Assembly: GCA_022448005.1 (NCBI GenBank)
Contig: JAKUTK010000006.1
Span: 44,121-108,120, forward strand
DNA length: 64,000 nucleotides
Direction: 5' to 3'
From: Pseudomonas sp.
Lineage (GTDB): Bacteria; Pseudomonadota; Gammaproteobacteria; Pseudomonadales; Pseudomonadaceae
Of this stretch, positions 1-64,000 are shown one piece after another. The position numbers were made by a program, and so were the translations under genes. How positions within the stretch are numbered: the stretch's first letter is position 1; the number at the start of each line of letters is the position of its first letter. The notes under the pieces were generated by a model. The model ran no database searches and was not told the origin of the DNA. It saw only the letters and a list, made by a program, of their open reading frames with translations.

Positions 1-2298
<2,298 letters not shown>

Positions 2299-2306
<8 letters not shown>

Positions 2307-3369
2307 GGGCCACCTCCAGACAGATATCGACGACGGTTCGGGTAGCGTCCGGCCGAGCCAGACGACGTGCCGTGGCTCCCATGGCCTTGAGTTTTTCCGG
2401 CTGCATCATTACCTCGGTCAGCTGCGCGGCCAGCGCTGCAGCATCGGTCGTTGCTTGAGGGAGAAGAACGGCTGCGCCTTCCTTCGCCAGATATTCGGCA
2501 TTACGGGTTTGGTGGTCGTCGATTGCGTGGGGCAGTGGCACTAGAAACGAAGGCAAGCCGGCAGCCGCCAGCTCGCACACCGTCAAGGCGCCGGAGCGAC
2601 AGATGACCAGGTCGGCCCAGGCATAGGCCCGAGCCATGTCCTTGATGAAGGGTGCCACCTCAGCGTCAACGCCCGCCGCGACATAGCGTTCCTGGGTAAT
2701 CCCTGCGTGCTGCTTGCCCGCCTGATGGAACACCTCAGGACGCAGCTCGACTGGCAACTGCGCGAGCGCTTCCGGCAACAGCTTGTTCAGCGGCTCAGCA
2801 CCCAGACTGCCGCCTAATACCAGCAGCCGGGGGCGGCGGCCAAGCAAGGTCTGTCTCGGCGTCTCGAGAAACAGCTCATGACGCACCGGATTGCCGGTGG
2901 TTCGCCGCTTGTCGCTTGCGGCGAAGGTATTCGGAAACGCCTCGCAGACGCGCTGCGCAAACGGCACCAGGCTGCGATTGGCCGTTCCAGCGACAGCGTT
3001 TTGCTCGTGAATGACTAAAGGCGTTCCGGCCAGCTTCGCGGCGAGACCGCCAGGCCCCGTCACATAGCCACCAAGCCCGAGCACGCAGACCGGCTGTAGG
3101 TCACGGATGACCCGGCGAGCCTGCCCCAGCGAGCGCAGCAACTGGAACGGAGCCTTCAGCAAGGAAGCGAAACCTTTACCGCGCAGCCCGCTCACCTGAA
3201 TCAGGTGCAGCGGCAATCCAGCCGCAGGAACCACTTCATTTTCGATGCCTCGCGGCGTACCCAACCAGTGCACGCTATAGCCGCGACTCTGGAACTCGTG
3301 AGCGCAGGCCAGTGCCGGGAATACATGCCCCCCGGTTCCGCCGGCCATGATCAAGACATTACCGGCCAT
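2299..3369 (-). CDS. murG: UDP-GlcNAc:undecaprenyl-PP-MurNAc-pentapeptide GlcNAc transferase
   Basis: Transfers GlcNAc to lipid I to make lipid II at the inner face of the cytoplasmic membrane. The 356-residue protein begins [20 protein letters not shown], the glycine-rich lipid-binding loop of GT28 enzymes. Later it has [11 protein letters not shown] and the donor-site segment [15 protein letters not shown] with the downstream [14 protein letters not shown] motif. The reading frame is open far upstream, but the ATG at 3369 is the family start; the extra 51 codons have no family character. It overlaps ftsW by 11 bases and murC by 8, consistent with one operon. Confidence 0.97.
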
Positions 3370-4591
3370 GCACGACCCCCTTGCTTTGGGGCACAGGCGT
3401 TTCGGCAAAATCGTCCTCGCTGAACTCGGCATCTTCGCTGCCCAGCACCGTGCGGCTTTCCCACTCGATGCGCAGCAGCAAGGCCATACTGGCGCACGTG
3501 ACCACCAGCGAGCTGCCGCCATAACTCAGGAACGGCAGGGTCAAGCCTTTGGTTGGTAACAGTCCGATGTTCACACCAACATTGATCAGGAACTGACCGA
3601 GCCAGAGGAAAGCAACGCCCCAGGCAATATATGCAGCAAAGAACTGGCGTGCTCGCTCGGCCGCAAGCCCGATGTACAGCGCGCGGACACCGACGAATGC
3701 GAATAGAAGGATGGTCAGCAGCGCACCCACCATGCCCAGCTCTTCGGCGAGCACGGAAAAGACGAAATCGGTGTGCGCTTCAGGCAGGTAGAACTGCTTC
3801 TGGACGCTGTTGCCAAGCCCGACACCCAGCCATTCACCCCGCCCAAAAGCGATCAGGGCCTGAGTCAACTGATAGCCGGCGCCGTACTGATCAGCCCACG
3901 GGTCGGTAAAGGTAATCAACCGCTGCAGTCGGTACTCCTGCGTCTGTACCAGCACGAAGACCGCGCCGACAGCGAGCAGAACCAGCAGGCTGAATCGAAC
4001 TAGGCCGACGCCGCCCAGGAACAGCATGGCAACTGCCGCGCCCATCATCACCACAGTCGCACCGAAGTCCGGCTCGAGCAGGAGCAACATGGCCATTGGA
4101 AGCAATACAAGAAACGGCTTGAGGAAGCCCCATAGGCTTTCACGCACCTCTTGCTGGCGGCGCACCAGGTAACCGGCGAGATAGACCACAACGAACAGCT
4201 TGGCCAGTTCCGACGGCTGTACGTTGAAGGCACCGAAGCCGATCCAGCGCATCGAGCCGTTTACCTCTCGCCCAATGCCGGGAATCAGCACCAGAATCAA
4301 CAGCACGAACGCAGCAATCAGCAGCATCCAGTCCAGCCGCTGCCAGACGGACAGCGGCACCAGAAGAACCAATGCCGCCGCGCCAATACCGAGCAGGACG
4401 TAAACCAGATGGCGGATCATGTAGTACATCGGATTATCGGCATTCACGGCCGCGACTTCCGAAGAAGCCGAGGTGATCATCACCAATCCGAGGCCTAGCA
4501 GTGCCAGACAGCCGGCGAGCATAGGGAAATCGAGGTCGAGGCCGCGTCGACTGAACAGAGGTGACGGTGCGCTGCGCAGGAAAGCGATCAT
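3359..4591 (-). CDS. ftsW: Septal SEDS peptidoglycan glycosyltransferase FtsW
   Basis: Polymerises lipid II into septal glycan strands, working with the transpeptidase FtsI at the division site. The 410-residue protein has about ten hydrophobic membrane segments and the SEDS signatures GREVNGSMRWIGFG, LLLEPDFGA, GYQLTQALIAFGRG and, near the end, PFLSYGGSSL. The ATG at 4591 shares one base with the murD stop (TGATG). The C-terminal tail overlaps the murG start. Its partner ftsI lies upstream in the same cluster, which supports FtsW over the elongation paralogue RodA. Confidence 0.96.
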   Translation of the reverse strand: MIAFLRSAPSPLFSRRGLDLDFPMLAGCLALLGLGLVMITSASSEVAAVNADNPMYYMIRHLVYVLLGIGAAALVLLVPLSVWQRLDWMLLIAAFVLLILVLIPGIGREVNGSMRWIGFGAFNVQPSELAKLFVVVYLAGYLVRRQQEVRESLWGFLKPFLVLLPMAMLLLLEPDFGATVVMMGAAVAMLFLGGVGLVRFSLLVLLAVGAVFVLVQTQEYRLQRLITFTDPWADQYGAGYQLTQALIAFGRGEWLGVGLGNSVQKQFYLPEAHTDFVFSVLAEELGMVGALLTILLFAFVGVRALYIGLAAERARQFFAAYIAWGVAFLWLGQFLINVGVNIGLLPTKGLTLPFLSYGGSSLVVTCASMALLLRIEWESRTVLGSEDAEFSEDDFAETPVPQSKGVVHGR

Positions 4592-5934
4592 CAGCTCAGC
4601 GCCCCCACCGCAGCGGCGAACTGACGTCCGCGGTCTTCGAAATTCTCGAACATGTCCAGGCTTGCACAGGCCGGCGAGAGCAATACCGCATCGCCGGGTT
4701 GGGCCAGTTTGGCTGCCAGCTGAACAGCGTCCTGAAGCGTCTGAACGCGGTGGATCGGCGCAGCGCCATCAAGCGCCGCCGCCAGTTGTTCGGCATCGCG
4801 GCCAAGCAAGACGACCGCGCGGCACTGATGAGAGACCGGACTGTGCAAGGCTGAGAAATCCGCACCCTTGCCATCGCCGCCAGCGATGAGCACCAATTCA
4901 CCGGTGATATCGCTACCCAGCCCATCGATTGCTGCGAGGGCAGCTCCGACGTTGGTTGCCTTCGAATCGTCGTAGTAGGTCACGCCTTTGCGCTCCGCCA
5001 CCCACTGGCAGCGATGGGCGAGCCCGGCAAAGTTGCGCAAGGTGGCGAGCATCGGCTCGAACGGAAGACCCACGGCATGCCCGAGCGCCAGGGCGGCCAG
5101 CGCATTGGACTGGTTGTGAGCCCCGCGCATTTTCAGTTGGTTAGCCGGCATCAGAGCGTCGAACTGGAAAGCAAGGTACTTTTCCCCGCTTTCTTCGAAC
5201 AGTCCGAAGCCCTTGAAATCGGGCTTGCCGAGGCCGAAGGACCAAGTCGGAAGGTCGTCGGCAACCAGCGGGCGACTAAGGCGGTCGTCACGATTGACTA
5301 CAACCTGCCGAGCACCCCGAAAAATGCGGTGTTTAGCCTGATGGTAGGCAGGCAGCCCATCATAACGATCCATGTGATCTTCACTGATGTTCAGGCAGGT
5401 GGCGACCTCCGCATTCAGCTGATCGGTTATTTCCAGCTGAAAGCTCGACAGTTCGAGGACGTAGAGCTCGACATCGTCGTTGAGCAGATCCAGGGCCGGC
5501 GTTCCTAGGTTTCCGCCAACCGCCACTTTGCGCCCGGCCGCAGCAGCCATCTCGCCGACCAGACTCGTCACAGTGCTTTTCGCGTTAGACCCAGTGATTG
5601 CCACGATTGGCGCCTTGGCTTCGCGTGCGAACAGCTCGATATCTCCGGACAGCTTCACTCCGTTAGCAGCGGCTGCCTGCAATGCGGGCATGCTGATCGG
5701 CAGGCCCGGGCTTACCAACAGCTCGCTGGCGCGGCAGAGGAACTGGGGATCGAGCTCTCCACAATGAACCTCGATATTCGGGTACTGCGCTTTCAGAGTG
5801 GCCAACTCCGGGGGGTTCGCGCGCGTGTCGGCGACGGCAAACGGCACACCGCGGCTGGCCAGATGGCGAACCAAGGACATGCCGCTCTTGCCGAGACCTA
5901 CGACGATGCGGAACTGATCGGAAGCGATGAGCAC
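4591..5934 (-). CDS. murD: UDP-N-acetylmuramoyl-L-alanine--D-glutamate ligase
   Basis: Adds D-glutamate to UDP-MurNAc-L-Ala in the cytoplasm. The protein has 447 residues. An N-terminal dinucleotide-like fold begins VVGLGKSGMSLVRHL. The ATP loop is GSNAKST at about 115-121, where most Mur ligases have G-T-N-G-K-T; I recall the GSNAKST form as usual in pseudomonad MurD, so I do not treat it as a defect. Then follow LELSSFQLE, NISEDHMDRYD and DDSKATN, all typical. The start is GTG at 5934, preceded by GAGG about nine bases away, six bases after the mraY stop. It ends by sharing one base with ftsW. Confidence 0.96.
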   Translation of the reverse strand: MLIASDQFRIVVGLGKSGMSLVRHLASRGVPFAVADTRANPPELATLKAQYPNIEVHCGELDPQFLCRASELLVSPGLPISMPALQAAAANGVKLSGDIELFAREAKAPIVAITGSNAKSTVTSLVGEMAAAAGRKVAVGGNLGTPALDLLNDDVELYVLELSSFQLEITDQLNAEVATCLNISEDHMDRYDGLPAYHQAKHRIFRGARQVVVNRDDRLSRPLVADDLPTWSFGLGKPDFKGFGLFEESGEKYLAFQFDALMPANQLKMRGAHNQSNALAALALGHAVGLPFEPMLATLRNFAGLAHRCQWVAERKGVTYYDDSKATNVGAALAAIDGLGSDITGELVLIAGGDGKGADFSALHSPVSHQCRAVVLLGRDAEQLAAALDGAAPIHRVQTLQDAVQLAAKLAQPGDAVLLSPACASLDMFENFEDRGRQFAAAVGALS

Positions 5935-5940
5935 TCTTCG

Positions 5941-7023
5941 TTACCTCAACTTCAATGTGGCAAGACCAACCAACACAAGGATCACCGTGATGATCCAGAA
6001 GCGCACGATCACGCGGGGCTCTGGCCAGCCCTTGAGTTCGAAGTGGTGATGAATCGGAGCCATGCGGAACACCCGCTTGCCGGTCAGCTTGAATGAGGCG
6101 ACCTGGATCATCACCGACAGGGTTTCCATCACGAATATCCCGCCCATGATGAACAGCACGACTTCCTGGCGGACGATCACAGCAATGGTGCCAAGGGCTG
6201 CGCCAAGGGCCAGCGCGCCCACATCACCCATGAAGACCTGGGCTGGATAGGTGTTGAACCAGAGAAAGCCGAGCCCGGCACCGATCAGCGCACCGCAGAA
6301 CACGATCAGCTCACCAGCTCCGGGGATGTATGGAATCAGCAGGTAATCGGCAAAATTCACGTTGCCCGACAGGTAGCAGAAGATGCCCAGACCGCCGCCC
6401 ACCATCACCGTCGGCATAATCGCCAAGCCATCCAGCCCATCGGTGAGGTTCACTGCATTGCCGGAGCCGACGATGACGAAATAGGTCAGGACGATGAAGC
6501 CGATCCCCAGCGGAATTTCGATGTTCTTCAGCAGCGGGAGGATCAACGTGGTTTCGACCGGTGTCTGCGCGGTCAGGTAAAGAAAGATCGCAGCACCAAG
6601 GCCGAAGACGGATTGCCAGAAATATTTCCAACGGCTTGGCAAACCCCGGGAGTTCTTTTCGATCACCTTGCGGTAGTCATCAACCCAACCGATTGCACCG
6701 AACAGCAGGGTCACGGCCAGCACCACCCACACATAGCGATTGGACAGATCGGCCCAAAGCAAGGTGCTGATGGCGATTGCACTGAGGATCAGGGCGCCGC
6801 CCATGGTCGGCGTGCCGGATTTCGACAGATGCGTTTGCGGCCCGTCAGTCCTTACCGCCTGACCGATCTGACGCAGCTGCAGCGTACGGATCAACCAAGG
6901 CCCCAGCCACAGCGATAACACCAGCGCGGTCAGTACGCCGAGAATCCCACGAAGCGACAGGTACTGAAAGACTGCGAAGCCCGTGTGGAACTGTTGCAGG
7001 TACTCGGCGAGTAGCAGCAGCAT
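5941..7023 (-). CDS. mraY: Phospho-MurNAc-pentapeptide translocase
   Basis: Transfers phospho-MurNAc-pentapeptide to undecaprenyl phosphate, forming lipid I in the inner membrane. The 360-residue protein, the usual length, has about ten membrane segments. It shows TPTMGG, the DDYRKV aspartate pair, [13 protein letters not shown], the magnesium-site segment [19 protein letters not shown] and the histidine loop [13 protein letters not shown]. The ATG at 7023 is chosen over an adjacent upstream TTG; it shares one base with the murF stop. Downstream murD starts six bases after its stop. Confidence 0.97.
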
Positions 7024-8399
7024 CAATGTTTCTCCATGCCGGACGCGGAAAGTGCAGCGACGACGTTATCCATCGCTGCGCTCCGTGATCCCTTGATCAA
7101 AATGGTGGTCGCATTGCCCTGCTCCAGACGCAGCGACTCGATCAGGCTCTGCTGATCGGCGAAATGGCGCGCGCCATGACCGAAGGCCTCCACGGCATGC
7201 TTCATGAGCGGTCCGACCGCGAACAAAGTGTCTACTTTGCCTCGGGCGTAACTGCCGACTTCGCGGTGGCCCTGCTCGGCCCAGGAGCCCAGCTCCCCCA
7301 TGTCGCCCAGCACCAGCACCGTGCGGCCAGCAAAGCCGGCCAGCACATCGATGGCGGCACAGATGGACGCAGGGTTGGCGTTGTAGGTGTCGTCTATCAG
7401 GCGAACGCCGTTGCTCAGCATCTGCGCAACGCCTCGGCCCTTCACGGGCTGCAAGCTTTCAAGCCCGGCGACGATGTGCTCTGCGGCAACGCCCAGCGCC
7501 CTGGCGGCCGCAGCGGCGGCCAGCGCATTGGCCACGCTATGGCGGCCGAGGAGATTCAACTGGACACGCACAGACCCTGCCGGGCCGGTCAGCACGAAAT
7601 TGGGACAGCCGCGAAGATCGTAAGCAATCGAAGCGGGGTGGAAATCGGCCAACGGGCTCGTGACGGCAAAGCTCACCACCCGCTTGCCTGACACTCGGCG
7701 CTCCCACACCGAATAGGCGCGGTCGTCACGATTGAGCACGGCGACACCTTTGGCGCCGAGCCCATCGAGAATCTCCCCCTTGGCCTCGACAATTTTTTCC
7801 GGCCCGCCGAATTCGCCAACATGAGCCGTGCCCGCGTTGGTAATCAAGCTGACATCTGGCCGAGCCAGGCTGACGGTATAGGCGATTTCGCCAACGCGTG
7901 AAGCACCTAGCTCAATCACCGCAGCCTTATGCTGAGGACCTAACTCCAGCAGCGTGAGCGGTGCGCCCAAATCGTTGTTGAGATTGCCGCGTGTGGCGAG
8001 AACCGCATCATCGCCATAGGCGGCGCGCAGGATACTGGCCAGCAGTTCCTTGACGCTGGTCTTGCCGCTGGAGCCGGTGATCGCCGCGACCGGACCGGTG
8101 AACGCGTCGCGATTGAGCGCTCCCAGCTGACCGAGGGCGATACGGCTATCGGCAACAACAAGTTGAGGTAACGAGACCTCTGGCATATGGCGCTCGACCA
8201 AAGCGGCGACAGCGCCCTTGGCGGCAACTTCCGCAAGGTAGGTATGGCCGTCGAAGCGAGGCCCGGTGAGCGCAATGAAAAGCTGCCCCAGCTCGATTGC
8301 GCGGCTGTCGGTGCTGACAGAGCTAAAGGTTGCATCGGCATTGATCAGCTTGGCTGACAATGGCTCGACCAGATCGCTAAGACGCTTGGCTTCAAGCAT
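7023..8399 (-). CDS. murF: UDP-MurNAc-tripeptide--D-alanyl-D-alanine ligase
   Basis: Adds the D-Ala-D-Ala dipeptide made by Ddl to the UDP-MurNAc-tripeptide, completing the cytoplasmic pentapeptide precursor. The protein has 458 residues. The ATP loop [14 protein letters not shown] is at about 107-120; then come [13 protein letters not shown]-like sequence, [22 protein letters not shown] and [10 protein letters not shown], all standard for MurF. The ATG at 8399 overlaps the murE coding end by eight bases. Because murC, murD, murE and ddlB lie in the same operon, the whole precursor pathway after MurB is encoded here. Confidence 0.96.
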
Positions 8400-9854
8400 G
8401 GGAACCCCTCCAGGCAGCCAGGGCCGTCGAGGCCTGATCGAGATCGGAGAATGGCAGACGCTCGCCCTTTATTTCCTGGTAGTCCTCATGCCCCTTGCCG
8501 GCCAGCAACACCACATCATCAATGCTGGCGCTCTCGATACAGCGGGCAATGGCCGCGGCGCGCCCTGGCACAAACAGCGCTTGTTCGGGCGCGCTGAAAC
8601 CTGCACGGATCTCATCGAGGATCTGCTGCGGATCTTCATGGCGCGGGTTGTCATCGGTGACTATGACGCGGTCCGCCAAACGCTCGGCAACCTGAGCCAT
8701 CAGCGAGCGCTTGCCGCGGTCTCGATCACCACCGCAGCCGAACAGGCACAGCAACTTACCGCGGGCATGCGGGCGTAGAGCGACAAGAACCTTTTCAAGC
8801 GCATCCGGCGTATGAGCGTAATCGACCACCACCAACGGGCGATCGCCACCACCTAGCCGCTGCATGCGGCCGGCCGGGCCATCAATCTCCTGCAGCACTG
8901 CTAAAACTTCGTCGAGCGCGTAATTCATGCCCAGCAAGGCGCCCACCGCCGCAAGCACATTGCTGACATTGAACCGGCCGAGTAGCGGGCTACGCTGCGA
9001 GCGCTCCCCTTGCGGGGTCACCAGCCTCGCGTGGATTCCGCTGTCGTCCAGCCGCGCCTCTGGGCAGTAGAGGTAAGCCGAGGCATCCTCCAGGCTATAA
9101 GTGATCAAGCGCGATTCCGGGTGCTCTTGCGCGAGTGATCGGCCCAGCGCGTCGTCCAGATTGATCACCCGACACCCGAGCCCTGGCATATTGAATAGCT
9201 GTGCCTTGACCTCGCCGTAGGCTTCCATCGAACCGTGATAGTCGAGGTGGTCTCGGGACAGATTTGTGAACACCGCCACATCGAACGCGAGCGCGGCAAC
9301 CCGGCCCTGCGCCAGCCCATGCGAGGACACCTCCATCGCAACAGCGCGCGCGCCCTGCTTCCGCAGGCTCGCCAGATTGGCTTGTACGCCGATGGCATCA
9401 GGTGTGGTGTGCTGCCCAAGGACCAACTCGCCGTGAAAGCCGGTCCCGAGGGTGCCGATGATCCCGCAACGCTCACCCAAACGATCCAGAGCTTGGGCAA
9501 TCAGGTAGGTCACGCTGGTCTTGCCGTTGGTTCCGGTCACGCCGACCAAATGCAGACCGCGACTCGGTTCACCGTAGAACCGCCCGGCAATAGCTGAAAG
9601 CTGTCCCGCCAGGTTGCGAACCGGGACCAGCTCAGCGCTAGCCGCGGTCATTTTCGCAGCCCCTTCGGCTTCGTACGCGATGGCGGCTGCGCCGTGGGCA
9701 ATCGCATCTGCAATGTGCACGCGGCCGTCTTGCTGGTAACCGGGCACAGCCAGAAACAAATCGCCTGGACGGACCTTGCGGCTGTCCAGCGTCAGCTCTC
9801 GAATAAGGGTATCGCTGGCAGCTTGAGGCAGTAACTGATTCAGCGGCATCGGCA

Positions 9855-9855
<1 letters not shown>
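8392..9855 (-). CDS. murE: UDP-MurNAc-L-alanyl-D-glutamate--2,6-diaminopimelate ligase
   Basis: Adds meso-diaminopimelate to UDP-MurNAc-dipeptide. The protein has 487 residues. The ATP loop GVTGTNGKTSVTYL has GTNGKT at 108-113; further on are SSHGLAQGR, NLSRDHLDYHG with the usual H-D pair, VDYAHTPDALE, and the motif DNPR (within TDDNPRHED). In MurE enzymes DNPR marks meso-DAP rather than lysine specificity, which fits a Gram-negative cell wall. ATG at 9855 shares one base with the ftsI stop region; another ATG lies two codons in. Confidence 0.96.
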
Positions 9856-11868
<2,013 letters not shown>

Positions 11869-11872
<4 letters not shown>

Positions 11873-12816
11873 CGCAACTTCTCCGCCACACGCATCACGG
11901 CGCTGCGCGAACGCGGGTTCGCCTTGACCTCTTCGGTGGAAGCGTATTGCGGCTTGCCCAGCAGCTTCAGCCGAGGCACAAATTTCTCAGGAATGATCGG
12001 CAGGTCACGGGGGAGCGTGTCGGCCTCGCCTTTCGCATGCCGACGCATGAACTGTTTGACGATGCGGTCTTCCAGCGAGTGAAAGCTGATCACCACCAGC
12101 CGGCCACCCACATCAAGCCCCTCGAGAGCGGCCTCAAGCCCTGCTTCCAAGTCGCCAAGTTCGTTGTTGATAAAAATGCGCAACCCCTGGAAAGCGCGTG
12201 TCGCCGGGTTCTTGCCTTTCTCCCAAGCGGGATTTGCCACCGTTATGACTTGTGCAAGATCAGCCGTACGTTCAAAAGGCTGCACCGCACGACGCTGTAC
12301 CACGGCACGAGCCATGCGCTTGGCAAAGCGCTCTTCACCGTATTCCCGGAAGACTCGGGCAATATCGTCTTCGTCGGCGGTTGCGACCCACTCAGCAGCA
12401 CTGACCCCTCGACTGGGGTCCATGCGCATATCCAGAGGGCCATCGTTTAGAAAGCTGAAGCCGCGCTCGGGGTCGTCCAGCTGCGGAGAAGACACACCAA
12501 GATCCAGCAGCACACCGCTCAACGTACCGGTCCAGCCGCGCTGCTCAAGCTCCGCGCCAAGCTCTGCGAAACTTCTCTGTACAACGACAAAGCGGCCATC
12601 CTCGGCCGCCAGTGCTTGCCCCGTAGCGATTGCTAGCGGGTCTTTGTCGAATCCTAGCAAACAGCCATCAGGCCCAAGCTGCCGTAGCAGCAGGCGGCTA
12701 TGTCCGCCGCGACCGAAGGTCCCATCCAGATAGCGACCGTCGGGACGCACGCCAAGAGCCGCGACGGCCTCATCGAGCAAAACGGTGACATGGTTATAGT
12801 TGCTGGTCGGGCTCAC
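11869..12816 (-). CDS. rsmH: 16S rRNA (cytosine(1402)-N(4))-methyltransferase
   Basis: Methylates N4 of C1402 in 16S rRNA, in the ribosomal P site, using S-adenosylmethionine. Protein of 315 residues. It begins near [13 protein letters not shown], then [14 protein letters not shown] (SAM-binding loop), [28 protein letters not shown] and GPLDMRMD, and ends with [14 protein letters not shown] and [14 protein letters not shown]; all are RsmH signatures. The start is GTG at 12816, overlapping the mraZ stop. Interestingly rsmI, which modifies the same nucleotide on its ribose, lies only about 1.2 kb away on the same strand. Confidence 0.96.
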
Positions 12817-13268
12817 AGGATTAGATCACGCAATTCTTCCGGCAAAGCACCGGGTTGTTTGATGGCCGCCAGGTCCGCATCTGCTTGTGCGTTCCAGTCG
12901 TCCTCGTTCCACAAGCTGAACTTGTTCAGCTGACCGACCAGCATGGCCCGCTTGTCCAGCCCGGCGTATTCACGCAAACGCGGCGGCACCAGAACGCGGC
13001 CATTGCCGTCCATTTCCAGATCGACGGCATTCCCGATCAGCAAACGCTGCAGTCGGCGACTTTCTTCTCTTAAAGATGGCAACTCACGAAGCTTGGCTTC
13101 GATCAGCTCCCATTCAGGCAATGGGTAAATTCCCAGGCAACGGTCTACAGCATCGATGGTGATGATCAGCTGCCCCTCGCAACGCGAAACGAGCTCGTCA
13201 CGATACCGGCTTGGCATCGCTAGCCGGCCTTTGGCATCGAGACTGATGGCGTTTGCTCCGCGAAACAC
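12813..13268 (-). CDS. mraZ: Transcriptional regulator MraZ
   Basis: DNA-binding regulator with two SpoVT/AbrB-like halves that represses its own operon, the division and cell-wall cluster. The 151-residue protein starts [23 protein letters not shown] and repeats the fold with [20 protein letters not shown]. Start is GTG at 13268 preceded by a GGGGAAG sequence. It is the first gene of the operon, immediately downstream of the four 10-bp repeats at 13300-13335 that look like its operator. The last bases overlap rsmH. Confidence 0.96.
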
Positions 13269-13299
13269 GGCTGCGCTTCCCCTGATTTAGCTATCCATG

Positions 13300-13335
13300 C
13301 CCATAAATACCCACTTCATTCCACTTTCTACCACT
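13300..13335 (-). promoter_or_regulatory. MraZ operator: four direct repeats with 10-bp period
   Basis: Read on the minus strand there are four units spaced exactly 10 bases apart: AGTGG, AGTGG, AGTGG and TATGG, with 5-base spacers. They begin at about the expected transcription start and run toward mraZ. In Escherichia coli MraZ binds TGGG-type repeats with 5-base spacers upstream of its gene, so this is very probably the autoregulatory site. Seen directly: the spacing and the repeated core. Inferred: binding by MraZ. Confidence 0.75.
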
Positions 13336-13342
13336 TGTGCGC

Positions 13343-13372
13343 ACTATAGAAATGCAGCAGCCCCACCGTCAA
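13343..13372 (-). promoter_or_regulatory. Sigma-70 promoter of the division and cell-wall operon
   Basis: On the minus strand a TTGACG -35 box (13372 to 13367) is followed after 18 bases by a TATAGT -10 box (13348 to 13343). Transcription would start near 13336, right at the first MraZ repeat and some 68 bases before the mraZ start codon. The -35 is nearly consensus. Confidence 0.7.
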
Positions 13373-13562
13373 GGTACGCCGGACGGGAAAAACCCTTATG
13401 TGACGGGAATTTAGCAAGCGAAGCGGAGATAAACGGTAAACCGGAAGGGGAAGCGAATCGAGATATTCAGCAAACGCAAAAGCCTGCACTTCGAAGTTAA
13501 AGTACTTTGTGAAGAGCAAGAATTTTTTGGTCTAAACAGGAGGCGTGTTTCAAGAAATAGTC

Positions 13563-13920
13563 GGAGAGTCGATCTGTAAGCCGGGTTCTGTCGAGGACAG
13601 TCATTCCTCTACGACAGCCATCACTGACTGCCTCTAGCAACCTACCCGGATCCAGCGCGGGCCACGCCAATGGATCCCTATTTGGTCTTGCTCCAAGTGG
13701 GGTTTACCTAGCCACGGACTGTTGCCAGCCGTGCGGTGCGCTCTTACCGCACCTTTTCACCCTTACCGGCACCGAAGCGCTTAGGCGGTTATTTTCTGTG
13801 GCACTTTCCGTAGGCTCACGCCTCCCAGGCGTTACCTGGCACTTCGCCCTATGGAGCCCGGACTTTCCTCCCTCCCTTCTTGCGGAACAAAAAGAGACAG
13901 CGACTGTCCGATCGACTCTC
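13563..13920 (-). ncRNA. rnpB: RNase P RNA (M1 RNA, bacterial type A)
   Basis: Catalytic RNA that trims 5' leaders from precursor tRNAs, working with the RnpA protein. Read on the minus strand it starts AGAGTCGATCGGACAGTCGC near 13919 and ends with a matching CGACTCT near 13565, the P1 closing helix. In between are the strongly conserved GAGGAAAGTCCGGGCTCC segment, GCCACAGAAAATAACCGC, GGTAAGGGTGAAAAGGTG and the CAGAACCCGGCTTACAG end. The 355-nt length is right for type A. It sits between rsmI and mraZ. Exact ends are approximate by a few bases. Confidence 0.96.
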
Positions 13921-13928
13921 CGGCGGTC

Positions 13929-13957
13929 AGAGTACTTGCATACGGCGAGAGCTGCAA
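13929..13957 (-). promoter_or_regulatory. Promoter of rnpB
   Basis: On the minus strand TTGCAG (13957 to 13952) and TACTCT (13934 to 13929) are separated by 17 bases, and the first base of the RNase P RNA lies about ten bases further on. Position and spacing are right; the -10 box is only a partial match to consensus. Confidence 0.55.
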
Positions 13958-14013
13958 GCTGCGGCTAGTCGGCGACCGAAGCGGCAGAACCACCCGCCAA
14001 TCATCCGACAGCT

Positions 14014-14889
14014 TTATTGACTCGCATCCTTTTCCTGTATTGCGAGTTGATAAAGCAAATTTTTCCTGACCCCCGTAATCTCCGAGGCAAGCGCCGCGGC
14101 ACGCTTAACCGGCAGTTCGGCCAACAGCAGACTCAACACCCGCCGAGCATTCGCATCGACTGTTTCATCCTCGTTCGGCGCTTGCCAACCGCCCAGCACA
14201 AGCACGCACTCGCCGCGCTGCTGATTGGTATCTGATTCAACCCAAGCGCGCAACTCGCCCAACGGAAGCCCCTTCAGTGTCTCGAAGGTTTTTGTCAACT
14301 CGCGCCCCAGCACAGCTAGCCGATCGGGACCGAACACAGCCTCAAGATCAGCCAGCGCAGCAAGGATTCGATGCGGCGCCTCATAGAAAATCAGCGTACG
14401 CGGCTCATCCCGCAAGTGCTCCAGACGAGCAAGACGCGCGACCTGCTTAGCAGGCAAAAAGCCCTCGAAGATGAATCGATCAGACGGCAGACCCGCAGCA
14501 CACAGCGCCGCGATGAGCGCACTGGCGCCAGGCAGCGGAACGACACGCACCCCTGCGGCCCGCGACTGACGAACAAGGTGGTAGCCAGGGTCGGATATCA
14601 GCGGCGTACCCGCATCGGAGATCAGCGCCACATCGTCACCGGCCAGTAGTCGCCTGATAAAGCGCCCCCCCTCATCTCGCTCGTTATGCTCATGGCACGC
14701 CGCCAAGGGAGTAGTGATGCCAAAGTGCTGCAGCAGGCGAGACGAATGCCGGGTGTCTTCCGCTGCAATCAGCGCCACCTCGGACAGAATGCGCAAAGCC
14801 CGCGCACTGATATCTTCGAGGTTACCGATTGGTGTGGCGACGACATAGAGCGTGCCCACCGCGGAATTCACATCACCTGTCGCAGTCAC
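14014..14889 (-). CDS. rsmI: 16S rRNA (cytidine(1402)-2'-O)-methyltransferase
   Basis: Methylates the 2'-OH of C1402 in 16S rRNA with S-adenosylmethionine; a tetrapyrrole-methylase fold. Family motifs are GTLYVVATPIGNLEDIS at the start, AAEDTRHSSRLL, ISDAGTPLISDPGY, PLPGASALIAAL, FEGFLPAK, YEAPHRI and RELTKTFET. I place the start at the GTG at 14889 because GAGGT lies seven bases upstream; an ATG at 14919 would add ten residues with no family match and has no clear ribosome site, and a GTG at 14871 is also possible. About 290 residues. Divergent from lpoA. Confidence 0.93.
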   Translation of the reverse strand: MTATGDVNSAVGTLYVVATPIGNLEDISARALRILSEVALIAAEDTRHSSRLLQHFGITTPLAACHEHNERDEGGRFIRRLLAGDDVALISDAGTPLISDPGYHLVRQSRAAGVRVVPLPGASALIAALCAAGLPSDRFIFEGFLPAKQVARLARLEHLRDEPRTLIFYEAPHRILAALADLEAVFGPDRLAVLGRELTKTFETLKGLPLGELRAWVESDTNQQRGECVLVLGGWQAPNEDETVDANARRVLSLLLAELPVKRAAALASEITGVRKNLLYQLAIQEKDASQ

Positions 14890-15011
14890 AGAGCTTACCT
14901 CAGCTACTAAAACGCGCATTGTAGCCCGTTTACGGGCAGCGACATCGCGACCCCGCCAATGCTTGGGTACAATCCGCCGACACCCGCCATCGCCTTTCAG
15001 GAACGAACAAC

Positions 15012-16778
15012 ATGACGGCCCGCTTTCGCCCGCTTATCTTTTTATGCATTGCCGCTCTGCTGTCGGCTTGCGCCAGCTCGCCGTCGTCCACTCTCGGTGA
15101 ATTACCCAAAACACCACAGGCATCAACGCAGCAATTATTGAAAGAAGCCGAAGCCAGCGAACCCGCCAAGGCAGCATCGCTGCGATTGTCTGCGGCCGAC
15201 CAAAGCATGCAGCAGGGCAACCAGGCTCAAGCTCGAGCCATCCTCAGTCAAATCGACCTCACCCAGTTGATGCCTGCTCAGCAAATGTTCGCGAAGACCC
15301 TGGAAGCAGAGTTGGCCTTAGCTGCAGGCGACCCCAAAAGCGCCCTGCAGGCACTTCAGCACCCAGCGTTCGATCGCCTCGCAGAACTGCCCGTAGACCA
15401 GCAGCTGCGAACCCAGCTGGCCCGCGCCCAAGCATTCGAAGCGAACAACCAACCCCTCGACGCGGCCCGCGAACGCACCTTCATCGCACCGCTGCTAAGC
15501 GGCGAGCCGGCCGAAGCCAATCACGAAGCTATCTGGTCGCTCGTATCGCGCCTGCCGACCGACCAACTGCAAGCGAACGCAGACACCGATCTAACCGGCT
15601 GGATAAGCCTGGCAGCAGCCGTCAAACAGGCCGGCACCCTCAACCAGCAGCAACGTGCGATCGACGCCTGGCTACAGCAGAACCCCAACCATCCGGCCGC
15701 CAGACGACTGCCGACACCACTGAAGAATCTCAGGGAGCTGGCTGACAAGCCTTTGTCACATGTGGCGTTACTGCTTCCGATGGACGGCCCGCTGGCCAGC
15801 GTAGCGCGCGCGCTGCGCGACGGCTTTCTCGCCGCCCACCTCGCTGAGCAGCAAGACCTCAACATTGAGCTGTACGACAGCACCCGGATGTCTTCGCTCG
15901 ATGAGTTTTATCGGCAAGCAGCTGCCGCAGGCGTCGAATTGGTCATCGGCCCACTGGAAAAGGACATGGTCCGCCAGCTGGCAGACCGCGAGCAGCTCCC
16001 CATTACCACCCTCGCGCTCAACTACAGCGATGCGAACCAAAAGGCGCCACCGCAACTGTTTCAATTTGGCCTTGCTGCAGAGGACGAAGCGCGCGAAGCA
16101 GCACGCCGCGCCTGGGCTGACGGACACCGCCGGGCCGTAGCGCTGACACCTCGTGGCGACTGGGGTAATCGTGTATTCGAGGCCTTCCGCCAAGAATGGC
16201 AGGCGCTAGGCGGCACCGTGGTCGCTGCAGAGCCTTTGGCCGAACCCATTGAGTTGGCGAATCAAATAGCGGACCTGCTGCAGATACGCAGCAACGGAAC
16301 TGGTAATGAAGCGCAGCCTTCGCGTCGCCAGGATATCGATTTCCTCTTTCTAGCCGCGACTCCGCAGCAGGCGCAACAAGTCAAGCCCACTCTGATCTTC
16401 CAGTACGCCGGAGACCTACCCGTCTACGCCACTTCACACCTTCACGCTGCCACCGATAACCGCACGCAGTATCTGGACCTTGAGGGCATCCGCTTTACCG
16501 AAACCCCCTGGCTGCTTGATTCACAGCTGCCACTGAGACAGGAAATCGAGCGCAAATGGCCGCAAGCCCGAGGCAGTCTCGGCAGGCTGTATGCGATGGG
16601 CGCCGATGCCTACCAACTGGCGCCGCGCCTGAACCAGTTCCTAGCCCTACCGGACACAAGGCTCGATGGCCTTTCGGGCACACTCAGCCTGACTCCGCAG
16701 CAGCGGATCGAGCGGCAACTGCCATGGGCCGAATTTCGTGACGGGGAAGTTCGTCCGCTTCCGGACACGTCCTATTGA
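15012..16778 (+). CDS. lpoA: Penicillin-binding protein activator LpoA (lipoprotein)
   Basis: Outer-membrane lipoprotein that reaches through the periplasm to stimulate the bifunctional peptidoglycan synthase PBP1a. The 588-residue protein has a signal peptide with lipobox L-S-A-C, lipidated cysteine 20. An N-terminal helical TPR-like half (about 40-240) is followed by a periplasmic-binding-protein-like half starting near LSHVALLLPMDGPLASVARALRDG, the LppC family pattern. ATG at 15012 has AGGAA ten bases upstream. First gene of a plus-strand set with yraN, gmhA and dolP, as in many gammaproteobacteria. Confidence 0.93.
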   Translation: MTARFRPLIFLCIAALLSACASSPSSTLGELPKTPQASTQQLLKEAEASEPAKAASLRLSAADQSMQQGNQAQARAILSQIDLTQLMPAQQMFAKTLEAELALAAGDPKSALQALQHPAFDRLAELPVDQQLRTQLARAQAFEANNQPLDAARERTFIAPLLSGEPAEANHEAIWSLVSRLPTDQLQANADTDLTGWISLAAAVKQAGTLNQQQRAIDAWLQQNPNHPAARRLPTPLKNLRELADKPLSHVALLLPMDGPLASVARALRDGFLAAHLAEQQDLNIELYDSTRMSSLDEFYRQAAAAGVELVIGPLEKDMVRQLADREQLPITTLALNYSDANQKAPPQLFQFGLAAEDEAREAARRAWADGHRRAVALTPRGDWGNRVFEAFRQEWQALGGTVVAAEPLAEPIELANQIADLLQIRSNGTGNEAQPSRRQDIDFLFLAATPQQAQQVKPTLIFQYAGDLPVYATSHLHAATDNRTQYLDLEGIRFTETPWLLDSQLPLRQEIERKWPQARGSLGRLYAMGADAYQLAPRLNQFLALPDTRLDGLSGTLSLTPQQRIERQLPWAEFRDGEVRPLPDTSY

Positions 16779-17143
16779 TAACGAACAGCAAGCAGACCAG
16801 CGGAAAGCTCGCCGAAGACTTCACCCTGCGGTACCTTGAGACGCGCGGGCTACGCCCGATCTGCCGAAACTGGAGCTGTCGGAGCGGCGAGCTTGATCTG
16901 GTCATGCTCGATGGCGATACAGTAGTATTCGTCGAGGTTCGATACAGACGTCACGCCGCATGGGGCGGCGCGCTCGAGAGCGTGGACCTGCGCAAACAGC
17001 AGAAGCTGATCAAGGCAGCCCAGCTGTTCCTGCTAAAGGAGAGTCGCTGGGCAAAGCATCCCTGCCGCTTCGACGTCGTCGCCATCAGCTCGAACGAAGA
17101 CGGAGCGCAGCCCAGCTGGATTCGAAATGCCTTCGATAGCTAA
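16775..17143 (+). CDS. yraN: YraN family protein (UPF0102, endonuclease-like fold)
   Basis: Function is not established; the family has a Holliday-junction-resolvase-like endonuclease fold. The 122 residues contain the core LAEDFTLRYLETRGLRPICRNW, then GELDLVMLDGDTVVFVEVRYR, with the acidic E-x-D and E-V-R residues expected at a nuclease-type metal site. The only good start is TTG at 16775, which overlaps the lpoA stop; TTG starts are rare, but the frame and the family N terminus both support it. Between lpoA and gmhA, the common order. Confidence 0.9.
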   Translation: MITNSKQTSGKLAEDFTLRYLETRGLRPICRNWSCRSGELDLVMLDGDTVVFVEVRYRRHAAWGGALESVDLRKQQKLIKAAQLFLLKESRWAKHPCRFDVVAISSNEDGAQPSWIRNAFDS

Positions 17144-18420
<1,277 letters not shown>

Positions 18421-18484
18421 AGCACCTAGGCCGGAAAACGTAACGGGGGGCTAGACTTGCGCCCCACCGACGCCCCCAGCCAGC

Positions 18485-18540
18485 CAAGGCCGACCAAGCC
18501 CCCAGCCTGGTCGGCTTAAGGGCTTTTAGCCCCTCTTATT
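18485..18540. terminator. Convergent terminator region between dolP and sspB
   Basis: Two hairpins lie between the convergent genes. The first has 8-bp perfect arms GCCGACCA (18489-18496) and TGGTCGGC (18508-18515). The second is GGGCTTTTAGCCC near 18520-18532 with flanking A and T runs. They can end transcription from both sides. Confidence 0.65.
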
Positions 18541-18949
18541 TGACCACTTTCAAACTAGGGCGCCCGCCCTGAGCCGGGCGCGACGCGCTACTGGTCCCAG
18601 CTGAAGTGTCATCGGAAGGCGTCTCGTCATCCGGCGGAGTAGGCTCAACCTCGAAGACCATCCCCTGCCCGTTCTCCCTTGCGTAGATTGCCATGATCGC
18701 CGCAGACGGGACGTGCAAGCTGTGCGGAACACCACCAAAACGCCCCTCGAAACTGATCGCCTGGTTATCCATCTGCAACTGACGCACCGCGCTGGGCGCC
18801 ACATTCAAGACGATCTGGCCATCACTGGCAAAGCCGTCCGGCACCTGAACGCCGGCATGATCAGCGTTGACCAAAAGATGCGGCGTGCAATCGTTGTCGA
18901 CGATCCATTCGTACAACGCTCGTACCAGATAAGGTCGACTCGATGTCAT
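18536..18949 (-). CDS. sspB: ClpXP protease specificity-enhancing factor
   Basis: Adaptor that binds ssrA-tagged proteins and hands them to the ClpXP protease. The 137-residue protein begins MTSSRPYLVRALYEWIVDN, followed by TPHLLVNA and the substrate-binding strands IVLNVAPSAV and ISFEGRFGG; the C-terminal end is a long acidic and proline-rich linker closing with RPSLKVVK, the ClpX-binding peptide. ATG at 18949 is preceded by AGGGG; a TTG two codons upstream is less likely. It follows sspA by 12 bases, the usual operon. Confidence 0.95.
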   Translation of the reverse strand: MTSSRPYLVRALYEWIVDNDCTPHLLVNADHAGVQVPDGFASDGQIVLNVAPSAVRQLQMDNQAISFEGRFGGVPHSLHVPSAAIMAIYARENGQGMVFEVEPTPPDDETPSDDTSAGTSSASRPAQGGRPSLKVVK

Positions 18950-18961
18950 ATACAACCCCTC

Positions 18962-19585
18962 TTAGCGCATGCCGCGCTCAACGGCGGATAGGCTGACCTG
19001 GAAGGCCTCGCGAGCAAAATTGATCTCCATGTAGTCGAGCAGCGGTTTCGCCGCCCGCGGCAAATCAATTCCGAGTGTGGGTAAACGCCACAGGATAGGC
19101 AACAGGCAACAGTCGACCAAACTGATTTCATCACTCATGAAGAAAGCCTTTTCAGCGAACACGGGCGACACGCCCGTTAGACTCTCACGCAACTCTTTCC
19201 GCGCTTGCGCTTGCGCACGCGCCGCCTCAGCCGTGCGGCGATCACCAATTCGATCAACCAGGCTGCACCAGTCCCGCTGCACCCGATGCACCAGCAGCCG
19301 AGTATTCGCTCTGGCTACAGGATAGACGGGAAGTAACGGCGGGTGCGGATAACGCTCTTCGAGATACTCGGTGATCACGCTCGGCTCATAAAGCGCCAAA
19401 TCACGATCCACGAGCGTCGGCACACTGGCGTACGGATTCACCTCGCTCAGCCTGATGGGACAGTGCGCCGAATCGACATCGATTATTTCGACGCTCACGC
19501 CCTTTTCAGCAAGCACATAACGCACTCGATGCGAATAGTGGTCGGCGGGATCGGAATAGCAGGCCAACCGATTGGTAGCGGCCAT
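18962..19585 (-). CDS. sspA: Stringent starvation protein A
   Basis: RNA-polymerase-associated protein with a glutathione S-transferase fold, needed for stationary-phase and stress gene expression. The 207-residue protein starts [20 protein letters not shown] and has the thioredoxin-like half with [38 protein letters not shown] split over the family motif, then an all-helical half. It lacks the catalytic residue pattern of true transferases, as usual for SspA. ATG at 19585 has GGAGGG eight bases upstream. First gene of sspAB, downstream of petABC on the same strand. Confidence 0.96.
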
Positions 19586-19670
19586 AGGGTCCCTCCTTAA
19601 AAATATTCCGTGGCAGAAAAAAACGCGCGCCCATAAGGGCGCGCGCGGGGTACAGCTAACAAGCAAGGAA

Positions 19671-20480
19671 TCAGTGAATGTCTTTCCAGTATTCCCGCTT
19701 GAGCAGATAAGCAAATACGAAGAAGAACGCCAGGAACAACAGTACATAGGTACCGATGCGCTGGCTCTCCAACTTGACCGGGTTAGCCGAGTAGGCCAGG
19801 AAGGCCACCAGATTCTTGATCTTCTCGTCGTATTCGGCCTCAGTCAGCTCACCAGTACCAGGCACAACCGTCATCGCATGGCAGTCTTCGTGTGTAATCG
19901 GAGTGCCGGTTAGCGGGTCGAACTGCTTACGACCGTCTTCAACAATCTGAACCTGCTTGCACGCTACTGACTCGCCTTCAGGCAGTTTGCTTGGCAAAAC
20001 CTGACGACCCTGCAACGGAGCCAACACGTGAGGCATGCCCACGTTCGGGAATACCGTGTTGTTGACGCCATAGGGGCGCGTAGGATCTTCGTAGAAACTG
20101 CGCAGGTAGGTGTACAGCCAGTCGTTACCACGCACCCGCGCGACCAGCGTCAGATCCGGCGGAGCAGCGCCGAACCAAGTCTTGGCTTCATCAGAAGTCA
20201 TGCCGATCTTCATGTGGTCGCCGATTTTGGCACCAGTGAAAACTATGTTGTCGAGCATGACCTCTTCGGGGATACCAAGATCTGTCGCAACACGCTCATA
20301 GCGCTGATACTTCGCGCTGTGACAGCCCATGCAGTAGTTGGTAAAGGTCTGTAGACCATCCTGCAACGCCACCTTGTCGGTCAGGTCAACATCGACCTCA
20401 TCCAGGTGAACCCCAGTGCCAGCGGCGAAACCGAAGGCTGGCACCAGTGCAAGAATCAATGCAGCAAATTGCTTTTTCAT
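19671..20480 (-). CDS. petC: Ubiquinol--cytochrome c reductase, cytochrome c1
   Basis: Heme c subunit of the bc1 complex that passes electrons from the Rieske protein to soluble cytochrome c on the periplasmic side. The 269-residue protein has a signal peptide ending near AFGFAAG, the heme attachment motif C-M-G-C-H at 50-54, the segments [15 protein letters not shown] and [16 protein letters not shown] (candidate axial methionine), and a C-terminal membrane anchor ([19 protein letters not shown]) ending in basic residues. ATG at 20480 adjoins the petB stop. Third gene of petABC. Confidence 0.96.
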
Positions 20481-21691
20481 CAGCCAGCCACCCTTTGCGG
20501 AACTACTTTGGTCTTCTCGAGCTTGGTATAGAACGGCATCAGGATGAAGTAGCCGAAGTAGATAGCAGTACAGATCCGAGATACCAATGTGCGCTCAGGC
20601 GTCGGAGAAAGCACACCAAGCACGCCGAGGATGACGAAGGAGATGCAGAACAGTATGAGAGCAATCTTGCTCATCCAGCCCTTGTAGCGCATCGATTTGA
20701 CCGGACTACGGTCGAGCCATGGCAGCACGAACAAAACGGCGATGGCTGCGCCCATGGCAATCACGCCAAGCAGCTTGTCCGGAACTGCGCGAAGGATCGC
20801 GTAGTAAGGCGTGAAGTACCAAACCGGCGCAATGTGCTCAGGCGTCTTGAAAGCGTTCGCCACTTCGAAGTTCGGCTTCTCGAGGAAATAGCCGCCCATT
20901 TCCGGGAAGAAGAACACGATGGCGCAGAATACGAAGAGGAACACCACCACACCCACGATATCTTTAACCGTGTAGTACGGATGGAAGGGTATGCCGTCGA
21001 GCGGCACGCCAGCTTCGTTCTTGCTCTTCTTGATGTCGACACCCATCGGGTTGTTCGACCCCACCTCGTGCAGCGCGAGGATGTGCAGCACGACCAGCCC
21101 GAGGATCACGATCGGCAGTGCGATGACATGCAGCGCAAAGAAGCGATTCAGGGTGATGCCGGAGATCAGGTAATCACCGCGAATCCACTGAGTCAGATCA
21201 TCGCCGATGACAGGTATGGCACCGAACAGCGAGATGATCACCTGGGCGCCCCAGTAGGACATCTGCCCCCAGGGCAGCAGATAGCCCATGAAGGCCTCAG
21301 CCATCAACGCCAGATAGATCATCATGCCGAAGATCCAGACCAACTCGCGCGGCTTCTGGTACGAGCCGTACAGGATCCCTCGGAACATGTGCAGGTAGAC
21401 CACCACGAAGAATGCCGATGCCCCCGTGGAGTGCAGGTAGCGAATGATCCAGCCGTATTCGACGTCCCGCATGATGTATTCGACTGAGGCGAATGCACCC
21501 TCTGCAGACGGCTCGAAGCTCATCGTCAACCAAACGCCGGTCAGGATCTGATTCACCAGAACCAACAAGGCGAGGGAGCCGAAGAAATACAAAACGTTGA
21601 AGTTCTTCGGCGCGTAGTACTTGCTTAGATGGTCTTCCCACATCTTGGTCGCGGGGAAGCGCGCATCGACCCATTCCATGAATTTGCTCAT
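20480..21691 (-). CDS. petB: Ubiquinol--cytochrome c reductase, cytochrome b
   Basis: Membrane subunit of the bc1 complex, carrying the two b hemes and both quinone sites. The 403-residue protein has eight or more membrane helices, paired histidines in RYLHSTGASAFF and in FFALHVIALPIVILGLVVLH, and the quinol-site P-E-W-type motif given here as ITSA-free P-V-W-Y within HIAPVWYFTPYYAI. ATG at 21691 has AGGAGAG upstream and overlaps the petA stop as ATGA; a GTG one codon before is the alternative. Middle gene of petABC. Confidence 0.95.
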   Translation of the reverse strand: MSKFMEWVDARFPATKMWEDHLSKYYAPKNFNVLYFFGSLALLVLVNQILTGVWLTMSFEPSAEGAFASVEYIMRDVEYGWIIRYLHSTGASAFFVVVYLHMFRGILYGSYQKPRELVWIFGMMIYLALMAEAFMGYLLPWGQMSYWGAQVIISLFGAIPVIGDDLTQWIRGDYLISGITLNRFFALHVIALPIVILGLVVLHILALHEVGSNNPMGVDIKKSKNEAGVPLDGIPFHPYYTVKDIVGVVVFLFVFCAIVFFFPEMGGYFLEKPNFEVANAFKTPEHIAPVWYFTPYYAILRAVPDKLLGVIAMGAAIAVLFVLPWLDRSPVKSMRYKGWMSKIALILFCISFVILGVLGVLSPTPERTLVSRICTAIYFGYFILMPFYTKLEKTKVVPQRVAG

Positions 21692-22284
21692 CACGCGCTC
21701 TCCTGATCCACGCCGATAATGACCACAGAGTCAGTTTCGTAGGTGTGTGGGGGAACCGGCAGATTCAATGGCGCAGGTTGACCCTTGTAGACACGGCCAG
21801 CCATATCGTATTTCGAACCATGGCACGGACAGAAATAGCCACCAAGCCAATCAGCTCCGAGGTCAGCCGCCGCCACTTCCGGACGGAACGATGGCGCACA
21901 ACCAAGGTGCGTACAGAGCCCTACGACAATCAGAACTTCCGGCTTGATCGAGCGAACCTGCGGGTCCACATAGGCAGGCTGCACCGAGGCCTCGGACCTA
22001 GGATCGGCTACCGTATCGGTGAGCTTGTCCAGATTCGCCAGCGCCTCATCGGTACGACGAACGATAAACACCGGCTGACCGCGCCACTCTGCCACCATCT
22101 GCTGGCCTGGCTCGATCTTGCTGATATTTACCCTAACCGGTGCACCGGCTGCCTTGGCCTTGGCACTTGGGAACCACGATCCCACGAACGGGACCGCGGC
22201 ACCCACCGCTCCTGCAGCACCTACTACCGAAGTAGCGGCTACGAGGAAGCGACGCCGGCCAGCATTCACGCCGTCATTGCTCAT
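21691..22284 (-). CDS. petA: Ubiquinol--cytochrome c reductase, Rieske iron-sulfur subunit
   Basis: Takes electrons from ubiquinol to a [2Fe-2S] cluster and moves them to cytochrome c1. The 197-residue protein has a twin-arginine type start (GRRRFLVAATS) with an uncleaved membrane anchor, then a Rieske fold with cluster ligands in CTHLGC (Cys124, His126) and CPCHGS (Cys152, His155); Cys129 and Cys154 form the stabilising disulfide in this family. First gene of petABC; petB starts within its stop codon. Membrane topology relies on the Tat pathway. Confidence 0.97.
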   Translation of the reverse strand: MSNDGVNAGRRRFLVAATSVVGAAGAVGAAVPFVGSWFPSAKAKAAGAPVRVNISKIEPGQQMVAEWRGQPVFIVRRTDEALANLDKLTDTVADPRSEASVQPAYVDPQVRSIKPEVLIVVGLCTHLGCAPSFRPEVAAADLGADWLGGYFCPCHGSKYDMAGRVYKGQPAPLNLPVPPHTYETDSVVIIGVDQESA

Positions 22285-22434
22285 TCAGTCGTCTCCCATC
22301 AGTTTCTTATGGCCTACCGAAAGCAGGCGTCTACTACGTGCGTCAACCGTAAAACGAGGCCGCGAAAAAATTCGCCAAATGGTAAAGAAAACCCCCTCTG
22401 ATGACAAGGTAATAACAGGATACAACCCTGCGCC

Positions 22435-22453
22435 AACCCCCGAAAATCGGGGC
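22435..22453. other. Small perfect hairpin upstream of petA
   Basis: CCCCGA and TCGGGG flank three A bases at about 22438-22452, between the petA start and the rpsI terminator. It has no adjoining T run and could be part of the petA leader or a spacer; I assign no role. I see no convincing promoter boxes for petABC in 22285-22500. Confidence 0.35.
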
Positions 22454-22494
22454 CTGACGCGTGACAAGCTGTCGCAGCAGCGAAACGGCAGCCA

Positions 22495-22537
22495 TAAAAA
22501 AACGCCCAGCTCCGTGAGAAGCTGGGCGTTCTTTTTG
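22495..22537 (-). terminator. Rho-independent terminator of rplM-rpsI
   Basis: 11-bp perfect arms AACGCCCAGCT (22501-22511) and AGCTGGGCGTT (22520-22530) with an 8-base loop. On the minus strand the stem is followed by a run of T, and the hairpin begins a few bases after the rpsI stop. Confidence 0.85.
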
Positions 22538-22548
22538 AGAAGCCTGAA

Positions 22549-22941
22549 TTAGCGCTTCGAGTACTGCGGACGCTTACGAGCCTTACGCAGACCGATCTTC
22601 TTACGTTCAACTTCGCGAGCATCGCGAGTGACGAAGCCAGCCTTACGCAGAGCAGGACGCAGAGTCTCGTCATATTCCATCAGAGCACGAGTGATACCGT
22701 GACGGATCGCACCGGCCTGACCACTCACACCACCACCCAGAACGGTGACGTAGATGTCGAACTTTTCGACAGTCTCGGTCAGTTCCAGAGGCTGGCGAAC
22801 GACCATACGAGCGGTTTCACGCCCGAAGAAGTTGTCCAGCTCACGGTTGTTGATGGAGATTTTGCCAGTACCCGGACGCAGGAATACGCGCGCGGTTGCA
22901 GTCTTACGACGGCCAGTGCCGTAGTTTTGAGTCGCCGACAT
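22549..22941 (-). CDS. rpsI: 30S ribosomal protein S9
   Basis: Small-subunit ribosomal protein whose C-terminal tail reaches the P-site tRNA. The 130 residues show [19 protein letters not shown] at the start, [19 protein letters not shown] in the middle and the conserved tail [21 protein letters not shown] at 22941. It is the second gene of the rplM-rpsI operon, 14 bases after rplM, and is closed by a strong terminator. Confidence 0.98.
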
Positions 22942-22955
22942 AATGAACTATTCCG

Positions 22956-23384
22956 TTAAATCTTCAGTTCTTGGGGCTGCTGAGCGGTATGCGGATGATT
23001 GGCACCCTTATACACCTTCAGCTTACGGTACATGTCGCGACCCAGCGGGTTCTTAGGCAGCATGCCCTTGACCGCGGTCTCGATCACACGCTCTGGCGCC
23101 TTGGCGATCAGCTTCTCGAAGTTGATCGACTTGATGCCACCCGGGAAACCGGAGTGAGAGTAGTACATCTTGTCGGTGGTCTTCGCACCGGTAACACGCA
23201 CTTGCTCGGCGTTGATAACGACGATGTAATCACCGGTATCGACGTGAGGGGTATATTCCGCCTTGTGCTTGCCACGCAGGCGGCTAGCGATTTCGGTTGC
23301 CAGACGACCCAGGGTCTGGCCGGCAGCGTCGACGACGAACCAGTCGCGCTTGACGGTTTCCGGTTTAGCAGTAAAAGTCTTCAT
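22956..23384 (-). CDS. rplM: 50S ribosomal protein L13
   Basis: Large-subunit protein, an early assembly factor of the 50S particle. The 142 residues include [36 protein letters not shown], the [10 protein letters not shown] motif and [20 protein letters not shown], all typical of L13. ATG at 23384. First gene of the operon with rpsI, with its own promoter about 40 bases upstream. In E. coli L13 represses its own mRNA; I cannot judge that here. Confidence 0.98.
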
Positions 23385-23425
23385 TCGTTATAGCCTCAGG
23401 GGCCGCCCTGAAAATAAGACGGCGA

Positions 23426-23454
23426 ATCTTACTGAATGGTGCTCGCCCTGGCAA
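23426..23454 (-). promoter_or_regulatory. Sigma-70 promoter of rplM-rpsI
   Basis: On the minus strand TTGCCA (23454 to 23449) and TAAGAT (23431 to 23426) are 17 bases apart, about 40 bases before the rplM start codon. Both boxes match consensus at four or more positions. Confidence 0.7.
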
Positions 23455-23782
23455 GACCAGGACAGCCGGAAACAGACGCTATCGGGGGCTCGGGTCAGCG
23501 CGTCCGCTACGGCAGTGTTCGGTAGGCTTGGCATCCCCTACCTTGTTTTTGCGTCAACGGGCTAGGCATCCCCGGCGACAGGCTGCGGAATTATCCGGAT
23601 TACCAGCCAAATAGCAAGCAGCTTGTGGCCGTTCTGAGCAAACGGCGTGTCGGGGCGAAATCATTGAGCTGCTAGCAGTAGCCGCCTACGGCGACGGGTA
23701 GCCCCGCACCACTGCGAAACAGGAAACTTATCGTCAGCGTTACCATCCCAACCCGAGATCTATTCAAACGCAAGGACACTGC
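23455..23782. other. Intergenic region between divergent rplM and the aldo-keto reductase gene
   Basis: 328 bases with no open frame of interest. A nine-base GGCATCCCC occurs twice near 23530-23575 in a G+C-rich stretch. AAGGA lies about seven bases before the reductase start. I see no convincing terminator, tRNA or second promoter. Confidence 0.5.
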
Positions 23783-24820
23783 ATGGAAAAGCGCCAACTA
23801 GGCCGTACTGATCTTGATGTCACGGCGCTCTGCCTGGGCACCATGACCTGGGGCGAGCAGAATGATGAAAGTGAAGCTTTCGCCCAAATGGACTGCGCGA
23901 AAGCTGCAGGCATCAATTTCGTCGACACCGCCGAAATGTATCCGGTGCCACCTAAGCCTGAGACCTATGCCACCACGGAGCGCTACATAGGCAATTACTT
24001 CAAGGCACGCCGTGATCGTGCCGACTGGATCCTGGCCAGCAAGATCGCCGGCCCCGGCAACGGCATCAGCCACATCCGCGATGGCAAGTTGAAAATGAAC
24101 CGGCAGCACATCGTTGCGGCACTTGACGCCAGCTTGCAGCGCCTGCAGACGGACTGGATCGATCTCTATCAGCTGCATTGGCCAGAGCGCAGCACCAATT
24201 TCTTTGGTCAGCTGGGCTACCACCATCAGGACCAAGACTTCACGCCAATCGAAGAAACCCTGGAAGTGCTCGACGAGCAAGTAAGAGCCGGCAAGATCCG
24301 CCATATCGGCCTGTCGAACGAAACACCATGGGGCACCATGAAGCTCCTGCAGATCGCGGAAGCCCGAGGCTGGCCCCGCGCCGTTTCGATCCAGAACCCG
24401 TACAACCTGCTTAACCGGACCTTTGAAGTCGGCCTTGCCGAAATAGCCATGCGCGAGCAATGCGGACTCCTCGCTTACTCGCCGCTTGCCTTCGGCATGC
24501 TCAGCGGCAAATACGAGCAAGGTGCACGACCAGCCGGAGCACGACTGACCCTGTTCAGTCGCTTCGCGCGCTACGCCAAGCCGGAGTCGCAGGCGGCTTG
24601 CTCACGGTATGTGGCGCTTGCCAGGGAGCACGGACTGGACCCTGCACAAATGGCCCTGGCCTATGTAACCCAACAGCCTTTCGTAACCAGCAACATCATC
24701 GGCGCAACTTCAATCGAACAGCTAGAAAGCAATCTCGCCAGCTCGGAACTGCATTTATCAGCCGAGTTGCTCGAAGCCATAGAAGCCATTCACACCGCGC
24801 AACCCAATCCCGCACCCTGA
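23783..24820 (+). CDS. NADP(H)-dependent aldo-keto reductase (Tas-like)
   Basis: Predicted cytoplasmic reductase of carbonyl compounds with NADPH; the natural substrate is unknown. The 345-residue TIM-barrel protein starts MEKRQLGRTDLDVTALCLGT and has the catalytic tetrad Asp48, Tyr53, Lys87 and His132 (in NFVDTAEMYP, LASKIAG and LYQLHWP). The insertion after the tyrosine (PVPPKPETYATTERYIGNYF) is characteristic of the E. coli Tas and YajO-like branch. The cofactor end has NIIGATSIEQLESN. ATG at 23783 follows AAGGA. It stands alone on this strand. Confidence 0.9.
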   Translation: MEKRQLGRTDLDVTALCLGTMTWGEQNDESEAFAQMDCAKAAGINFVDTAEMYPVPPKPETYATTERYIGNYFKARRDRADWILASKIAGPGNGISHIRDGKLKMNRQHIVAALDASLQRLQTDWIDLYQLHWPERSTNFFGQLGYHHQDQDFTPIEETLEVLDEQVRAGKIRHIGLSNETPWGTMKLLQIAEARGWPRAVSIQNPYNLLNRTFEVGLAEIAMREQCGLLAYSPLAFGMLSGKYEQGARPAGARLTLFSRFARYAKPESQAACSRYVALAREHGLDPAQMALAYVTQQPFVTSNIIGATSIEQLESNLASSELHLSAELLEAIEAIHTAQPNPAP

Positions 24821-24907
24821 GGGATCATGGACCAACCACCCGGCAAGGGCGGCACTGCGCAAGCCTTGCCGGCGCCACTCATAGACTTTGGCGCAAGGAG
24901 CGCATAG

Positions 24908-25600
24908 ATGATCGCAGCCGAATTGCTTGCCCCGACCAGCCTTGTGCTGGGGTGGCTGCTCTATGCCGCCGGACTGATATGGGCCTGCATGCGTGCACCC
25001 TGGGTCGAACTGTTCAGCGATACGCGGCGCCAGCACCTACTGTTCGGTGCGGTCCTGGCGATCTTTTTGCTTTGGTTGGTCCGCCGAGACTTCGATTCGG
25101 GTTTGTCTTTCCATTTCATTGGACTGACTGCGGTCACGCTACTGCTCGACTGGCCCTTGGCGATTCTCGCTGCCTTTGTCGCCCAGCTTGGATTGACGGT
25201 CACAGGCCACCAGCAATTGGTTGCCCTTGGCCTGAATGGCGTGCTGCTGGTATTGATACCAGTGACGGTCACCGAAGCTTGCGCGATCGCCGTGGAGCGC
25301 ACCCAGCCTCGCAACCTATTTGTCTATATATTCTTTTCGGGTTTTTTTGCGGCCGGCCTCGCGACCCTGATCTGCATCCTGGCAGGGCTCGGGATCTTGC
25401 TGATCGACGGCCTCTATCCAATGCCGCCCTGGCTGGATGACTTCGCCGGGTACATCTGGCTGGTGATGTTTCCCGAGGCTTTTATCAACGGCGCGGTCGT
25501 CAGTGCGTTAGTGGTGTTCTATCCGGACTGGATGGAAACATTCAACCGCAGCCGCTACTTGCAAGCTCCGTGGAAAGACGACAGCAACGATGATATGTGA
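24908..25600 (+). CDS. Energy-coupling-factor-type membrane protein (CbiM-like)
   Basis: A 230-residue protein with about seven membrane helices starting near residue 8. It resembles the CbiM/ECF substrate-capture family in length and in the patterns TVTGHQQLVALGLNG and FPEAFINGAVVSALVVFYPDWM. In CbiM proteins an N-terminal M-H-I metal-binding start is essential; here the start reads MIAAELL, so nickel or cobalt binding by the usual site is not supported. No partner ATPase or CbiN/CbiQ gene is next to it. ATG at 24908 has AAGGAG nine bases upstream. Function unknown. Confidence 0.65.
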   Translation: MIAAELLAPTSLVLGWLLYAAGLIWACMRAPWVELFSDTRRQHLLFGAVLAIFLLWLVRRDFDSGLSFHFIGLTAVTLLLDWPLAILAAFVAQLGLTVTGHQQLVALGLNGVLLVLIPVTVTEACAIAVERTQPRNLFVYIFFSGFFAAGLATLICILAGLGILLIDGLYPMPPWLDDFAGYIWLVMFPEAFINGAVVSALVVFYPDWMETFNRSRYLQAPWKDDSNDDM

Positions 25601-25653
25601 GTAAGCCGTAGCGCTAGCCAGCCGTGCAACCAAGCCGCGACGCGAACGCGCCC

Positions 25654-25851
25654 TCAGTGCTGGCGCGGCGGCATATCGTCAGAGAACAGATCATCCTCAA
25701 GTTCATTACCTGGGATCGCATGCTCTTCCGACGCCCAAGCACCTAAGTCGATCAGCTTGCACCGCTCTGAACAGAAAGGACGATTCGCACTTTTCACACT
25801 CCACTCGACCGGCGCGCCGCATGTGGGACATTCAACAACCGTAGCACTCAT
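25654..25851 (-). CDS. yacG: DNA gyrase inhibitor YacG (zinc protein)
   Basis: Small zinc-finger protein; the E. coli form binds GyrB and blocks DNA binding by gyrase. The 65 residues show four zinc cysteines at 8, 11, 27 and 31 (C-P-T-C and C-S-E-R-C), the following [16 protein letters not shown] motif, and an acidic tail. ATG at 25851 overlaps the coaE stop as ATGA, so it is translated with coaE. Confidence 0.93.
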
Positions 25852-26456
25852 TCCTGACCTCCTCGTAGCGTCAGATAAAAATCATGTAGACGTTTGACCT
25901 CGCTTTCCAGCCAGGCCCGGTCCCGATCATTGACCAGCACATCATCAGCATGACGCAAACGCTCTTCGCGGCTGGCCTGTGCGTTGAGAATGGCGCGGAT
26001 CTGCGCTTCGCTGGTTTGATCACGCTGGATGGCGCGCTCCAACTGCAGCGCCTCTGGCACATCGACCACCAACACGCGCGCAACCTGCTGGTGCTGACCG
26101 GACTCCACCAATAGGGGCGATACCATGATCGCGTACGGCGAGGTCGCCCGAGAGAGATGCTCATCGACTTCCTGGCGTATCAGTGGGTGCAATAGCTGCT
26201 CAAGCCATTTGCGCTGTTCCGGCTCTCGAAACACCAGTTCGCGCAGTGCCGCCCTATCCAGCCCCCCGTCGGACGCAAGAACACCCTCACCGAACCGATC
26301 GACAATCTGCCCCAGGGCCGGACGGCCTGGCTCGACAACCCAGCGTGCAGCATGGTCGGCATCAACCCAGTGCACCCCCAGCCGGCCGAAAGCCTCCACC
26401 GCGGCACTCTTGCCGCTGCCGATCCCGCCAGTCAAACCCAGCACCCAAGGTTTCAT
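25848..26456 (-). CDS. coaE: Dephospho-CoA kinase
   Basis: Phosphorylates the 3'-hydroxyl of dephospho-CoA, the last step in coenzyme A synthesis. The 202-residue protein has the ATP loop [13 protein letters not shown] at its start, then [14 protein letters not shown], the HPLIRQEV motif and the lid helix [20 protein letters not shown] at 26456 is chosen; an upstream in-frame start would add seven residues before a normal family start. It lies between yacG and pilD as in other pseudomonads, but a repeat-rich 379-base gap separates it from pilD. Confidence 0.95.
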
Positions 26457-26598
26457 CACGCACCGTCCATGCTTCAAAACGACGCGCAGTAGTAACGCCT
26501 GAAAAGCGAGGATGCAAGGGCCGTGTAGGGTTCAATCAGCGAGCGACGCACTCCGCCCTGGAATTGGCCGCCGGCTACGATCCGGCTGCAGATCCGAT

Positions 26599-26622
26599 TT
26601 CGCCGCGGGTCGCGCCTCCCAC
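26599..26622 (-). repeat. REP element (first copy)
   Basis: Matches the genome's 24-base REP core in reverse orientation: starts TTCGCCGCGG and ends GCGCCTCCCAC. Compared with the copies at 30815, 30956 and 34751 the ends GTGGGAGG and GCGAA are conserved while the central bases vary by one or two positions. REPs in Pseudomonas are mobilised by RAYT-type transposases; none is in this window. Confidence 0.7.
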
Positions 26623-26660
26623 CGAAGCAAGACGACGCCAGAGTCGGCTGCCCGCTTGGA

Positions 26661-26771
26661 ACCCTGCAGAAGGCTCGCCTGGACACTGCAAGAGGCCCGT
26701 TTGGAGCACTGCAGAAGGCCCGCTCGATCATTGTAGGAGGCCCGCCTGGACACTGTAGGAGGCCCGCCCCG
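26661..26771. repeat. Five tandem copies of a 22-bp REP-derived unit
   Basis: Units start at 26661, 26683, 26706, 26728 and 26750 with a 22-base period (one copy is 23). The shared core is CTGTAGGAGGCCCGCC with CTGCAGAAGGCCCGC and CTGCAAGAGGCCCG variants. The core equals the first half of the local REP, so the array looks like repeated growth of a REP half. It fills most of the 379-base gap between pilD and coaE; I find no gene there, since open frames in the repeats have no family character. Confidence 0.75.
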
Positions 26772-26835
26772 GGGCAAAGCTTTTAACCCGAGCCCCCGCT
26801 AGCGCGTCGGCACCCTCATCACACAGGCTGCGCCC

Positions 26836-27699
26836 TTAGAACCGAGCGAACTGAAGATAAGTGGAGGTGATCTGCTCACCCCAAAGCAAAGCGATCCAGC
26901 CGGCAATCGCCAGATAAGGTCCGAAGGGAATGGTCGTACCGCTGTCCGCCTTCTGTATGCGCAGCATGATGGTGCCTAGCACCGCGCCCACGACTGATGA
27001 GAGAAGGATGGTCAGCGGCAAAACCTGCCAACCACCCCAAGCCCCCAGCATCGCCAGCAGCTTGAAGTCGCCATAGCCCATGCCCTCCTTGCCGGTCACG
27101 AGCTTGAAAAGCCAGTACACCGACCAGAGACTTAGATACCCAGCAACCGCACCCCACACCGCATCAGGCAACGGCGCAAACAGACCGAAATAGTTGACGA
27201 TCAAGCCCAGCCAAAGCAAAGGCAACACAAGTGAGTCAGGCAGCAACTGGTGATCGACATCGATCATGCTCATTGCCAGCAAACCCCAGGTCAGCAACAG
27301 CATTGCCCCAGCCTGCCAAGAGAAGCCGAAGTGCCAGGCCACATAGCCGGATAACACACCGCAGAGCAGCTCGACCAAAGGGTAACGGCTGCTGATCGGC
27401 GCCCGGCACGACGAGCACTTGCCGCGCAGCGCTAGCCAGCTGACCAAGGGGATATTTTCCCAGGGACGTATCTCATGATCGCACCGCGGGCAGTGAGAGT
27501 TAGGCAGAATCAGATTGAAGGTCGTAGTCGGCTCGACCGGCAACTCCAGGAACTCACGCGCCTGAGCACGCCAGTCTCGCTGCATCATGATTGGCAGACG
27601 ATGGATCACTACATTGAGAAAACTGCCCACCAGCAAGCCCAGCACCAAGGCGCATAAAACAAAGGCCAGCGTGTTGCTGGCCAAAATATCAAAAATCAT
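26836..27699 (-). CDS. pilD: Type IV prepilin peptidase / N-methyltransferase
   Basis: Inner-membrane enzyme that cuts the leader from prepilins and methylates the new N-terminal phenylalanine. The 287-residue protein has about eight membrane segments. A cytoplasmic loop carries a zinc-type tetracysteine: C70-x2-C73 and C95-x2-C98. Catalytic aspartates are in MIDVDHQLLPD (147, 149) and in GMGYGDFK (211). ATG at 27699 is used; an upstream in-frame extension of 17 residues has no family match. It follows pilC by four bases and would process both the short prepilin at 31152 and type II pseudopilins. Confidence 0.96.
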   Translation of the reverse strand: MIFDILASNTLAFVLCALVLGLLVGSFLNVVIHRLPIMMQRDWRAQAREFLELPVEPTTTFNLILPNSHCPRCDHEIRPWENIPLVSWLALRGKCSSCRAPISSRYPLVELLCGVLSGYVAWHFGFSWQAGAMLLLTWGLLAMSMIDVDHQLLPDSLVLPLLWLGLIVNYFGLFAPLPDAVWGAVAGYLSLWSVYWLFKLVTGKEGMGYGDFKLLAMLGAWGGWQVLPLTILLSSVVGAVLGTIMLRIQKADSGTTIPFGPYLAIAGWIALLWGEQITSTYLQFARF

Positions 27700-27703
27700 G
27701 GAC

Positions 27704-28927
27704 TTATCCGACCACACTACCCAGCTGGAAGATCGGCAGGTACATGGCAATGATCAAACCACCAACCAGCACACCCAGCACGGCCATGATCATCGGTTCC
27801 ATCAGTGTCGTAAGGTTATCAACCATGTTGTCCACTTCGTCTTCATAGAAGCTGGCAACCTTGTCCAGCATCTCATCCAACGAACCGGATTCCTCACCAA
27901 TAGCCGTCATCTGGATTGCCATAGAGGGAAATACGCCCGTGGTGCGCATGGAGAAGTTCAGTTGCACACCGGAGGAAACGTCATTGCGAATCTTGGCTAC
28001 AGCGTTTCGGAAGACCACGTTGCCAGTAGCCCCGGCGACCGAGTCCAACGCATCTACCAGCGGCACGCCAGCAGCAAATGTCGTCGAAAGGGTGCGCGCA
28101 TAGCGAGCCACCACTGCTTTGTACATGATGTCGCCAACAATCGGGGTCTTAAGCAGCCCGCGATCCAGGGCATCGCGAAATTTCTGAGAACGTTTGTAGG
28201 CATGCTTAAAGGTGAAGGCAAAGGCGAATAATCCGATCAGTACCAGATACCACCACTCCTGCAACCATCGCGAAAGCCCGACGACCATTTGAGTGAAGGC
28301 AGGCAGTTCGGCACCAAAGCCCTGAAACACGCTTTCGAACTGCGGCACGACTTTGATCAAGAGTATCGCCGATACGATGATCGCGACCACGATCACTGCG
28401 ATCGGGTAGGTCATTGCTTTTTTGATCTTGGCCTTCAGCTGCTCGGTCTTTTCCTTATAGGTCGCAACCCGATCCAACAGGGTTTCAAGCGCACCCGATT
28501 GCTCACCTGACTCCACCAGATTGCAGTAGAGATCATCGAAATACTGGGGTTTCTTGCGCAGCGAGCCAGCGAAGCTGTTACCCGCCGCCACTTCCTGCTT
28601 AACCTCGTCGACCAACTTGCGCATGTTGGGGTTGTCGAAGCCCTCGCCGATGATGTCGAACGACTGCAACAGCGGCACGCCCGCCTTCATCATGGTGGCC
28701 ATCTGACGAGTGCACAGGGCGATGTCCATGGGTTTGATCTTTTTACCAGCACCGAACAGCGAGACGGCTTTCTTGCGCACCTTGAGCGGATTGATCCCCT
28801 GCTTGCGGAGTTGCGCCTTGATCAGCGCCTGGCTTTGACCCGAGAGCTCACCCTTGATCCTGCTGCCCTTGCGGTCGGTTCCTTCCCAGCTGAACACACT
28901 GGTTTTCAACGCTTTCTGCTGCGCCAT
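27704..28927 (-). CDS. pilC: Type IV pilus inner-membrane platform protein
   Basis: GspF-family protein in the inner membrane that couples the assembly ATPase to pilin incorporation. The 407 residues contain two related helical domains: one near FSGQ-like ALCTRQMATMMKAGVPLLQSFDI and one near RYARTLSTTFAAGVPLVDALD, separated by membrane helices (YPIAVIVVAIIVSAILLIKVVPQFE); a third helix lies at the end. ATG at 28927. Only two bases separate it from pilB, and four from pilD, so pilBCD form one operon. Confidence 0.96.
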   Translation of the reverse strand: MAQQKALKTSVFSWEGTDRKGSRIKGELSGQSQALIKAQLRKQGINPLKVRKKAVSLFGAGKKIKPMDIALCTRQMATMMKAGVPLLQSFDIIGEGFDNPNMRKLVDEVKQEVAAGNSFAGSLRKKPQYFDDLYCNLVESGEQSGALETLLDRVATYKEKTEQLKAKIKKAMTYPIAVIVVAIIVSAILLIKVVPQFESVFQGFGAELPAFTQMVVGLSRWLQEWWYLVLIGLFAFAFTFKHAYKRSQKFRDALDRGLLKTPIVGDIMYKAVVARYARTLSTTFAAGVPLVDALDSVAGATGNVVFRNAVAKIRNDVSSGVQLNFSMRTTGVFPSMAIQMTAIGEESGSLDEMLDKVASFYEDEVDNMVDNLTTLMEPMIMAVLGVLVGGLIIAMYLPIFQLGSVVG

Positions 28928-28929
28928 GG

Positions 28930-30639
28930 TTAATCCTTGGTCACGCGGTTGACTTCTTCCAGGCTGGTGATGCCATTCATGGCTTTTACCAGACCGGAGA
29001 TGCGCAAATCATTGAATCCATCTTTGCGCGCCTGGAGGGCGATATCGATGGAGTTACCTTCTTCCATGATAAGCCGCTGCAGGGCAGGCGTGATTTTAAC
29101 CACTTCATAAATACCGACACGGCCCTTGTAGCCGCCGTTGCAATTATCACAACCCACCGGCCCGTAGAGCTGGAACGTGCCAATCCGGTCTTCCGGGATG
29201 CCTTCCTTCAAAAGCGCCTCCCGCGGGATCTCAACTTCCTTTTTACAGCTCGGGCAAAGCTTGCGCGCAAGACGCTGAGCGATGATCAGGTTAACGGAGG
29301 TTGCGATATTGAAGGCCGGCACCCCCATGTTACGGAGACGTGTCAGGGTTTCCGCCGCGCTATTAGTGTGAAGAGTCGACAGCACCATGTGGCCGGTCTG
29401 CGCAGCCTTGACGGCGATCTCCGCCGTCTCCAGGTCACGAATCTCGCCCACCATGATGATGTCCGGATCCTGACGCAGGAAGGCGCGCAGTGCCTGGGCG
29501 AAATCCATACCCTGACGCGGATTGACGTTGACCTGATTAATGCCCTCCAGGTTGATCTCTACCGGGTCTTCCGCGGTGGAAATATTCACATCCACGGTAT
29601 TGAGAATATTCAGCCCGGTGTACAAGGAAACTGTCTTGCCTGAACCGGTCGGGCCCGTGACCAGAATCATGCCTTGCGGCTGCTTTAGCGCGGCCATGTA
29701 CAGCGCTTTCTGTTCTTCCTCATAACCCAGCGCATCGATCCCCATCTTGGCACTGGAGGAGTCGAGGATACGCATCACGATCTTTTCGCCCCACAGCGTG
29801 GGCAGGCTGTTGACGCGGAAATCGATGGACTTGGTCTTGGAGACCTTCATCTTGATCCGCCCGTCCTGCGGCTTGCGCCGCTCCGCAATGTCCAGCGCCG
29901 CCATGACCTTGAGGCGCGCCGATATCCGACTGACCAGCTGCACCGGTGGCCTCGCAACCTCATGTAGTACCCCATCAGTACGAAAGCGGACGCGATAGGA
30001 CTTTTCGTAGGGCTCGAAGTGCAGGTCGGATGAGCCGCGCTTGATTGCATCCAGCAGCATCTTATTGACGAAGCGAACAACCGGCGCGTCATCCGCCTCG
30101 TTATGCTCGCCCTCTTCCTTCTCGGCCGCACCGCCCCCCACTTCGATGTCCAGATCATCAAGATCGGAATCGGACAGCCCGTCCAACGCCGTATTGGCCG
30201 ACTCGAATAGCTTGTCGATGGCTTCGCCAAGCTTGTCATCCTCGACCAGCACCGACTCGACCGAAAGCCCGGTATTGAATTGGATATCGCTGATGGCCTG
30301 GTGATTGGTTGGATCGGATACCGCCACATACAATTTATTGCCACGACGCTGCAGCGGCAGGACCCGGTGCTGGCGGACCAGCTTTTCACTGACCAGATCC
30401 TGAGGCTGGGTTTCTTTATCCAGCGTCGTGAGATCGAAGTACGGAACACCGAACTGCTCACCCGCAACTTCAGCCACCGCCCGGCTTTTCACCAGCTTGT
30501 TCTGCACCAGCCATGAAACCAGCGGCACCTGGTTGCGCTGGGCCTGCTGCTGTGCCTGCAGCGCAATCTTTTCATCAAGCTGACCGACCAGTACCAGTTG
30601 GCGAGCCAAACCACCGAGGGGGGGAGCGTTTTCGTTCAT
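28930..30639 (-). CDS. pilB: Type IV pilus assembly ATPase
   Basis: Hexameric cytoplasmic ATPase that drives pilus extension. The 569-residue protein has the N-terminal MshEN/GSPII_E-type domain, then RecA-like core with Walker A GPTGSGKT (329-336), an aspartate box around DPDIIMVGEIRDLETA (Walker B at 394-401), the histidine box in STLHTNSA and a zinc tetracysteine C462-x2-C465 ... C497-x2-C500. The arrangement is PilB-like rather than GspE. ATG at 30639. First gene of pilBCD, divergent from pilA with a 512-base gap. Confidence 0.96.
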   Translation of the reverse strand: MNENAPPLGGLARQLVLVGQLDEKIALQAQQQAQRNQVPLVSWLVQNKLVKSRAVAEVAGEQFGVPYFDLTTLDKETQPQDLVSEKLVRQHRVLPLQRRGNKLYVAVSDPTNHQAISDIQFNTGLSVESVLVEDDKLGEAIDKLFESANTALDGLSDSDLDDLDIEVGGGAAEKEEGEHNEADDAPVVRFVNKMLLDAIKRGSSDLHFEPYEKSYRVRFRTDGVLHEVARPPVQLVSRISARLKVMAALDIAERRKPQDGRIKMKVSKTKSIDFRVNSLPTLWGEKIVMRILDSSSAKMGIDALGYEEEQKALYMAALKQPQGMILVTGPTGSGKTVSLYTGLNILNTVDVNISTAEDPVEINLEGINQVNVNPRQGMDFAQALRAFLRQDPDIIMVGEIRDLETAEIAVKAAQTGHMVLSTLHTNSAAETLTRLRNMGVPAFNIATSVNLIIAQRLARKLCPSCKKEVEIPREALLKEGIPEDRIGTFQLYGPVGCDNCNGGYKGRVGIYEVVKITPALQRLIMEEGNSIDIALQARKDGFNDLRISGLVKAMNGITSLEEVNRVTKD

Positions 30640-30674
30640 TGAACTGCCTATAAAGGCCAGGGAAATGTGGCGCC

Positions 30675-30703
30675 CTTATATCGCAGTTCCGAATGCCTGC
30701 CAA
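30675..30703 (-). promoter_or_regulatory. Probable sigma-70 promoter of pilBCD
   Basis: On the minus strand TTGGCA (30703 to 30698) and TATAAG (30680 to 30675) are 17 bases apart and end about 35 bases before the pilB start. Good spacing and box quality, not experimentally known. Confidence 0.6.
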
Positions 30704-30814
30704 ACTGGCGAAAATCAGGTGGCAATTTTTGTCACATGCTGACTTGAAGGGCTAAATCAATCCCCAAGCCAGCCGCCCTTCCCCCAACTAATCCTCACCC
30801 CCACCGCTTTTTAT

Positions 30815-30838
30815 GTGGGAGGCACGCCCCGCCGCGAA
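30815..30838 (+). repeat. REP element (second copy)
   Basis: 24-base copy starting GTGGGAGGCACGCCCCG and ending CGCGAA, in the plus orientation. It matches the core of the copy at 30956 at all but about two bases. Confidence 0.75.
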
Positions 30839-30955
30839 CGCTTCCCCCCTTCCTTATCTTTTGGCATTCCTCCACCTCCGCCCCACCAGCCGACACGCCC
30901 GCGCAAACCCCACAACCCCAAGCCCAGCAGCACTTCCAGCCCAGGCACCCGCCCT

Positions 30956-30979
30956 GTGGGAGGCGCGCCCCGCGGCGAA
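30956..30979 (+). repeat. REP element (third copy)
   Basis: 24-base copy starting GTGGGAGGCGCGCCCCG and ending GGCGAA. It is 141 bases from the second copy, same orientation. Together they lie between pilB and pilA. Confidence 0.75.
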
Positions 30980-31090
30980 AACTATCTCTCGACGCACTAA
31001 TGCCTAACCGCAAAAACAGAAGCCCCATACCTCCATAAAAAGTGCGCTACCGCACAGCTTCAAACTCAAGCGCAACGGCGGAGCCTCGCC

Positions 31091-31106
31091 TGGCACAGAA
31101 GCTGCT
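31091..31106 (+). promoter_or_regulatory. Sigma-54 (RpoN) promoter of pilA
   Basis: TGGCACAGAAGCTGCT at 31091-31106 has the -24 GG and -12 GC with exactly the spacing of the consensus TGGCAC-N5-TTGC pattern (one mismatch in the -12 element). Transcription would start near 31118, about 35 bases before the pilA start. Pilin genes of pseudomonads are RpoN and PilSR dependent, so this is expected; the PilSR genes are not in this window. Confidence 0.75.
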
Positions 31107-31151
31107 CTTATCTCACTAGGTCCAACGACCTCACCAACAAGGAGCTTTCCA

Positions 31152-31337
31152 ATGAAGTCCATCAAGAAGCAAAAAGGTTTCACACTGATTGAGCTGATGA
31201 TTGTTATTGCAATCATCGGGATTTTGGCGGCTATCGCGATTCCGCAGTTCAATGACTACCGCGCTAAAGCGAACGATTCTACAGCGCTGGCCGACGCCAA
31301 AAATGGAATTACCGCCCTTACAGCTGCTCAGAAGTAA
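31152..31337 (+). CDS. pilA: Short type IV prepilin (PilA-N-like, 61 residues)
   Basis: A prepilin of only 61 residues. Leader of nine residues (MKSIKKQKG) is followed by [20 protein letters not shown], with the usual Phe1, Glu5 and hydrophobic helix. After PilD processing the mature form would have 52 residues, only the N-terminal helix and a few more. Ordinary pseudomonad pilins are about 140-150 residues with a C-terminal globular domain and disulfide loop. The stop at 31335 is followed by further stops in the same frame, so it is not a truncated long pilin with readthrough. Ribosome site GGAG lies seven bases before ATG 31152. It overlaps the next gene by TAATG. Aromatic residues are Phe1, Phe24 and Tyr27 only. 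Alternative: a decayed pilin. Confidence 0.85.
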
Positions 31338-31348
31338 TGGAGAACAAC

Positions 31349-31789
31349 ATGAAAGTTAATTACTTCCTTTTTGCTGGCGCACTTGCTTCCAGCTTGCTTT
31401 TCTCAGGTGCTGTAAACGCAACCGCAGCAGCACTGCCAGACGATGGCAAAGTAACTATTCTTACCTGCGACCTTCTCAATGAAGACGTCACTATCCCGCT
31501 GTCCAACAATGTTATTGCAGCTACCAACTGCGGTGGTACTGCCAAAGCAATTCAGATTGCAACCTGTCATGCTAACGGCCGCACGTCAGAACGAACAGTC
31601 GAAACTCCATGTGGCGGTGCGTCGCCACAACCAGCCTGCACAACCCCTCGGGCAACCGAGGTAGTGAAGGGCGCGACTATATTCACTGCCAGGTCGAATG
31701 GAGGGCAAGTCGGCCCGTCTGAGTTTGATGACTCAGAATGCGTTGCAAGCGACGTCGCGGGGAAAATCCCGGATTTAGATCTGGAATAA
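31349..31789 (+). CDS. Secreted six-cysteine protein, candidate PilA-C-like partner
   Basis: A 146-residue protein that I do not recognise by sequence. MKVNYFLFAGALASSLLFSG followed by AVNATAAA is a Sec signal peptide; the mature part is acidic and carries six cysteines (in TCDLL, TNCGG, ATCHAN, TPCGG, PACTT and DSECV), so disulfides are likely outside the cytoplasm. I choose ATG 31349 because GGAG at 31339 is six bases upstream; an ATG at 31337 overlaps the pilA stop and would give four more residues. The gene is translationally coupled to the short prepilin and ends 50 bases before a terminator. By position and topology it could be the separate globular half of a split pilin, but it has no PilA alpha-1 part. 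G+C is about 51% by hand count over 31381-31620. Confidence 0.7.
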   Translation: MKVNYFLFAGALASSLLFSGAVNATAAALPDDGKVTILTCDLLNEDVTIPLSNNVIAATNCGGTAKAIQIATCHANGRTSERTVETPCGGASPQPACTTPRATEVVKGATIFTARSNGGQVGPSEFDDSECVASDVAGKIPDLDLE

Positions 31790-31838
31790 GCCATGTAGGG
31801 CGGGTGAAGCCCGCGCGGTTACGCACCGCCTGACAACG

Positions 31839-31867
31839 AAACCCTGCCCTCCCCGGCGGGGTTTTGT
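31839..31867 (+). terminator. Rho-independent terminator after the pilin pair
   Basis: Arms AAACCCTGCC (31839-31848) and GGCGGGGTTT (31855-31864) pair fully if one G-T wobble is allowed, with a six-base loop, followed by T residues. It ends the pilA transcript before the ABC transporter genes. Confidence 0.75.
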
Positions 31868-32148
31868 GTCTTGTTGCCCCGGTCCGGCAGGCTACCGTCC
31901 GTTGGCGGCGAGTCCGCCTCCAGCCGTCGACATTGCTTCGGCGTTGCGCCCAACCCGTTATTGGTGTACTGCACTCGCCCTTGTATTTGAATCCATCGTC
32001 GAAGTGATGAAGTTTCGAAACCATCTAAGGTGTGGAAACTCGCAGATTTAAATATCGAGGCCGCAACATTAAACAATCCGCAGACGCGCACTTGCGCAAC
32101 CATTAGAATCGAGCCCGCACTTCCCTCAGTTTAGCCATAGAATCGCTC
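31868..32148. other. Intergenic region before the ABC genes
   Basis: No gene is seen. An imperfect palindrome GGCGGGTGAAGCCCGCGCGG lies just upstream around 31801-31820 inside a GTAGGGCGGGTG-type repeat common in many genomes. The stretch 32040-32140 is A+T richer and should hold the start of the next transcript, but I find no strong -10 and -35 pair. The permease start at 32149 lacks a clear ribosome site. Confidence 0.4.
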
Positions 32149-32958
32149 ATGCTGAATTCATCTAATATCTCAACCAGCTTCCGCCTCGCGCATCGCGCCC
32201 GCTTCGGCTGGCTGGCCGGCGGCGCATTGATTGTATTGATCATCGCGGCTCTGCTGTCCGCTCAATTCAGCGGTCGCCAACCCGCCACGGTGGCGATGGA
32301 TATCGGACTGTCGGTAATTCGCCTGCTATTGCCCCTGATTCTCGTCTTGCTGACTCAAGAAGTTCTGTCTCGCGAGTTCGATCGACGCTACTTTCTCAAT
32401 ACGTTGTCCTACCCGCACCCCCGCCATGCGCTGTTGCTAGGTCGCGCGCTGGCCGTCGCCGCGCTAACGCTCGGGCTCCTGGCCGTTATGGCATGCGCAT
32501 TGGCTACGCTAGTCTGGCTGACTGGCCAGGGCTATGCGCAAAGCACGCCGGTGGCGCTAGGCAAGAATTACCTGATCACCATCGGCTTTATCGGTCTTGA
32601 TCTGCTAGTACTGACCGCTGTCGCCACCCTCCTCGCGGTGGTCGCCACTACGCCCAGCTTCGTCTTGATCGGCACCTTTGGTTTTATGCTCGTTGCTCGT
32701 TCGTTCGGCGCAATTGTCGATCTGCTGACGCGTGATGCCTCGGTGATCGGCGACGCGGAAAGCTACCGTTCAGGCGTCAATCTGTTGAGCTACCTGCTGC
32801 CTGACCTAGGAGCACTGGATGTGCGCATGATCGCGCTGTACGGCAAGCTGGAACTACTGCCCGCTGACTGGCCGTGGCTAGTGCTATCGAGCCTTGCCTA
32901 CACGGTCGGTTTGCTGGCACTGGCGGTATGGGCGCTGCAACGCAAGCGTTTCGCCTGA
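32149..32958 (+). CDS. ABC-2-type transport permease (PilI-like)
   Basis: A 269-residue membrane protein with six predicted helices at about 21-38, 52-70, 99-124, 142-166, 169-190 and 244-263, the ABC-2 export permease topology. The segment EVLSREFDRRYFLNTLSYPHPR between helices 2 and 3 resembles the coupling loop of such permeases. ATG at 32149. The next gene starts two bases after its stop. With the ATPase at 33793 it forms an exporter; in Myxococcus xanthus the pilG, pilH and pilI genes beside pilA encode such a transporter needed for pilus formation. Substrate unknown here; the assignment to PilI is inference from position. Confidence 0.75.
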   Translation: MLNSSNISTSFRLAHRARFGWLAGGALIVLIIAALLSAQFSGRQPATVAMDIGLSVIRLLLPLILVLLTQEVLSREFDRRYFLNTLSYPHPRHALLLGRALAVAALTLGLLAVMACALATLVWLTGQGYAQSTPVALGKNYLITIGFIGLDLLVLTAVATLLAVVATTPSFVLIGTFGFMLVARSFGAIVDLLTRDASVIGDAESYRSGVNLLSYLLPDLGALDVRMIALYGKLELLPADWPWLVLSSLAYTVGLLALAVWALQRKRFA

Positions 32959-32959
32959 C

Positions 32960-33796
32960 ATGGTTAAACGACGCTCTTTACTGCTAGCCCTGCTGGGATT
33001 CGCACTGTTCGCTGGAGTGGCCGCGTGGCGCGCCAAGCAGCCATTGGCACTCGAGCCACAATTTTTTGTGGATCGCGTGGTAATCCCAGCACCCATTCTT
33101 GTCGCGCTGCATGGCGGAGACCGCTTCCTGGCTGCAGATCTCGAAACCATGCGTCTGGCTGCGACCGGCCTGGATGACCGAGGCGTTGACACGGGTTATC
33201 TGGTCCGTGCTCAGCGGGAGGTCGCTCGGCTCAACCCTTGCCACGAAGACAACTATTATCTGGCCAACGGCCTTCTGACTTGGGGTGGCGCGGTCGAAGA
33301 AGGCAATGACGTTTTGCGTGCGGCCGTTGAATGTCGCTTCTGGGATGAGATTCCACCGTTTTTCTACGGCATCAACCTTTCGTTCTTCCAACACAACAAC
33401 GAAGAAGCCGCACGGGTGTTGGAAATCGGTGCGCAGCGCTCCCCTCAGAACGCCGCCGCCATGCGCAAGCTGGCAGTAATGCTACGCGCCGAGCAGTTCG
33501 CCGATGAGCGCCTTGCCCTCAATTACCTGATCCAGCAGCGCGACAGCGCCGCCGATCCTAAACTGCAGGACATGCTCGACAAGCGCGTCATTCGCCTGCA
33601 GGGTTTGATTGCGCTTCGCGAGGCGCAGAGACGCTACGAGCAAGAACATGGCCCGCTCACAACTCTTGATCAGTTGGTCGAACAGCACCTGATCGACAAT
33701 TTGCCAGCGGACCCCTTGCGCCTCGGCTACGAATTGCGTGATGGGCACATCGAACTGAAAAAACTGAAGATTGCCGGATTGGAGGAACAGCCTTGA
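32960..33796 (+). CDS. Membrane-anchored helical protein (candidate PilG-like transporter accessory)
   Basis: A 278-residue protein with one N-terminal membrane anchor (about residues 6-22, RRSLLLALLGFALFAGVAA), no lipobox, and then a mainly helical periplasmic domain that looks TPR-like: NYYLANGLLTWGGAVEEG, VLEIGAQRSPQNAAAMRKLAVMLRAEQFADERLALNYL split in repeats of about 35 residues. I do not recognise a named family. It lies between the permease and ATPase genes, the same place as an accessory gene would. ATG at 32960, two bases after the permease stop. The C-terminal part has LTTLDQLVEQHLIDNLP, similar to pilin-like or GspG-like tails. Confidence 0.6.
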   Translation: MVKRRSLLLALLGFALFAGVAAWRAKQPLALEPQFFVDRVVIPAPILVALHGGDRFLAADLETMRLAATGLDDRGVDTGYLVRAQREVARLNPCHEDNYYLANGLLTWGGAVEEGNDVLRAAVECRFWDEIPPFFYGINLSFFQHNNEEAARVLEIGAQRSPQNAAAMRKLAVMLRAEQFADERLALNYLIQQRDSAADPKLQDMLDKRVIRLQGLIALREAQRRYEQEHGPLTTLDQLVEQHLIDNLPADPLRLGYELRDGHIELKKLKIAGLEEQP

Positions 33797-34689
33797 GCGC
33801 AGCCGTAGAGTTTAAGGGTGTCAGCCATACCTACCGAGCCAAGGGCAAACAGGTTCAGGCGGTGCGGGATGTAAGCTTCAGCTTGGCCGAAGGCGAGGTG
33901 TTCGGCTTTGTCGGCCCCAACGGCGCAGGCAAGTCCACGACGATCAAGATCATGCTGGACATCATTAACGACTACCAGGGTCAGGTGACGCTTTACGGCA
34001 TTGATGCCCGCCGGGCCGAAGCCCGACAGGGCATGGCCTATGTGCCGGAAGCGCCGGCGCTGTATGACCAGTTCACACCCCTGGAAATCCTGCGCATGGG
34101 CCTGTCGATGTACGGTATCAAGCGCAGCGATGCGGATGCTTGGTGCTTGCAGTGGCTGGAGCGATTCTCCGTGGATGGCACCGGTAAGCGGCGGATGCGC
34201 GAGCTCTCCAAAGGGAACGCACAACGGGTCGCGCTGGCACACGCCATGGCTGTCGAGCCACGCCTGCTCATCCTCGACGAGCCGCTGTCCGGCCTTGACC
34301 CGGTGGGCCGCAAGGATGTGGTCGAGATCCTCAATGAGTACAAGAAACAAGGTGGCGCGATCTTCTTCACTTCTCACGTGCTGCATGACGTGGAACGAAT
34401 CGCCGACCGCTTCGGCTTTATCAACAAAGGCCAGCTGGTCACCGTACGCTCGCCGCGCGAACTGGCGGCCGAACGTGCTGACTGTTTTATCCTGCGTTAC
34501 CAGGCGGATCAGTCGCTAACGCCCGAGTGCATCGCGCTTCGCCCCGGCGAGTTCGAGTGCGAGCTTGCGCAAAGCGAGCTTCCGGCCGCCATCGCGCAGC
34601 TGGGCAACACCGGCGGCCACCTGCTGACCGTCAAGCCTGCCGTATCACTAGAGACTGTGTTCTTCCGCATTCTCGCCGAAGCCTCCTAG
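33793..34689 (+). CDS. ABC transporter ATP-binding protein (PilH-like)
   Basis: Cytoplasmic ATPase of the exporter. The 298 residues contain Walker A GPNGAGKS (41-48), the signature LSKGN (138-142; the second residue S and K are usual for ABC-2 ATPases), Walker B LLILDE (158-163) and the switch histidine in FTSHVL. A C-terminal extension of about 90 residues after the core is typical of the CcmA/NatA branch. The start is TTG at 33793, strongly supported by GGAGG eight bases upstream and by overlap with the previous stop; no ATG is available near the family start. Third gene of the transporter set. Confidence 0.85.
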   Translation: MSAAVEFKGVSHTYRAKGKQVQAVRDVSFSLAEGEVFGFVGPNGAGKSTTIKIMLDIINDYQGQVTLYGIDARRAEARQGMAYVPEAPALYDQFTPLEILRMGLSMYGIKRSDADAWCLQWLERFSVDGTGKRRMRELSKGNAQRVALAHAMAVEPRLLILDEPLSGLDPVGRKDVVEILNEYKKQGGAIFFTSHVLHDVERIADRFGFINKGQLVTVRSPRELAAERADCFILRYQADQSLTPECIALRPGEFECELAQSELPAAIAQLGNTGGHLLTVKPAVSLETVFFRILAEAS

Positions 34690-34750
34690 GCGTAATCGTA
34701 CAGACTGCCTTTTGACGGGATGCACCTTGTTGCGCCGACCATAGGCCGCA

Positions 34751-34774
34751 TTCGCCGCGAGGCGCGCCTCCTAC
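34751..34774 (-). repeat. REP element (fourth copy)
   Basis: Copy in the minus orientation starting TTCGCCGCGAGGCGCGCC and ending TCCTAC. Lies just past the ABC genes, so REP copies bracket 30815 to 34774. Confidence 0.7.
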
Positions 34775-34887
34775 AGAAGCTTGATCCCCCCTAGGCTGCC
34801 GCCAGTGACTGGCCTTGAGGCGCCTAGCGAGCTAGCATCCGACCTCTGTTGCCAAGCCCAGCGCGGCCCAACACCTCAGGAGGATTC

Positions 34888-35325
34888 ATGAGCTTTACCG
34901 TTTATCTGTCCGGCGAGATTCACACCGACTGGCGCGACGAGATCAAGCGTGGCGCCGACGCAGCCGGATTGGATGTGCGATTCACCTCCGCCGTAACCGA
35001 TCACGAAGCCAGCGATGCCGCCGGTGATTGCCTAGGCGACGAGCCGAATGCCTTCTGGCGCGACCACAAGTCGTCCAAGGTCAATGCAATCCGCACCAAA
35101 ACGCTGATCCAGGGAGCGGACCTCGTGGTGGTGCGTTTCGGCGACAAGTACAAGCAGTGGAACGCGGCGTTTGATGCCGGTTACTGCGCGGCTCTAGGCA
35201 AGCCTTATGTCACGCTGCATGACGACGACATTGTGCACCCGCTGAAGGAAGTCGATGCGGCTGCCATGGCTTGGGCCACCACCACCGAACAGGTCATGGA
35301 AATTTTGAAATACGTGGTGCAGTAA
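34888..35325 (+). CDS. ytoQ: YtoQ family protein
   Basis: A 145-residue soluble protein. It begins MSFTVYLSGEIHTDWR and has FTSAVTDHEASDAAGDCLGDEPNAFWRDHKS spread over a conserved block, GADLVVVRFGDKYKQWNAAFDAGYCAALGKP, and the pattern LHDDDIVHPLKEVD. This matches YtoQ, a small family related to nucleoside 2-deoxyribosyltransferase folds; its reaction is unknown. ATG at 34888 has a strong AGGAGG seven bases upstream. It stands alone between the ABC block and aer, with its own apparent promoter region. The family name is recalled from sequence and not verified. Confidence 0.75.
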   Translation: MSFTVYLSGEIHTDWRDEIKRGADAAGLDVRFTSAVTDHEASDAAGDCLGDEPNAFWRDHKSSKVNAIRTKTLIQGADLVVVRFGDKYKQWNAAFDAGYCAALGKPYVTLHDDDIVHPLKEVDAAAMAWATTTEQVMEILKYVVQ

Positions 35326-35417
35326 GTGCCGGAGGAGTTGCAACTGGCACACATCAAATGCGATATCCACTCTGGAAGCTATTTGCCGGCCCCCAAAAGA
35401 AACCCCGCCACATGGGC

Positions 35418-35450
35418 GTAAGGCTGTTCACTTAAGCGGAGCAGCCTTAC
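35418..35450. terminator. Possible terminator between ytoQ and aer
   Basis: Perfect 9-bp arms GTAAGGCTG (35418-35426) and CAGCCTTAC (35442-35450) with a 15-base loop; a second GC-rich segment follows with TTTTT at about 35466. It lies between the convergent genes ytoQ (plus) and aer (minus). Confidence 0.5.
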
Positions 35451-35489
35451 GGCTTGATGCCGGGCTTTTTGTTACTTTTCAGAGCGCCA

Positions 35490-37081
35490 TCAGCGGTTGA
35501 AGCGTTCCACCAGCGCGCGCAATCCGCGTGCAGCACCTTCCAGCTCGCGACCGCGCTGCATGGTTAGATCGGCTTTACTGACATTGCTGTCGGTCGTCAC
35601 CGCGATACTGGTGACCTGCCGCGCAATATCCTCGGCCACATGCGCCTGCTCATCAGCGGCAGCGGCCATTTGCTGGCTCATGCCGGTGATACGGCTCACG
35701 GCATCACGAATACCTTGCAGCGCCTGCTGCGTCTCGATGACCTGCGCCAGCCCTTGCGCCGCCTCCTTGTCGCCCACCTGAGCAATAGCGACAGCCTCAT
35801 CAGCCTTACTGGTCAGCGACTGGATAATGGACTGGATCTGCTGCGTCGAATCGCGAGTCTTGCTAGCCAACGCTCGCACCTCGTCCGCTACGACAGCGAA
35901 ACCTCTCCCCTGCTCACCCGCCCGCGCGGCTTCGATAGCGGCGTTGAGTGCCAGCAGATTGGTCTGTTCAGCGATGCTCTGGATGATGCCTGCAGCGGAC
36001 ATGATTTGCTGGGTCTCCCCAGCCAGTTCGTTCACCGTATTGCCAATGTTGCTGACCGTGTTGGCCAACATCTCCATTGCTTTACGGGTATTGTCAGCCA
36101 CCCGATCGCCGTCACTGGCCAGCGAGTTTGCCGTGGTTGCCTCCTCGGCGGTCTGTTGCACGTGACTGGCGACTTCGGTAATCGACGCGGTCATCTCGGT
36201 CACTGCTGTGGCCGTCATGTCCGTCTCACCACGCTGCTGGCGCAGGTCGTTCTCGGTCTGGCTGGCCAGCACCGAGGTTTCAGCCGAGGCGCTTTCGACC
36301 TGACCGGCGAGATCGGACAGGCGTGTCAGGGCGGTACGCAGGCGTGCGTCTTCGCTGATGAGTGCCATTTCCAACCGCGCGGCATTGCCATGCTGATGTG
36401 TGTAAGTCAGCGCAACGATCGATGTGTGTAAGTCAGCGCAACGATCGGATCGGCGAAAGCCTGCGGGACACTCTGGATGATTCGCTCCAATTGCCGCTCG
36501 GTAGCGGCATGGCAACTGAGGCCCAGCGCGAAAAAGAGCCCAAGCACAACCGCTACCTCGACCGCCGTCGGCAGCCAGAGGATACCCGCAGAGGCCAAAA
36601 TCGCCGCGCCGACAGGTAGCGCCAGAATGCGCGCCCAGCCCTGGCATCGGCGAACTAAGGAAACCGCTGCTTTGCCAGTACGCAGACGTTCGTATAACGC
36701 CGTGGCTTGTGCCACCTGTTCTGCAGTCGGCTTGACCCGTACCGACTCAAAGCCGGTCAGCTTGCCGTCGTCGAGAATCGGCGTGACGTAAGCACTGACC
36801 CAGTAGTAATCGCCATTCTTGCAGCGGTTCTTGACCACACCCATCCAGCTCTTGCCGGCCTTCAAGTAGCCCCACATGGCTTGGAAAACAACTGGCGGCA
36901 TGTCTGGATGACGCACCAGATTGTGATCGCTGCCGATCAGCTCAGCCCTTGAATAGCCGCTAATCGCAACAAACTCATCGTTGCAGTAAAGAATCTTACC
37001 TTGGGTGTCGGTTGCAGAGATCAGTCGCTGCTGCGCCGGAAAGCTTCGCTCGGTGTTGCTTACCGGTCCGTTATTTCTCAT
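35490..37081 (-). pseudogene. aer: Aerotaxis/energy-taxis receptor Aer, frameshifted
   Basis: Read without one copy of a 26-base tandem duplication, this is a single gene of 1566 bases (521 residues), the normal Aer length. The N-terminal 225 residues are an oxygen/redox PAS domain (RNNGPVSNTERSFPAQQRLI, CNDEFVAISGYSRAELIG, NLVRHPDMPPVVFQ, VKNRCKNGDYYW) plus a membrane anchor ([14 protein letters not shown]). The C-terminal part is a methyl-accepting signalling domain with [29 protein letters not shown], the CheA/CheW-binding tip. The frame is broken at 36395-36446 (see repeat): the upstream part ends ...IVALTYTH then R-S-L-R and stop, 22 codons after the duplication. ATG at 37081 has GGAG upstream. 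The two halves may be a phase-variable or a recent null allele. Confidence 0.85.
36395..36446. repeat. Tandem duplication of 26 bp disrupting aer
   Basis: The 26-base unit beginning GATGTGTGTAAGTCAG occurs twice without a gap: 36395-36420 and 36421-36446, identical in all 26 positions. 26 is not a multiple of three, so the reading frame of aer shifts. Removal of either copy restores ...[18 protein letters not shown] in frame. This is a single-copy tandem duplication, not a longer microsatellite. Confidence 0.9.
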
Positions 37082-37246
37082 TGCTGTGAACTCCATGGTG
37101 GCGATTCAATGCCATTCAGACTCGCCAGTCACAACGAATCAAACTGTTAAAAGAATCGGACGGAGCTCGGCGAACTTGAGGATTGTCAGGTTTATTTAGA
37201 CGAACGTCGACCAACGGCGGCGTCGGTCAGCGCTGGCGATACGCGA

Positions 37247-37468
37247 TTAGCGAGCGGATTGACGCAGCTCGACGAATAACCCTTCCACTTTTGTCCGCGC
37301 CCAGGGTGTCTTGCGCAGGAAGGTCAGGCTCGACTTGATACTGGGGTCGCTTTTGAAACAGCGAATATCGACGCGTTCCGCCAGTCCGTCCCAGCCATAG
37401 CGAGCCTGCAGCTCGATGAGTATCGATTCCAGCGTCACGCCATGAAGAGGGTCTTGGGGTTGGGTCAT
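37247..37468 (-). CDS. VF530-type DNA-binding protein
   Basis: A 73-residue protein with the pattern [51 protein letters not shown] and LFVELRQ, matching the VF530 (DUF2132) family, small possible DNA-binding proteins of unknown role. ATG at 37468 is used; an upstream in-frame extension overlaps a terminator. It follows the DJ-1 gene and its terminator on the same strand, so it may have its own promoter. Confidence 0.75.
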
Positions 37469-37512
37469 GGTGGCCTCAGACCTTGAGCAGGCAGCGCCTG
37501 CGGGTGAATAAA

Positions 37513-37534
37513 AAGGCCCGCCGGGGCGGGCCTT
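37513..37534 (-). terminator. Rho-independent terminator after the DJ-1/PfpI gene
   Basis: Perfect 10-bp arms AAGGCCCGCC (37513-37522) and GGCGGGCCTT (37525-37534); on the minus strand the stem is followed by TTTTT. It sits directly after the stop of the gene at 37551. Confidence 0.8.
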
Positions 37535-37550
37535 CGAACGGAGCGGCATC

Positions 37551-38132
37551 TTACAGGCTGATGCGGGTCCCGAGCAGCTCGAGAAATGCAGCCAACCAGG
37601 CGGGATGTGCCGGCCACGCCGGGGCAGTCACGAGATTGTCCTCGGTGTGCGCTTTATCAACGTCGATACCGACAAATTCACCACCGGCCAGCCGAACCTC
37701 CGGCGCGCAGGCAGGATAAGCGCTACACGCACGCCCTCGCAGCACATCAGCGGCAGCCAGTAACTGAGCGCCGTGGCACACCGCGGCAATCGGCTTTTTC
37801 GCCTCACCAAATGCCTTCACCAGTTTTATCACCTGCTCGTTGAGCCGCAGATACTCAGGCGAGCGGCCACCCGGCACCACCAGTGCGTCATAGTCCTCGG
37901 CGCGCACCTCGGCGAAATCGAAGTTCAGCGCAAAATTGTGGCCGGGCTTCTCGCTATAGGTCTGATCGCCTTCGAAATCGTGAATCGCTGTGCGCACGGT
38001 GTCGCCAGCCTTCTTGTTCGGGCAGACCGCATGCACGGTATGACCAACCATCTGCAGGGCCTGAAACGGCACCATGGTTTCGTAGTCTTCGACGTAGTCA
38101 CCGACCAGCATCAGAATTTTCTTCGCAGCCAT
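37551..38132 (-). CDS. DJ-1/PfpI family protein
   Basis: Class I glutamine amidotransferase-like protein; members act as proteases, chaperones or glyoxalases, and the precise role is not known here. The 193 residues have [20 protein letters not shown] at the start, [13 protein letters not shown], and the nucleophile elbow [12 protein letters not shown] with the reactive Cys-His pair. The acidic residue near residue 15 (Glu15 in VEDYE) is the third family residue. ATG at 38132. Followed by a strong terminator, so probably a single-gene unit. Confidence 0.85.
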
Positions 38133-38186
38133 CAGAACGCTCTCCCTTTTCAGTTGGACACTTTATAAACGGCTCGGCCCGTGCCG

Positions 38187-39347
38187 TCAGCCGCTTCGGT
38201 TGAAGATATTGATCACGAGCCGATCGAGCAGGCCCCACAGCCGCTGGTACATCCGCAGGTAAAGGGGGCGCGCATGCCACTGATGCAGGTCGATCTCGAG
38301 GCTCTGATTGAAGTCGTGCTCGAAGCTCTTGGCAACGTCGGCGCTTAGCTGCGAGTCGACCGCTTCCAGGTTCGCCTCAAGATTCCAGCGCAGATTCCAA
38401 TGATCGAAGTTGCACGAGCCGACACTCACCCAGTCATCGACCAAAACGAGTTTCAGGTGCAAAAAGTGTGGCTGATATTCATGAATTCGCACGCCTGCGC
38501 GAAGCAGTCTTGGATAGAAGCGTTGCCCGGCATAGCGCACGGACGGATGGTCGGTGTTGCGGCTGGTCAGCAGCAGTCGAACCTCGACGCCGCGGCGAGC
38601 CGCGCGCATCAGCTCCCGCCGGACCTTGCCCGTCGGCAGAAAATATGGAGTGGCCAGCCAGATACGCCGCTCAGCCCTTCGCAGGTTGCGCAACAGGCTG
38701 TGGAGAATGTCTCGATGCTGACGCGCAGCGGAATAGGCCACCCGCCCTGCTCCATCGAGCGCATCGGGCGCGGCGGGAATCTTCGGCAACTGCCGAGGCA
38801 ACGGCAGCTGCCAGATCCGGCGTTTGAGGCACAGGGTCCATTGCACATCGAACAGGCGCTGCCAGTCCTCCATCACCGACCCGCTGATTTCCACCATCGC
38901 CTCGTGCCAATGCTCGTCCGGCTTGTCCGGGTTCCAGAACTCGTCTGTCGCACCGGCGCCTCCGACAAAGCAGCACAGGTCATCGATCAGGATCAGCTTG
39001 CGGTGATCGCGATGAAGGTTGCGGAATTTGAGCGTTAGCTTGAGCGGATTGTATTGGCGCAGGTCGACCCCAGCGTCGAGCAGCCGCTGACGCGTCTTCT
39101 GCCCGAGTTTCAAGCAACCGAAGCCATCGAACAGGCAGCGTACGCGTACGCCACGACCGGCTGCGGCAATCAGCGTGTCGACCAGCCGATCGGTACAGAG
39201 CCCGTCCTCGACCAGATAAAGCTCTATATCCACACGCTGCTGCGCGGTATCAATACGCTGCAATATCTGCGGAAAAAACTGCGGGCCGTCGAGCAGCAAC
39301 CGAAAACGATTACCTTCGCGCCATGGAAACACCTCGCCGGCGAGCAT
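38187..39347 (-). CDS. Phospholipase D-family cardiolipin synthase-like protein (ClsB type)
   Basis: Transphosphatidylase that probably makes or remodels phospholipid, located at the inner membrane. The 386-residue protein has two HKD motifs: HRDHRKLILIDD with H-x-K-x4-D, and HLKLVLVDDWVSVGSCNFD. The linker segment WLATPYFLPTGKVRREL is typical of ClsB. ATG at 39347 is the more likely start; an upstream TTG at 39386 adds 13 residues without ribosome site. Neither start is strongly supported. It lacks the two N-terminal membrane helices of ClsA. Confidence 0.82.
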   Translation of the reverse strand: MLAGEVFPWREGNRFRLLLDGPQFFPQILQRIDTAQQRVDIELYLVEDGLCTDRLVDTLIAAAGRGVRVRCLFDGFGCLKLGQKTRQRLLDAGVDLRQYNPLKLTLKFRNLHRDHRKLILIDDLCCFVGGAGATDEFWNPDKPDEHWHEAMVEISGSVMEDWQRLFDVQWTLCLKRRIWQLPLPRQLPKIPAAPDALDGAGRVAYSAARQHRDILHSLLRNLRRAERRIWLATPYFLPTGKVRRELMRAARRGVEVRLLLTSRNTDHPSVRYAGQRFYPRLLRAGVRIHEYQPHFLHLKLVLVDDWVSVGSCNFDHWNLRWNLEANLEAVDSQLSADVAKSFEHDFNQSLEIDLHQWHARPLYLRMYQRLWGLLDRLVINIFNRSG

Positions 39348-39551
39348 CACGCTTGCACGCCTCGGGCCGACCACGCAGGGAAGCAACTACCGATACAGCT
39401 GGAAGACATTGAAATCCTTGTCCGGTGAACGCTGAGGCACGGAATATGCCTAGCCAGGATCAGCGGCTCCTGTCGTAAGCCGTGATGGCACGCCTGTTAT
39501 AGGTTCGCGCCGCCGTGCAGAGTTCCCGCCTCGGTGGCTTTATCGCATCGT

Positions 39552-40454
39552 TCAGTCCCGGTCACGCTGAGGCGTCAGTGCGAAAGCCGCCGCTGCCTTG
39601 TCCAGCCGCTTGGCCTGTGCCTGACGCGCCAACTGCAATATCCCGCGATCGCGCTGCCATAGCTTGGTCCAATGGCCCGGACCTTCATCGAGGGCCGTAT
39701 CCAGCGCAGGTAAGGTTGCGGCCCATTGTGCATCGAGCGCAGCCAGCAACAGCTGCGTCGAAACCTCAGCAGGCGGCAGGTGCGATACTTCGGCTGCAGC
39801 CGCCAGCAGACCGATCAATCTGAGCTGCAGCGCCTGCGGCCATGCGCACTCCAAGGCGATTCCATACAACCAGCTGACCATGGCGACGAGCACGTACAGG
39901 TCTTCCAGCGTGCGGAACGGCTTGACGTAGTCGTCCCAGCCGTCACCCGCCAACCGCTGACATGGCACCCGCTCGAGGCGCAAGCGCCCATGCACGACAT
40001 CCGGTACCAGCGGCAGCGGCGGCATGTCCTCGATAGTAACGCCCCGGTCACCGCAACCCACGACGCACAGGCTGAGCCTTGCCGGCTCGCCTGGCGCCTC
40101 GTCTCGTGCCGGAACCAACAACCAGGCCGCCGCCGATCCAGCAATGACAAAGTCCTTGCTGCCGGTAAGCGTCAATCTATCCAGCCGAGTCTGCATATCC
40201 GCCGGACGCAGCTTGCGCTGCTCGGTCGCGCATAGCGCACCGATACCCGCTGGCGCCGACGGCCAGAGCCGTCGCAACGCGGCCTGATAGCCGACCAGAA
40301 ACGCCAGACCAGGCGTGGCGGCTTGACGGCCGCCGCGCACCGCCAACTCGAACGGGTCACCGCCTCCATTGGCCTGTACCTCGCCAAACCAATCGTCGAG
40401 CGCCGCAGGCCGCGGCAAGCGTTCAATCGGACCAAGCACAGTGTGCCAAGACAT
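39552..40454 (-). CDS. Acyl-CoA dehydrogenase-like protein
   Basis: A 300-residue protein that appears to be a shortened acyl-CoA dehydrogenase: the middle part has a beta-domain like LTGSKDFVIAGSAAAWLLVPARDEAPGEP and CVVGCGDRGVTIEDMPPLPLVPDVVHGRLRLERVPCQRLAG. I do not see the usual catalytic glutamate pattern, so activity is uncertain. ATG at 40454 has GGAGAG seven bases upstream. Divergent from olsB, with only about 185 bases between. Specific substrate cannot be inferred. Confidence 0.5.
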   Translation of the reverse strand: MSWHTVLGPIERLPRPAALDDWFGEVQANGGGDPFELAVRGGRQAATPGLAFLVGYQAALRRLWPSAPAGIGALCATEQRKLRPADMQTRLDRLTLTGSKDFVIAGSAAAWLLVPARDEAPGEPARLSLCVVGCGDRGVTIEDMPPLPLVPDVVHGRLRLERVPCQRLAGDGWDDYVKPFRTLEDLYVLVAMVSWLYGIALECAWPQALQLRLIGLLAAAAEVSHLPPAEVSTQLLLAALDAQWAATLPALDTALDEGPGHWTKLWQRDRGILQLARQAQAKRLDKAAAAFALTPQRDRD

Positions 40455-40640
40455 GGGTTCTCTCCAGCAGATCCGGTTGGTTCTGGCGGCTTGAACGCCG
40501 TCATCCAAGCATCACGAATCCGTAACAACCGTGACACCGCCCCTGCCTAGCCTCTGGCATCACGGACTGACGGAACGCCAACCATAACAACCATGCGCTC
40601 CGGATGCATTGCCACTGCCAGGCTGACCAGGAGATTGAGC

Positions 40641-41387
40641 ATGACCACCATTGCCTTCCCCCGCGTGACGCGACAACTGCAGGCGGTACGCCTGCTCGGC
40701 GACGATGCAATACGTGAGGCTCAGGCGCTGCGTTATCAGGTATTCAACGGCGAGTATGGCGCTCAGATGCAGGGCAGCGAGGCCGGTCTGGACAGCGATG
40801 AGTTTGACGCTTACTGCAGCCATATCGGTGTACGCGACTCAGGCAGCGGTGAGCTTGTCGCAACCACGCGCCTGCTCGATAACCAGACGGCGCGTGGATT
40901 GGGACGGTTCTACAGCGAAAACGAATTCAACCTGCAAGGTCTGGCGGAGCTTGAGGGGCCAATTCTGGAAATTGGCCGGACCTGCGTTCACCCGGCCTAC
41001 CGCAACGGCGCGACCATCGCCGTGCTCTGGGCGGAACTGGCTGACGTGCTAAACCAAGGTGGCTATCGATATCTCATGGGCTGCGCCAGCATTCCAATGC
41101 GCGACGGCGGCGTTCAGGCCCAGGCCATCATGCAGCGACTGCGCGAGCGTCATCTTTCGACGGAGCTGCTACACGCATGCCCTAAAAATCCGCTACCGGC
41201 GCTTGCGTTGCCCGACAACGTCATCGCTGAGACACCTGCGCTGCTCAAGGCCTACATGCGACTGGGGGCAAAGATCTGCGGTGAACCTTGCTGGGATCCA
41301 GATTTTCAGGTCGCAGACCTCTTCATTCTCCTCAAGCGCGACGAGCTGTGCCCGCGTTACGCCCGGCACTTCAAGGCAGCGGTCTGA
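40641..41387 (+). CDS. olsB: L-ornithine N(alpha)-acyltransferase
   Basis: GNAT-type enzyme that attaches a 3-hydroxyacyl chain to ornithine, the first step of ornithine lipid formation. The 248-residue protein has [19 protein letters not shown], the [20 protein letters not shown] block, [29 protein letters not shown] split in the family motif and [11 protein letters not shown], matching OlsB. ATG at 40641 has AGGAG eight bases upstream. The next gene olsA starts right at its stop, so the two steps are encoded as an operon. Confidence 0.88.
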
Positions 41388-42164
41388 ATGCGCAGGATCA
41401 GGCTGTATTTTCGTCTCTTGAGATTGGCCATGGTGATTCTCTACGGCCTGGTACTGGCCTGCAGCCTGAAACTGCGCACGGTGCTGGGCTTTAATCCCGC
41501 TCAAGCTGCGCGTCAGCAGCTGTGCCGTTCGTTTCTGGGGCGGCTCGCAGCGGCATTGCCATTTCAGGTTCGTGTGTCAGGCGATTTGCCAGATAAGCCG
41601 ATGTTGTGGGTCGCCAACCACCTATCGTGGACCGACATCCCCCTGCTGGGCCTGCTGCAACCGATGACCTTCCTCGCCAAAGCCGAGATCCGTCATTGGC
41701 CGGTGATTGGTTGGCTGACAACCGAGGCTGGAACCCGCTTCATCCGGCGCGGCGGTGGCGACAGCACCTTACTGAGCCAGCAGATGAACGAGGAACTGCA
41801 GCAAGGCCGCAGCTTATTGATTTTCCCAGAAGGCACCACAACCGATGGCACGTCCCTTCGCACATTCCACTCAAGGCTGCTGGCCTGCGCAATCGATACA
41901 GGTGTGCCGGTAAAGCCCGTTGCGATTCGGTATCTGCGCAACGGCGTTATCGATCCGATAGTCCCCTTCATCGGCGACGACGATCTGCTTTCACATCTGT
42001 TTCGGCTACTGGCAGAAGATGCAGCAGTGGTGGAAATCCAGCTGCTGCCCCCGCTATCCAGCCATAACACGCAACGTAACCCACTCGCCCGGCGTTGCCA
42101 CAGTGCGATCGCCGAAGCGCTGTACGGTCCTTCGCAGCTGATGCCGATCGCCAACGCTGCCTGA
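41388..42164 (+). CDS. olsA: Lyso-ornithine lipid O-acyltransferase
   Basis: PlsC-type membrane acyltransferase that adds the second fatty acid to lyso-ornithine lipid. The 258-residue protein has one N-terminal membrane helix (AMVILYGLVLACSL), the H-x4-D motif NHLSWTD, TRFIRRGGGDS and FPEGTTTDG with the substrate-binding glutamate and glycine. ATG at 41388 directly follows the olsB stop, so translation is coupled. Ornithine lipids usually rise under phosphate limitation; no Pho box is evident to me upstream. Confidence 0.88.
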   Translation: MRRIRLYFRLLRLAMVILYGLVLACSLKLRTVLGFNPAQAARQQLCRSFLGRLAAALPFQVRVSGDLPDKPMLWVANHLSWTDIPLLGLLQPMTFLAKAEIRHWPVIGWLTTEAGTRFIRRGGGDSTLLSQQMNEELQQGRSLLIFPEGTTTDGTSLRTFHSRLLACAIDTGVPVKPVAIRYLRNGVIDPIVPFIGDDDLLSHLFRLLAEDAAVVEIQLLPPLSSHNTQRNPLARRCHSAIAEALYGPSQLMPIANAA

Positions 42165-42204
42165 TGCAAGGTGAGCGCAAGCAAGCGCTGCTAGACTCGC
42201 CTTC

Positions 42205-42777
42205 ATGAACTATCTTGCGCACCTTCATCTCGGCGGCGAGCGGCCCGGGCAGCTGCTCGGCAGCCTCTATGGCGACTTCGTCAAAGGGCCATTACAGAAC
42301 CGATGGCCAAGCGACATCGAAGCAGGCATTCGCCTGCATCGACAAATCGACGTTTTTACCGACAGCCACCCTGTTGTGCTCCAGGCGAAACAGCGCTTTC
42401 CGCGCGAGCGCAGGCGCTATGCAGGGATATTGGTTGACCTGTTTTTTGATCATTGCCTAGCCGCGCACTGGCACGACTACGCCAGCGAACCCCTGCACGA
42501 CTTCACCGCGAGGGTTTATCAGGTGTTGCGTGAGGAAGCAGAGCTACCCGCCAAGTTGGCCCTGATCGCGCCGCGCATGGCGGCGCAGGATTGGCTGGGC
42601 AGCTATCGGGAATTCGCCGTGATGGAGCAGGTCGTGGCCGGCATGAGCCGGCGTTTGTCTCGCCCCGAAGGGCTGATCGGCGGTGTCGAGGAAATGGAAC
42701 GGTTATATGAGCCGCTGCTGCAGGACTTCCAAGCGTTCTATCCGCACCTGCAAGCCTTCGCTCGCCGCGCAGACTGA
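42205..42777 (+). CDS. acpH: Acyl-carrier-protein phosphodiesterase
   Basis: Removes phosphopantetheine from acyl carrier protein; HD-domain fold. The 190 residues begin MNYLAHLHLGGERPGQLLGS, contain LYGDFVKGPLQNRWPSDIEAG, IRLHRQIDVFTDSHP and DLFFDHCLAAHWHDY, all AcpH signatures including the His-Asp pairs that hold the metal. ATG at 42205. On the plus strand 40 bases after olsA, so maybe read from the same transcript, though function is unrelated to ornithine lipid. Confidence 0.85.
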   Translation: MNYLAHLHLGGERPGQLLGSLYGDFVKGPLQNRWPSDIEAGIRLHRQIDVFTDSHPVVLQAKQRFPRERRRYAGILVDLFFDHCLAAHWHDYASEPLHDFTARVYQVLREEAELPAKLALIAPRMAAQDWLGSYREFAVMEQVVAGMSRRLSRPEGLIGGVEEMERLYEPLLQDFQAFYPHLQAFARRAD

Positions 42778-42811
42778 CCGGCGCCTGACGACTGCCGGCT
42801 TTGCCTGCCTA

Positions 42812-43264
42812 TCAGCCACGTAGAGCTGCGGCAAAGCTTTCCAGCCAGGGCTCGGCATCGGTCTCCGGCGTGACCGTTTCGCTGGCATCAAGGCGCAGCA
42901 TTTCCTGTACTTCACGCACGCCCAGCTCGGCGTACAGCTCCCGAACCAGTTCCCCGGCACCGCAGAAGGTATCGCCATAGCTGGCATCTCCCAGCGCGAT
43001 CACCCCGCCTGGCAAGCCCTGCCAGGCCGGAAACCGATCGCGGATCGCCGTATACAGCGGGACGAAACTGTCCGGTAACTCGCCCATTCCGGTGGTGGCA
43101 GTCACCACCAGCAGTGCTTGCGGTTCGAAGTCCAACACCTGCGCAAGTTGCGCGCGAGGATCGTGCCAGGCATCGAAGCCCGCCGCGTTGAGTACCGTAA
43201 CAGCGTGTCGGGCAACGTCTTCAGCGGTGCCGTAGACCGTACCGGAGAGAATGGCGACTTTCAT
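42812..43264 (-). CDS. mioC: Flavodoxin / MioC-type flavoprotein
   Basis: FMN-binding electron carrier; E. coli MioC works with BioB. The 150 residues have the phosphate loop LSGTVYGTAEDVA, TATTGMGELPDSF and LGDASYGDTFCGAG, standard flavodoxin-fold motifs. ATG at 43264. Convergent with acpH, 35 bases apart. The redox partner is not identified from the sequence. The mioC name follows the compact TGMGELPDSF type but is not certain. Confidence 0.75.
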   Translation of the reverse strand: MKVAILSGTVYGTAEDVARHAVTVLNAAGFDAWHDPRAQLAQVLDFEPQALLVVTATTGMGELPDSFVPLYTAIRDRFPAWQGLPGGVIALGDASYGDTFCGAGELVRELYAELGVREVQEMLRLDASETVTPETDAEPWLESFAAALRG

Positions 43265-43497
43265 GATGCGCTCCGTTTCGAGTTAAAGCCGCGCATTATG
43301 CCGCATCCGACACATACTCCCCGCCCCTGCGGTTCTACACTCACTAGAGTACTGCCGCCGGGCGAAAGGGAATTAGTTCGCGAGCGCGTGGTCGCAAAGC
43401 CGTCCTGGCAGAGGATCTCGCGGAGGTCCATGCCACGTTCTGGAGCGACTAGGCATGACAGACAGGTTCTGCCCATGCCCTTGAGAGGGAAATCGGG

Positions 43498-44133
43498 ATG
43501 CCGAACAAAGTGGATCTGACCAGCGCCGAACTGGCCTATATCAATGAACTCGTCAGTGGCTCCTCAACGGAGCCAGGCGAAACGCGGGCAGGCTTTCGCG
43601 TCGACGGCGGTGAAAAGGCCAACGGCCTGCTTTTACAACTGGCCGCGAAGGCAAACCTGACCCTCGAAGCCGAGCTCGACGAATATTGCATGTCGTTCCC
43701 GCTGCAACTGAAGCAGGACGAGTTCCAGACGGTCCAATTACAACTGGCGCCTCCGACCATCTACGAGCGCGGGCCGGTTCTGCGCGCCTGGCGCTTGCAT
43801 CTGGATAAGCCGCTGCCACTGCTCTCCAATGACGGCAACGAGACCGCGCTGAGTGTCCACGAGCTGTCTCCAAACGGCCTGTTGGTGGACGCTGGAACCA
43901 AACACCGGGCCCCCAAACACCTGCATATGCGCCTGGCATTACCGGGAGAGGACTCCTTTCAGATCAACGCGCACCGGATTCGCCATGCCGAAGGGGGTAT
44001 GACTGCTTACGAAGTCGCATATCCGCAGGACAAGGATGCCGAACGTATCCGCTCCTATCTGTACGAGCAACACCAGCGCCTGCATCCCGAGCTGCAGCCG
44101 GAGCTCGCCGTCGGCATGCCCGAGAGCTCTTAA
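43498..44133 (+). CDS. Protein with a PilZ-like domain
   Basis: A 211-residue protein of unknown role. Its middle has a pattern like PilZ domains: a basic RAWRLHLDKP strand followed by VHELSPNGLLVDAG, similar to the D/N-x-S-x-x-G motif of c-di-GMP-binding PilZ; the first R-x3-R element is only partly present, so ligand binding is doubtful. Start ATG 43498 has GAGAGGG ten bases upstream. The next gene folM follows in 134 bases. A PilZ-type motility or effector function is a guess. Confidence 0.5.
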   Translation: MPNKVDLTSAELAYINELVSGSSTEPGETRAGFRVDGGEKANGLLLQLAAKANLTLEAELDEYCMSFPLQLKQDEFQTVQLQLAPPTIYERGPVLRAWRLHLDKPLPLLSNDGNETALSVHELSPNGLLVDAGTKHRAPKHLHMRLALPGEDSFQINAHRIRHAEGGMTAYEVAYPQDKDAERIRSYLYEQHQRLHPELQPELAVGMPESS

Positions 44134-44267
44134 TCGGGCCGTTGGCTCCGCCTCTCCTCCGAACGAAGACACCGACGAGATAGGGCCGTTGCGCCCCCTG
44201 GTGTAAGCTGGCCGGCACTGCAGCCTTGCAAAGGCAGCGCGACCATTCTTCCACCTGGTATCCCAGC

Positions 44268-44978
44268 ATGAATCAGCCGACGGCCCCGATACTGATCACC
44301 GGTGCCAGCCAGCGCATCGGCCTGCATTGCGCCGAGCGCCTGCTTGATGAGGGCCAGCCGGTAATCGTGAGCTACCGCACCTCACGCGCCAGCCTGGCTC
44401 GGCTTCGCGAGCGCGGCGCAGTGACCTTGCATGCCGATTTTTCCGCCGCCACCGGCATACTGGCGTTTATCGCTGCTCTCAAGCAGCACACCAGCGTCCT
44501 GCGCGCGATCGTACACAACGCGTCGGACTGGCTCCCCGAAACACCGGGAGAGGAAGCTGAGACCTTCCAACGCATGTTTGAGGTGCACATGCTCGCGCCT
44601 TACCTGATCAACCTTCACTGCACCGAACTGTTGCAGCATGGTGGTCCGGCAGACATCATCCATATCGGTGACGATGTCACCCGTGTCGGCAGCAAAAAGC
44701 ACATCGCTTATGCGGCCAGCAAGGCCGGGCTGGACAACCTCACCTTGTCGTTCGCAGCCCGGCTGGCGCCAGCGATCAAGGTCAACGGCATAGCCCCCGC
44801 GCTGATCCAGTTCAACGAAGGCGACGATGAGGCCTACCAGCGCAAGGCGCTTGCCAAGTCCGCCCTGGGCATCGAGCCCGGTGCCGAGGTGGTCTACCAG
44901 AGCCTGCGTTATCTGCTGGATAATCCCTATGTCACCGGCACCACGCTGAGCGTGAACGGTGGCCGCCACCTGATCTGA
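44268..44978 (+). CDS. folM: Dihydromonapterin reductase
   Basis: Short-chain dehydrogenase that reduces dihydromonapterin to tetrahydromonapterin, cofactor of phenylalanine hydroxylase in pseudomonads. The 236 residues start with the NADPH fold [20 protein letters not shown], then HNASDWLPE and the catalytic Y-x3-K as YAASKAG, with the conserved [19 protein letters not shown] at 44268 is used; the frame is open 14 codons further upstream. It forms a pair with folX, which makes the substrate precursor, 16 bases downstream. Confidence 0.88.
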
Positions 44979-44994
44979 TAGGCCAAGGAATCCC

Positions 44995-45369
44995 ATGCCC
45001 CGATTGGAACCCGCTATGGCGCGCATCCGCGTCAAAGACCTGCGCCTACGTACTTTCATCGGTATCAAGGAAGAGGAAATCCTCAACAAGCAGGACGTCC
45101 TGATCAATCTGACCATCCTTTATCCGGCAGCCGACGCCGTGCGCGACAACGATATCGACCATGCGCTGAACTACCGAACCATTACCAAGGCGATCATCCA
45201 GCACGTCGAGGACAACCGCTTCGCCCTGCTCGAGCGACTCACCCAGGAGATAGTCGACCTGGTCATGGCGCATCCGCAAGTGCGCTACGCCGAGGTCGAA
45301 GTGGACAAACCGCACGCTCTTCGTTTCGCCGAATCGGTATCGATTACCCTCGCCGCTCATCGTGACTGA
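44995..45369 (+). CDS. folX: Dihydroneopterin triphosphate 2'-epimerase
   Basis: Epimerises dihydroneopterin triphosphate to dihydromonapterin triphosphate. The 124-residue protein is a tunnel-fold FolB-type enzyme: [21 protein letters not shown] near the start, [32 protein letters not shown] and [17 protein letters not shown] at 44995 has AAGGAA eight bases upstream. Follows folM by 16 bases; together they supply tetrahydromonapterin. FolB is the close alternative, but the neighbour folM favours FolX. Confidence 0.88.
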
Positions 45370-45378
45370 CCGCCCGCG

Positions 45379-45750
45379 TCAGTCGCTGCCGTAGGCCAGG
45401 GTTGTCATCAGCGCCCGGTCACCGCTGCGCGCATCCAACCGCGTGTGCTGAATGACCACCGGTATGTTGGAGATAAATACGCTGGCGTAATCGGTCTCAC
45501 GGGGCACCGCCTCCGGCGTCTGCAGATCATCGAAGCGCAGGTGCAAGGTTCGCCGCGCCGGGACGCGTATGGAATATGGTCCGACCGGCTCGCGGTCAGC
45601 GAAGTACAGCGTCAGTTCGATCACGGCCTCCAGCGGGCCAGCGTTCAGAATGCATGCTGTCTCGTGGCTGCGCAGTGCCGGCTCATCGGGTTTGGGCCCC
45701 AGCGCCGGCAGGTAACCTTCGGCTATCACCCAATGCTTTTTTCCAATCAC
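45379..45750 (-). CDS. ASRT-family sensory rhodopsin transducer-like protein
   Basis: A 123-residue protein resembling the Anabaena sensory rhodopsin transducer family: MIGKKHWVIAEGYLPALG, ETACILNAGPLEAVIELTLYFADREPVGPYSIRVPARRTLHLRFDDL in short blocks, and VPRETDYASVFISNIPVVIQHTRLD. In cyanobacteria ASRT is the soluble partner of a sensory rhodopsin; no rhodopsin gene is near here. I choose GTG 45750 because AGGAG lies seven bases upstream; a TTG at 45756 is too close to that site. Convergent with folX, ten bases apart. Confidence 0.75.
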   Translation of the reverse strand: MIGKKHWVIAEGYLPALGPKPDEPALRSHETACILNAGPLEAVIELTLYFADREPVGPYSIRVPARRTLHLRFDDLQTPEAVPRETDYASVFISNIPVVIQHTRLDARSGDRALMTTLAYGSD

Positions 45751-45898
45751 ATCCAATCTCCTTTCAGCTTGATGACCGGCTGGCCATCCTGTTTAGCGGA
45801 GACGGTTGATGCCGCTAAAGTTCCCCGTCGCTCGCTGGCCCAGGACCTGCGTCGAGGTTATGATCCCGCCCACGTCTGCAACGCCGAGACCTTTGAAA

Positions 45899-46192
45899 AT
45901 GAATGAGCAAGAACGCACCGAACTCGAAGCCGCTGCCTTTCGCCGCCTGGTCCAGCACCTGCGCAGCCGACCGGATGCACAAAACATCGACCTGATGAAC
46001 CTGGCCGGCTTCTGCCGCAACTGTCTGTCCAAGTGGTACAAGGCCGCCGCCGACGACCTGGACATCGAAGTCAGCCTCGACGAAGCGCGCGAAGAGGTCT
46101 ATGGCATGCCCTACGCGGAATGGAAGAAACGCTATCAGAAGGACGCGACGCCAGAGCAACAGGCTGCGTTCGACAAGGGTCAGAAAACATGA
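45899..46192 (+). CDS. DUF1244 family protein
   Basis: A 97-residue protein of unknown function matching DUF1244: MNEQERTELEAAAFRRLVQHL, NIDLMNLAGFCRNCLSKWYKAA, DDLDIEVSLDEAREEVYGMPYAEWKKRYQ. The family has two conserved cysteines in GFCRNCLSKW. ATG at 45899 follows the family start; longer in-frame extensions have no match. Its stop overlaps the start of the hopJ-type gene by ATGA. Confidence 0.85.
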   Translation: MNEQERTELEAAAFRRLVQHLRSRPDAQNIDLMNLAGFCRNCLSKWYKAAADDLDIEVSLDEAREEVYGMPYAEWKKRYQKDATPEQQAAFDKGQKT

Positions 46193-46545
46193 GCCTCAGG
46201 GACTTTCGCGCCAGCCTGCGCAACCGAAACCACCCTTTCAGCGAGACGCTGGCATTCATCACCAGCGCCTACGACTATCAGCCAACCCGTTTCTTCAATG
46301 GCGGCATTGAAAACGCCGCCGGACAGAACGAGGGTTCCTGCAAAACGCTGGGGCTGGCCGTGCTGGAAGGATTCACCACTGAAGAAGCCTTGTTGGCATT
46401 CGGGGAGCACTATCAGTCGGTACTGGAGAATCCCAGTGGAACCGATCACCAGAACATTCGCGCGCTGATGGATACCGGGCTTCCGGGCGTACGCTTTGAT
46501 CAGCAGCCGCTCAGGCGCAAACCTGTGAGTTTCGAAGAGAAATAA
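46189..46545 (+). CDS. hopJ: HopJ type III effector family protein
   Basis: A 118-residue protein of the HopJ family: MSLRDFRASLRNRNHPFSE, ITSAYDYQPTRFFNGG, AGQNEGSCKTLGLAVLEG, FGEHYQSVLENP and DHQNIRALM. The name comes from a plant-pathogen effector list, but members are widely conserved in free-living Proteobacteria and I see no type III secretion genes here. Start ATG at 46189 overlaps the DUF1244 stop. The pair looks functionally coupled. Confidence 0.85.
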   Translation: MSLRDFRASLRNRNHPFSETLAFITSAYDYQPTRFFNGGIENAAGQNEGSCKTLGLAVLEGFTTEEALLAFGEHYQSVLENPSGTDHQNIRALMDTGLPGVRFDQQPLRRKPVSFEEK

Positions 46546-46623
46546 AAAAGGGCCGGCCAGGCACTTGGGGAAGGCTTGAAGCGGACGGCCCTGAAAAACC
46601 AAAAGGAGAATTCGGTGCCAGCC

Positions 46624-46652
46624 TAATGGCCAAGCGCAACGCTTGGCCATTA
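46624..46652. repeat. Perfect 13-bp inverted repeat between hopJ and cysZ
   Basis: Arms TAATGGCCAAGCG (46624-46636) and CGCTTGGCCATTA (46640-46652) are exactly complementary, with loop CAA. There is no T run on either side. A looser GC hairpin lies at 46550-46593. The pair could end hopJ transcription or bind a protein; sequence alone does not decide. Confidence 0.6.
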
Positions 46653-46758
46653 CGTAAAGCGGATCGACCCCATAGCGCTGGACTATCGACTGCTATGCCG
46701 CTTTTCCCGCCTCGTCAAAGTCGGTAAGGTCCGGACCGTCCTTTCCGGAGTATCGCCA

Positions 46759-47517
46759 ATGCCCCTCGCTGCCCTATCCGGCCCCCAATACCTGCGTGAA
46801 GGTCTGAAGCTAATTCTCAGCCCAGGACTCAGGCTGTTCGTCATTCTGCCGCTGACTGTCAATCTGCTGCTGTTCTGCGGCCTGATCTACCTCGCTGTGC
46901 GCCAATTCGGCGGCTGGGTCGACGCCTTCATGCCTAACCTCCCCGACTGGCTGATGTTCCTCGAATACATCATCTGGCCGCTGTTCGTGGTGCTGGTGGT
47001 GCTGATCGTGTTCTTCACCTTCACCATACTCGCCAACATCATTGCCGCGCCGTTCAATGGTTTTCTCGCCGAAAAGGTGGAAACCGTGGCGCGCGGCGTC
47101 GACAGCGCGCCGCCGTTCAGCTGGAGCGAACTGCTGGCGATGCTGCCGCGGACCCTTGGACGCGAGGCACGCAAGCTGGCGTATTTTGCACCTCGGGCGC
47201 TGGCGCTGCTGGTGCTCTCATTCATTCCAGTGGTCAATCTGGTCGCGGCGCCACTGTGGCTGCTGTTCGGCGTCTGGATGATGGCGGTGCAGTACATCGA
47301 CTATCCAGCGGACAACAACAAGCTGAGCTGGGCCGAAATGATGGTCTGGCTGCGCCAGCGCCGCTGGAAGAGCCTGAGTCTCGGCGCGGTAACCTACGCA
47401 GCGCTGCTGATTCCCTTCGTCAATCTGCTGATCATGCCGGCAGCTGTCGCAGCCGCAACGCTGTTCTGGGTGCGTGAAGGCGGCAAATCGACAATGCCCA
47501 CGACGGTCGATTCGTGA
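46759..47517 (+). CDS. cysZ: Sulfate transport protein CysZ
   Basis: Inner-membrane sulfate importer for cysteine synthesis. The 252-residue protein has four or more membrane helices: [64 protein letters not shown] and a last pair. [10 protein letters not shown] and SWAEMMVWL are family features. ATG at 46759 has CCGGAG upstream. Alone in its unit; no cys regulon site recognised by eye. Confidence 0.9.
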
Positions 47518-47572
47518 ACTGCGAGACGTGGAGGTGTCTAGATCTGAACACCTTCACACCGGGAGACTCGCT

Positions 47573-48184
47573 ATGGCGCTTACCGCCCTCGCAATCAACT
47601 GCACCCTCAAGGCATCGCCCGCAGAATCGTCCTGCAGCCTGCTGCTGAGCCAGGCTCAGCGCGAGCTTGAAAAGCTCGGCGTCAGTTGCGAGCAGATCCG
47701 CGCTGTGGACTTCAACATCAAGCCGGGCGTGACATCAGATGAAGGCGAAGGTGACGATTGGCCGATGATCAGGGAAAAGCTGCTTGCAGCGGATATCCTG
47801 ATTCTTGGCACACCGATCTGGCTCGGACACCCGGCCAGCGTTTGTCAGCGCGTACTGGAACGCCTGGACGCGTTCATTGGTGAAGTGGACGATGAACAGC
47901 GGATGGTGTCCTACGGGCGGGTCGCTTGCGTCGCGGTGGTAGGCAATGAAGACGGCGCCCATCATGTGGTCGCCAGCCTCTATCAAGGTCTCAATGATGT
48001 GGGCTTTACCATCCCGGCCAACGGGTGCACCTACTGGGTCGGGCCGGCAATGGGGTCGACGGATTACAAGGATGTGAAAGACCCCGGCGAGAAAATTGGC
48101 AAGACCAATGCCATGCTGGCGCGCAACGCCGTGCACCTGGCCAAGCTCCTCAAGCAGTCCGGTTATCCGGGCGCCTCGGAGTAA
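47573..48184 (+). CDS. NADPH-dependent FMN reductase / flavodoxin-family protein
   Basis: A 203-residue flavodoxin-fold protein. It starts MALTALAINCTLKASPAESS and has the second family motif ILILGTPIWLGHPASVCQRVLERLD and VACVAVVGNEDGAHH for cofactor contact, and NGCTYWVGPAMGSTDYKD. Probably reduces flavins or quinones using NAD(P)H. ATG at 47573 has GGGAG nine bases upstream. Following cysZ by about 55 bases on the same strand; terminated by the hairpin at 48195. Confidence 0.82.
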   Translation: MALTALAINCTLKASPAESSCSLLLSQAQRELEKLGVSCEQIRAVDFNIKPGVTSDEGEGDDWPMIREKLLAADILILGTPIWLGHPASVCQRVLERLDAFIGEVDDEQRMVSYGRVACVAVVGNEDGAHHVVASLYQGLNDVGFTIPANGCTYWVGPAMGSTDYKDVKDPGEKIGKTNAMLARNAVHLAKLLKQSGYPGASE

Positions 48185-48192
48185 CGCTGCGC

Positions 48193-48225
48193 AAAAAGAA
48201 GCCATCGCAAGGATGGCTTCTTTGC
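48193..48225. terminator. Bidirectional terminator
   Basis: Perfect 12-bp arms AAAGAAGCCATC (48195-48206) and GATGGCTTCTTT (48212-48223) with a five-base loop, A run before and T run after. It can end both the flavodoxin-family gene and the oxidoreductase gene reading toward it. Confidence 0.85.
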
Positions 48226-48246
48226 AGCTGCAGGTCGGGCAACCTG

Positions 48247-49356
48247 TCAGGCCAGCGTCTTCAGCGCTTCACGGCTAAAGGGCAGGATGTCCTGCATACG
48301 TCCTTCCTTCACTTTCAACGCCCAGTCCGGATCGCAGATGAGCGCGCGCCCTACTGCGACCAGATCGAACTCCTGCTTGTTCAGACGCTCCAGCAAGCCT
48401 TCGATGTTGGCCGGCTGCGCCACTTTGTCAGTCTTGACCATGAACTGCAGAAATTCGCCATCAAGCCCCACGCTGCCGACGGTAATGGTTGGCTTGCCAG
48501 TCAGCTGACGGGTCCAGCCAGCCAGGTTGAGATCGGAACCTTCGAACTCTGGCTCCCAGAACCGGCGCGTCGAGCAATGGAAGATGTCCACACCAGCTGC
48601 CGAAAGCGGCTCGAGAAACTCGCCGAGCGCTTCCGGCGTGGTGACCAGGCGCGCGGTGTAGTCCTGCTGCTTCCATTGGGAAAAGCGGAAGATGATCGGA
48701 AAATCCGGACCTACCGCAGCACGTACGGCCTCGATCAGCTCGATGGCGAAGCGCGAACGATTGGCCAGACTGCCACCGTAGTCGTCGGTGCGCTGGTTGC
48801 TGCCTTCCCAGAAGAACTGGTCAACCAGGTAGCCGTGCGCACCGTGGATCTCGACACCATCCATGCCGATGGTCTGGGCATCTTTGGCGGCCTGAGCAAA
48901 GGCCGCAATCACGTCCTGAATGTCCTGTTTGGTCATGCCGTGCACAACCACCTGGCCATCCTTAAGCTTCTCCATCGGGCCATAACCCGGCACTTCCGGC
49001 TCCGGCTCGGTTCCCACGTGGCGAACATTGCCCACGTGCCATAGCTGCGGAACGATCTTCCCGCCTTCGGCGTGTACGGCATCGACCACGGCCTTCCAGC
49101 CGGCCAGAGGGGCCTCGCCGTAGAAGCGCGGCACCTGCGGATAGCCATTGGAGGCCTTGTGCCCGACCGTGGTGCCCTCGGTGATGATCAGCCCTACACC
49201 CGACGCGGCACGACGGCGGTAGTACTCGACGACGTCCGCGGTTGGCACGCCGTTGGGCGAGAAAGAACGGGTCATCGGCGCCATCACGACACGGGTCGGC
49301 AGCTGCAAGCTACCGAGTTGGAAGGGTTGGAACAGGGCGTTCACGGCTGCGGTCAT
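48247..49356 (-). CDS. Old Yellow Enzyme-family NADH:flavin oxidoreductase
   Basis: FMN-dependent ene reductase that reduces activated C=C bonds in unsaturated aldehydes, ketones or nitro-esters. The 369-residue TIM-barrel protein has FQPFQLGSLQLPTRVVMAPMTRS, VPQLWHVG, GMDGVEIHGAHGYLVDQFFWEGSNQRTDDYGGSLANRSRF in family blocks, GSVGLDGEF and VAVGRALICDPDW. The N-H or H-H catalytic pair is in IHGAHGY. ATG at 49356 follows a GGAG. It lies directly downstream of tetR, with one operator copy 28 bases before its start, so expression is likely repressor-controlled. Confidence 0.93.
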   Translation of the reverse strand: MTAAVNALFQPFQLGSLQLPTRVVMAPMTRSFSPNGVPTADVVEYYRRRAASGVGLIITEGTTVGHKASNGYPQVPRFYGEAPLAGWKAVVDAVHAEGGKIVPQLWHVGNVRHVGTEPEPEVPGYGPMEKLKDGQVVVHGMTKQDIQDVIAAFAQAAKDAQTIGMDGVEIHGAHGYLVDQFFWEGSNQRTDDYGGSLANRSRFAIELIEAVRAAVGPDFPIIFRFSQWKQQDYTARLVTTPEALGEFLEPLSAAGVDIFHCSTRRFWEPEFEGSDLNLAGWTRQLTGKPTITVGSVGLDGEFLQFMVKTDKVAQPANIEGLLERLNKQEFDLVAVGRALICDPDWALKVKEGRMQDILPFSREALKTLA

Positions 49357-49384
49357 TGCTGTCTCCTCTGGCTTGAAGCAAAAG

Positions 49385-49397
49385 CGACCGGTCGTCT
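49385..49397. promoter_or_regulatory. TetR-type operator upstream of the oxidoreductase gene
   Basis: CGACCGGTCG (49385-49394) is a perfect 10-bp palindrome, extending to GACCGGTCGTCT (49386-49397), which is identical to the site upstream of tetR. It lies in the 59-base gap between tetR and the Old Yellow Enzyme gene. Confidence 0.7.
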
Positions 49398-49415
49398 CGC
49401 CGATCACCAAAAAAA

Positions 49416-50012
49416 TCAGCGGGGCGTCAGCAGACGCTCCAGTTGGGTCAAAAATATGCTCAATGGCGCTACGCTGCGGCCCACCTTCATACGCAGCAAG
49501 GCGCCTTCCCAGGCATTGCCGATGAATTCGGCCAGCGCCAGGCAGTCGGTGTCGGCATCGACCTCACCGGCTGCACGCGCCTGCTCAAGGCAGCCCGCCA
49601 ACAGCTGGACGGAACGCATCAGGATCGCCTCGACCTGCTGGCCGATGGGCTGCGAAAGCTCGGCCATCTCAAAGCTCAAACTGCCGATGAAACAGTGATA
49701 CTCGGGACATTCCTGCCGCGAAAAATGAGCCACGACCTCAGCGTAGTACCCGAGAACCCGTGCCCGCGGGCTCTGCTGAGCATCGAGCAGCGCTGCCTGA
49801 TAACGCTCAAGCCGCGGTTGATAAAGATGCTCAAGCGCCTGCAGGGCGAAATCTTCCTTGCTGGCGAAGTAGTGGTAGAAGGACCCTTTGGGGATGCCGG
49901 CTGCCTGGACGATCTCCAACACGCCGGTGCCGTGATAGCCACGACGAGTCATCACCTGCGCCCCTTTGGCTAGGATCAGGTCACGCTTGTCGTTGCGGGC
50001 TTGGTTGCTCAT
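49416..50012 (-). CDS. TetR/AcrR family transcriptional regulator
   Basis: Repressor probably controlling itself and the Old Yellow Enzyme gene behind it. The 198-residue protein has an N-terminal helix-turn-helix: RDLILAKGAQVMTRRGYHGTGVLEIVQAAGIPKGSFYHYFASKED in the usual TetR layout, with KGSFYHYF recognition helix, and a diverse C-terminal ligand domain. It contains a cysteine-containing stretch (ECPEYHCFIGS) that could sense electrophiles, as in NemR. ATG at 50012 used; an ATG at 50024 is alternative and overlaps the operator copy. Stop lies 59 bases before the oxidoreductase start. Confidence 0.9.
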   Translation of the reverse strand: MSNQARNDKRDLILAKGAQVMTRRGYHGTGVLEIVQAAGIPKGSFYHYFASKEDFALQALEHLYQPRLERYQAALLDAQQSPRARVLGYYAEVVAHFSRQECPEYHCFIGSLSFEMAELSQPIGQQVEAILMRSVQLLAGCLEQARAAGEVDADTDCLALAEFIGNAWEGALLRMKVGRSVAPLSIFLTQLERLLTPR

Positions 50013-50026
50013 GACGACGAGCATAT

Positions 50027-50038
50027 GACCGGTCGTCT
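50027..50038. promoter_or_regulatory. TetR-type operator upstream of tetR
   Basis: GACCGGTCGTCT at 50027-50038 is identical in all 12 bases to the copy at 49386-49397. It lies 15 bases before the tetR start at 50012 (or at the start if the longer form is used), consistent with autorepression. Confidence 0.7.
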
Positions 50039-50146
50039 AGGACGAACACCATCATCCACGGCGCTTATTGCCGTGCAGTTCTGTCGCGATGGTGCTTGTT
50101 CAGAGGGGTCAGCGAACGCCAAACAACCTGAACGGAGATGGCGCGC

Positions 50147-50629
50147 TCAGGCGAGCGCGCTTTCGATGGCCTGGATCAGCGCTGGATCATCCGGCGCCGT
50201 GCGCGGCGAGAAGCGCGCTAGCACGCGTCCGTCCTTGCCCACCAGAAACTTCTCGAAATTCCAGCTGATATCGCCAGGGAAGTCAGCGCCCTCGCCCGCC
50301 AACAGGCGATACAACGGGTGACGCTGCGAGCCATTGACCTCGAGCTTGCTGCTGATGGGAAACGTGATGCCGTAGTTCTCATCACAGAATTTCAGGATGT
50401 CCGCGTCGCCGCCCGGCTCCTGAGCGGCGAACTGGTTGCAGGGAATGCCCAGCACGCCGAAACCCCGATCCTGATAACGTTCATGCAGTGCTTGCAGACC
50501 TGCATATTGAGGCGTGAGACCGCACTCGGAAGCCACATTGACCACCAGTGTTACCTGGGATTTCAACGGCGCCAGGGGAAGTTCCTGGCCCGCAAGGCCG
50601 GGCAGAACCAACTCGTGAAACGCGCTCAT
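50147..50629 (-). CDS. Glutathione peroxidase
   Basis: Reduces hydrogen peroxide and organic hydroperoxides. The 160-residue thioredoxin-fold protein has VNVASECGLTPQYAGLQAL with the peroxidatic cysteine, GIPCNQFAAQEPG with Gln and the second cysteine, and WNFEKFLVGKDG with the catalytic Trp-Asn. All Cys, Gln, Trp and Asn tetrad residues are present. Because it has Cys rather than selenocysteine it may accept thioredoxin as donor, as in many bacterial BtuE/Gpx. ATG at 50629. Alone between tetR and slyD. Confidence 0.9.
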   Translation of the reverse strand: MSAFHELVLPGLAGQELPLAPLKSQVTLVVNVASECGLTPQYAGLQALHERYQDRGFGVLGIPCNQFAAQEPGGDADILKFCDENYGITFPISSKLEVNGSQRHPLYRLLAGEGADFPGDISWNFEKFLVGKDGRVLARFSPRTAPDDPALIQAIESALA

Positions 50630-50644
50630 GTGTCTCTACTCCAG

Positions 50645-50680
50645 AGTAAAAAAAGCGCTCCGGCAGAACCGAAGCGCTTC
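50645..50680 (-). terminator. Rho-independent terminator after slyD
   Basis: Arms AAGCGCT (50653-50659) with CCGG and the matching CCGA, AGCGCTT (50673-50679) form the stem; on the minus strand a long T run follows. It ends slyD about 55 bases after its stop and stands before the peroxidase start. Confidence 0.75.
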
Positions 50681-50732
50681 CATGGCCCGAACAAATCGGG
50701 CTTTTCGCTGACCAGCCGCCTGCAGGCGCCGA

Positions 50733-51218
50733 TCAGTGTTGGTGACCACCTTCACCATGCACATGGCCATGAGCGATTTCTTCGTCGCTGGCTTCGCGCA
50801 CGTCAACAATCTTCACTTCAAAGTTAAGGCGTTGCCCGGCCAGCGGGTGGTTACCATCGACGATCACATCGTCGCCTTCGACATCACGAATGGTGACGAT
50901 CTGCATCCCGCCGTCCGGTCCGGACGCGTGGAATTGCATGCCCACTTCCAGCTCATCGACGCCTTCAAACATCGCACGATTGAGAGTAGCGACCAGCTCC
51001 GGGCTGTACTCGCCATAGGCATCCTGCGGCTCGATGGATACCTTTACCTCGTCACCACCTTGCTTGCCCTCCAGGGCCTTTTCCAAACCGGCAATGATGT
51101 TGCCCGAACCGTGCAAATAGACCAGCGGCGCGCCGCCGGCCGAGCTGTCGATCACTTCACCGGCATCGTTGGTGAGTGTGTAGTCGATTGACACAGCCTT
51201 GTTAGCGGCAATCTGCAT
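50733..51218 (-). CDS. slyD: FKBP-type peptidyl-prolyl isomerase SlyD
   Basis: Cytoplasmic prolyl isomerase and chaperone that also carries nickel. The 161-residue protein has MQIAANKAVSIDYTLTND at the start, the FKBP core LVYLHGSGNIIAGLEKALEG, the insert-in-flap domain with VEGDDVIVDGNHPLAGQRL and NFEVKIVDVREAS, and a histidine-rich tail HGHVHGEGGHQH. The tail is shorter than that of E. coli SlyD. ATG at 51218 is used, as the in-frame extension to 51251 has no family match. Followed by a good terminator. Confidence 0.93.
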   Translation of the reverse strand: MQIAANKAVSIDYTLTNDAGEVIDSSAGGAPLVYLHGSGNIIAGLEKALEGKQGGDEVKVSIEPQDAYGEYSPELVATLNRAMFEGVDELEVGMQFHASGPDGGMQIVTIRDVEGDDVIVDGNHPLAGQRLNFEVKIVDVREASDEEIAHGHVHGEGGHQH

Positions 51219-51457
51219 GAGGCGAAACCTTTGTTGGGGGATGTAGGGCAAAGTCTAACCGCGACCTGCATCGATTGCGAACCGCCGCACGATCTAGAAG
51301 ACCATCGGCAGCAAGCAAAAACAGCCTGAAGTCATGCGTAGGACGCTACCAAATACAACCTTTGGAGAGCATCGCAGCCCCATCAGGTGTGCAAGAATTC
51401 ACGCCTGTAAATGTAGGCGACCTATTTCAACAATTATTTCGCATCCAAGGAGCACCG

Positions 51458-52645
51458 ATGTCAGCTCGAAACATCCTGGTGATTAACTGCGGCAGCTCGT
51501 CGATCAAATTCGCGCTGGTCAACGAAGCCCAAGCGACTTTTCCCCTGCAGGGCCTGGCCGAACGTCTCGGCTCCCCGGAAGCCGTGGTGCACTGGCAGCT
51601 CGGGGACACCAAGCAGAGCCTGAACATTCCGGGTGCCGATCACCGAGCCGCACTCGAAAAGCTCCTGCCGGTAGCTCAGGAGGCCGCAGGCGGCAAGCTG
51701 GACGGCATCGGTCATCGTGTGGTCCATGGTGGCGAACACTTCACCGGTTCCAGCCTGATCGACGAGCCGGTGCTCAAGGCCATTCGCGACAGTGCACAGC
51801 TGGCGCCATTGCACAACCCGGCCAACCTGGTCGGGATCGATGCGGCCATGGCCCTGTTCCCAGGCCTGCCACAGGTCAGCGTATTCGATACCGCTTTCCA
51901 CCAGACCATGCCTGAGCATGCGTTCCGCTACGCCGTTCCGGAATTCCTCTATAAGGAACACAGCGTCCGCCGCTACGGCTTCCACGGCACCAGCCACAAC
52001 TATGTCAGCAAGCGTGCCGCCGAAATCACAGAACTCCCTGTCGACGACAGCTGCTGGCTGACGGCTCACCTGGGCAATGGCTGCTCGACCTGTGCCATCG
52101 TCAATGGCGAGAGCCGCGACACCAGCATGGGCCTGACACCGCTTGAAGGCCTGGTCATGGGCACTCGCAGCGGCGACGTCGATCCTAACCTGCACAGCTA
52201 CCTGAACCGCACCCTGGGCTGGAGCCTTGAGCAGATTGATCGCGTGCTCAATCACGACAGTGGCCTGAAGGGCCTGTCCGGACTGTCCAATGACCTGCGC
52301 ACGCTGCAAGAAGCCCGTGTTGCCGGGCATGCCGGCGCCACCCTGGCATTCGAAGTCTTCTGCTACCGCCTGGCCAAATCGCTGGCAAGCATGGCTTGCG
52401 CCCTGCCGAAGCTCGACGGGCTGATCTTTACCGGCGGCATTGGTGAAAACTCCATGGCCGTGCGCACCCGCACCCTCGAACATCTGAAACTGTTCAACTT
52501 CAAGCTGGACGAAGAGGCCAACGCACGCTGCACGCGCGGTGTAGGTGGAGAAATCCAGGCAGCAGGCAGCCCCCGTGTGCTGGTGGTACCGACCAACGAA
52601 GAACGTCAGATCGCGCTGGACACGCTGGCGCTGCTCGACGCCTGA
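51458..52645 (+). CDS. ackA: Acetate kinase
   Basis: Reversible transfer of phosphate between acetyl phosphate and ADP, with Pta the acetate-activating path. The 395-residue ASKHA-fold protein begins [20 protein letters not shown] and has [69 protein letters not shown] in the family blocks and [12 protein letters not shown] at 51458 has AAGGAG eight bases upstream. Operon with pta, 100 bases downstream. The upstream region 51252-51457 should hold the promoter; I see no clear boxes. Confidence 0.97.
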
Positions 52646-52677
52646 TAGCGCGCCGACGGCCAGACGCACCGCACGAG

Positions 52678-52705
52678 CCCGACGACCGTAAACGGCGTCG
52701 GGTTT
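52678..52705 (+). terminator. Hairpin between ackA and pta
   Basis: Arms CCCGACG (52678-52684) and CGTCGGG (52696-52702) with an inner CCGT/ACGG pair, followed by TTTC. It could be a partial terminator or attenuator lowering pta relative to ackA; the T run is short. Confidence 0.5.
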
Positions 52706-52745
52706 CGTCTACTTGGCATCGCCCTTCGCCCGATAGGAGATCATC

Positions 52746-54842
52746 ATGCATACCTTATTCCTCGCCCCCTGCGGTTTTGGCGGCGGCCTCAACTCCATCA
52801 GCCTCGGCCTGATCAGTGCACTCCAGCGCGCCGGGTTGAAGGTCGGCTTCTTCAAGCCCATCGCCCAGCCCTTCCCGCACGATCAAGGCCGTGAGCGCTC
52901 TTGCGTTCTGGTAGAGCGCACTCTGAATATCGAGTCGCCCGAGCCGCTGCCATTGGAGCAAGTCGAGCGCCAACTGGCCAATGGCGAACTCGACCTGATA
53001 CTCGAGGACGTGGTCAGCCGCTATCAGGAGGTTGCCGCGGGCAAGGACGTGGTCATTGTCGAAGGCATGGTGCCGACTCGTGAGTTCAACCACACTTCAA
53101 GGATCAATACGCATCTGGCGAAAAGCCTGGACGCGGATGTCATTCTGATCGCGGCGCAAGGAAGTGACACGCTCAAGCGTCTGGCCGAGCGCATCGAGAT
53201 CCAGGCCCAACTGTTCGGTGGCGCCAAGGACCCGAAGGTGCTGGGCGTTATTCTCAACAAGGTCAAAGGTGACGACGGCGCGCCCGCCTTCATCGACGGT
53301 CTCAAGGCGCAGCTGCCTTTGCTGGGCACTGCAGATTTCCAGCTGCTTGGCGCGATCCCTTTCGCCGACAAACTTAACGCCTTGCGGACCCGCGACATCG
53401 CCGAACTGCTCGACGCCAAGGTCCTTCACGCCGGTGAAGCGGAGCAGCGTCGCGTCGACAAGATCGTGCTGTGCGCCCGCGCTGTCCCCAACACGGTGCA
53501 GCTCCTGCAGCCAGGCGTTCTGGTGGTTACCCCGGGCGACCGCGACGACATCATTTTGGCCGCGAGCCTGGCTTCGCTCAACGGCGTCAAACTCGCAGGC
53601 CTGTTGCTCTGCAGTGACTTTGCCCCGGACCCGCGCATCCTCGAGCTATGCAAAGCCGCACTCGATGGCGGCCTGCCGGTGATGACCGTGCAGACAGGTT
53701 CCTACGATACGGCAACCAACCTCTTCGGGCTGAACAAGGAAACCCCAGCGGACGACATCGAGCGTGCCAGCCAGGTGACCGACTTCATCGCGCAGCACCT
53801 GCAACCCGAACTGCTGCATACCCGCCTCAGCGTGCCGCGCAGCGAGTTGCGACTGTCGCCCCCGGCATTCCGCTACCAGCTGGTCAAGCGCGCCCAGCAT
53901 GCAAACAAGCGCATCGTTCTGCCGGAAGGCAACGAGCCGCGCACCATTCGCGCCGCAGCCATCTGCCAGGAGCGTGGCATAGCGCGGTGCGTGCTGCTGG
54001 CCAAGCCGGAAGAAGTTCAGGCGGTTGCGCGCGAGCAAGGCATCCAGTTGCCGGCAAGCCTGGAAATTCTTGACCCGGAACTGATCATCAACCAGTACGT
54101 CGAGCCGATGTGCGAAATGCGCAAGGCCAAGGGCCTGACCCCGGACGATGCGCGCGAGCAGCTCAAAGACACCGTGGTACTTGGCACCATGATGCTGGCG
54201 CTTGATGAAGTGGACGGCCTGGTTTCCGGCGCCGTACACACCACTGCCAACACCATCCGCCCGGCCTTGCAGCTGATCAAGACTGCACCTGGCTACAGCC
54301 TGGTTTCTTCGGTGTTCTTCATGCTGCTGCCGGACCAGGTACTGGTCTACGGTGATTGCGCAGTGAATCCGAACCCGAACGCCACCGAGCTGGCGGAGAT
54401 CGCCCTGCAGAGCGCCGAATCTGCTGTCGCTTTGGGCGTAAACCCACGCGTGGCGATGATCAGCTATTCAACCGGCACATCCGGCAGCGGCGCCGAGGTG
54501 GAGAAGGTTGCTGAAGCCACTCGCATCGCCCAGGAGCGCGCCCCCAGCCTGCCAATTGACGGTCCGCTGCAGTACGACGCGGCGTCGGTCGCCAGTGTCG
54601 GCAAGCAAAAGGCGCCCAACAGCTTGGTGGCCGGTCAGGCTACGGTGTTCATTTTCCCTGACCTCAACACCGGGAACACGACCTATAAGGCGGTTCAACG
54701 CAGTGCCAACGTGATCAGCGTCGGCCCGATGCTGCAGGGCCTGCGCAAGCCGGTCAATGATCTGTCCCGCGGCGCTCTGGTGGACGACATTGTCTTCACC
54801 ATCGCGCTGACCGCTCTGCAGGCCGATAACCAAAAGGCCTGA
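52746..54842 (+). CDS. pta: Phosphate acetyltransferase
   Basis: Interconverts acetyl-CoA and acetyl phosphate. Protein of 698 residues, the long form. An N-terminal CobQ/BioD-like P-loop-type domain (MHTLFLAPCGFGGGLNSISLG to about 230), a DRTGG domain (about 230-370), and the C-terminal PTA domain with RIVLPEGNEPRTIRAA, LVSGAVHTTANTIRPALQLI and NPNPNATELAEIALQSAES. ATG at 52746 follows AGGAGA six bases upstream. Regulation: with ackA as one unit, except for the hairpin between them. Confidence 0.97.
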   Translation: MHTLFLAPCGFGGGLNSISLGLISALQRAGLKVGFFKPIAQPFPHDQGRERSCVLVERTLNIESPEPLPLEQVERQLANGELDLILEDVVSRYQEVAAGKDVVIVEGMVPTREFNHTSRINTHLAKSLDADVILIAAQGSDTLKRLAERIEIQAQLFGGAKDPKVLGVILNKVKGDDGAPAFIDGLKAQLPLLGTADFQLLGAIPFADKLNALRTRDIAELLDAKVLHAGEAEQRRVDKIVLCARAVPNTVQLLQPGVLVVTPGDRDDIILAASLASLNGVKLAGLLLCSDFAPDPRILELCKAALDGGLPVMTVQTGSYDTATNLFGLNKETPADDIERASQVTDFIAQHLQPELLHTRLSVPRSELRLSPPAFRYQLVKRAQHANKRIVLPEGNEPRTIRAAAICQERGIARCVLLAKPEEVQAVAREQGIQLPASLEILDPELIINQYVEPMCEMRKAKGLTPDDAREQLKDTVVLGTMMLALDEVDGLVSGAVHTTANTIRPALQLIKTAPGYSLVSSVFFMLLPDQVLVYGDCAVNPNPNATELAEIALQSAESAVALGVNPRVAMISYSTGTSGSGAEVEKVAEATRIAQERAPSLPIDGPLQYDAASVASVGKQKAPNSLVAGQATVFIFPDLNTGNTTYKAVQRSANVISVGPMLQGLRKPVNDLSRGALVDDIVFTIALTALQADNQKA

Positions 54843-54852
54843 TTGCAAACTC

Positions 54853-54876
54853 GCGCCCGGCCAGTTGGTCGGGCGC
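54853..54876 (+). terminator. Probable terminator after pta
   Basis: Arms GCGCCCG (54853-54859) and CGGGCGC (54870-54876) with further complementary ATTGC/GCAAT flanks; the trailing T run is short, so ending may be partial. Confidence 0.5.
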
Positions 54877-54967
54877 TTCGCAATCTACAGCACCACTTTT
54901 TGGCCTTGCAGTTCAGCCCGCAATCGGTACTCTTGCCGCCTTTATTGACGGACATAAGACCCAATCG

Positions 54968-55888
54968 ATGCTGAGCGTCCTTCCTGCCCCGCTCCGGGGC
55001 GTCCTGGCCGGCCTGACACTGGCATTGAATACCCTGTTCTGGTGCTGGCCGCTCTTTGCGCTGTCACTGCTCAAGCTGGCATTACCCATCCCGCGTATCC
55101 AGCGGGCATTGCGCTTTGGCATGCACTGGATCGCCGAGTCCTGGGTGGCGGTGAACAGCTTCTGGATGGACCAGGTGCGCTGCACCGAATGGGACGTGCA
55201 GGGACTCGACAAAGTCGACCTGCAGCATTCCTACCTAGTCACCAGCAATCACCAGAGCTGGGCTGACATCCTGATGCTGCAATACCAACTGAACCGTCGG
55301 ATGCCGATCCTCAAGTTCTTCCTCAAGCAGGAGCTGATCTGGGTACCGGTTATCGGGCTGTGCTGGTGGGCGTTGGAGTTTCCCTTCATGAAGCGCTTCA
55401 GCAAGCAGTACCTGACAAAGTACCCAGAAAAGCGCGGCGAAGACCTGGCGACCACGCGCAAGGCCTGCGAGCGCTACCGGACCAACCCAGTGTCGGTGTT
55501 CAACTTCCTTGAAGGCACACGCTTCACCGAGGACAAGCACACTGAGCAGGCATCGCCCTACCGCTACCTGCTCAAACCCAGGGCCGGCGGCATTGCCTTC
55601 GTGATCGATGCGATGGGCGAGCAATTGACCTCGCTAGTCAACGTGACCATCCACTACCCGGACGGTAATCCCAGCTTCTGGGACCTGCTCTGCGGTCGGA
55701 TAGGTCAGGTCGTCATGCGCATAGACTCGCAGCCGATCCCTGCCGAGTTCCTGCATCGCAGCTACGATCAGGACGAAGCCTACCGGCTGAGTTTTCAGGA
55801 GTGGGTCAATGAGCTCTGGAGCGACAAGGATGCTGAACTCGAAAAGCTACACCGGCAATACCCGCCTCGCCATGGCGCTTCAGACTAA
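54968..55888 (+). CDS. Acyltransferase, YihG type
   Basis: PlsC-type lysophospholipid acyltransferase. Protein of 306 residues with an N-terminal membrane helix (GLTLALNTLFWCWPLFALSL), the catalytic H-x4-D in NHQSWAD, FLKQELIWVPVIGLCWWALEFPFMKRF split in the YihG family pattern, and FLEGTRFTEDKH with the glycine-glutamate site. E. coli YihG is a second 1-acylglycerol-3-phosphate acyltransferase that favours cis-vaccenate; the same role is likely. ATG at 54968, about 125 bases after pta. Alone in its unit. Confidence 0.85.
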   Translation: MLSVLPAPLRGVLAGLTLALNTLFWCWPLFALSLLKLALPIPRIQRALRFGMHWIAESWVAVNSFWMDQVRCTEWDVQGLDKVDLQHSYLVTSNHQSWADILMLQYQLNRRMPILKFFLKQELIWVPVIGLCWWALEFPFMKRFSKQYLTKYPEKRGEDLATTRKACERYRTNPVSVFNFLEGTRFTEDKHTEQASPYRYLLKPRAGGIAFVIDAMGEQLTSLVNVTIHYPDGNPSFWDLLCGRIGQVVMRIDSQPIPAEFLHRSYDQDEAYRLSFQEWVNELWSDKDAELEKLHRQYPPRHGASD

Positions 55889-55903
55889 TCCGACAGGCCG
55901 ACA

Positions 55904-58045
55904 CTAGTCGGCCTGCTGGTGTTCCAGCTTTAGCCAGTCGATTGTTCGCGGAAATTCCAACGCGTCCTCTACGGCCAGCCCCGGCGCGACCAGAAAACCC
56001 TGCATCACCTGGCAGTCATGGGCGATCAGCCACTCGCGCTGGGCCAAGGTTTCAACGCCTTCGGCAATCACCTCCAGGCCCAGATTTCGGCCGAGATCGA
56101 TAATGGTGCTGACCACCGCGGCATCACGTGGCGAATCAAGCATATTGGCGATGAACAGGCGGTCGATCTTCAGCGTATCCAGATCGAAATGGCGCAGGTA
56201 GGCAAGCGACGAGTAACCGGTGCCGAAGTCATCCACCGCCACCCTCACCCCCAGCTCGCGCAACTGCCGAAGCTTGTCGCAGCTCTGCTCCAGATCCTGC
56301 ATCAGTGCGCCTTCGGTGACCTCCAGCTCCAACTGGCGAGGATCTAGCTGATACTCATCGAGCAGGCGGCGCAACTCGTCGATCAATCCGGCACGGCCGA
56401 ACTGCACCGGACTGACGTTGAAGCTCAGCACCAGCTTGTCGCCAAAACGCTCACGCCAGTCGCGGCACTGAGCCAGCCCCTCACGCAGCGCCCACTCGCC
56501 GACCCGATCAATCAGCCGGGTCTCTTCCAGCAAGGGGATGAACACACTCGGCTCGACCGCACCGCGCCCCGCGTAATTCCAGCGCAGCAAGGCCTCGAAG
56601 CCTCGCAACTCGCCGGTCTCGAGCACGACCTGCGGCTGGTAAGCCAAGGCGAAACCATTGCGCTCAATGGTGCTGCGCAAATTCTCTTCCATCATCAGGC
56701 GCGCATGGGCCCGCCCATTCATTTCACCGGAGAAGAAGCGATATTGCTGCCGACCGTTGCGTTTGGCCTCGTACATGGCCATATCTGCCGAGCGAAGCAG
56801 CTCCTCGACGCTCTGACCGCAATCCGGGAAATGCGCGATGCCGATACTGGCGCCGAGCGTGACGTCGGTCCCTTCGATGGTATGTCGGACCGAAATCAGC
56901 TCGATGAGCTTCTCGGCGACCTTGGCGGCGTCCTCCGGGTGATCCAGAGAGTCCAGCAGCGCGGTGAACTCGTCTCCGCCCATCCGTGCAATGATGTCGT
57001 AGGGCCGCATGCAAGCCTCTAGCACGCGCGCCACGCGACAGAGGATCTCGTCACCGGCATCGTGACCCAGCGAATCGTTGATGCGCTTGAAGCCATCGAG
57101 GTCGATATAGAGGACGGCCATGCGTTTGCCGTTCCGGTCGACCCTCGCCAGAGCCGAATCCAGCGCCTGGTGAAAGCCACGTCTGTTGAGCAACCCGGTC
57201 AGCGAGTCGGTTACCGCCTGGGTCTCCAGCTGCACGTGCAGACTGCGCACCACCGACATATCCAGGGCGATGACGACCATAGAACGCTGCTGACGAGGCA
57301 GTGGCGATGACGACAGCGCCACGGGCAGCGTGTCACCGTTGGCGGTGAACAGCTGCGCTTCATGAAGACGATAGGTACTACCGCTACGCCAATGCCGGTA
57401 GAAATCCGTGTCGCGCCAGGACTGGGGCATCTGCGGCGAGGCCAGGTGCTTAGTCAGCGCGGTACCTTGCAGATCATCGACGCCGGTGTGCATCATTTTG
57501 GCGATCGCTGGGTTGGCGAAGCTGATGAAACCGTCCTCACCCACCACCAGAATTCCTTCGGCAGCATTGCTCAGCACCGACGCGTTGAACGCGCGGGCAC
57601 TGTCGAGCTGCTGACTGAGGACCTGCAAATCACGTCGATTGTGCTCGTGACTCAGCAGCGTATTGATCTTGTGCTTGAGCACCTGCGGATCGAACGGCTT
57701 GAGAATGAAATCAACCGCACCGGTGGCGTAACCTCGCAACACCGACTCGCGGGTGTGCGCAATGGCCGAGACAAAGATGATCGGCGTGTAGCGCGAGTGA
57801 GGACTGCCGCGCATCAAGCGCGCCACTTCGAACCCATCCATGCCCGGCATCTGCACATCCAGCAGCACCAGCTCGACATCCAGATCAAGTAGGGCCTGAA
57901 GTGCGGCTTCGCCAGAATTAACCGTATGGACCTGCCAGTCACCGTCGCCGAGCAAGGCCTCCATGGCCACCAGGTTCGCTTCGCGATCATCGACGACCAA
58001 CAATGTACGGGTCCGAGGCTGAGATTGGGGTTGCGACCACGCCAT
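55904..58045 (-). CDS. Response regulator with PAS, GGDEF and EAL domains
   Basis: A 713-residue c-di-GMP signalling protein. Domains in order: REC (about 15-135) with phosphoacceptor Asp63 in LLDVQMPGMDG and Lys116 in LKPF; PAS (about 150-265); GGDEF (about 275-440) with RMGGDEF at 354-360, intact, and an RxxD inhibitory site RPYD at 347-350; EAL (about 455-700) with GFEALLRW (484-486) and DDFGTGYSSL. Both catalytic domains look active, so net effect may be switched by phosphorylation. ATG at 58045 is used; a GTG six codons upstream is alternative, and GGGAG supports the ATG. It lies 93 bases downstream of the hybrid kinase. Confidence 0.9.
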   Translation of the reverse strand: MAWSQPQSQPRTRTLLVVDDREANLVAMEALLGDGDWQVHTVNSGEAALQALLDLDVELVLLDVQMPGMDGFEVARLMRGSPHSRYTPIIFVSAIAHTRESVLRGYATGAVDFILKPFDPQVLKHKINTLLSHEHNRRDLQVLSQQLDSARAFNASVLSNAAEGILVVGEDGFISFANPAIAKMMHTGVDDLQGTALTKHLASPQMPQSWRDTDFYRHWRSGSTYRLHEAQLFTANGDTLPVALSSSPLPRQQRSMVVIALDMSVVRSLHVQLETQAVTDSLTGLLNRRGFHQALDSALARVDRNGKRMAVLYIDLDGFKRINDSLGHDAGDEILCRVARVLEACMRPYDIIARMGGDEFTALLDSLDHPEDAAKVAEKLIELISVRHTIEGTDVTLGASIGIAHFPDCGQSVEELLRSADMAMYEAKRNGRQQYRFFSGEMNGRAHARLMMEENLRSTIERNGFALAYQPQVVLETGELRGFEALLRWNYAGRGAVEPSVFIPLLEETRLIDRVGEWALREGLAQCRDWRERFGDKLVLSFNVSPVQFGRAGLIDELRRLLDEYQLDPRQLELEVTEGALMQDLEQSCDKLRQLRELGVRVAVDDFGTGYSSLAYLRHFDLDTLKIDRLFIANMLDSPRDAAVVSTIIDLGRNLGLEVIAEGVETLAQREWLIAHDCQVMQGFLVAPGLAVEDALEFPRTIDWLKLEHQQAD

Positions 58046-58138
58046 CAGCCATGCTCCCGGCACAACGTAATGCGGCTTCCGCTACCAACGTCGGCAGGGA
58101 CGCCAGTTCGGCTTGAACGATGCGTCACACATTTCTCC

Positions 58139-61846
<3,708 letters not shown>

Positions 61847-62000
61847 TCGACCTCCTCAGTGCCACTACATGGCTCGCTGTCACGAGCTTCAGAGTAGTGG
61901 ATCGCTCAGAGGTTCAATTGAAACGAGAAAAAGCTATAAAGCTGACGCCACCAAAATGGCACAAGCAAAGCCCGAGAGGACCTCGCCTGTGCCTGGCCGC

Positions 62001-62657
62001 TTAGAGCGGTCGCAGATTGATCTCCACACGGCGGTTCTGCGCGCGACCCGCAGCGGTGTCGTTGCTGGCAATCGGCTGGCTCGAACCCGCACCGTAGGAG
62101 GAGATTCGCGACGCTGGTACTCCGTTGCCTTCAAGATAGGCGGCAACGCTACGGGCACGACGATTCGAAAGGTCCTGGTTGAGTTGCTGTGAGCCGGTGC
62201 TGTCGGTATGTCCGGTAATGTCGATACCGTTCTTGTTGAACTCTTTGAATACCTGAACCAGCGAATTGAGCGTTGAGTAGAAGCTGCTGGAAATATCAGC
62301 TGAGTTACTTGCGAAGGTGATGTTGCCCGGCATGATTAGCGTCAGGTTATCGCCCTGCCGCTGGACCTGTACGCCAGAGCCCTGCAGCGTCTGGCGCAGC
62401 TTGGCTTCCTGGGTATCGACGTAATAACCATAGCCGCCGCCCGCGGCTCCGCCGACCGTGGCTCCGATCAATGCGCCTTTGGCACGATCCTTTTTGCTGG
62501 AGGTGGCCGCGCCGATCACTGCGCCGCTGACCGCACCAATACCGCCATAAATACCAGCCTTGCCAGCTTCTCGCTCACCGGTATAGGGATTGTTGGTACA
62601 GCCGACCAGCAGCGCAAGGGTGGCGGCGGGTGCGGTCAGGTTACTGATCTTCTTCAT
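62001..62657 (-). CDS. OmpA-family lipoprotein with glycine-zipper
   Basis: A 218-residue outer-membrane lipoprotein (YiaD-like). Lipobox L-V-G-C with Cys20; a glycine-zipper segment GIGAVSGAVIGAATSS and GATVGGAAGGGYG (about 38-80); then an OmpA C-terminal peptidoglycan-binding domain with FASNSADISSSFYSTLNSL, GIDITGHTDSTGS and LSNRRARSVAAYLE. ATG at 62657 has GGAAG five bases upstream; an ATG at 62672 has no site. It lies 154 bases downstream of the kinase gene start, divergent promoter unknown; alone. Confidence 0.85.
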   Translation of the reverse strand: MKKISNLTAPAATLALLVGCTNNPYTGEREAGKAGIYGGIGAVSGAVIGAATSSKKDRAKGALIGATVGGAAGGGYGYYVDTQEAKLRQTLQGSGVQVQRQGDNLTLIMPGNITFASNSADISSSFYSTLNSLVQVFKEFNKNGIDITGHTDSTGSQQLNQDLSNRRARSVAAYLEGNGVPASRISSYGAGSSQPIASNDTAAGRAQNRRVEINLRPL

Positions 62658-62939
62658 ATCTACTTCCTTCATCTGCGGGACGCCAGCCCGTTACAACACG
62701 GACTGGAATGCGCCGTTAGGGTAACACCCGCCCGGCAGCGGAACCGGAACGTCCCGACGAACCCGAAACGATTCGATCTCCAAGCAGCAGCTGAAAACCC
62801 TGCTGTCTCTGTTGGTCTTGATGGGAAGCCGCCGCCCCAATAAGGGACTACAGATAGCGCCTGTGCGGATGTACTGACCAAGCCACGACCTCGATGAAAG
62901 GCCGCAGCAAGATCAAACCCAGGCAGGCAAGGCCCGGTG

Positions 62940-64000
62940 CTACACCGAGGAAATAACGCTGCTGCCCTCCTCAACCCAGCGCGCGATGTCGACGCGGATA
63001 CGCTTCTTGTCGAGCTTGCCCACACTGGTCTTGGGAATATCCTCAACCACTGCGATCTGCTGCGGAATGGCCCATTTGTTGATCTGGCCCTGCTCCACGG
63101 CGGGCTCGAGGAATGCTTGCAGCGCTCGCGCATCCACCTGCTTGCCTTCGCACAGCACCAGCAGGGCAAAGGGTCGCTCGCCCCAGCGCTCATCCGGCAC
63201 ACCCACCACCGCGACGTCGCGCACTGCCTCGTGCCGACTGATGAGCCCTTCCAGGGCCAGGGAAGATACCCACTCGCCACCCGTCTTGATCACATCCTTG
63301 ATGCGGTCACGAATATCGATATTGCCCATTTCATCAAGGGTGGCGACGTCACCGGTATGCAACCAACCACCGACCCACAGCTCTTCACTTTTCTCGGGAT
63401 TGCCGGCGTAGCCCTGCGTCAGCCAGGGAGCCCGAAGCACCAATTCGCCCTGGGACATGCCATCGGCAGGTAGAAAGCTGCCGTCAGGCGCCTGGATTGC
63501 CGCATCGACCAAAACCACCGGAATCCCGGCTTTGAGGCGGTACGTAATCTGCTCATCCTCGCTGGCGTTACGCAACTCGTCGTTGATGTGAGCCCCGGAA
63601 ATCAATGGGCAGGTTTCCGACATGCCGTAGGCAGCCACCAACTGCATGCCACACGCCCGTGCCGATTCATATAGGCCCCGCGTGAGTGCACTGCCGCCAA
63701 TGGTGATCTTCCAGCCGTTGAAGTCCGTACCCTGCGCCGCCTTGGCTTTGAGCAGCATCTGCACGATGGTCGGCACGCAGTGGGAAAAGGTGACTTGTTC
63801 CCGGCGCCACAGCTCGATCAGCAGCTCAGGATCATAGCGGCCCGGATAGACTTGCTTGAGGCCCAGCATCGTCGCCACATAAGGCAAGCCCCAGGCGTGT
63901 ACGTGGAACATCGGCGTAATCGGCATGTAGACGTCGCCCGCTGCCATCAACTGGGGATTTTCGCGGCAGCCAACCGTTACCGCGCTGGCCAAGGTATGCA
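62940..64000 (-). CDS. Fatty acyl-CoA ligase (AMP-binding), partial
   Basis: ATP-dependent activation of a fatty acid to acyl-CoA. The N-terminal part lies beyond the window. I read about 353 residues in frame: TPMFHVHAWGLPYVATMLGL, then ITIGGSALTRGLYESARACGMQLVAAYGMSETCPL in blocks (with the adenylate-binding Y-G-M-S-E-T), GWLHTGDVATLDEMGNIDIRDRIKD (the A8-type hinge), and the lysine PKTSVGKLDKKRIR near the C terminus. The A-W-G and Y-P-G-R patterns resemble the AlkK/medium-chain branch. Catalytic lysine present. Nothing is seen in the 267-base gap to the OmpA-type gene. Confidence 0.9.
   Translation of the reverse strand, partial: HTLASAVTVGCRENPQLMAAGDVYMPITPMFHVHAWGLPYVATMLGLKQVYPGRYDPELLIELWRREQVTFSHCVPTIVQMLLKAKAAQGTDFNGWKITIGGSALTRGLYESARACGMQLVAAYGMSETCPLISGAHINDELRNASEDEQITYRLKAGIPVVLVDAAIQAPDGSFLPADGMSQGELVLRAPWLTQGYAGNPEKSEELWVGGWLHTGDVATLDEMGNIDIRDRIKDVIKTGGEWVSSLALEGLISRHEAVRDVAVVGVPDERWGERPFALLVLCEGKQVDARALQAFLEPAVEQGQINKWAIPQQIAVVEDIPKTSVGKLDKKRIRVDIARWVEEGSSVISSV

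Follow-up and report, generated by a model that had tools for sequence, protein, structure and literature searches.

The window, a 64,000-nucleotide stretch of DNA from Pseudomonas sp. (NCBI GenBank assembly GCA_022448005.1, contig JAKUTK010000006.1, positions 44,121 to 108,120 of the forward strand), codes for a type IVa prepilin of 61 aa that consists only of the leader and the alpha-1 helix. The gene is paired with one for a secreted-looking partner protein, is linked to three PilIGH-like ABC genes, is mostly associated with a distinct pilB allele and alternates with full-length pilA across the genus Stutzerimonas. We consider it probable that these genes encode a split major pilin resembling that of Geobacter (PilA-N plus PilA-C), which would be polymerised by matching PilB and PilC proteins with the assistance of PilIGH. 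With somewhat less assurance, we favour the broader view that they represent a second, horizontally exchanged type IVa architecture in Pseudomonadota. In this architecture PilA-N/PilA-C, an own PilB/PilC allele and a dedicated PilIGH would form a block of ~7 kb that has repeatedly replaced the one-chain system at the same locus within one genus. The features of the locus, in window coordinates, are as follows.

26839..27699, minus strand: pilD, prepilin peptidase (PF06750, PF01478); the left border of the apparently exchanged block lies in or near its 5' part
27704..28927, minus strand: pilC, assigned by ORF position; inside the stretch of lowered identity
28930..30639, minus strand: pilB, assembly ATPase, short-pilin allele (TIGR02538, 859 bits)
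31091..31106, plus strand: sigma-54-like promoter TGGCACAGAAGCTGCT, with -24 GG and -12 GC (GG-N10-GC), read in the sequence
31140..31144, plus strand: ribosome-binding site AGGAG of the short pilin, read in the sequence
31152..31337, plus strand: pilA-N, 61-aa type IVa prepilin, leader and alpha-1 helix only (ATG at 31152, TAA at 31335-31337)
31349..31789, plus strand: partner gene, pilA-C-like, 146 aa, signal peptide (by eye) and beta-rich domain with Cys (ORF, alignment of 20)
31836..31867, plus strand: terminator-like hairpin 3' of the partner gene (sequence scan)
32149..32958, plus strand: pilI-like ABC-2 permease (PF12679, 34 bits)
32963..33796, plus strand: pilG-like 277-aa protein (weak TPR match below cut-off)
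33793..34689, plus strand: pilH-like ABC ATPase (Walker A and ABC signature read in the sequence)

The mature short pilin comprises the 52 aa past the processing site, and the prepilin matches the Pfam N_methyl model at 46.1 bits against a cut-off of 21.2. The initial annotation had described an intact 61-residue prepilin with canonical leader and helix, preceded by GGAG and a sigma-54 promoter and followed by further in-frame stops, and our findings agree with it on each of these points. The next in-frame stop after the TAA is a TGA at 31350-31352, and a sigma-54-like site similar to that of the window was found 5' of the pilin at 15 of the 20 short-pilin loci of Stutzerimonas and missed at five. 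A search of the PDB with the short pilin matched 22 sequences, the top three of which were Geobacter PilA-N. These three scored 55-64 bits, compared to at most 44.5 bits for full-length pilins. Two marks of the Geobacter-type split pilin are hence present in the window: the prepilin stops after the alpha-1 helix, and this helix chain is nearest to PilA-N.

To place the short pilin within its genus, all 57 pilB loci in 56 Stutzerimonas genomes were surveyed. A short pilin of 56-62 aa with a partner was present at 20 loci and a full-length PilA at the other 37. The partner lay directly 3' of the short pilin in all 20 cases (signal peptides judged by eye), and one 73%-complete MAG (G019) carries both kinds of pilin. 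This survey carries out, for the genus, the search for short prepilins beside pilB that the initial annotation had suggested. Its remark that such a pilin is unexpected in a pseudomonad was not borne out: short pilins are not rare in pseudomonads, and Pseudomonas is among the taxa listed by Shu et al. 2016, who defined truncated pilins and proposed their origin by gene fission (PMC5174107). At L060:3494-3673 and L070:3233-3409, behind the partner gene, lies another short prepilin that is more divergent than the first, and in L067 (G051) the partner gene is duplicated in tandem. L061, L065 and L073 (G036, G024 and G021) make up a second subtype, with a short pilin ending in GGIANSN and a different partner family; their PilIGH proteins show 34-43% identity, yet their PilB N-termini are 79-93% like that of the window. 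A second full-length pilin gene is present in the full-length loci L087, L092, L094, L106 and L107, which resemble in this the two pilA genes reportedly present in P. stutzeri.

The permease, the 277-aa protein and the ATPase encoded downstream of the partner gene are, from gene context, what we take to be PilI-, PilG- and PilH-like proteins, named after those of Myxococcus. As with Myxococcus PilGHI, an ABC permease, an ABC ATPase and a third protein are thus coded near pilA. Among the Pfam and NCBIfam models, none gave a match to PilG that exceeded the cut-off. Of the 20 short loci, 19 have matches to PilI, PilG and PilH; the 37 full-length loci, three of which (L083, L085 and L105) hold less than 4.5 kb upstream, have none. 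A whole-genome search with PilG returned matches in exactly those 19 of the 56 genomes. The remaining short locus, L112 (G025), has the short pilin and the partner. PilIGH gave no match there, PilG none anywhere in that genome at E 1e-5, and the locus provides a natural test of the need for PilIGH. One in-frame TAG was observed within the PilG match at G016:C1:1939381-1940205.

A scan of named organisms with a PilG alignment extended the picture to 62 loci, in hosts that include Stutzerimonas, Pseudomonas, Atopomonas, Thauera, Thiohalomonas, Saccharospirillum, Mariprofundaceae, Lampropedia, Vandammella and others. In 61 of these loci, the same strand carries a 56-63-aa prepilin upstream. A second prepilin of 58-77 aa was present in 11, and a motif search of the 62 loci found no longer prepilin on that strand. 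The partner accompanies the short pilin at all 61 loci; 54 partners were detected by profile and seven by reading the next ORF (126-143 aa, signal peptide by eye, directly 3' of the pilin). L192 (Lampropedia hyalina) has pilI- and pilG-like genes and neither pilin nor partner upstream. pilB was found in 46 of the 62 loci, some of which are cut by contig ends, and is divergent in 43. Since the scan was seeded from PilG, short pilins without PilG fall outside its counts. In a separate search of 398 genomes of the family, the partner profile matched 43, which belong to 4 of 19 genera. The initial annotation had compared the gene with the short PilA-N of Geobacter and its separate partner, and the comparison is reinforced by PilA-N being the nearest relative and by the partner standing next to the short pilin in 20 of 20 loci of the genus and 61 of 61 loci of the PilG scan. 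Split pilins have mostly been discussed for Geobacter and in relation to electron transfer; in Stutzerimonas and other Pseudomonadota, our data make them look like a regular alternative form of the major pilin.

The partner gene of the window starts 11 bases 3' of the short pilin, and an alternative in-frame ATG at 31337 would lengthen its product by 4 aa. The protein has no prepilin leader of its own. With its cut site placed by eye, the mature partner has 122 aa, and together with the 52 aa of the short pilin this equals the length of an ordinary pilin. The window partner had no match among the Pfam and NCBIfam models, and its single-sequence PDB search gave an antibody chain as the best match (E 0.2). 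The scan of named organisms with the single protein found no relatives at E 1e-3, and a search of the plasmid collection did not find the partner either. Common to the partners is a core S-x-N-V ... A ... G, often followed by FTG-S-x-G-G-S-V. Type I partners, to which that of the window belongs, have an insert and extra cysteines, and type II partners are shorter. Aligning the mature type I and type II partners with hhalign gave a probability of 32.5 over 41 columns, which leaves their kinship unproven by that test. Two AlphaFold2 models of partners showed a beta-rich domain (pLDDT 79.9 and 84.9), and Foldseek searches with these two models did not return any pilin, nor any match at E ≤0.001. 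Among the loci read, none showed pilin and partner fused into one protein. A simple scan detected a hairpin with a T-run 3' of the partner gene in only 9 of the 20 short loci, and a terminator-based expression model was not adopted for this reason.

To relate the partner to Geobacter PilA-C, several profiles were compared. A partner profile that included signal peptides had a sole PDB match below E 0.01, namely Geobacter PilA-C (9egp_B, E 8.3e-5). With the mature-only type I and type II profiles (A4 and A5), PilA-C was not matched up to E 10. When a broader mature-only profile was built from 18 selected members, 9egp_B came first among 177,635 PDB sequences at E 0.16, followed by an unrelated chain at 0.24. 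In a shuffle control, the printed PilA-C stretch was shuffled and the rank of the real stretch was scored by profile. The real stretch came first of 5001 with the broader mature-only profile; two type I profiles placed it first of 2001, yet second and third of 5001, and with the type II profile it fell outside the best among the shuffles. These results are suggestive of shared descent of the partner and PilA-C, which is probable but unproven, the match being insignificant once the signal peptide is removed.

In the arrangement that we propose, PilD would cut the 61-aa PilA-N, the helix of which would form the core of the filament. The product of 31349-31789 would enter the periplasm via Sec and bind PilA-N as a separate globular head (PilA-C), the pair would be polymerised by the matching PilB and PilC so that both chains are present in the fibre, and the PilIGH-like ABC complex may act as an accessory that assists the handling of the split pilin. 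Compared to the window copies, the partners are 24-63% identical and the short pilins 48-97% (62-97% for first pilin copies alone). A variable partner and a conserved helix fit an exposed surface and a buried core, respectively. This pattern of variation suits a fibre subunit better than it suits a periplasmic chaperone that would stabilise the short pilin from outside the fibre, leaving the pilus as a bare-helix filament. The chaperone role is compatible with the missing prepilin leader of the partner, and GSU1497, the neighbour in Geobacter, is essential to stabilise PilA (Richter 2011, cited by Shu et al. 2016, PMC5174107). Against it stands the description of the major pilin of Geobacter as a heterodimer, made of a 61-aa PilA-N and a 104-aa PilA-C (PMC11046646). 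Taking both sides together, we regard the chaperone role as rather unlikely and retain the split major pilin as the preferred reading.

Both pilB and pilD are intact and are divergent from the short pilin, and the 407-aa ORF between them is presumably pilC, judged by position. The initial annotation had placed complete pilB, pilC and pilD genes beside the pilin; this is confirmed by protein models for pilB (TIGR02538) and pilD (PF06750, PF01478), and for pilC it stands by position. Three imperfect 45-nt direct repeats are located at 26650-26761, between the gene at 25848-26477 and pilD. Elsewhere in the genome are genes for PilQ and for two ATPases of the PilT family, which we take to be PilT and PilU. 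The assembly is a draft of 170 contigs with 98.9% completeness, in which a missed gene is possible, and it contains 15 N_methyl places including the short pilin. The other 14 we take, from gene context, to belong to T2SS, MSHA-like and minor-pilin clusters. Among them is a 152-aa prepilin on contig C3, beside a long PilY1-like frame, which we assume to be PilE. No second candidate for a T4aP major pilin was recognised among the 15 N_methyl places of this draft. A second full-length major pilA elsewhere in the genome, which the initial annotation had named as a refuting finding, was rejected on these places, with the cluster labels given by context. The MSHA-like cluster, the minor pilins and the 152-aa PilE-type prepilin, together with the second short prepilin of some loci, could favour a role of the short pilin as a minor or regulatory subunit, with the main fibre made from another pilin such as an MSHA-like one or the 152-aa prepilin. 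The short pilin, however, occupies the place of the major PilA divergent from pilB and alternates there with full-length PilA across the genus, and we consider a minor role quite improbable.

Similarity to PilA-N also brings to mind an electrically conductive pilus as proposed for Geobacter. The only aromatic residues in the mature short pilin are F1, F24 and Y27, the same three that the initial annotation had counted when it found the nanowire idea unsupported. The truncated pilins of Geobacter are listed as conserving Y32 and Y57 (PMC5174107); the window pilin has neither, which bears on conductivity and not on the split design. With these aromatics missing, the nanowire reading was rejected as very improbable. 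The possibility that the gene is a truncated remnant of a full-length pilA, a pseudogene or frameshift, or a sequencing error can be dismissed almost entirely, as the initial annotation had argued against a nonsense mutation, because a 56-62-aa pilin with its partner is conserved at 20 of the 57 pilB loci of the genus and a 56-63-aa pilin is present in 61 of the 62 PilG-bearing loci.

The distribution of the two pilin types among the species of the genus was examined on a gyrB tree of 55 genomes, from which G019 was left out because its gene is partial. The short or full-length label changes 14 times on this tree, and at least 12 of the changes are forced by well-supported branches. Shuffled labels required a mean of 15.8-15.9 changes, and 81-91 of 500 shuffles were as low as 14. 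Being this near to random, the 14 changes suggest that pilin type barely follows descent. PilB varies along its length in relation to pilin type. In full-length loci, residues 1-90 of PilB are 56-66% identical to the window and residues 301-420 are 92-96% identical, and the corresponding medians of the short loci are 86% and 96%. The link between PilB and pilin type is not strict, since the PilB N-termini of the short loci G009 (55%) and G025 (52%) are as unlike the window as those of full-length loci. A PilX-like minor-pilin query gave scores that, by eye, were mixed among short and full-length genomes, suggesting that this minor pilin is independent of pilin type.

DNA comparison of six hand-picked pairs of neighbours with opposite type revealed an identity that drops at the 3' end of pilC and stays low across pilB, and the region from pilA to about pilH was mostly unalignable. 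Identity recovers ~3.8-5 kb past the pilB start, at first to only 79-82% in G046/G045. A left border near the pilD start was clear in G021/G028, G016/G007, G040/G041 and G046/G045, weak in G030/G006 and absent in G008/G029. These are signs of block exchange between species, and it looks as if pilC, pilB and pilA, up to pilH, were exchanged as one block between opposite-type neighbours. The design of the pilus thus appears to be swapped as a block between related species. Neighbouring species of opposite type make the effects of pilin splitting on phage receptor function, DNA uptake and twitching, as well as the role of PilIGH, directly testable.

Split pilins as such are already known from Shu et al. 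2016 (PMC5174107) and from a 2024 set of 1,955 major pilins that spans 42-297 aa (PMC11046646). The Pseudomonas truncated pilins of Shu et al. may well include the class found in the window; in the parts of that paper bearing on this point, Pseudomonas is one listed taxon and the partner analysis concerns Geobacter (PMC5174107). The term 'ABC transporter' does not occur in its text. Compared to the Geobacter pair PilA-N/PilA-C (GSU1496/GSU1497; PDB 6VK9, 9EGP), the window likewise has a helix-only prepilin followed by a secreted beta-rich protein, and the S-x-x-V...A...KG core of the partner resembles PilA-C. In contrast to PilA-N, the window gene belongs to a different lineage, is divergent from pilB, alternates with full-length PilA and lacks the two listed aromatics. 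Its type I partner differs from PilA-C in the insert and in having more Cys, and the homology is statistically insecure without the signal peptide. The Stutzerimonas split pilins lack aromatics thought important in Geobacter, and they come with ABC-transporter genes.

In this last respect they are like pilA-pilGHI of Myxococcus xanthus, where a type IV pilin gene is clustered with ABC-transporter-like genes and deletion of pilGHI makes S motility and EPS defective (PMC5544727). M. xanthus PilA differs in being one large chain (PMC11046646). The gene order in the window is I-G-H rather than G-H-I; the likeness lies in gene context. The group I-V cassettes of P. aeruginosa (tfpO, tfpW, tfpX, tfpY, tfpZ) are similar in that a pilin and a linked accessory gene co-vary (PMC11841053). 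Those pilins are single full-length chains with a Tfp accessory gene, whereas in the window a 61-aa pilin is followed by a partner and ABC-transporter genes, and pilB and pilC co-vary with it. Some P. aeruginosa pilins have been suggested to have evolved or been acquired to evade pilus-specific phages (PMC11841053), an idea that may extend to the pilin types of Stutzerimonas. In S. balearica, a gene upstream of pilB is reported to be only 39% identical to PilAI (PMC10234333). A search of the open-access literature, judged by titles and the starts of abstracts, found no paper that describes, for Pseudomonas or Stutzerimonas, a split pilin together with PilIGH. As far as the literature searched shows, the features that set the present system apart from the known ones are its alternation with full-length PilA in one genus, its linkage to PilIGH and the apparent block exchange that includes PilB and PilC.
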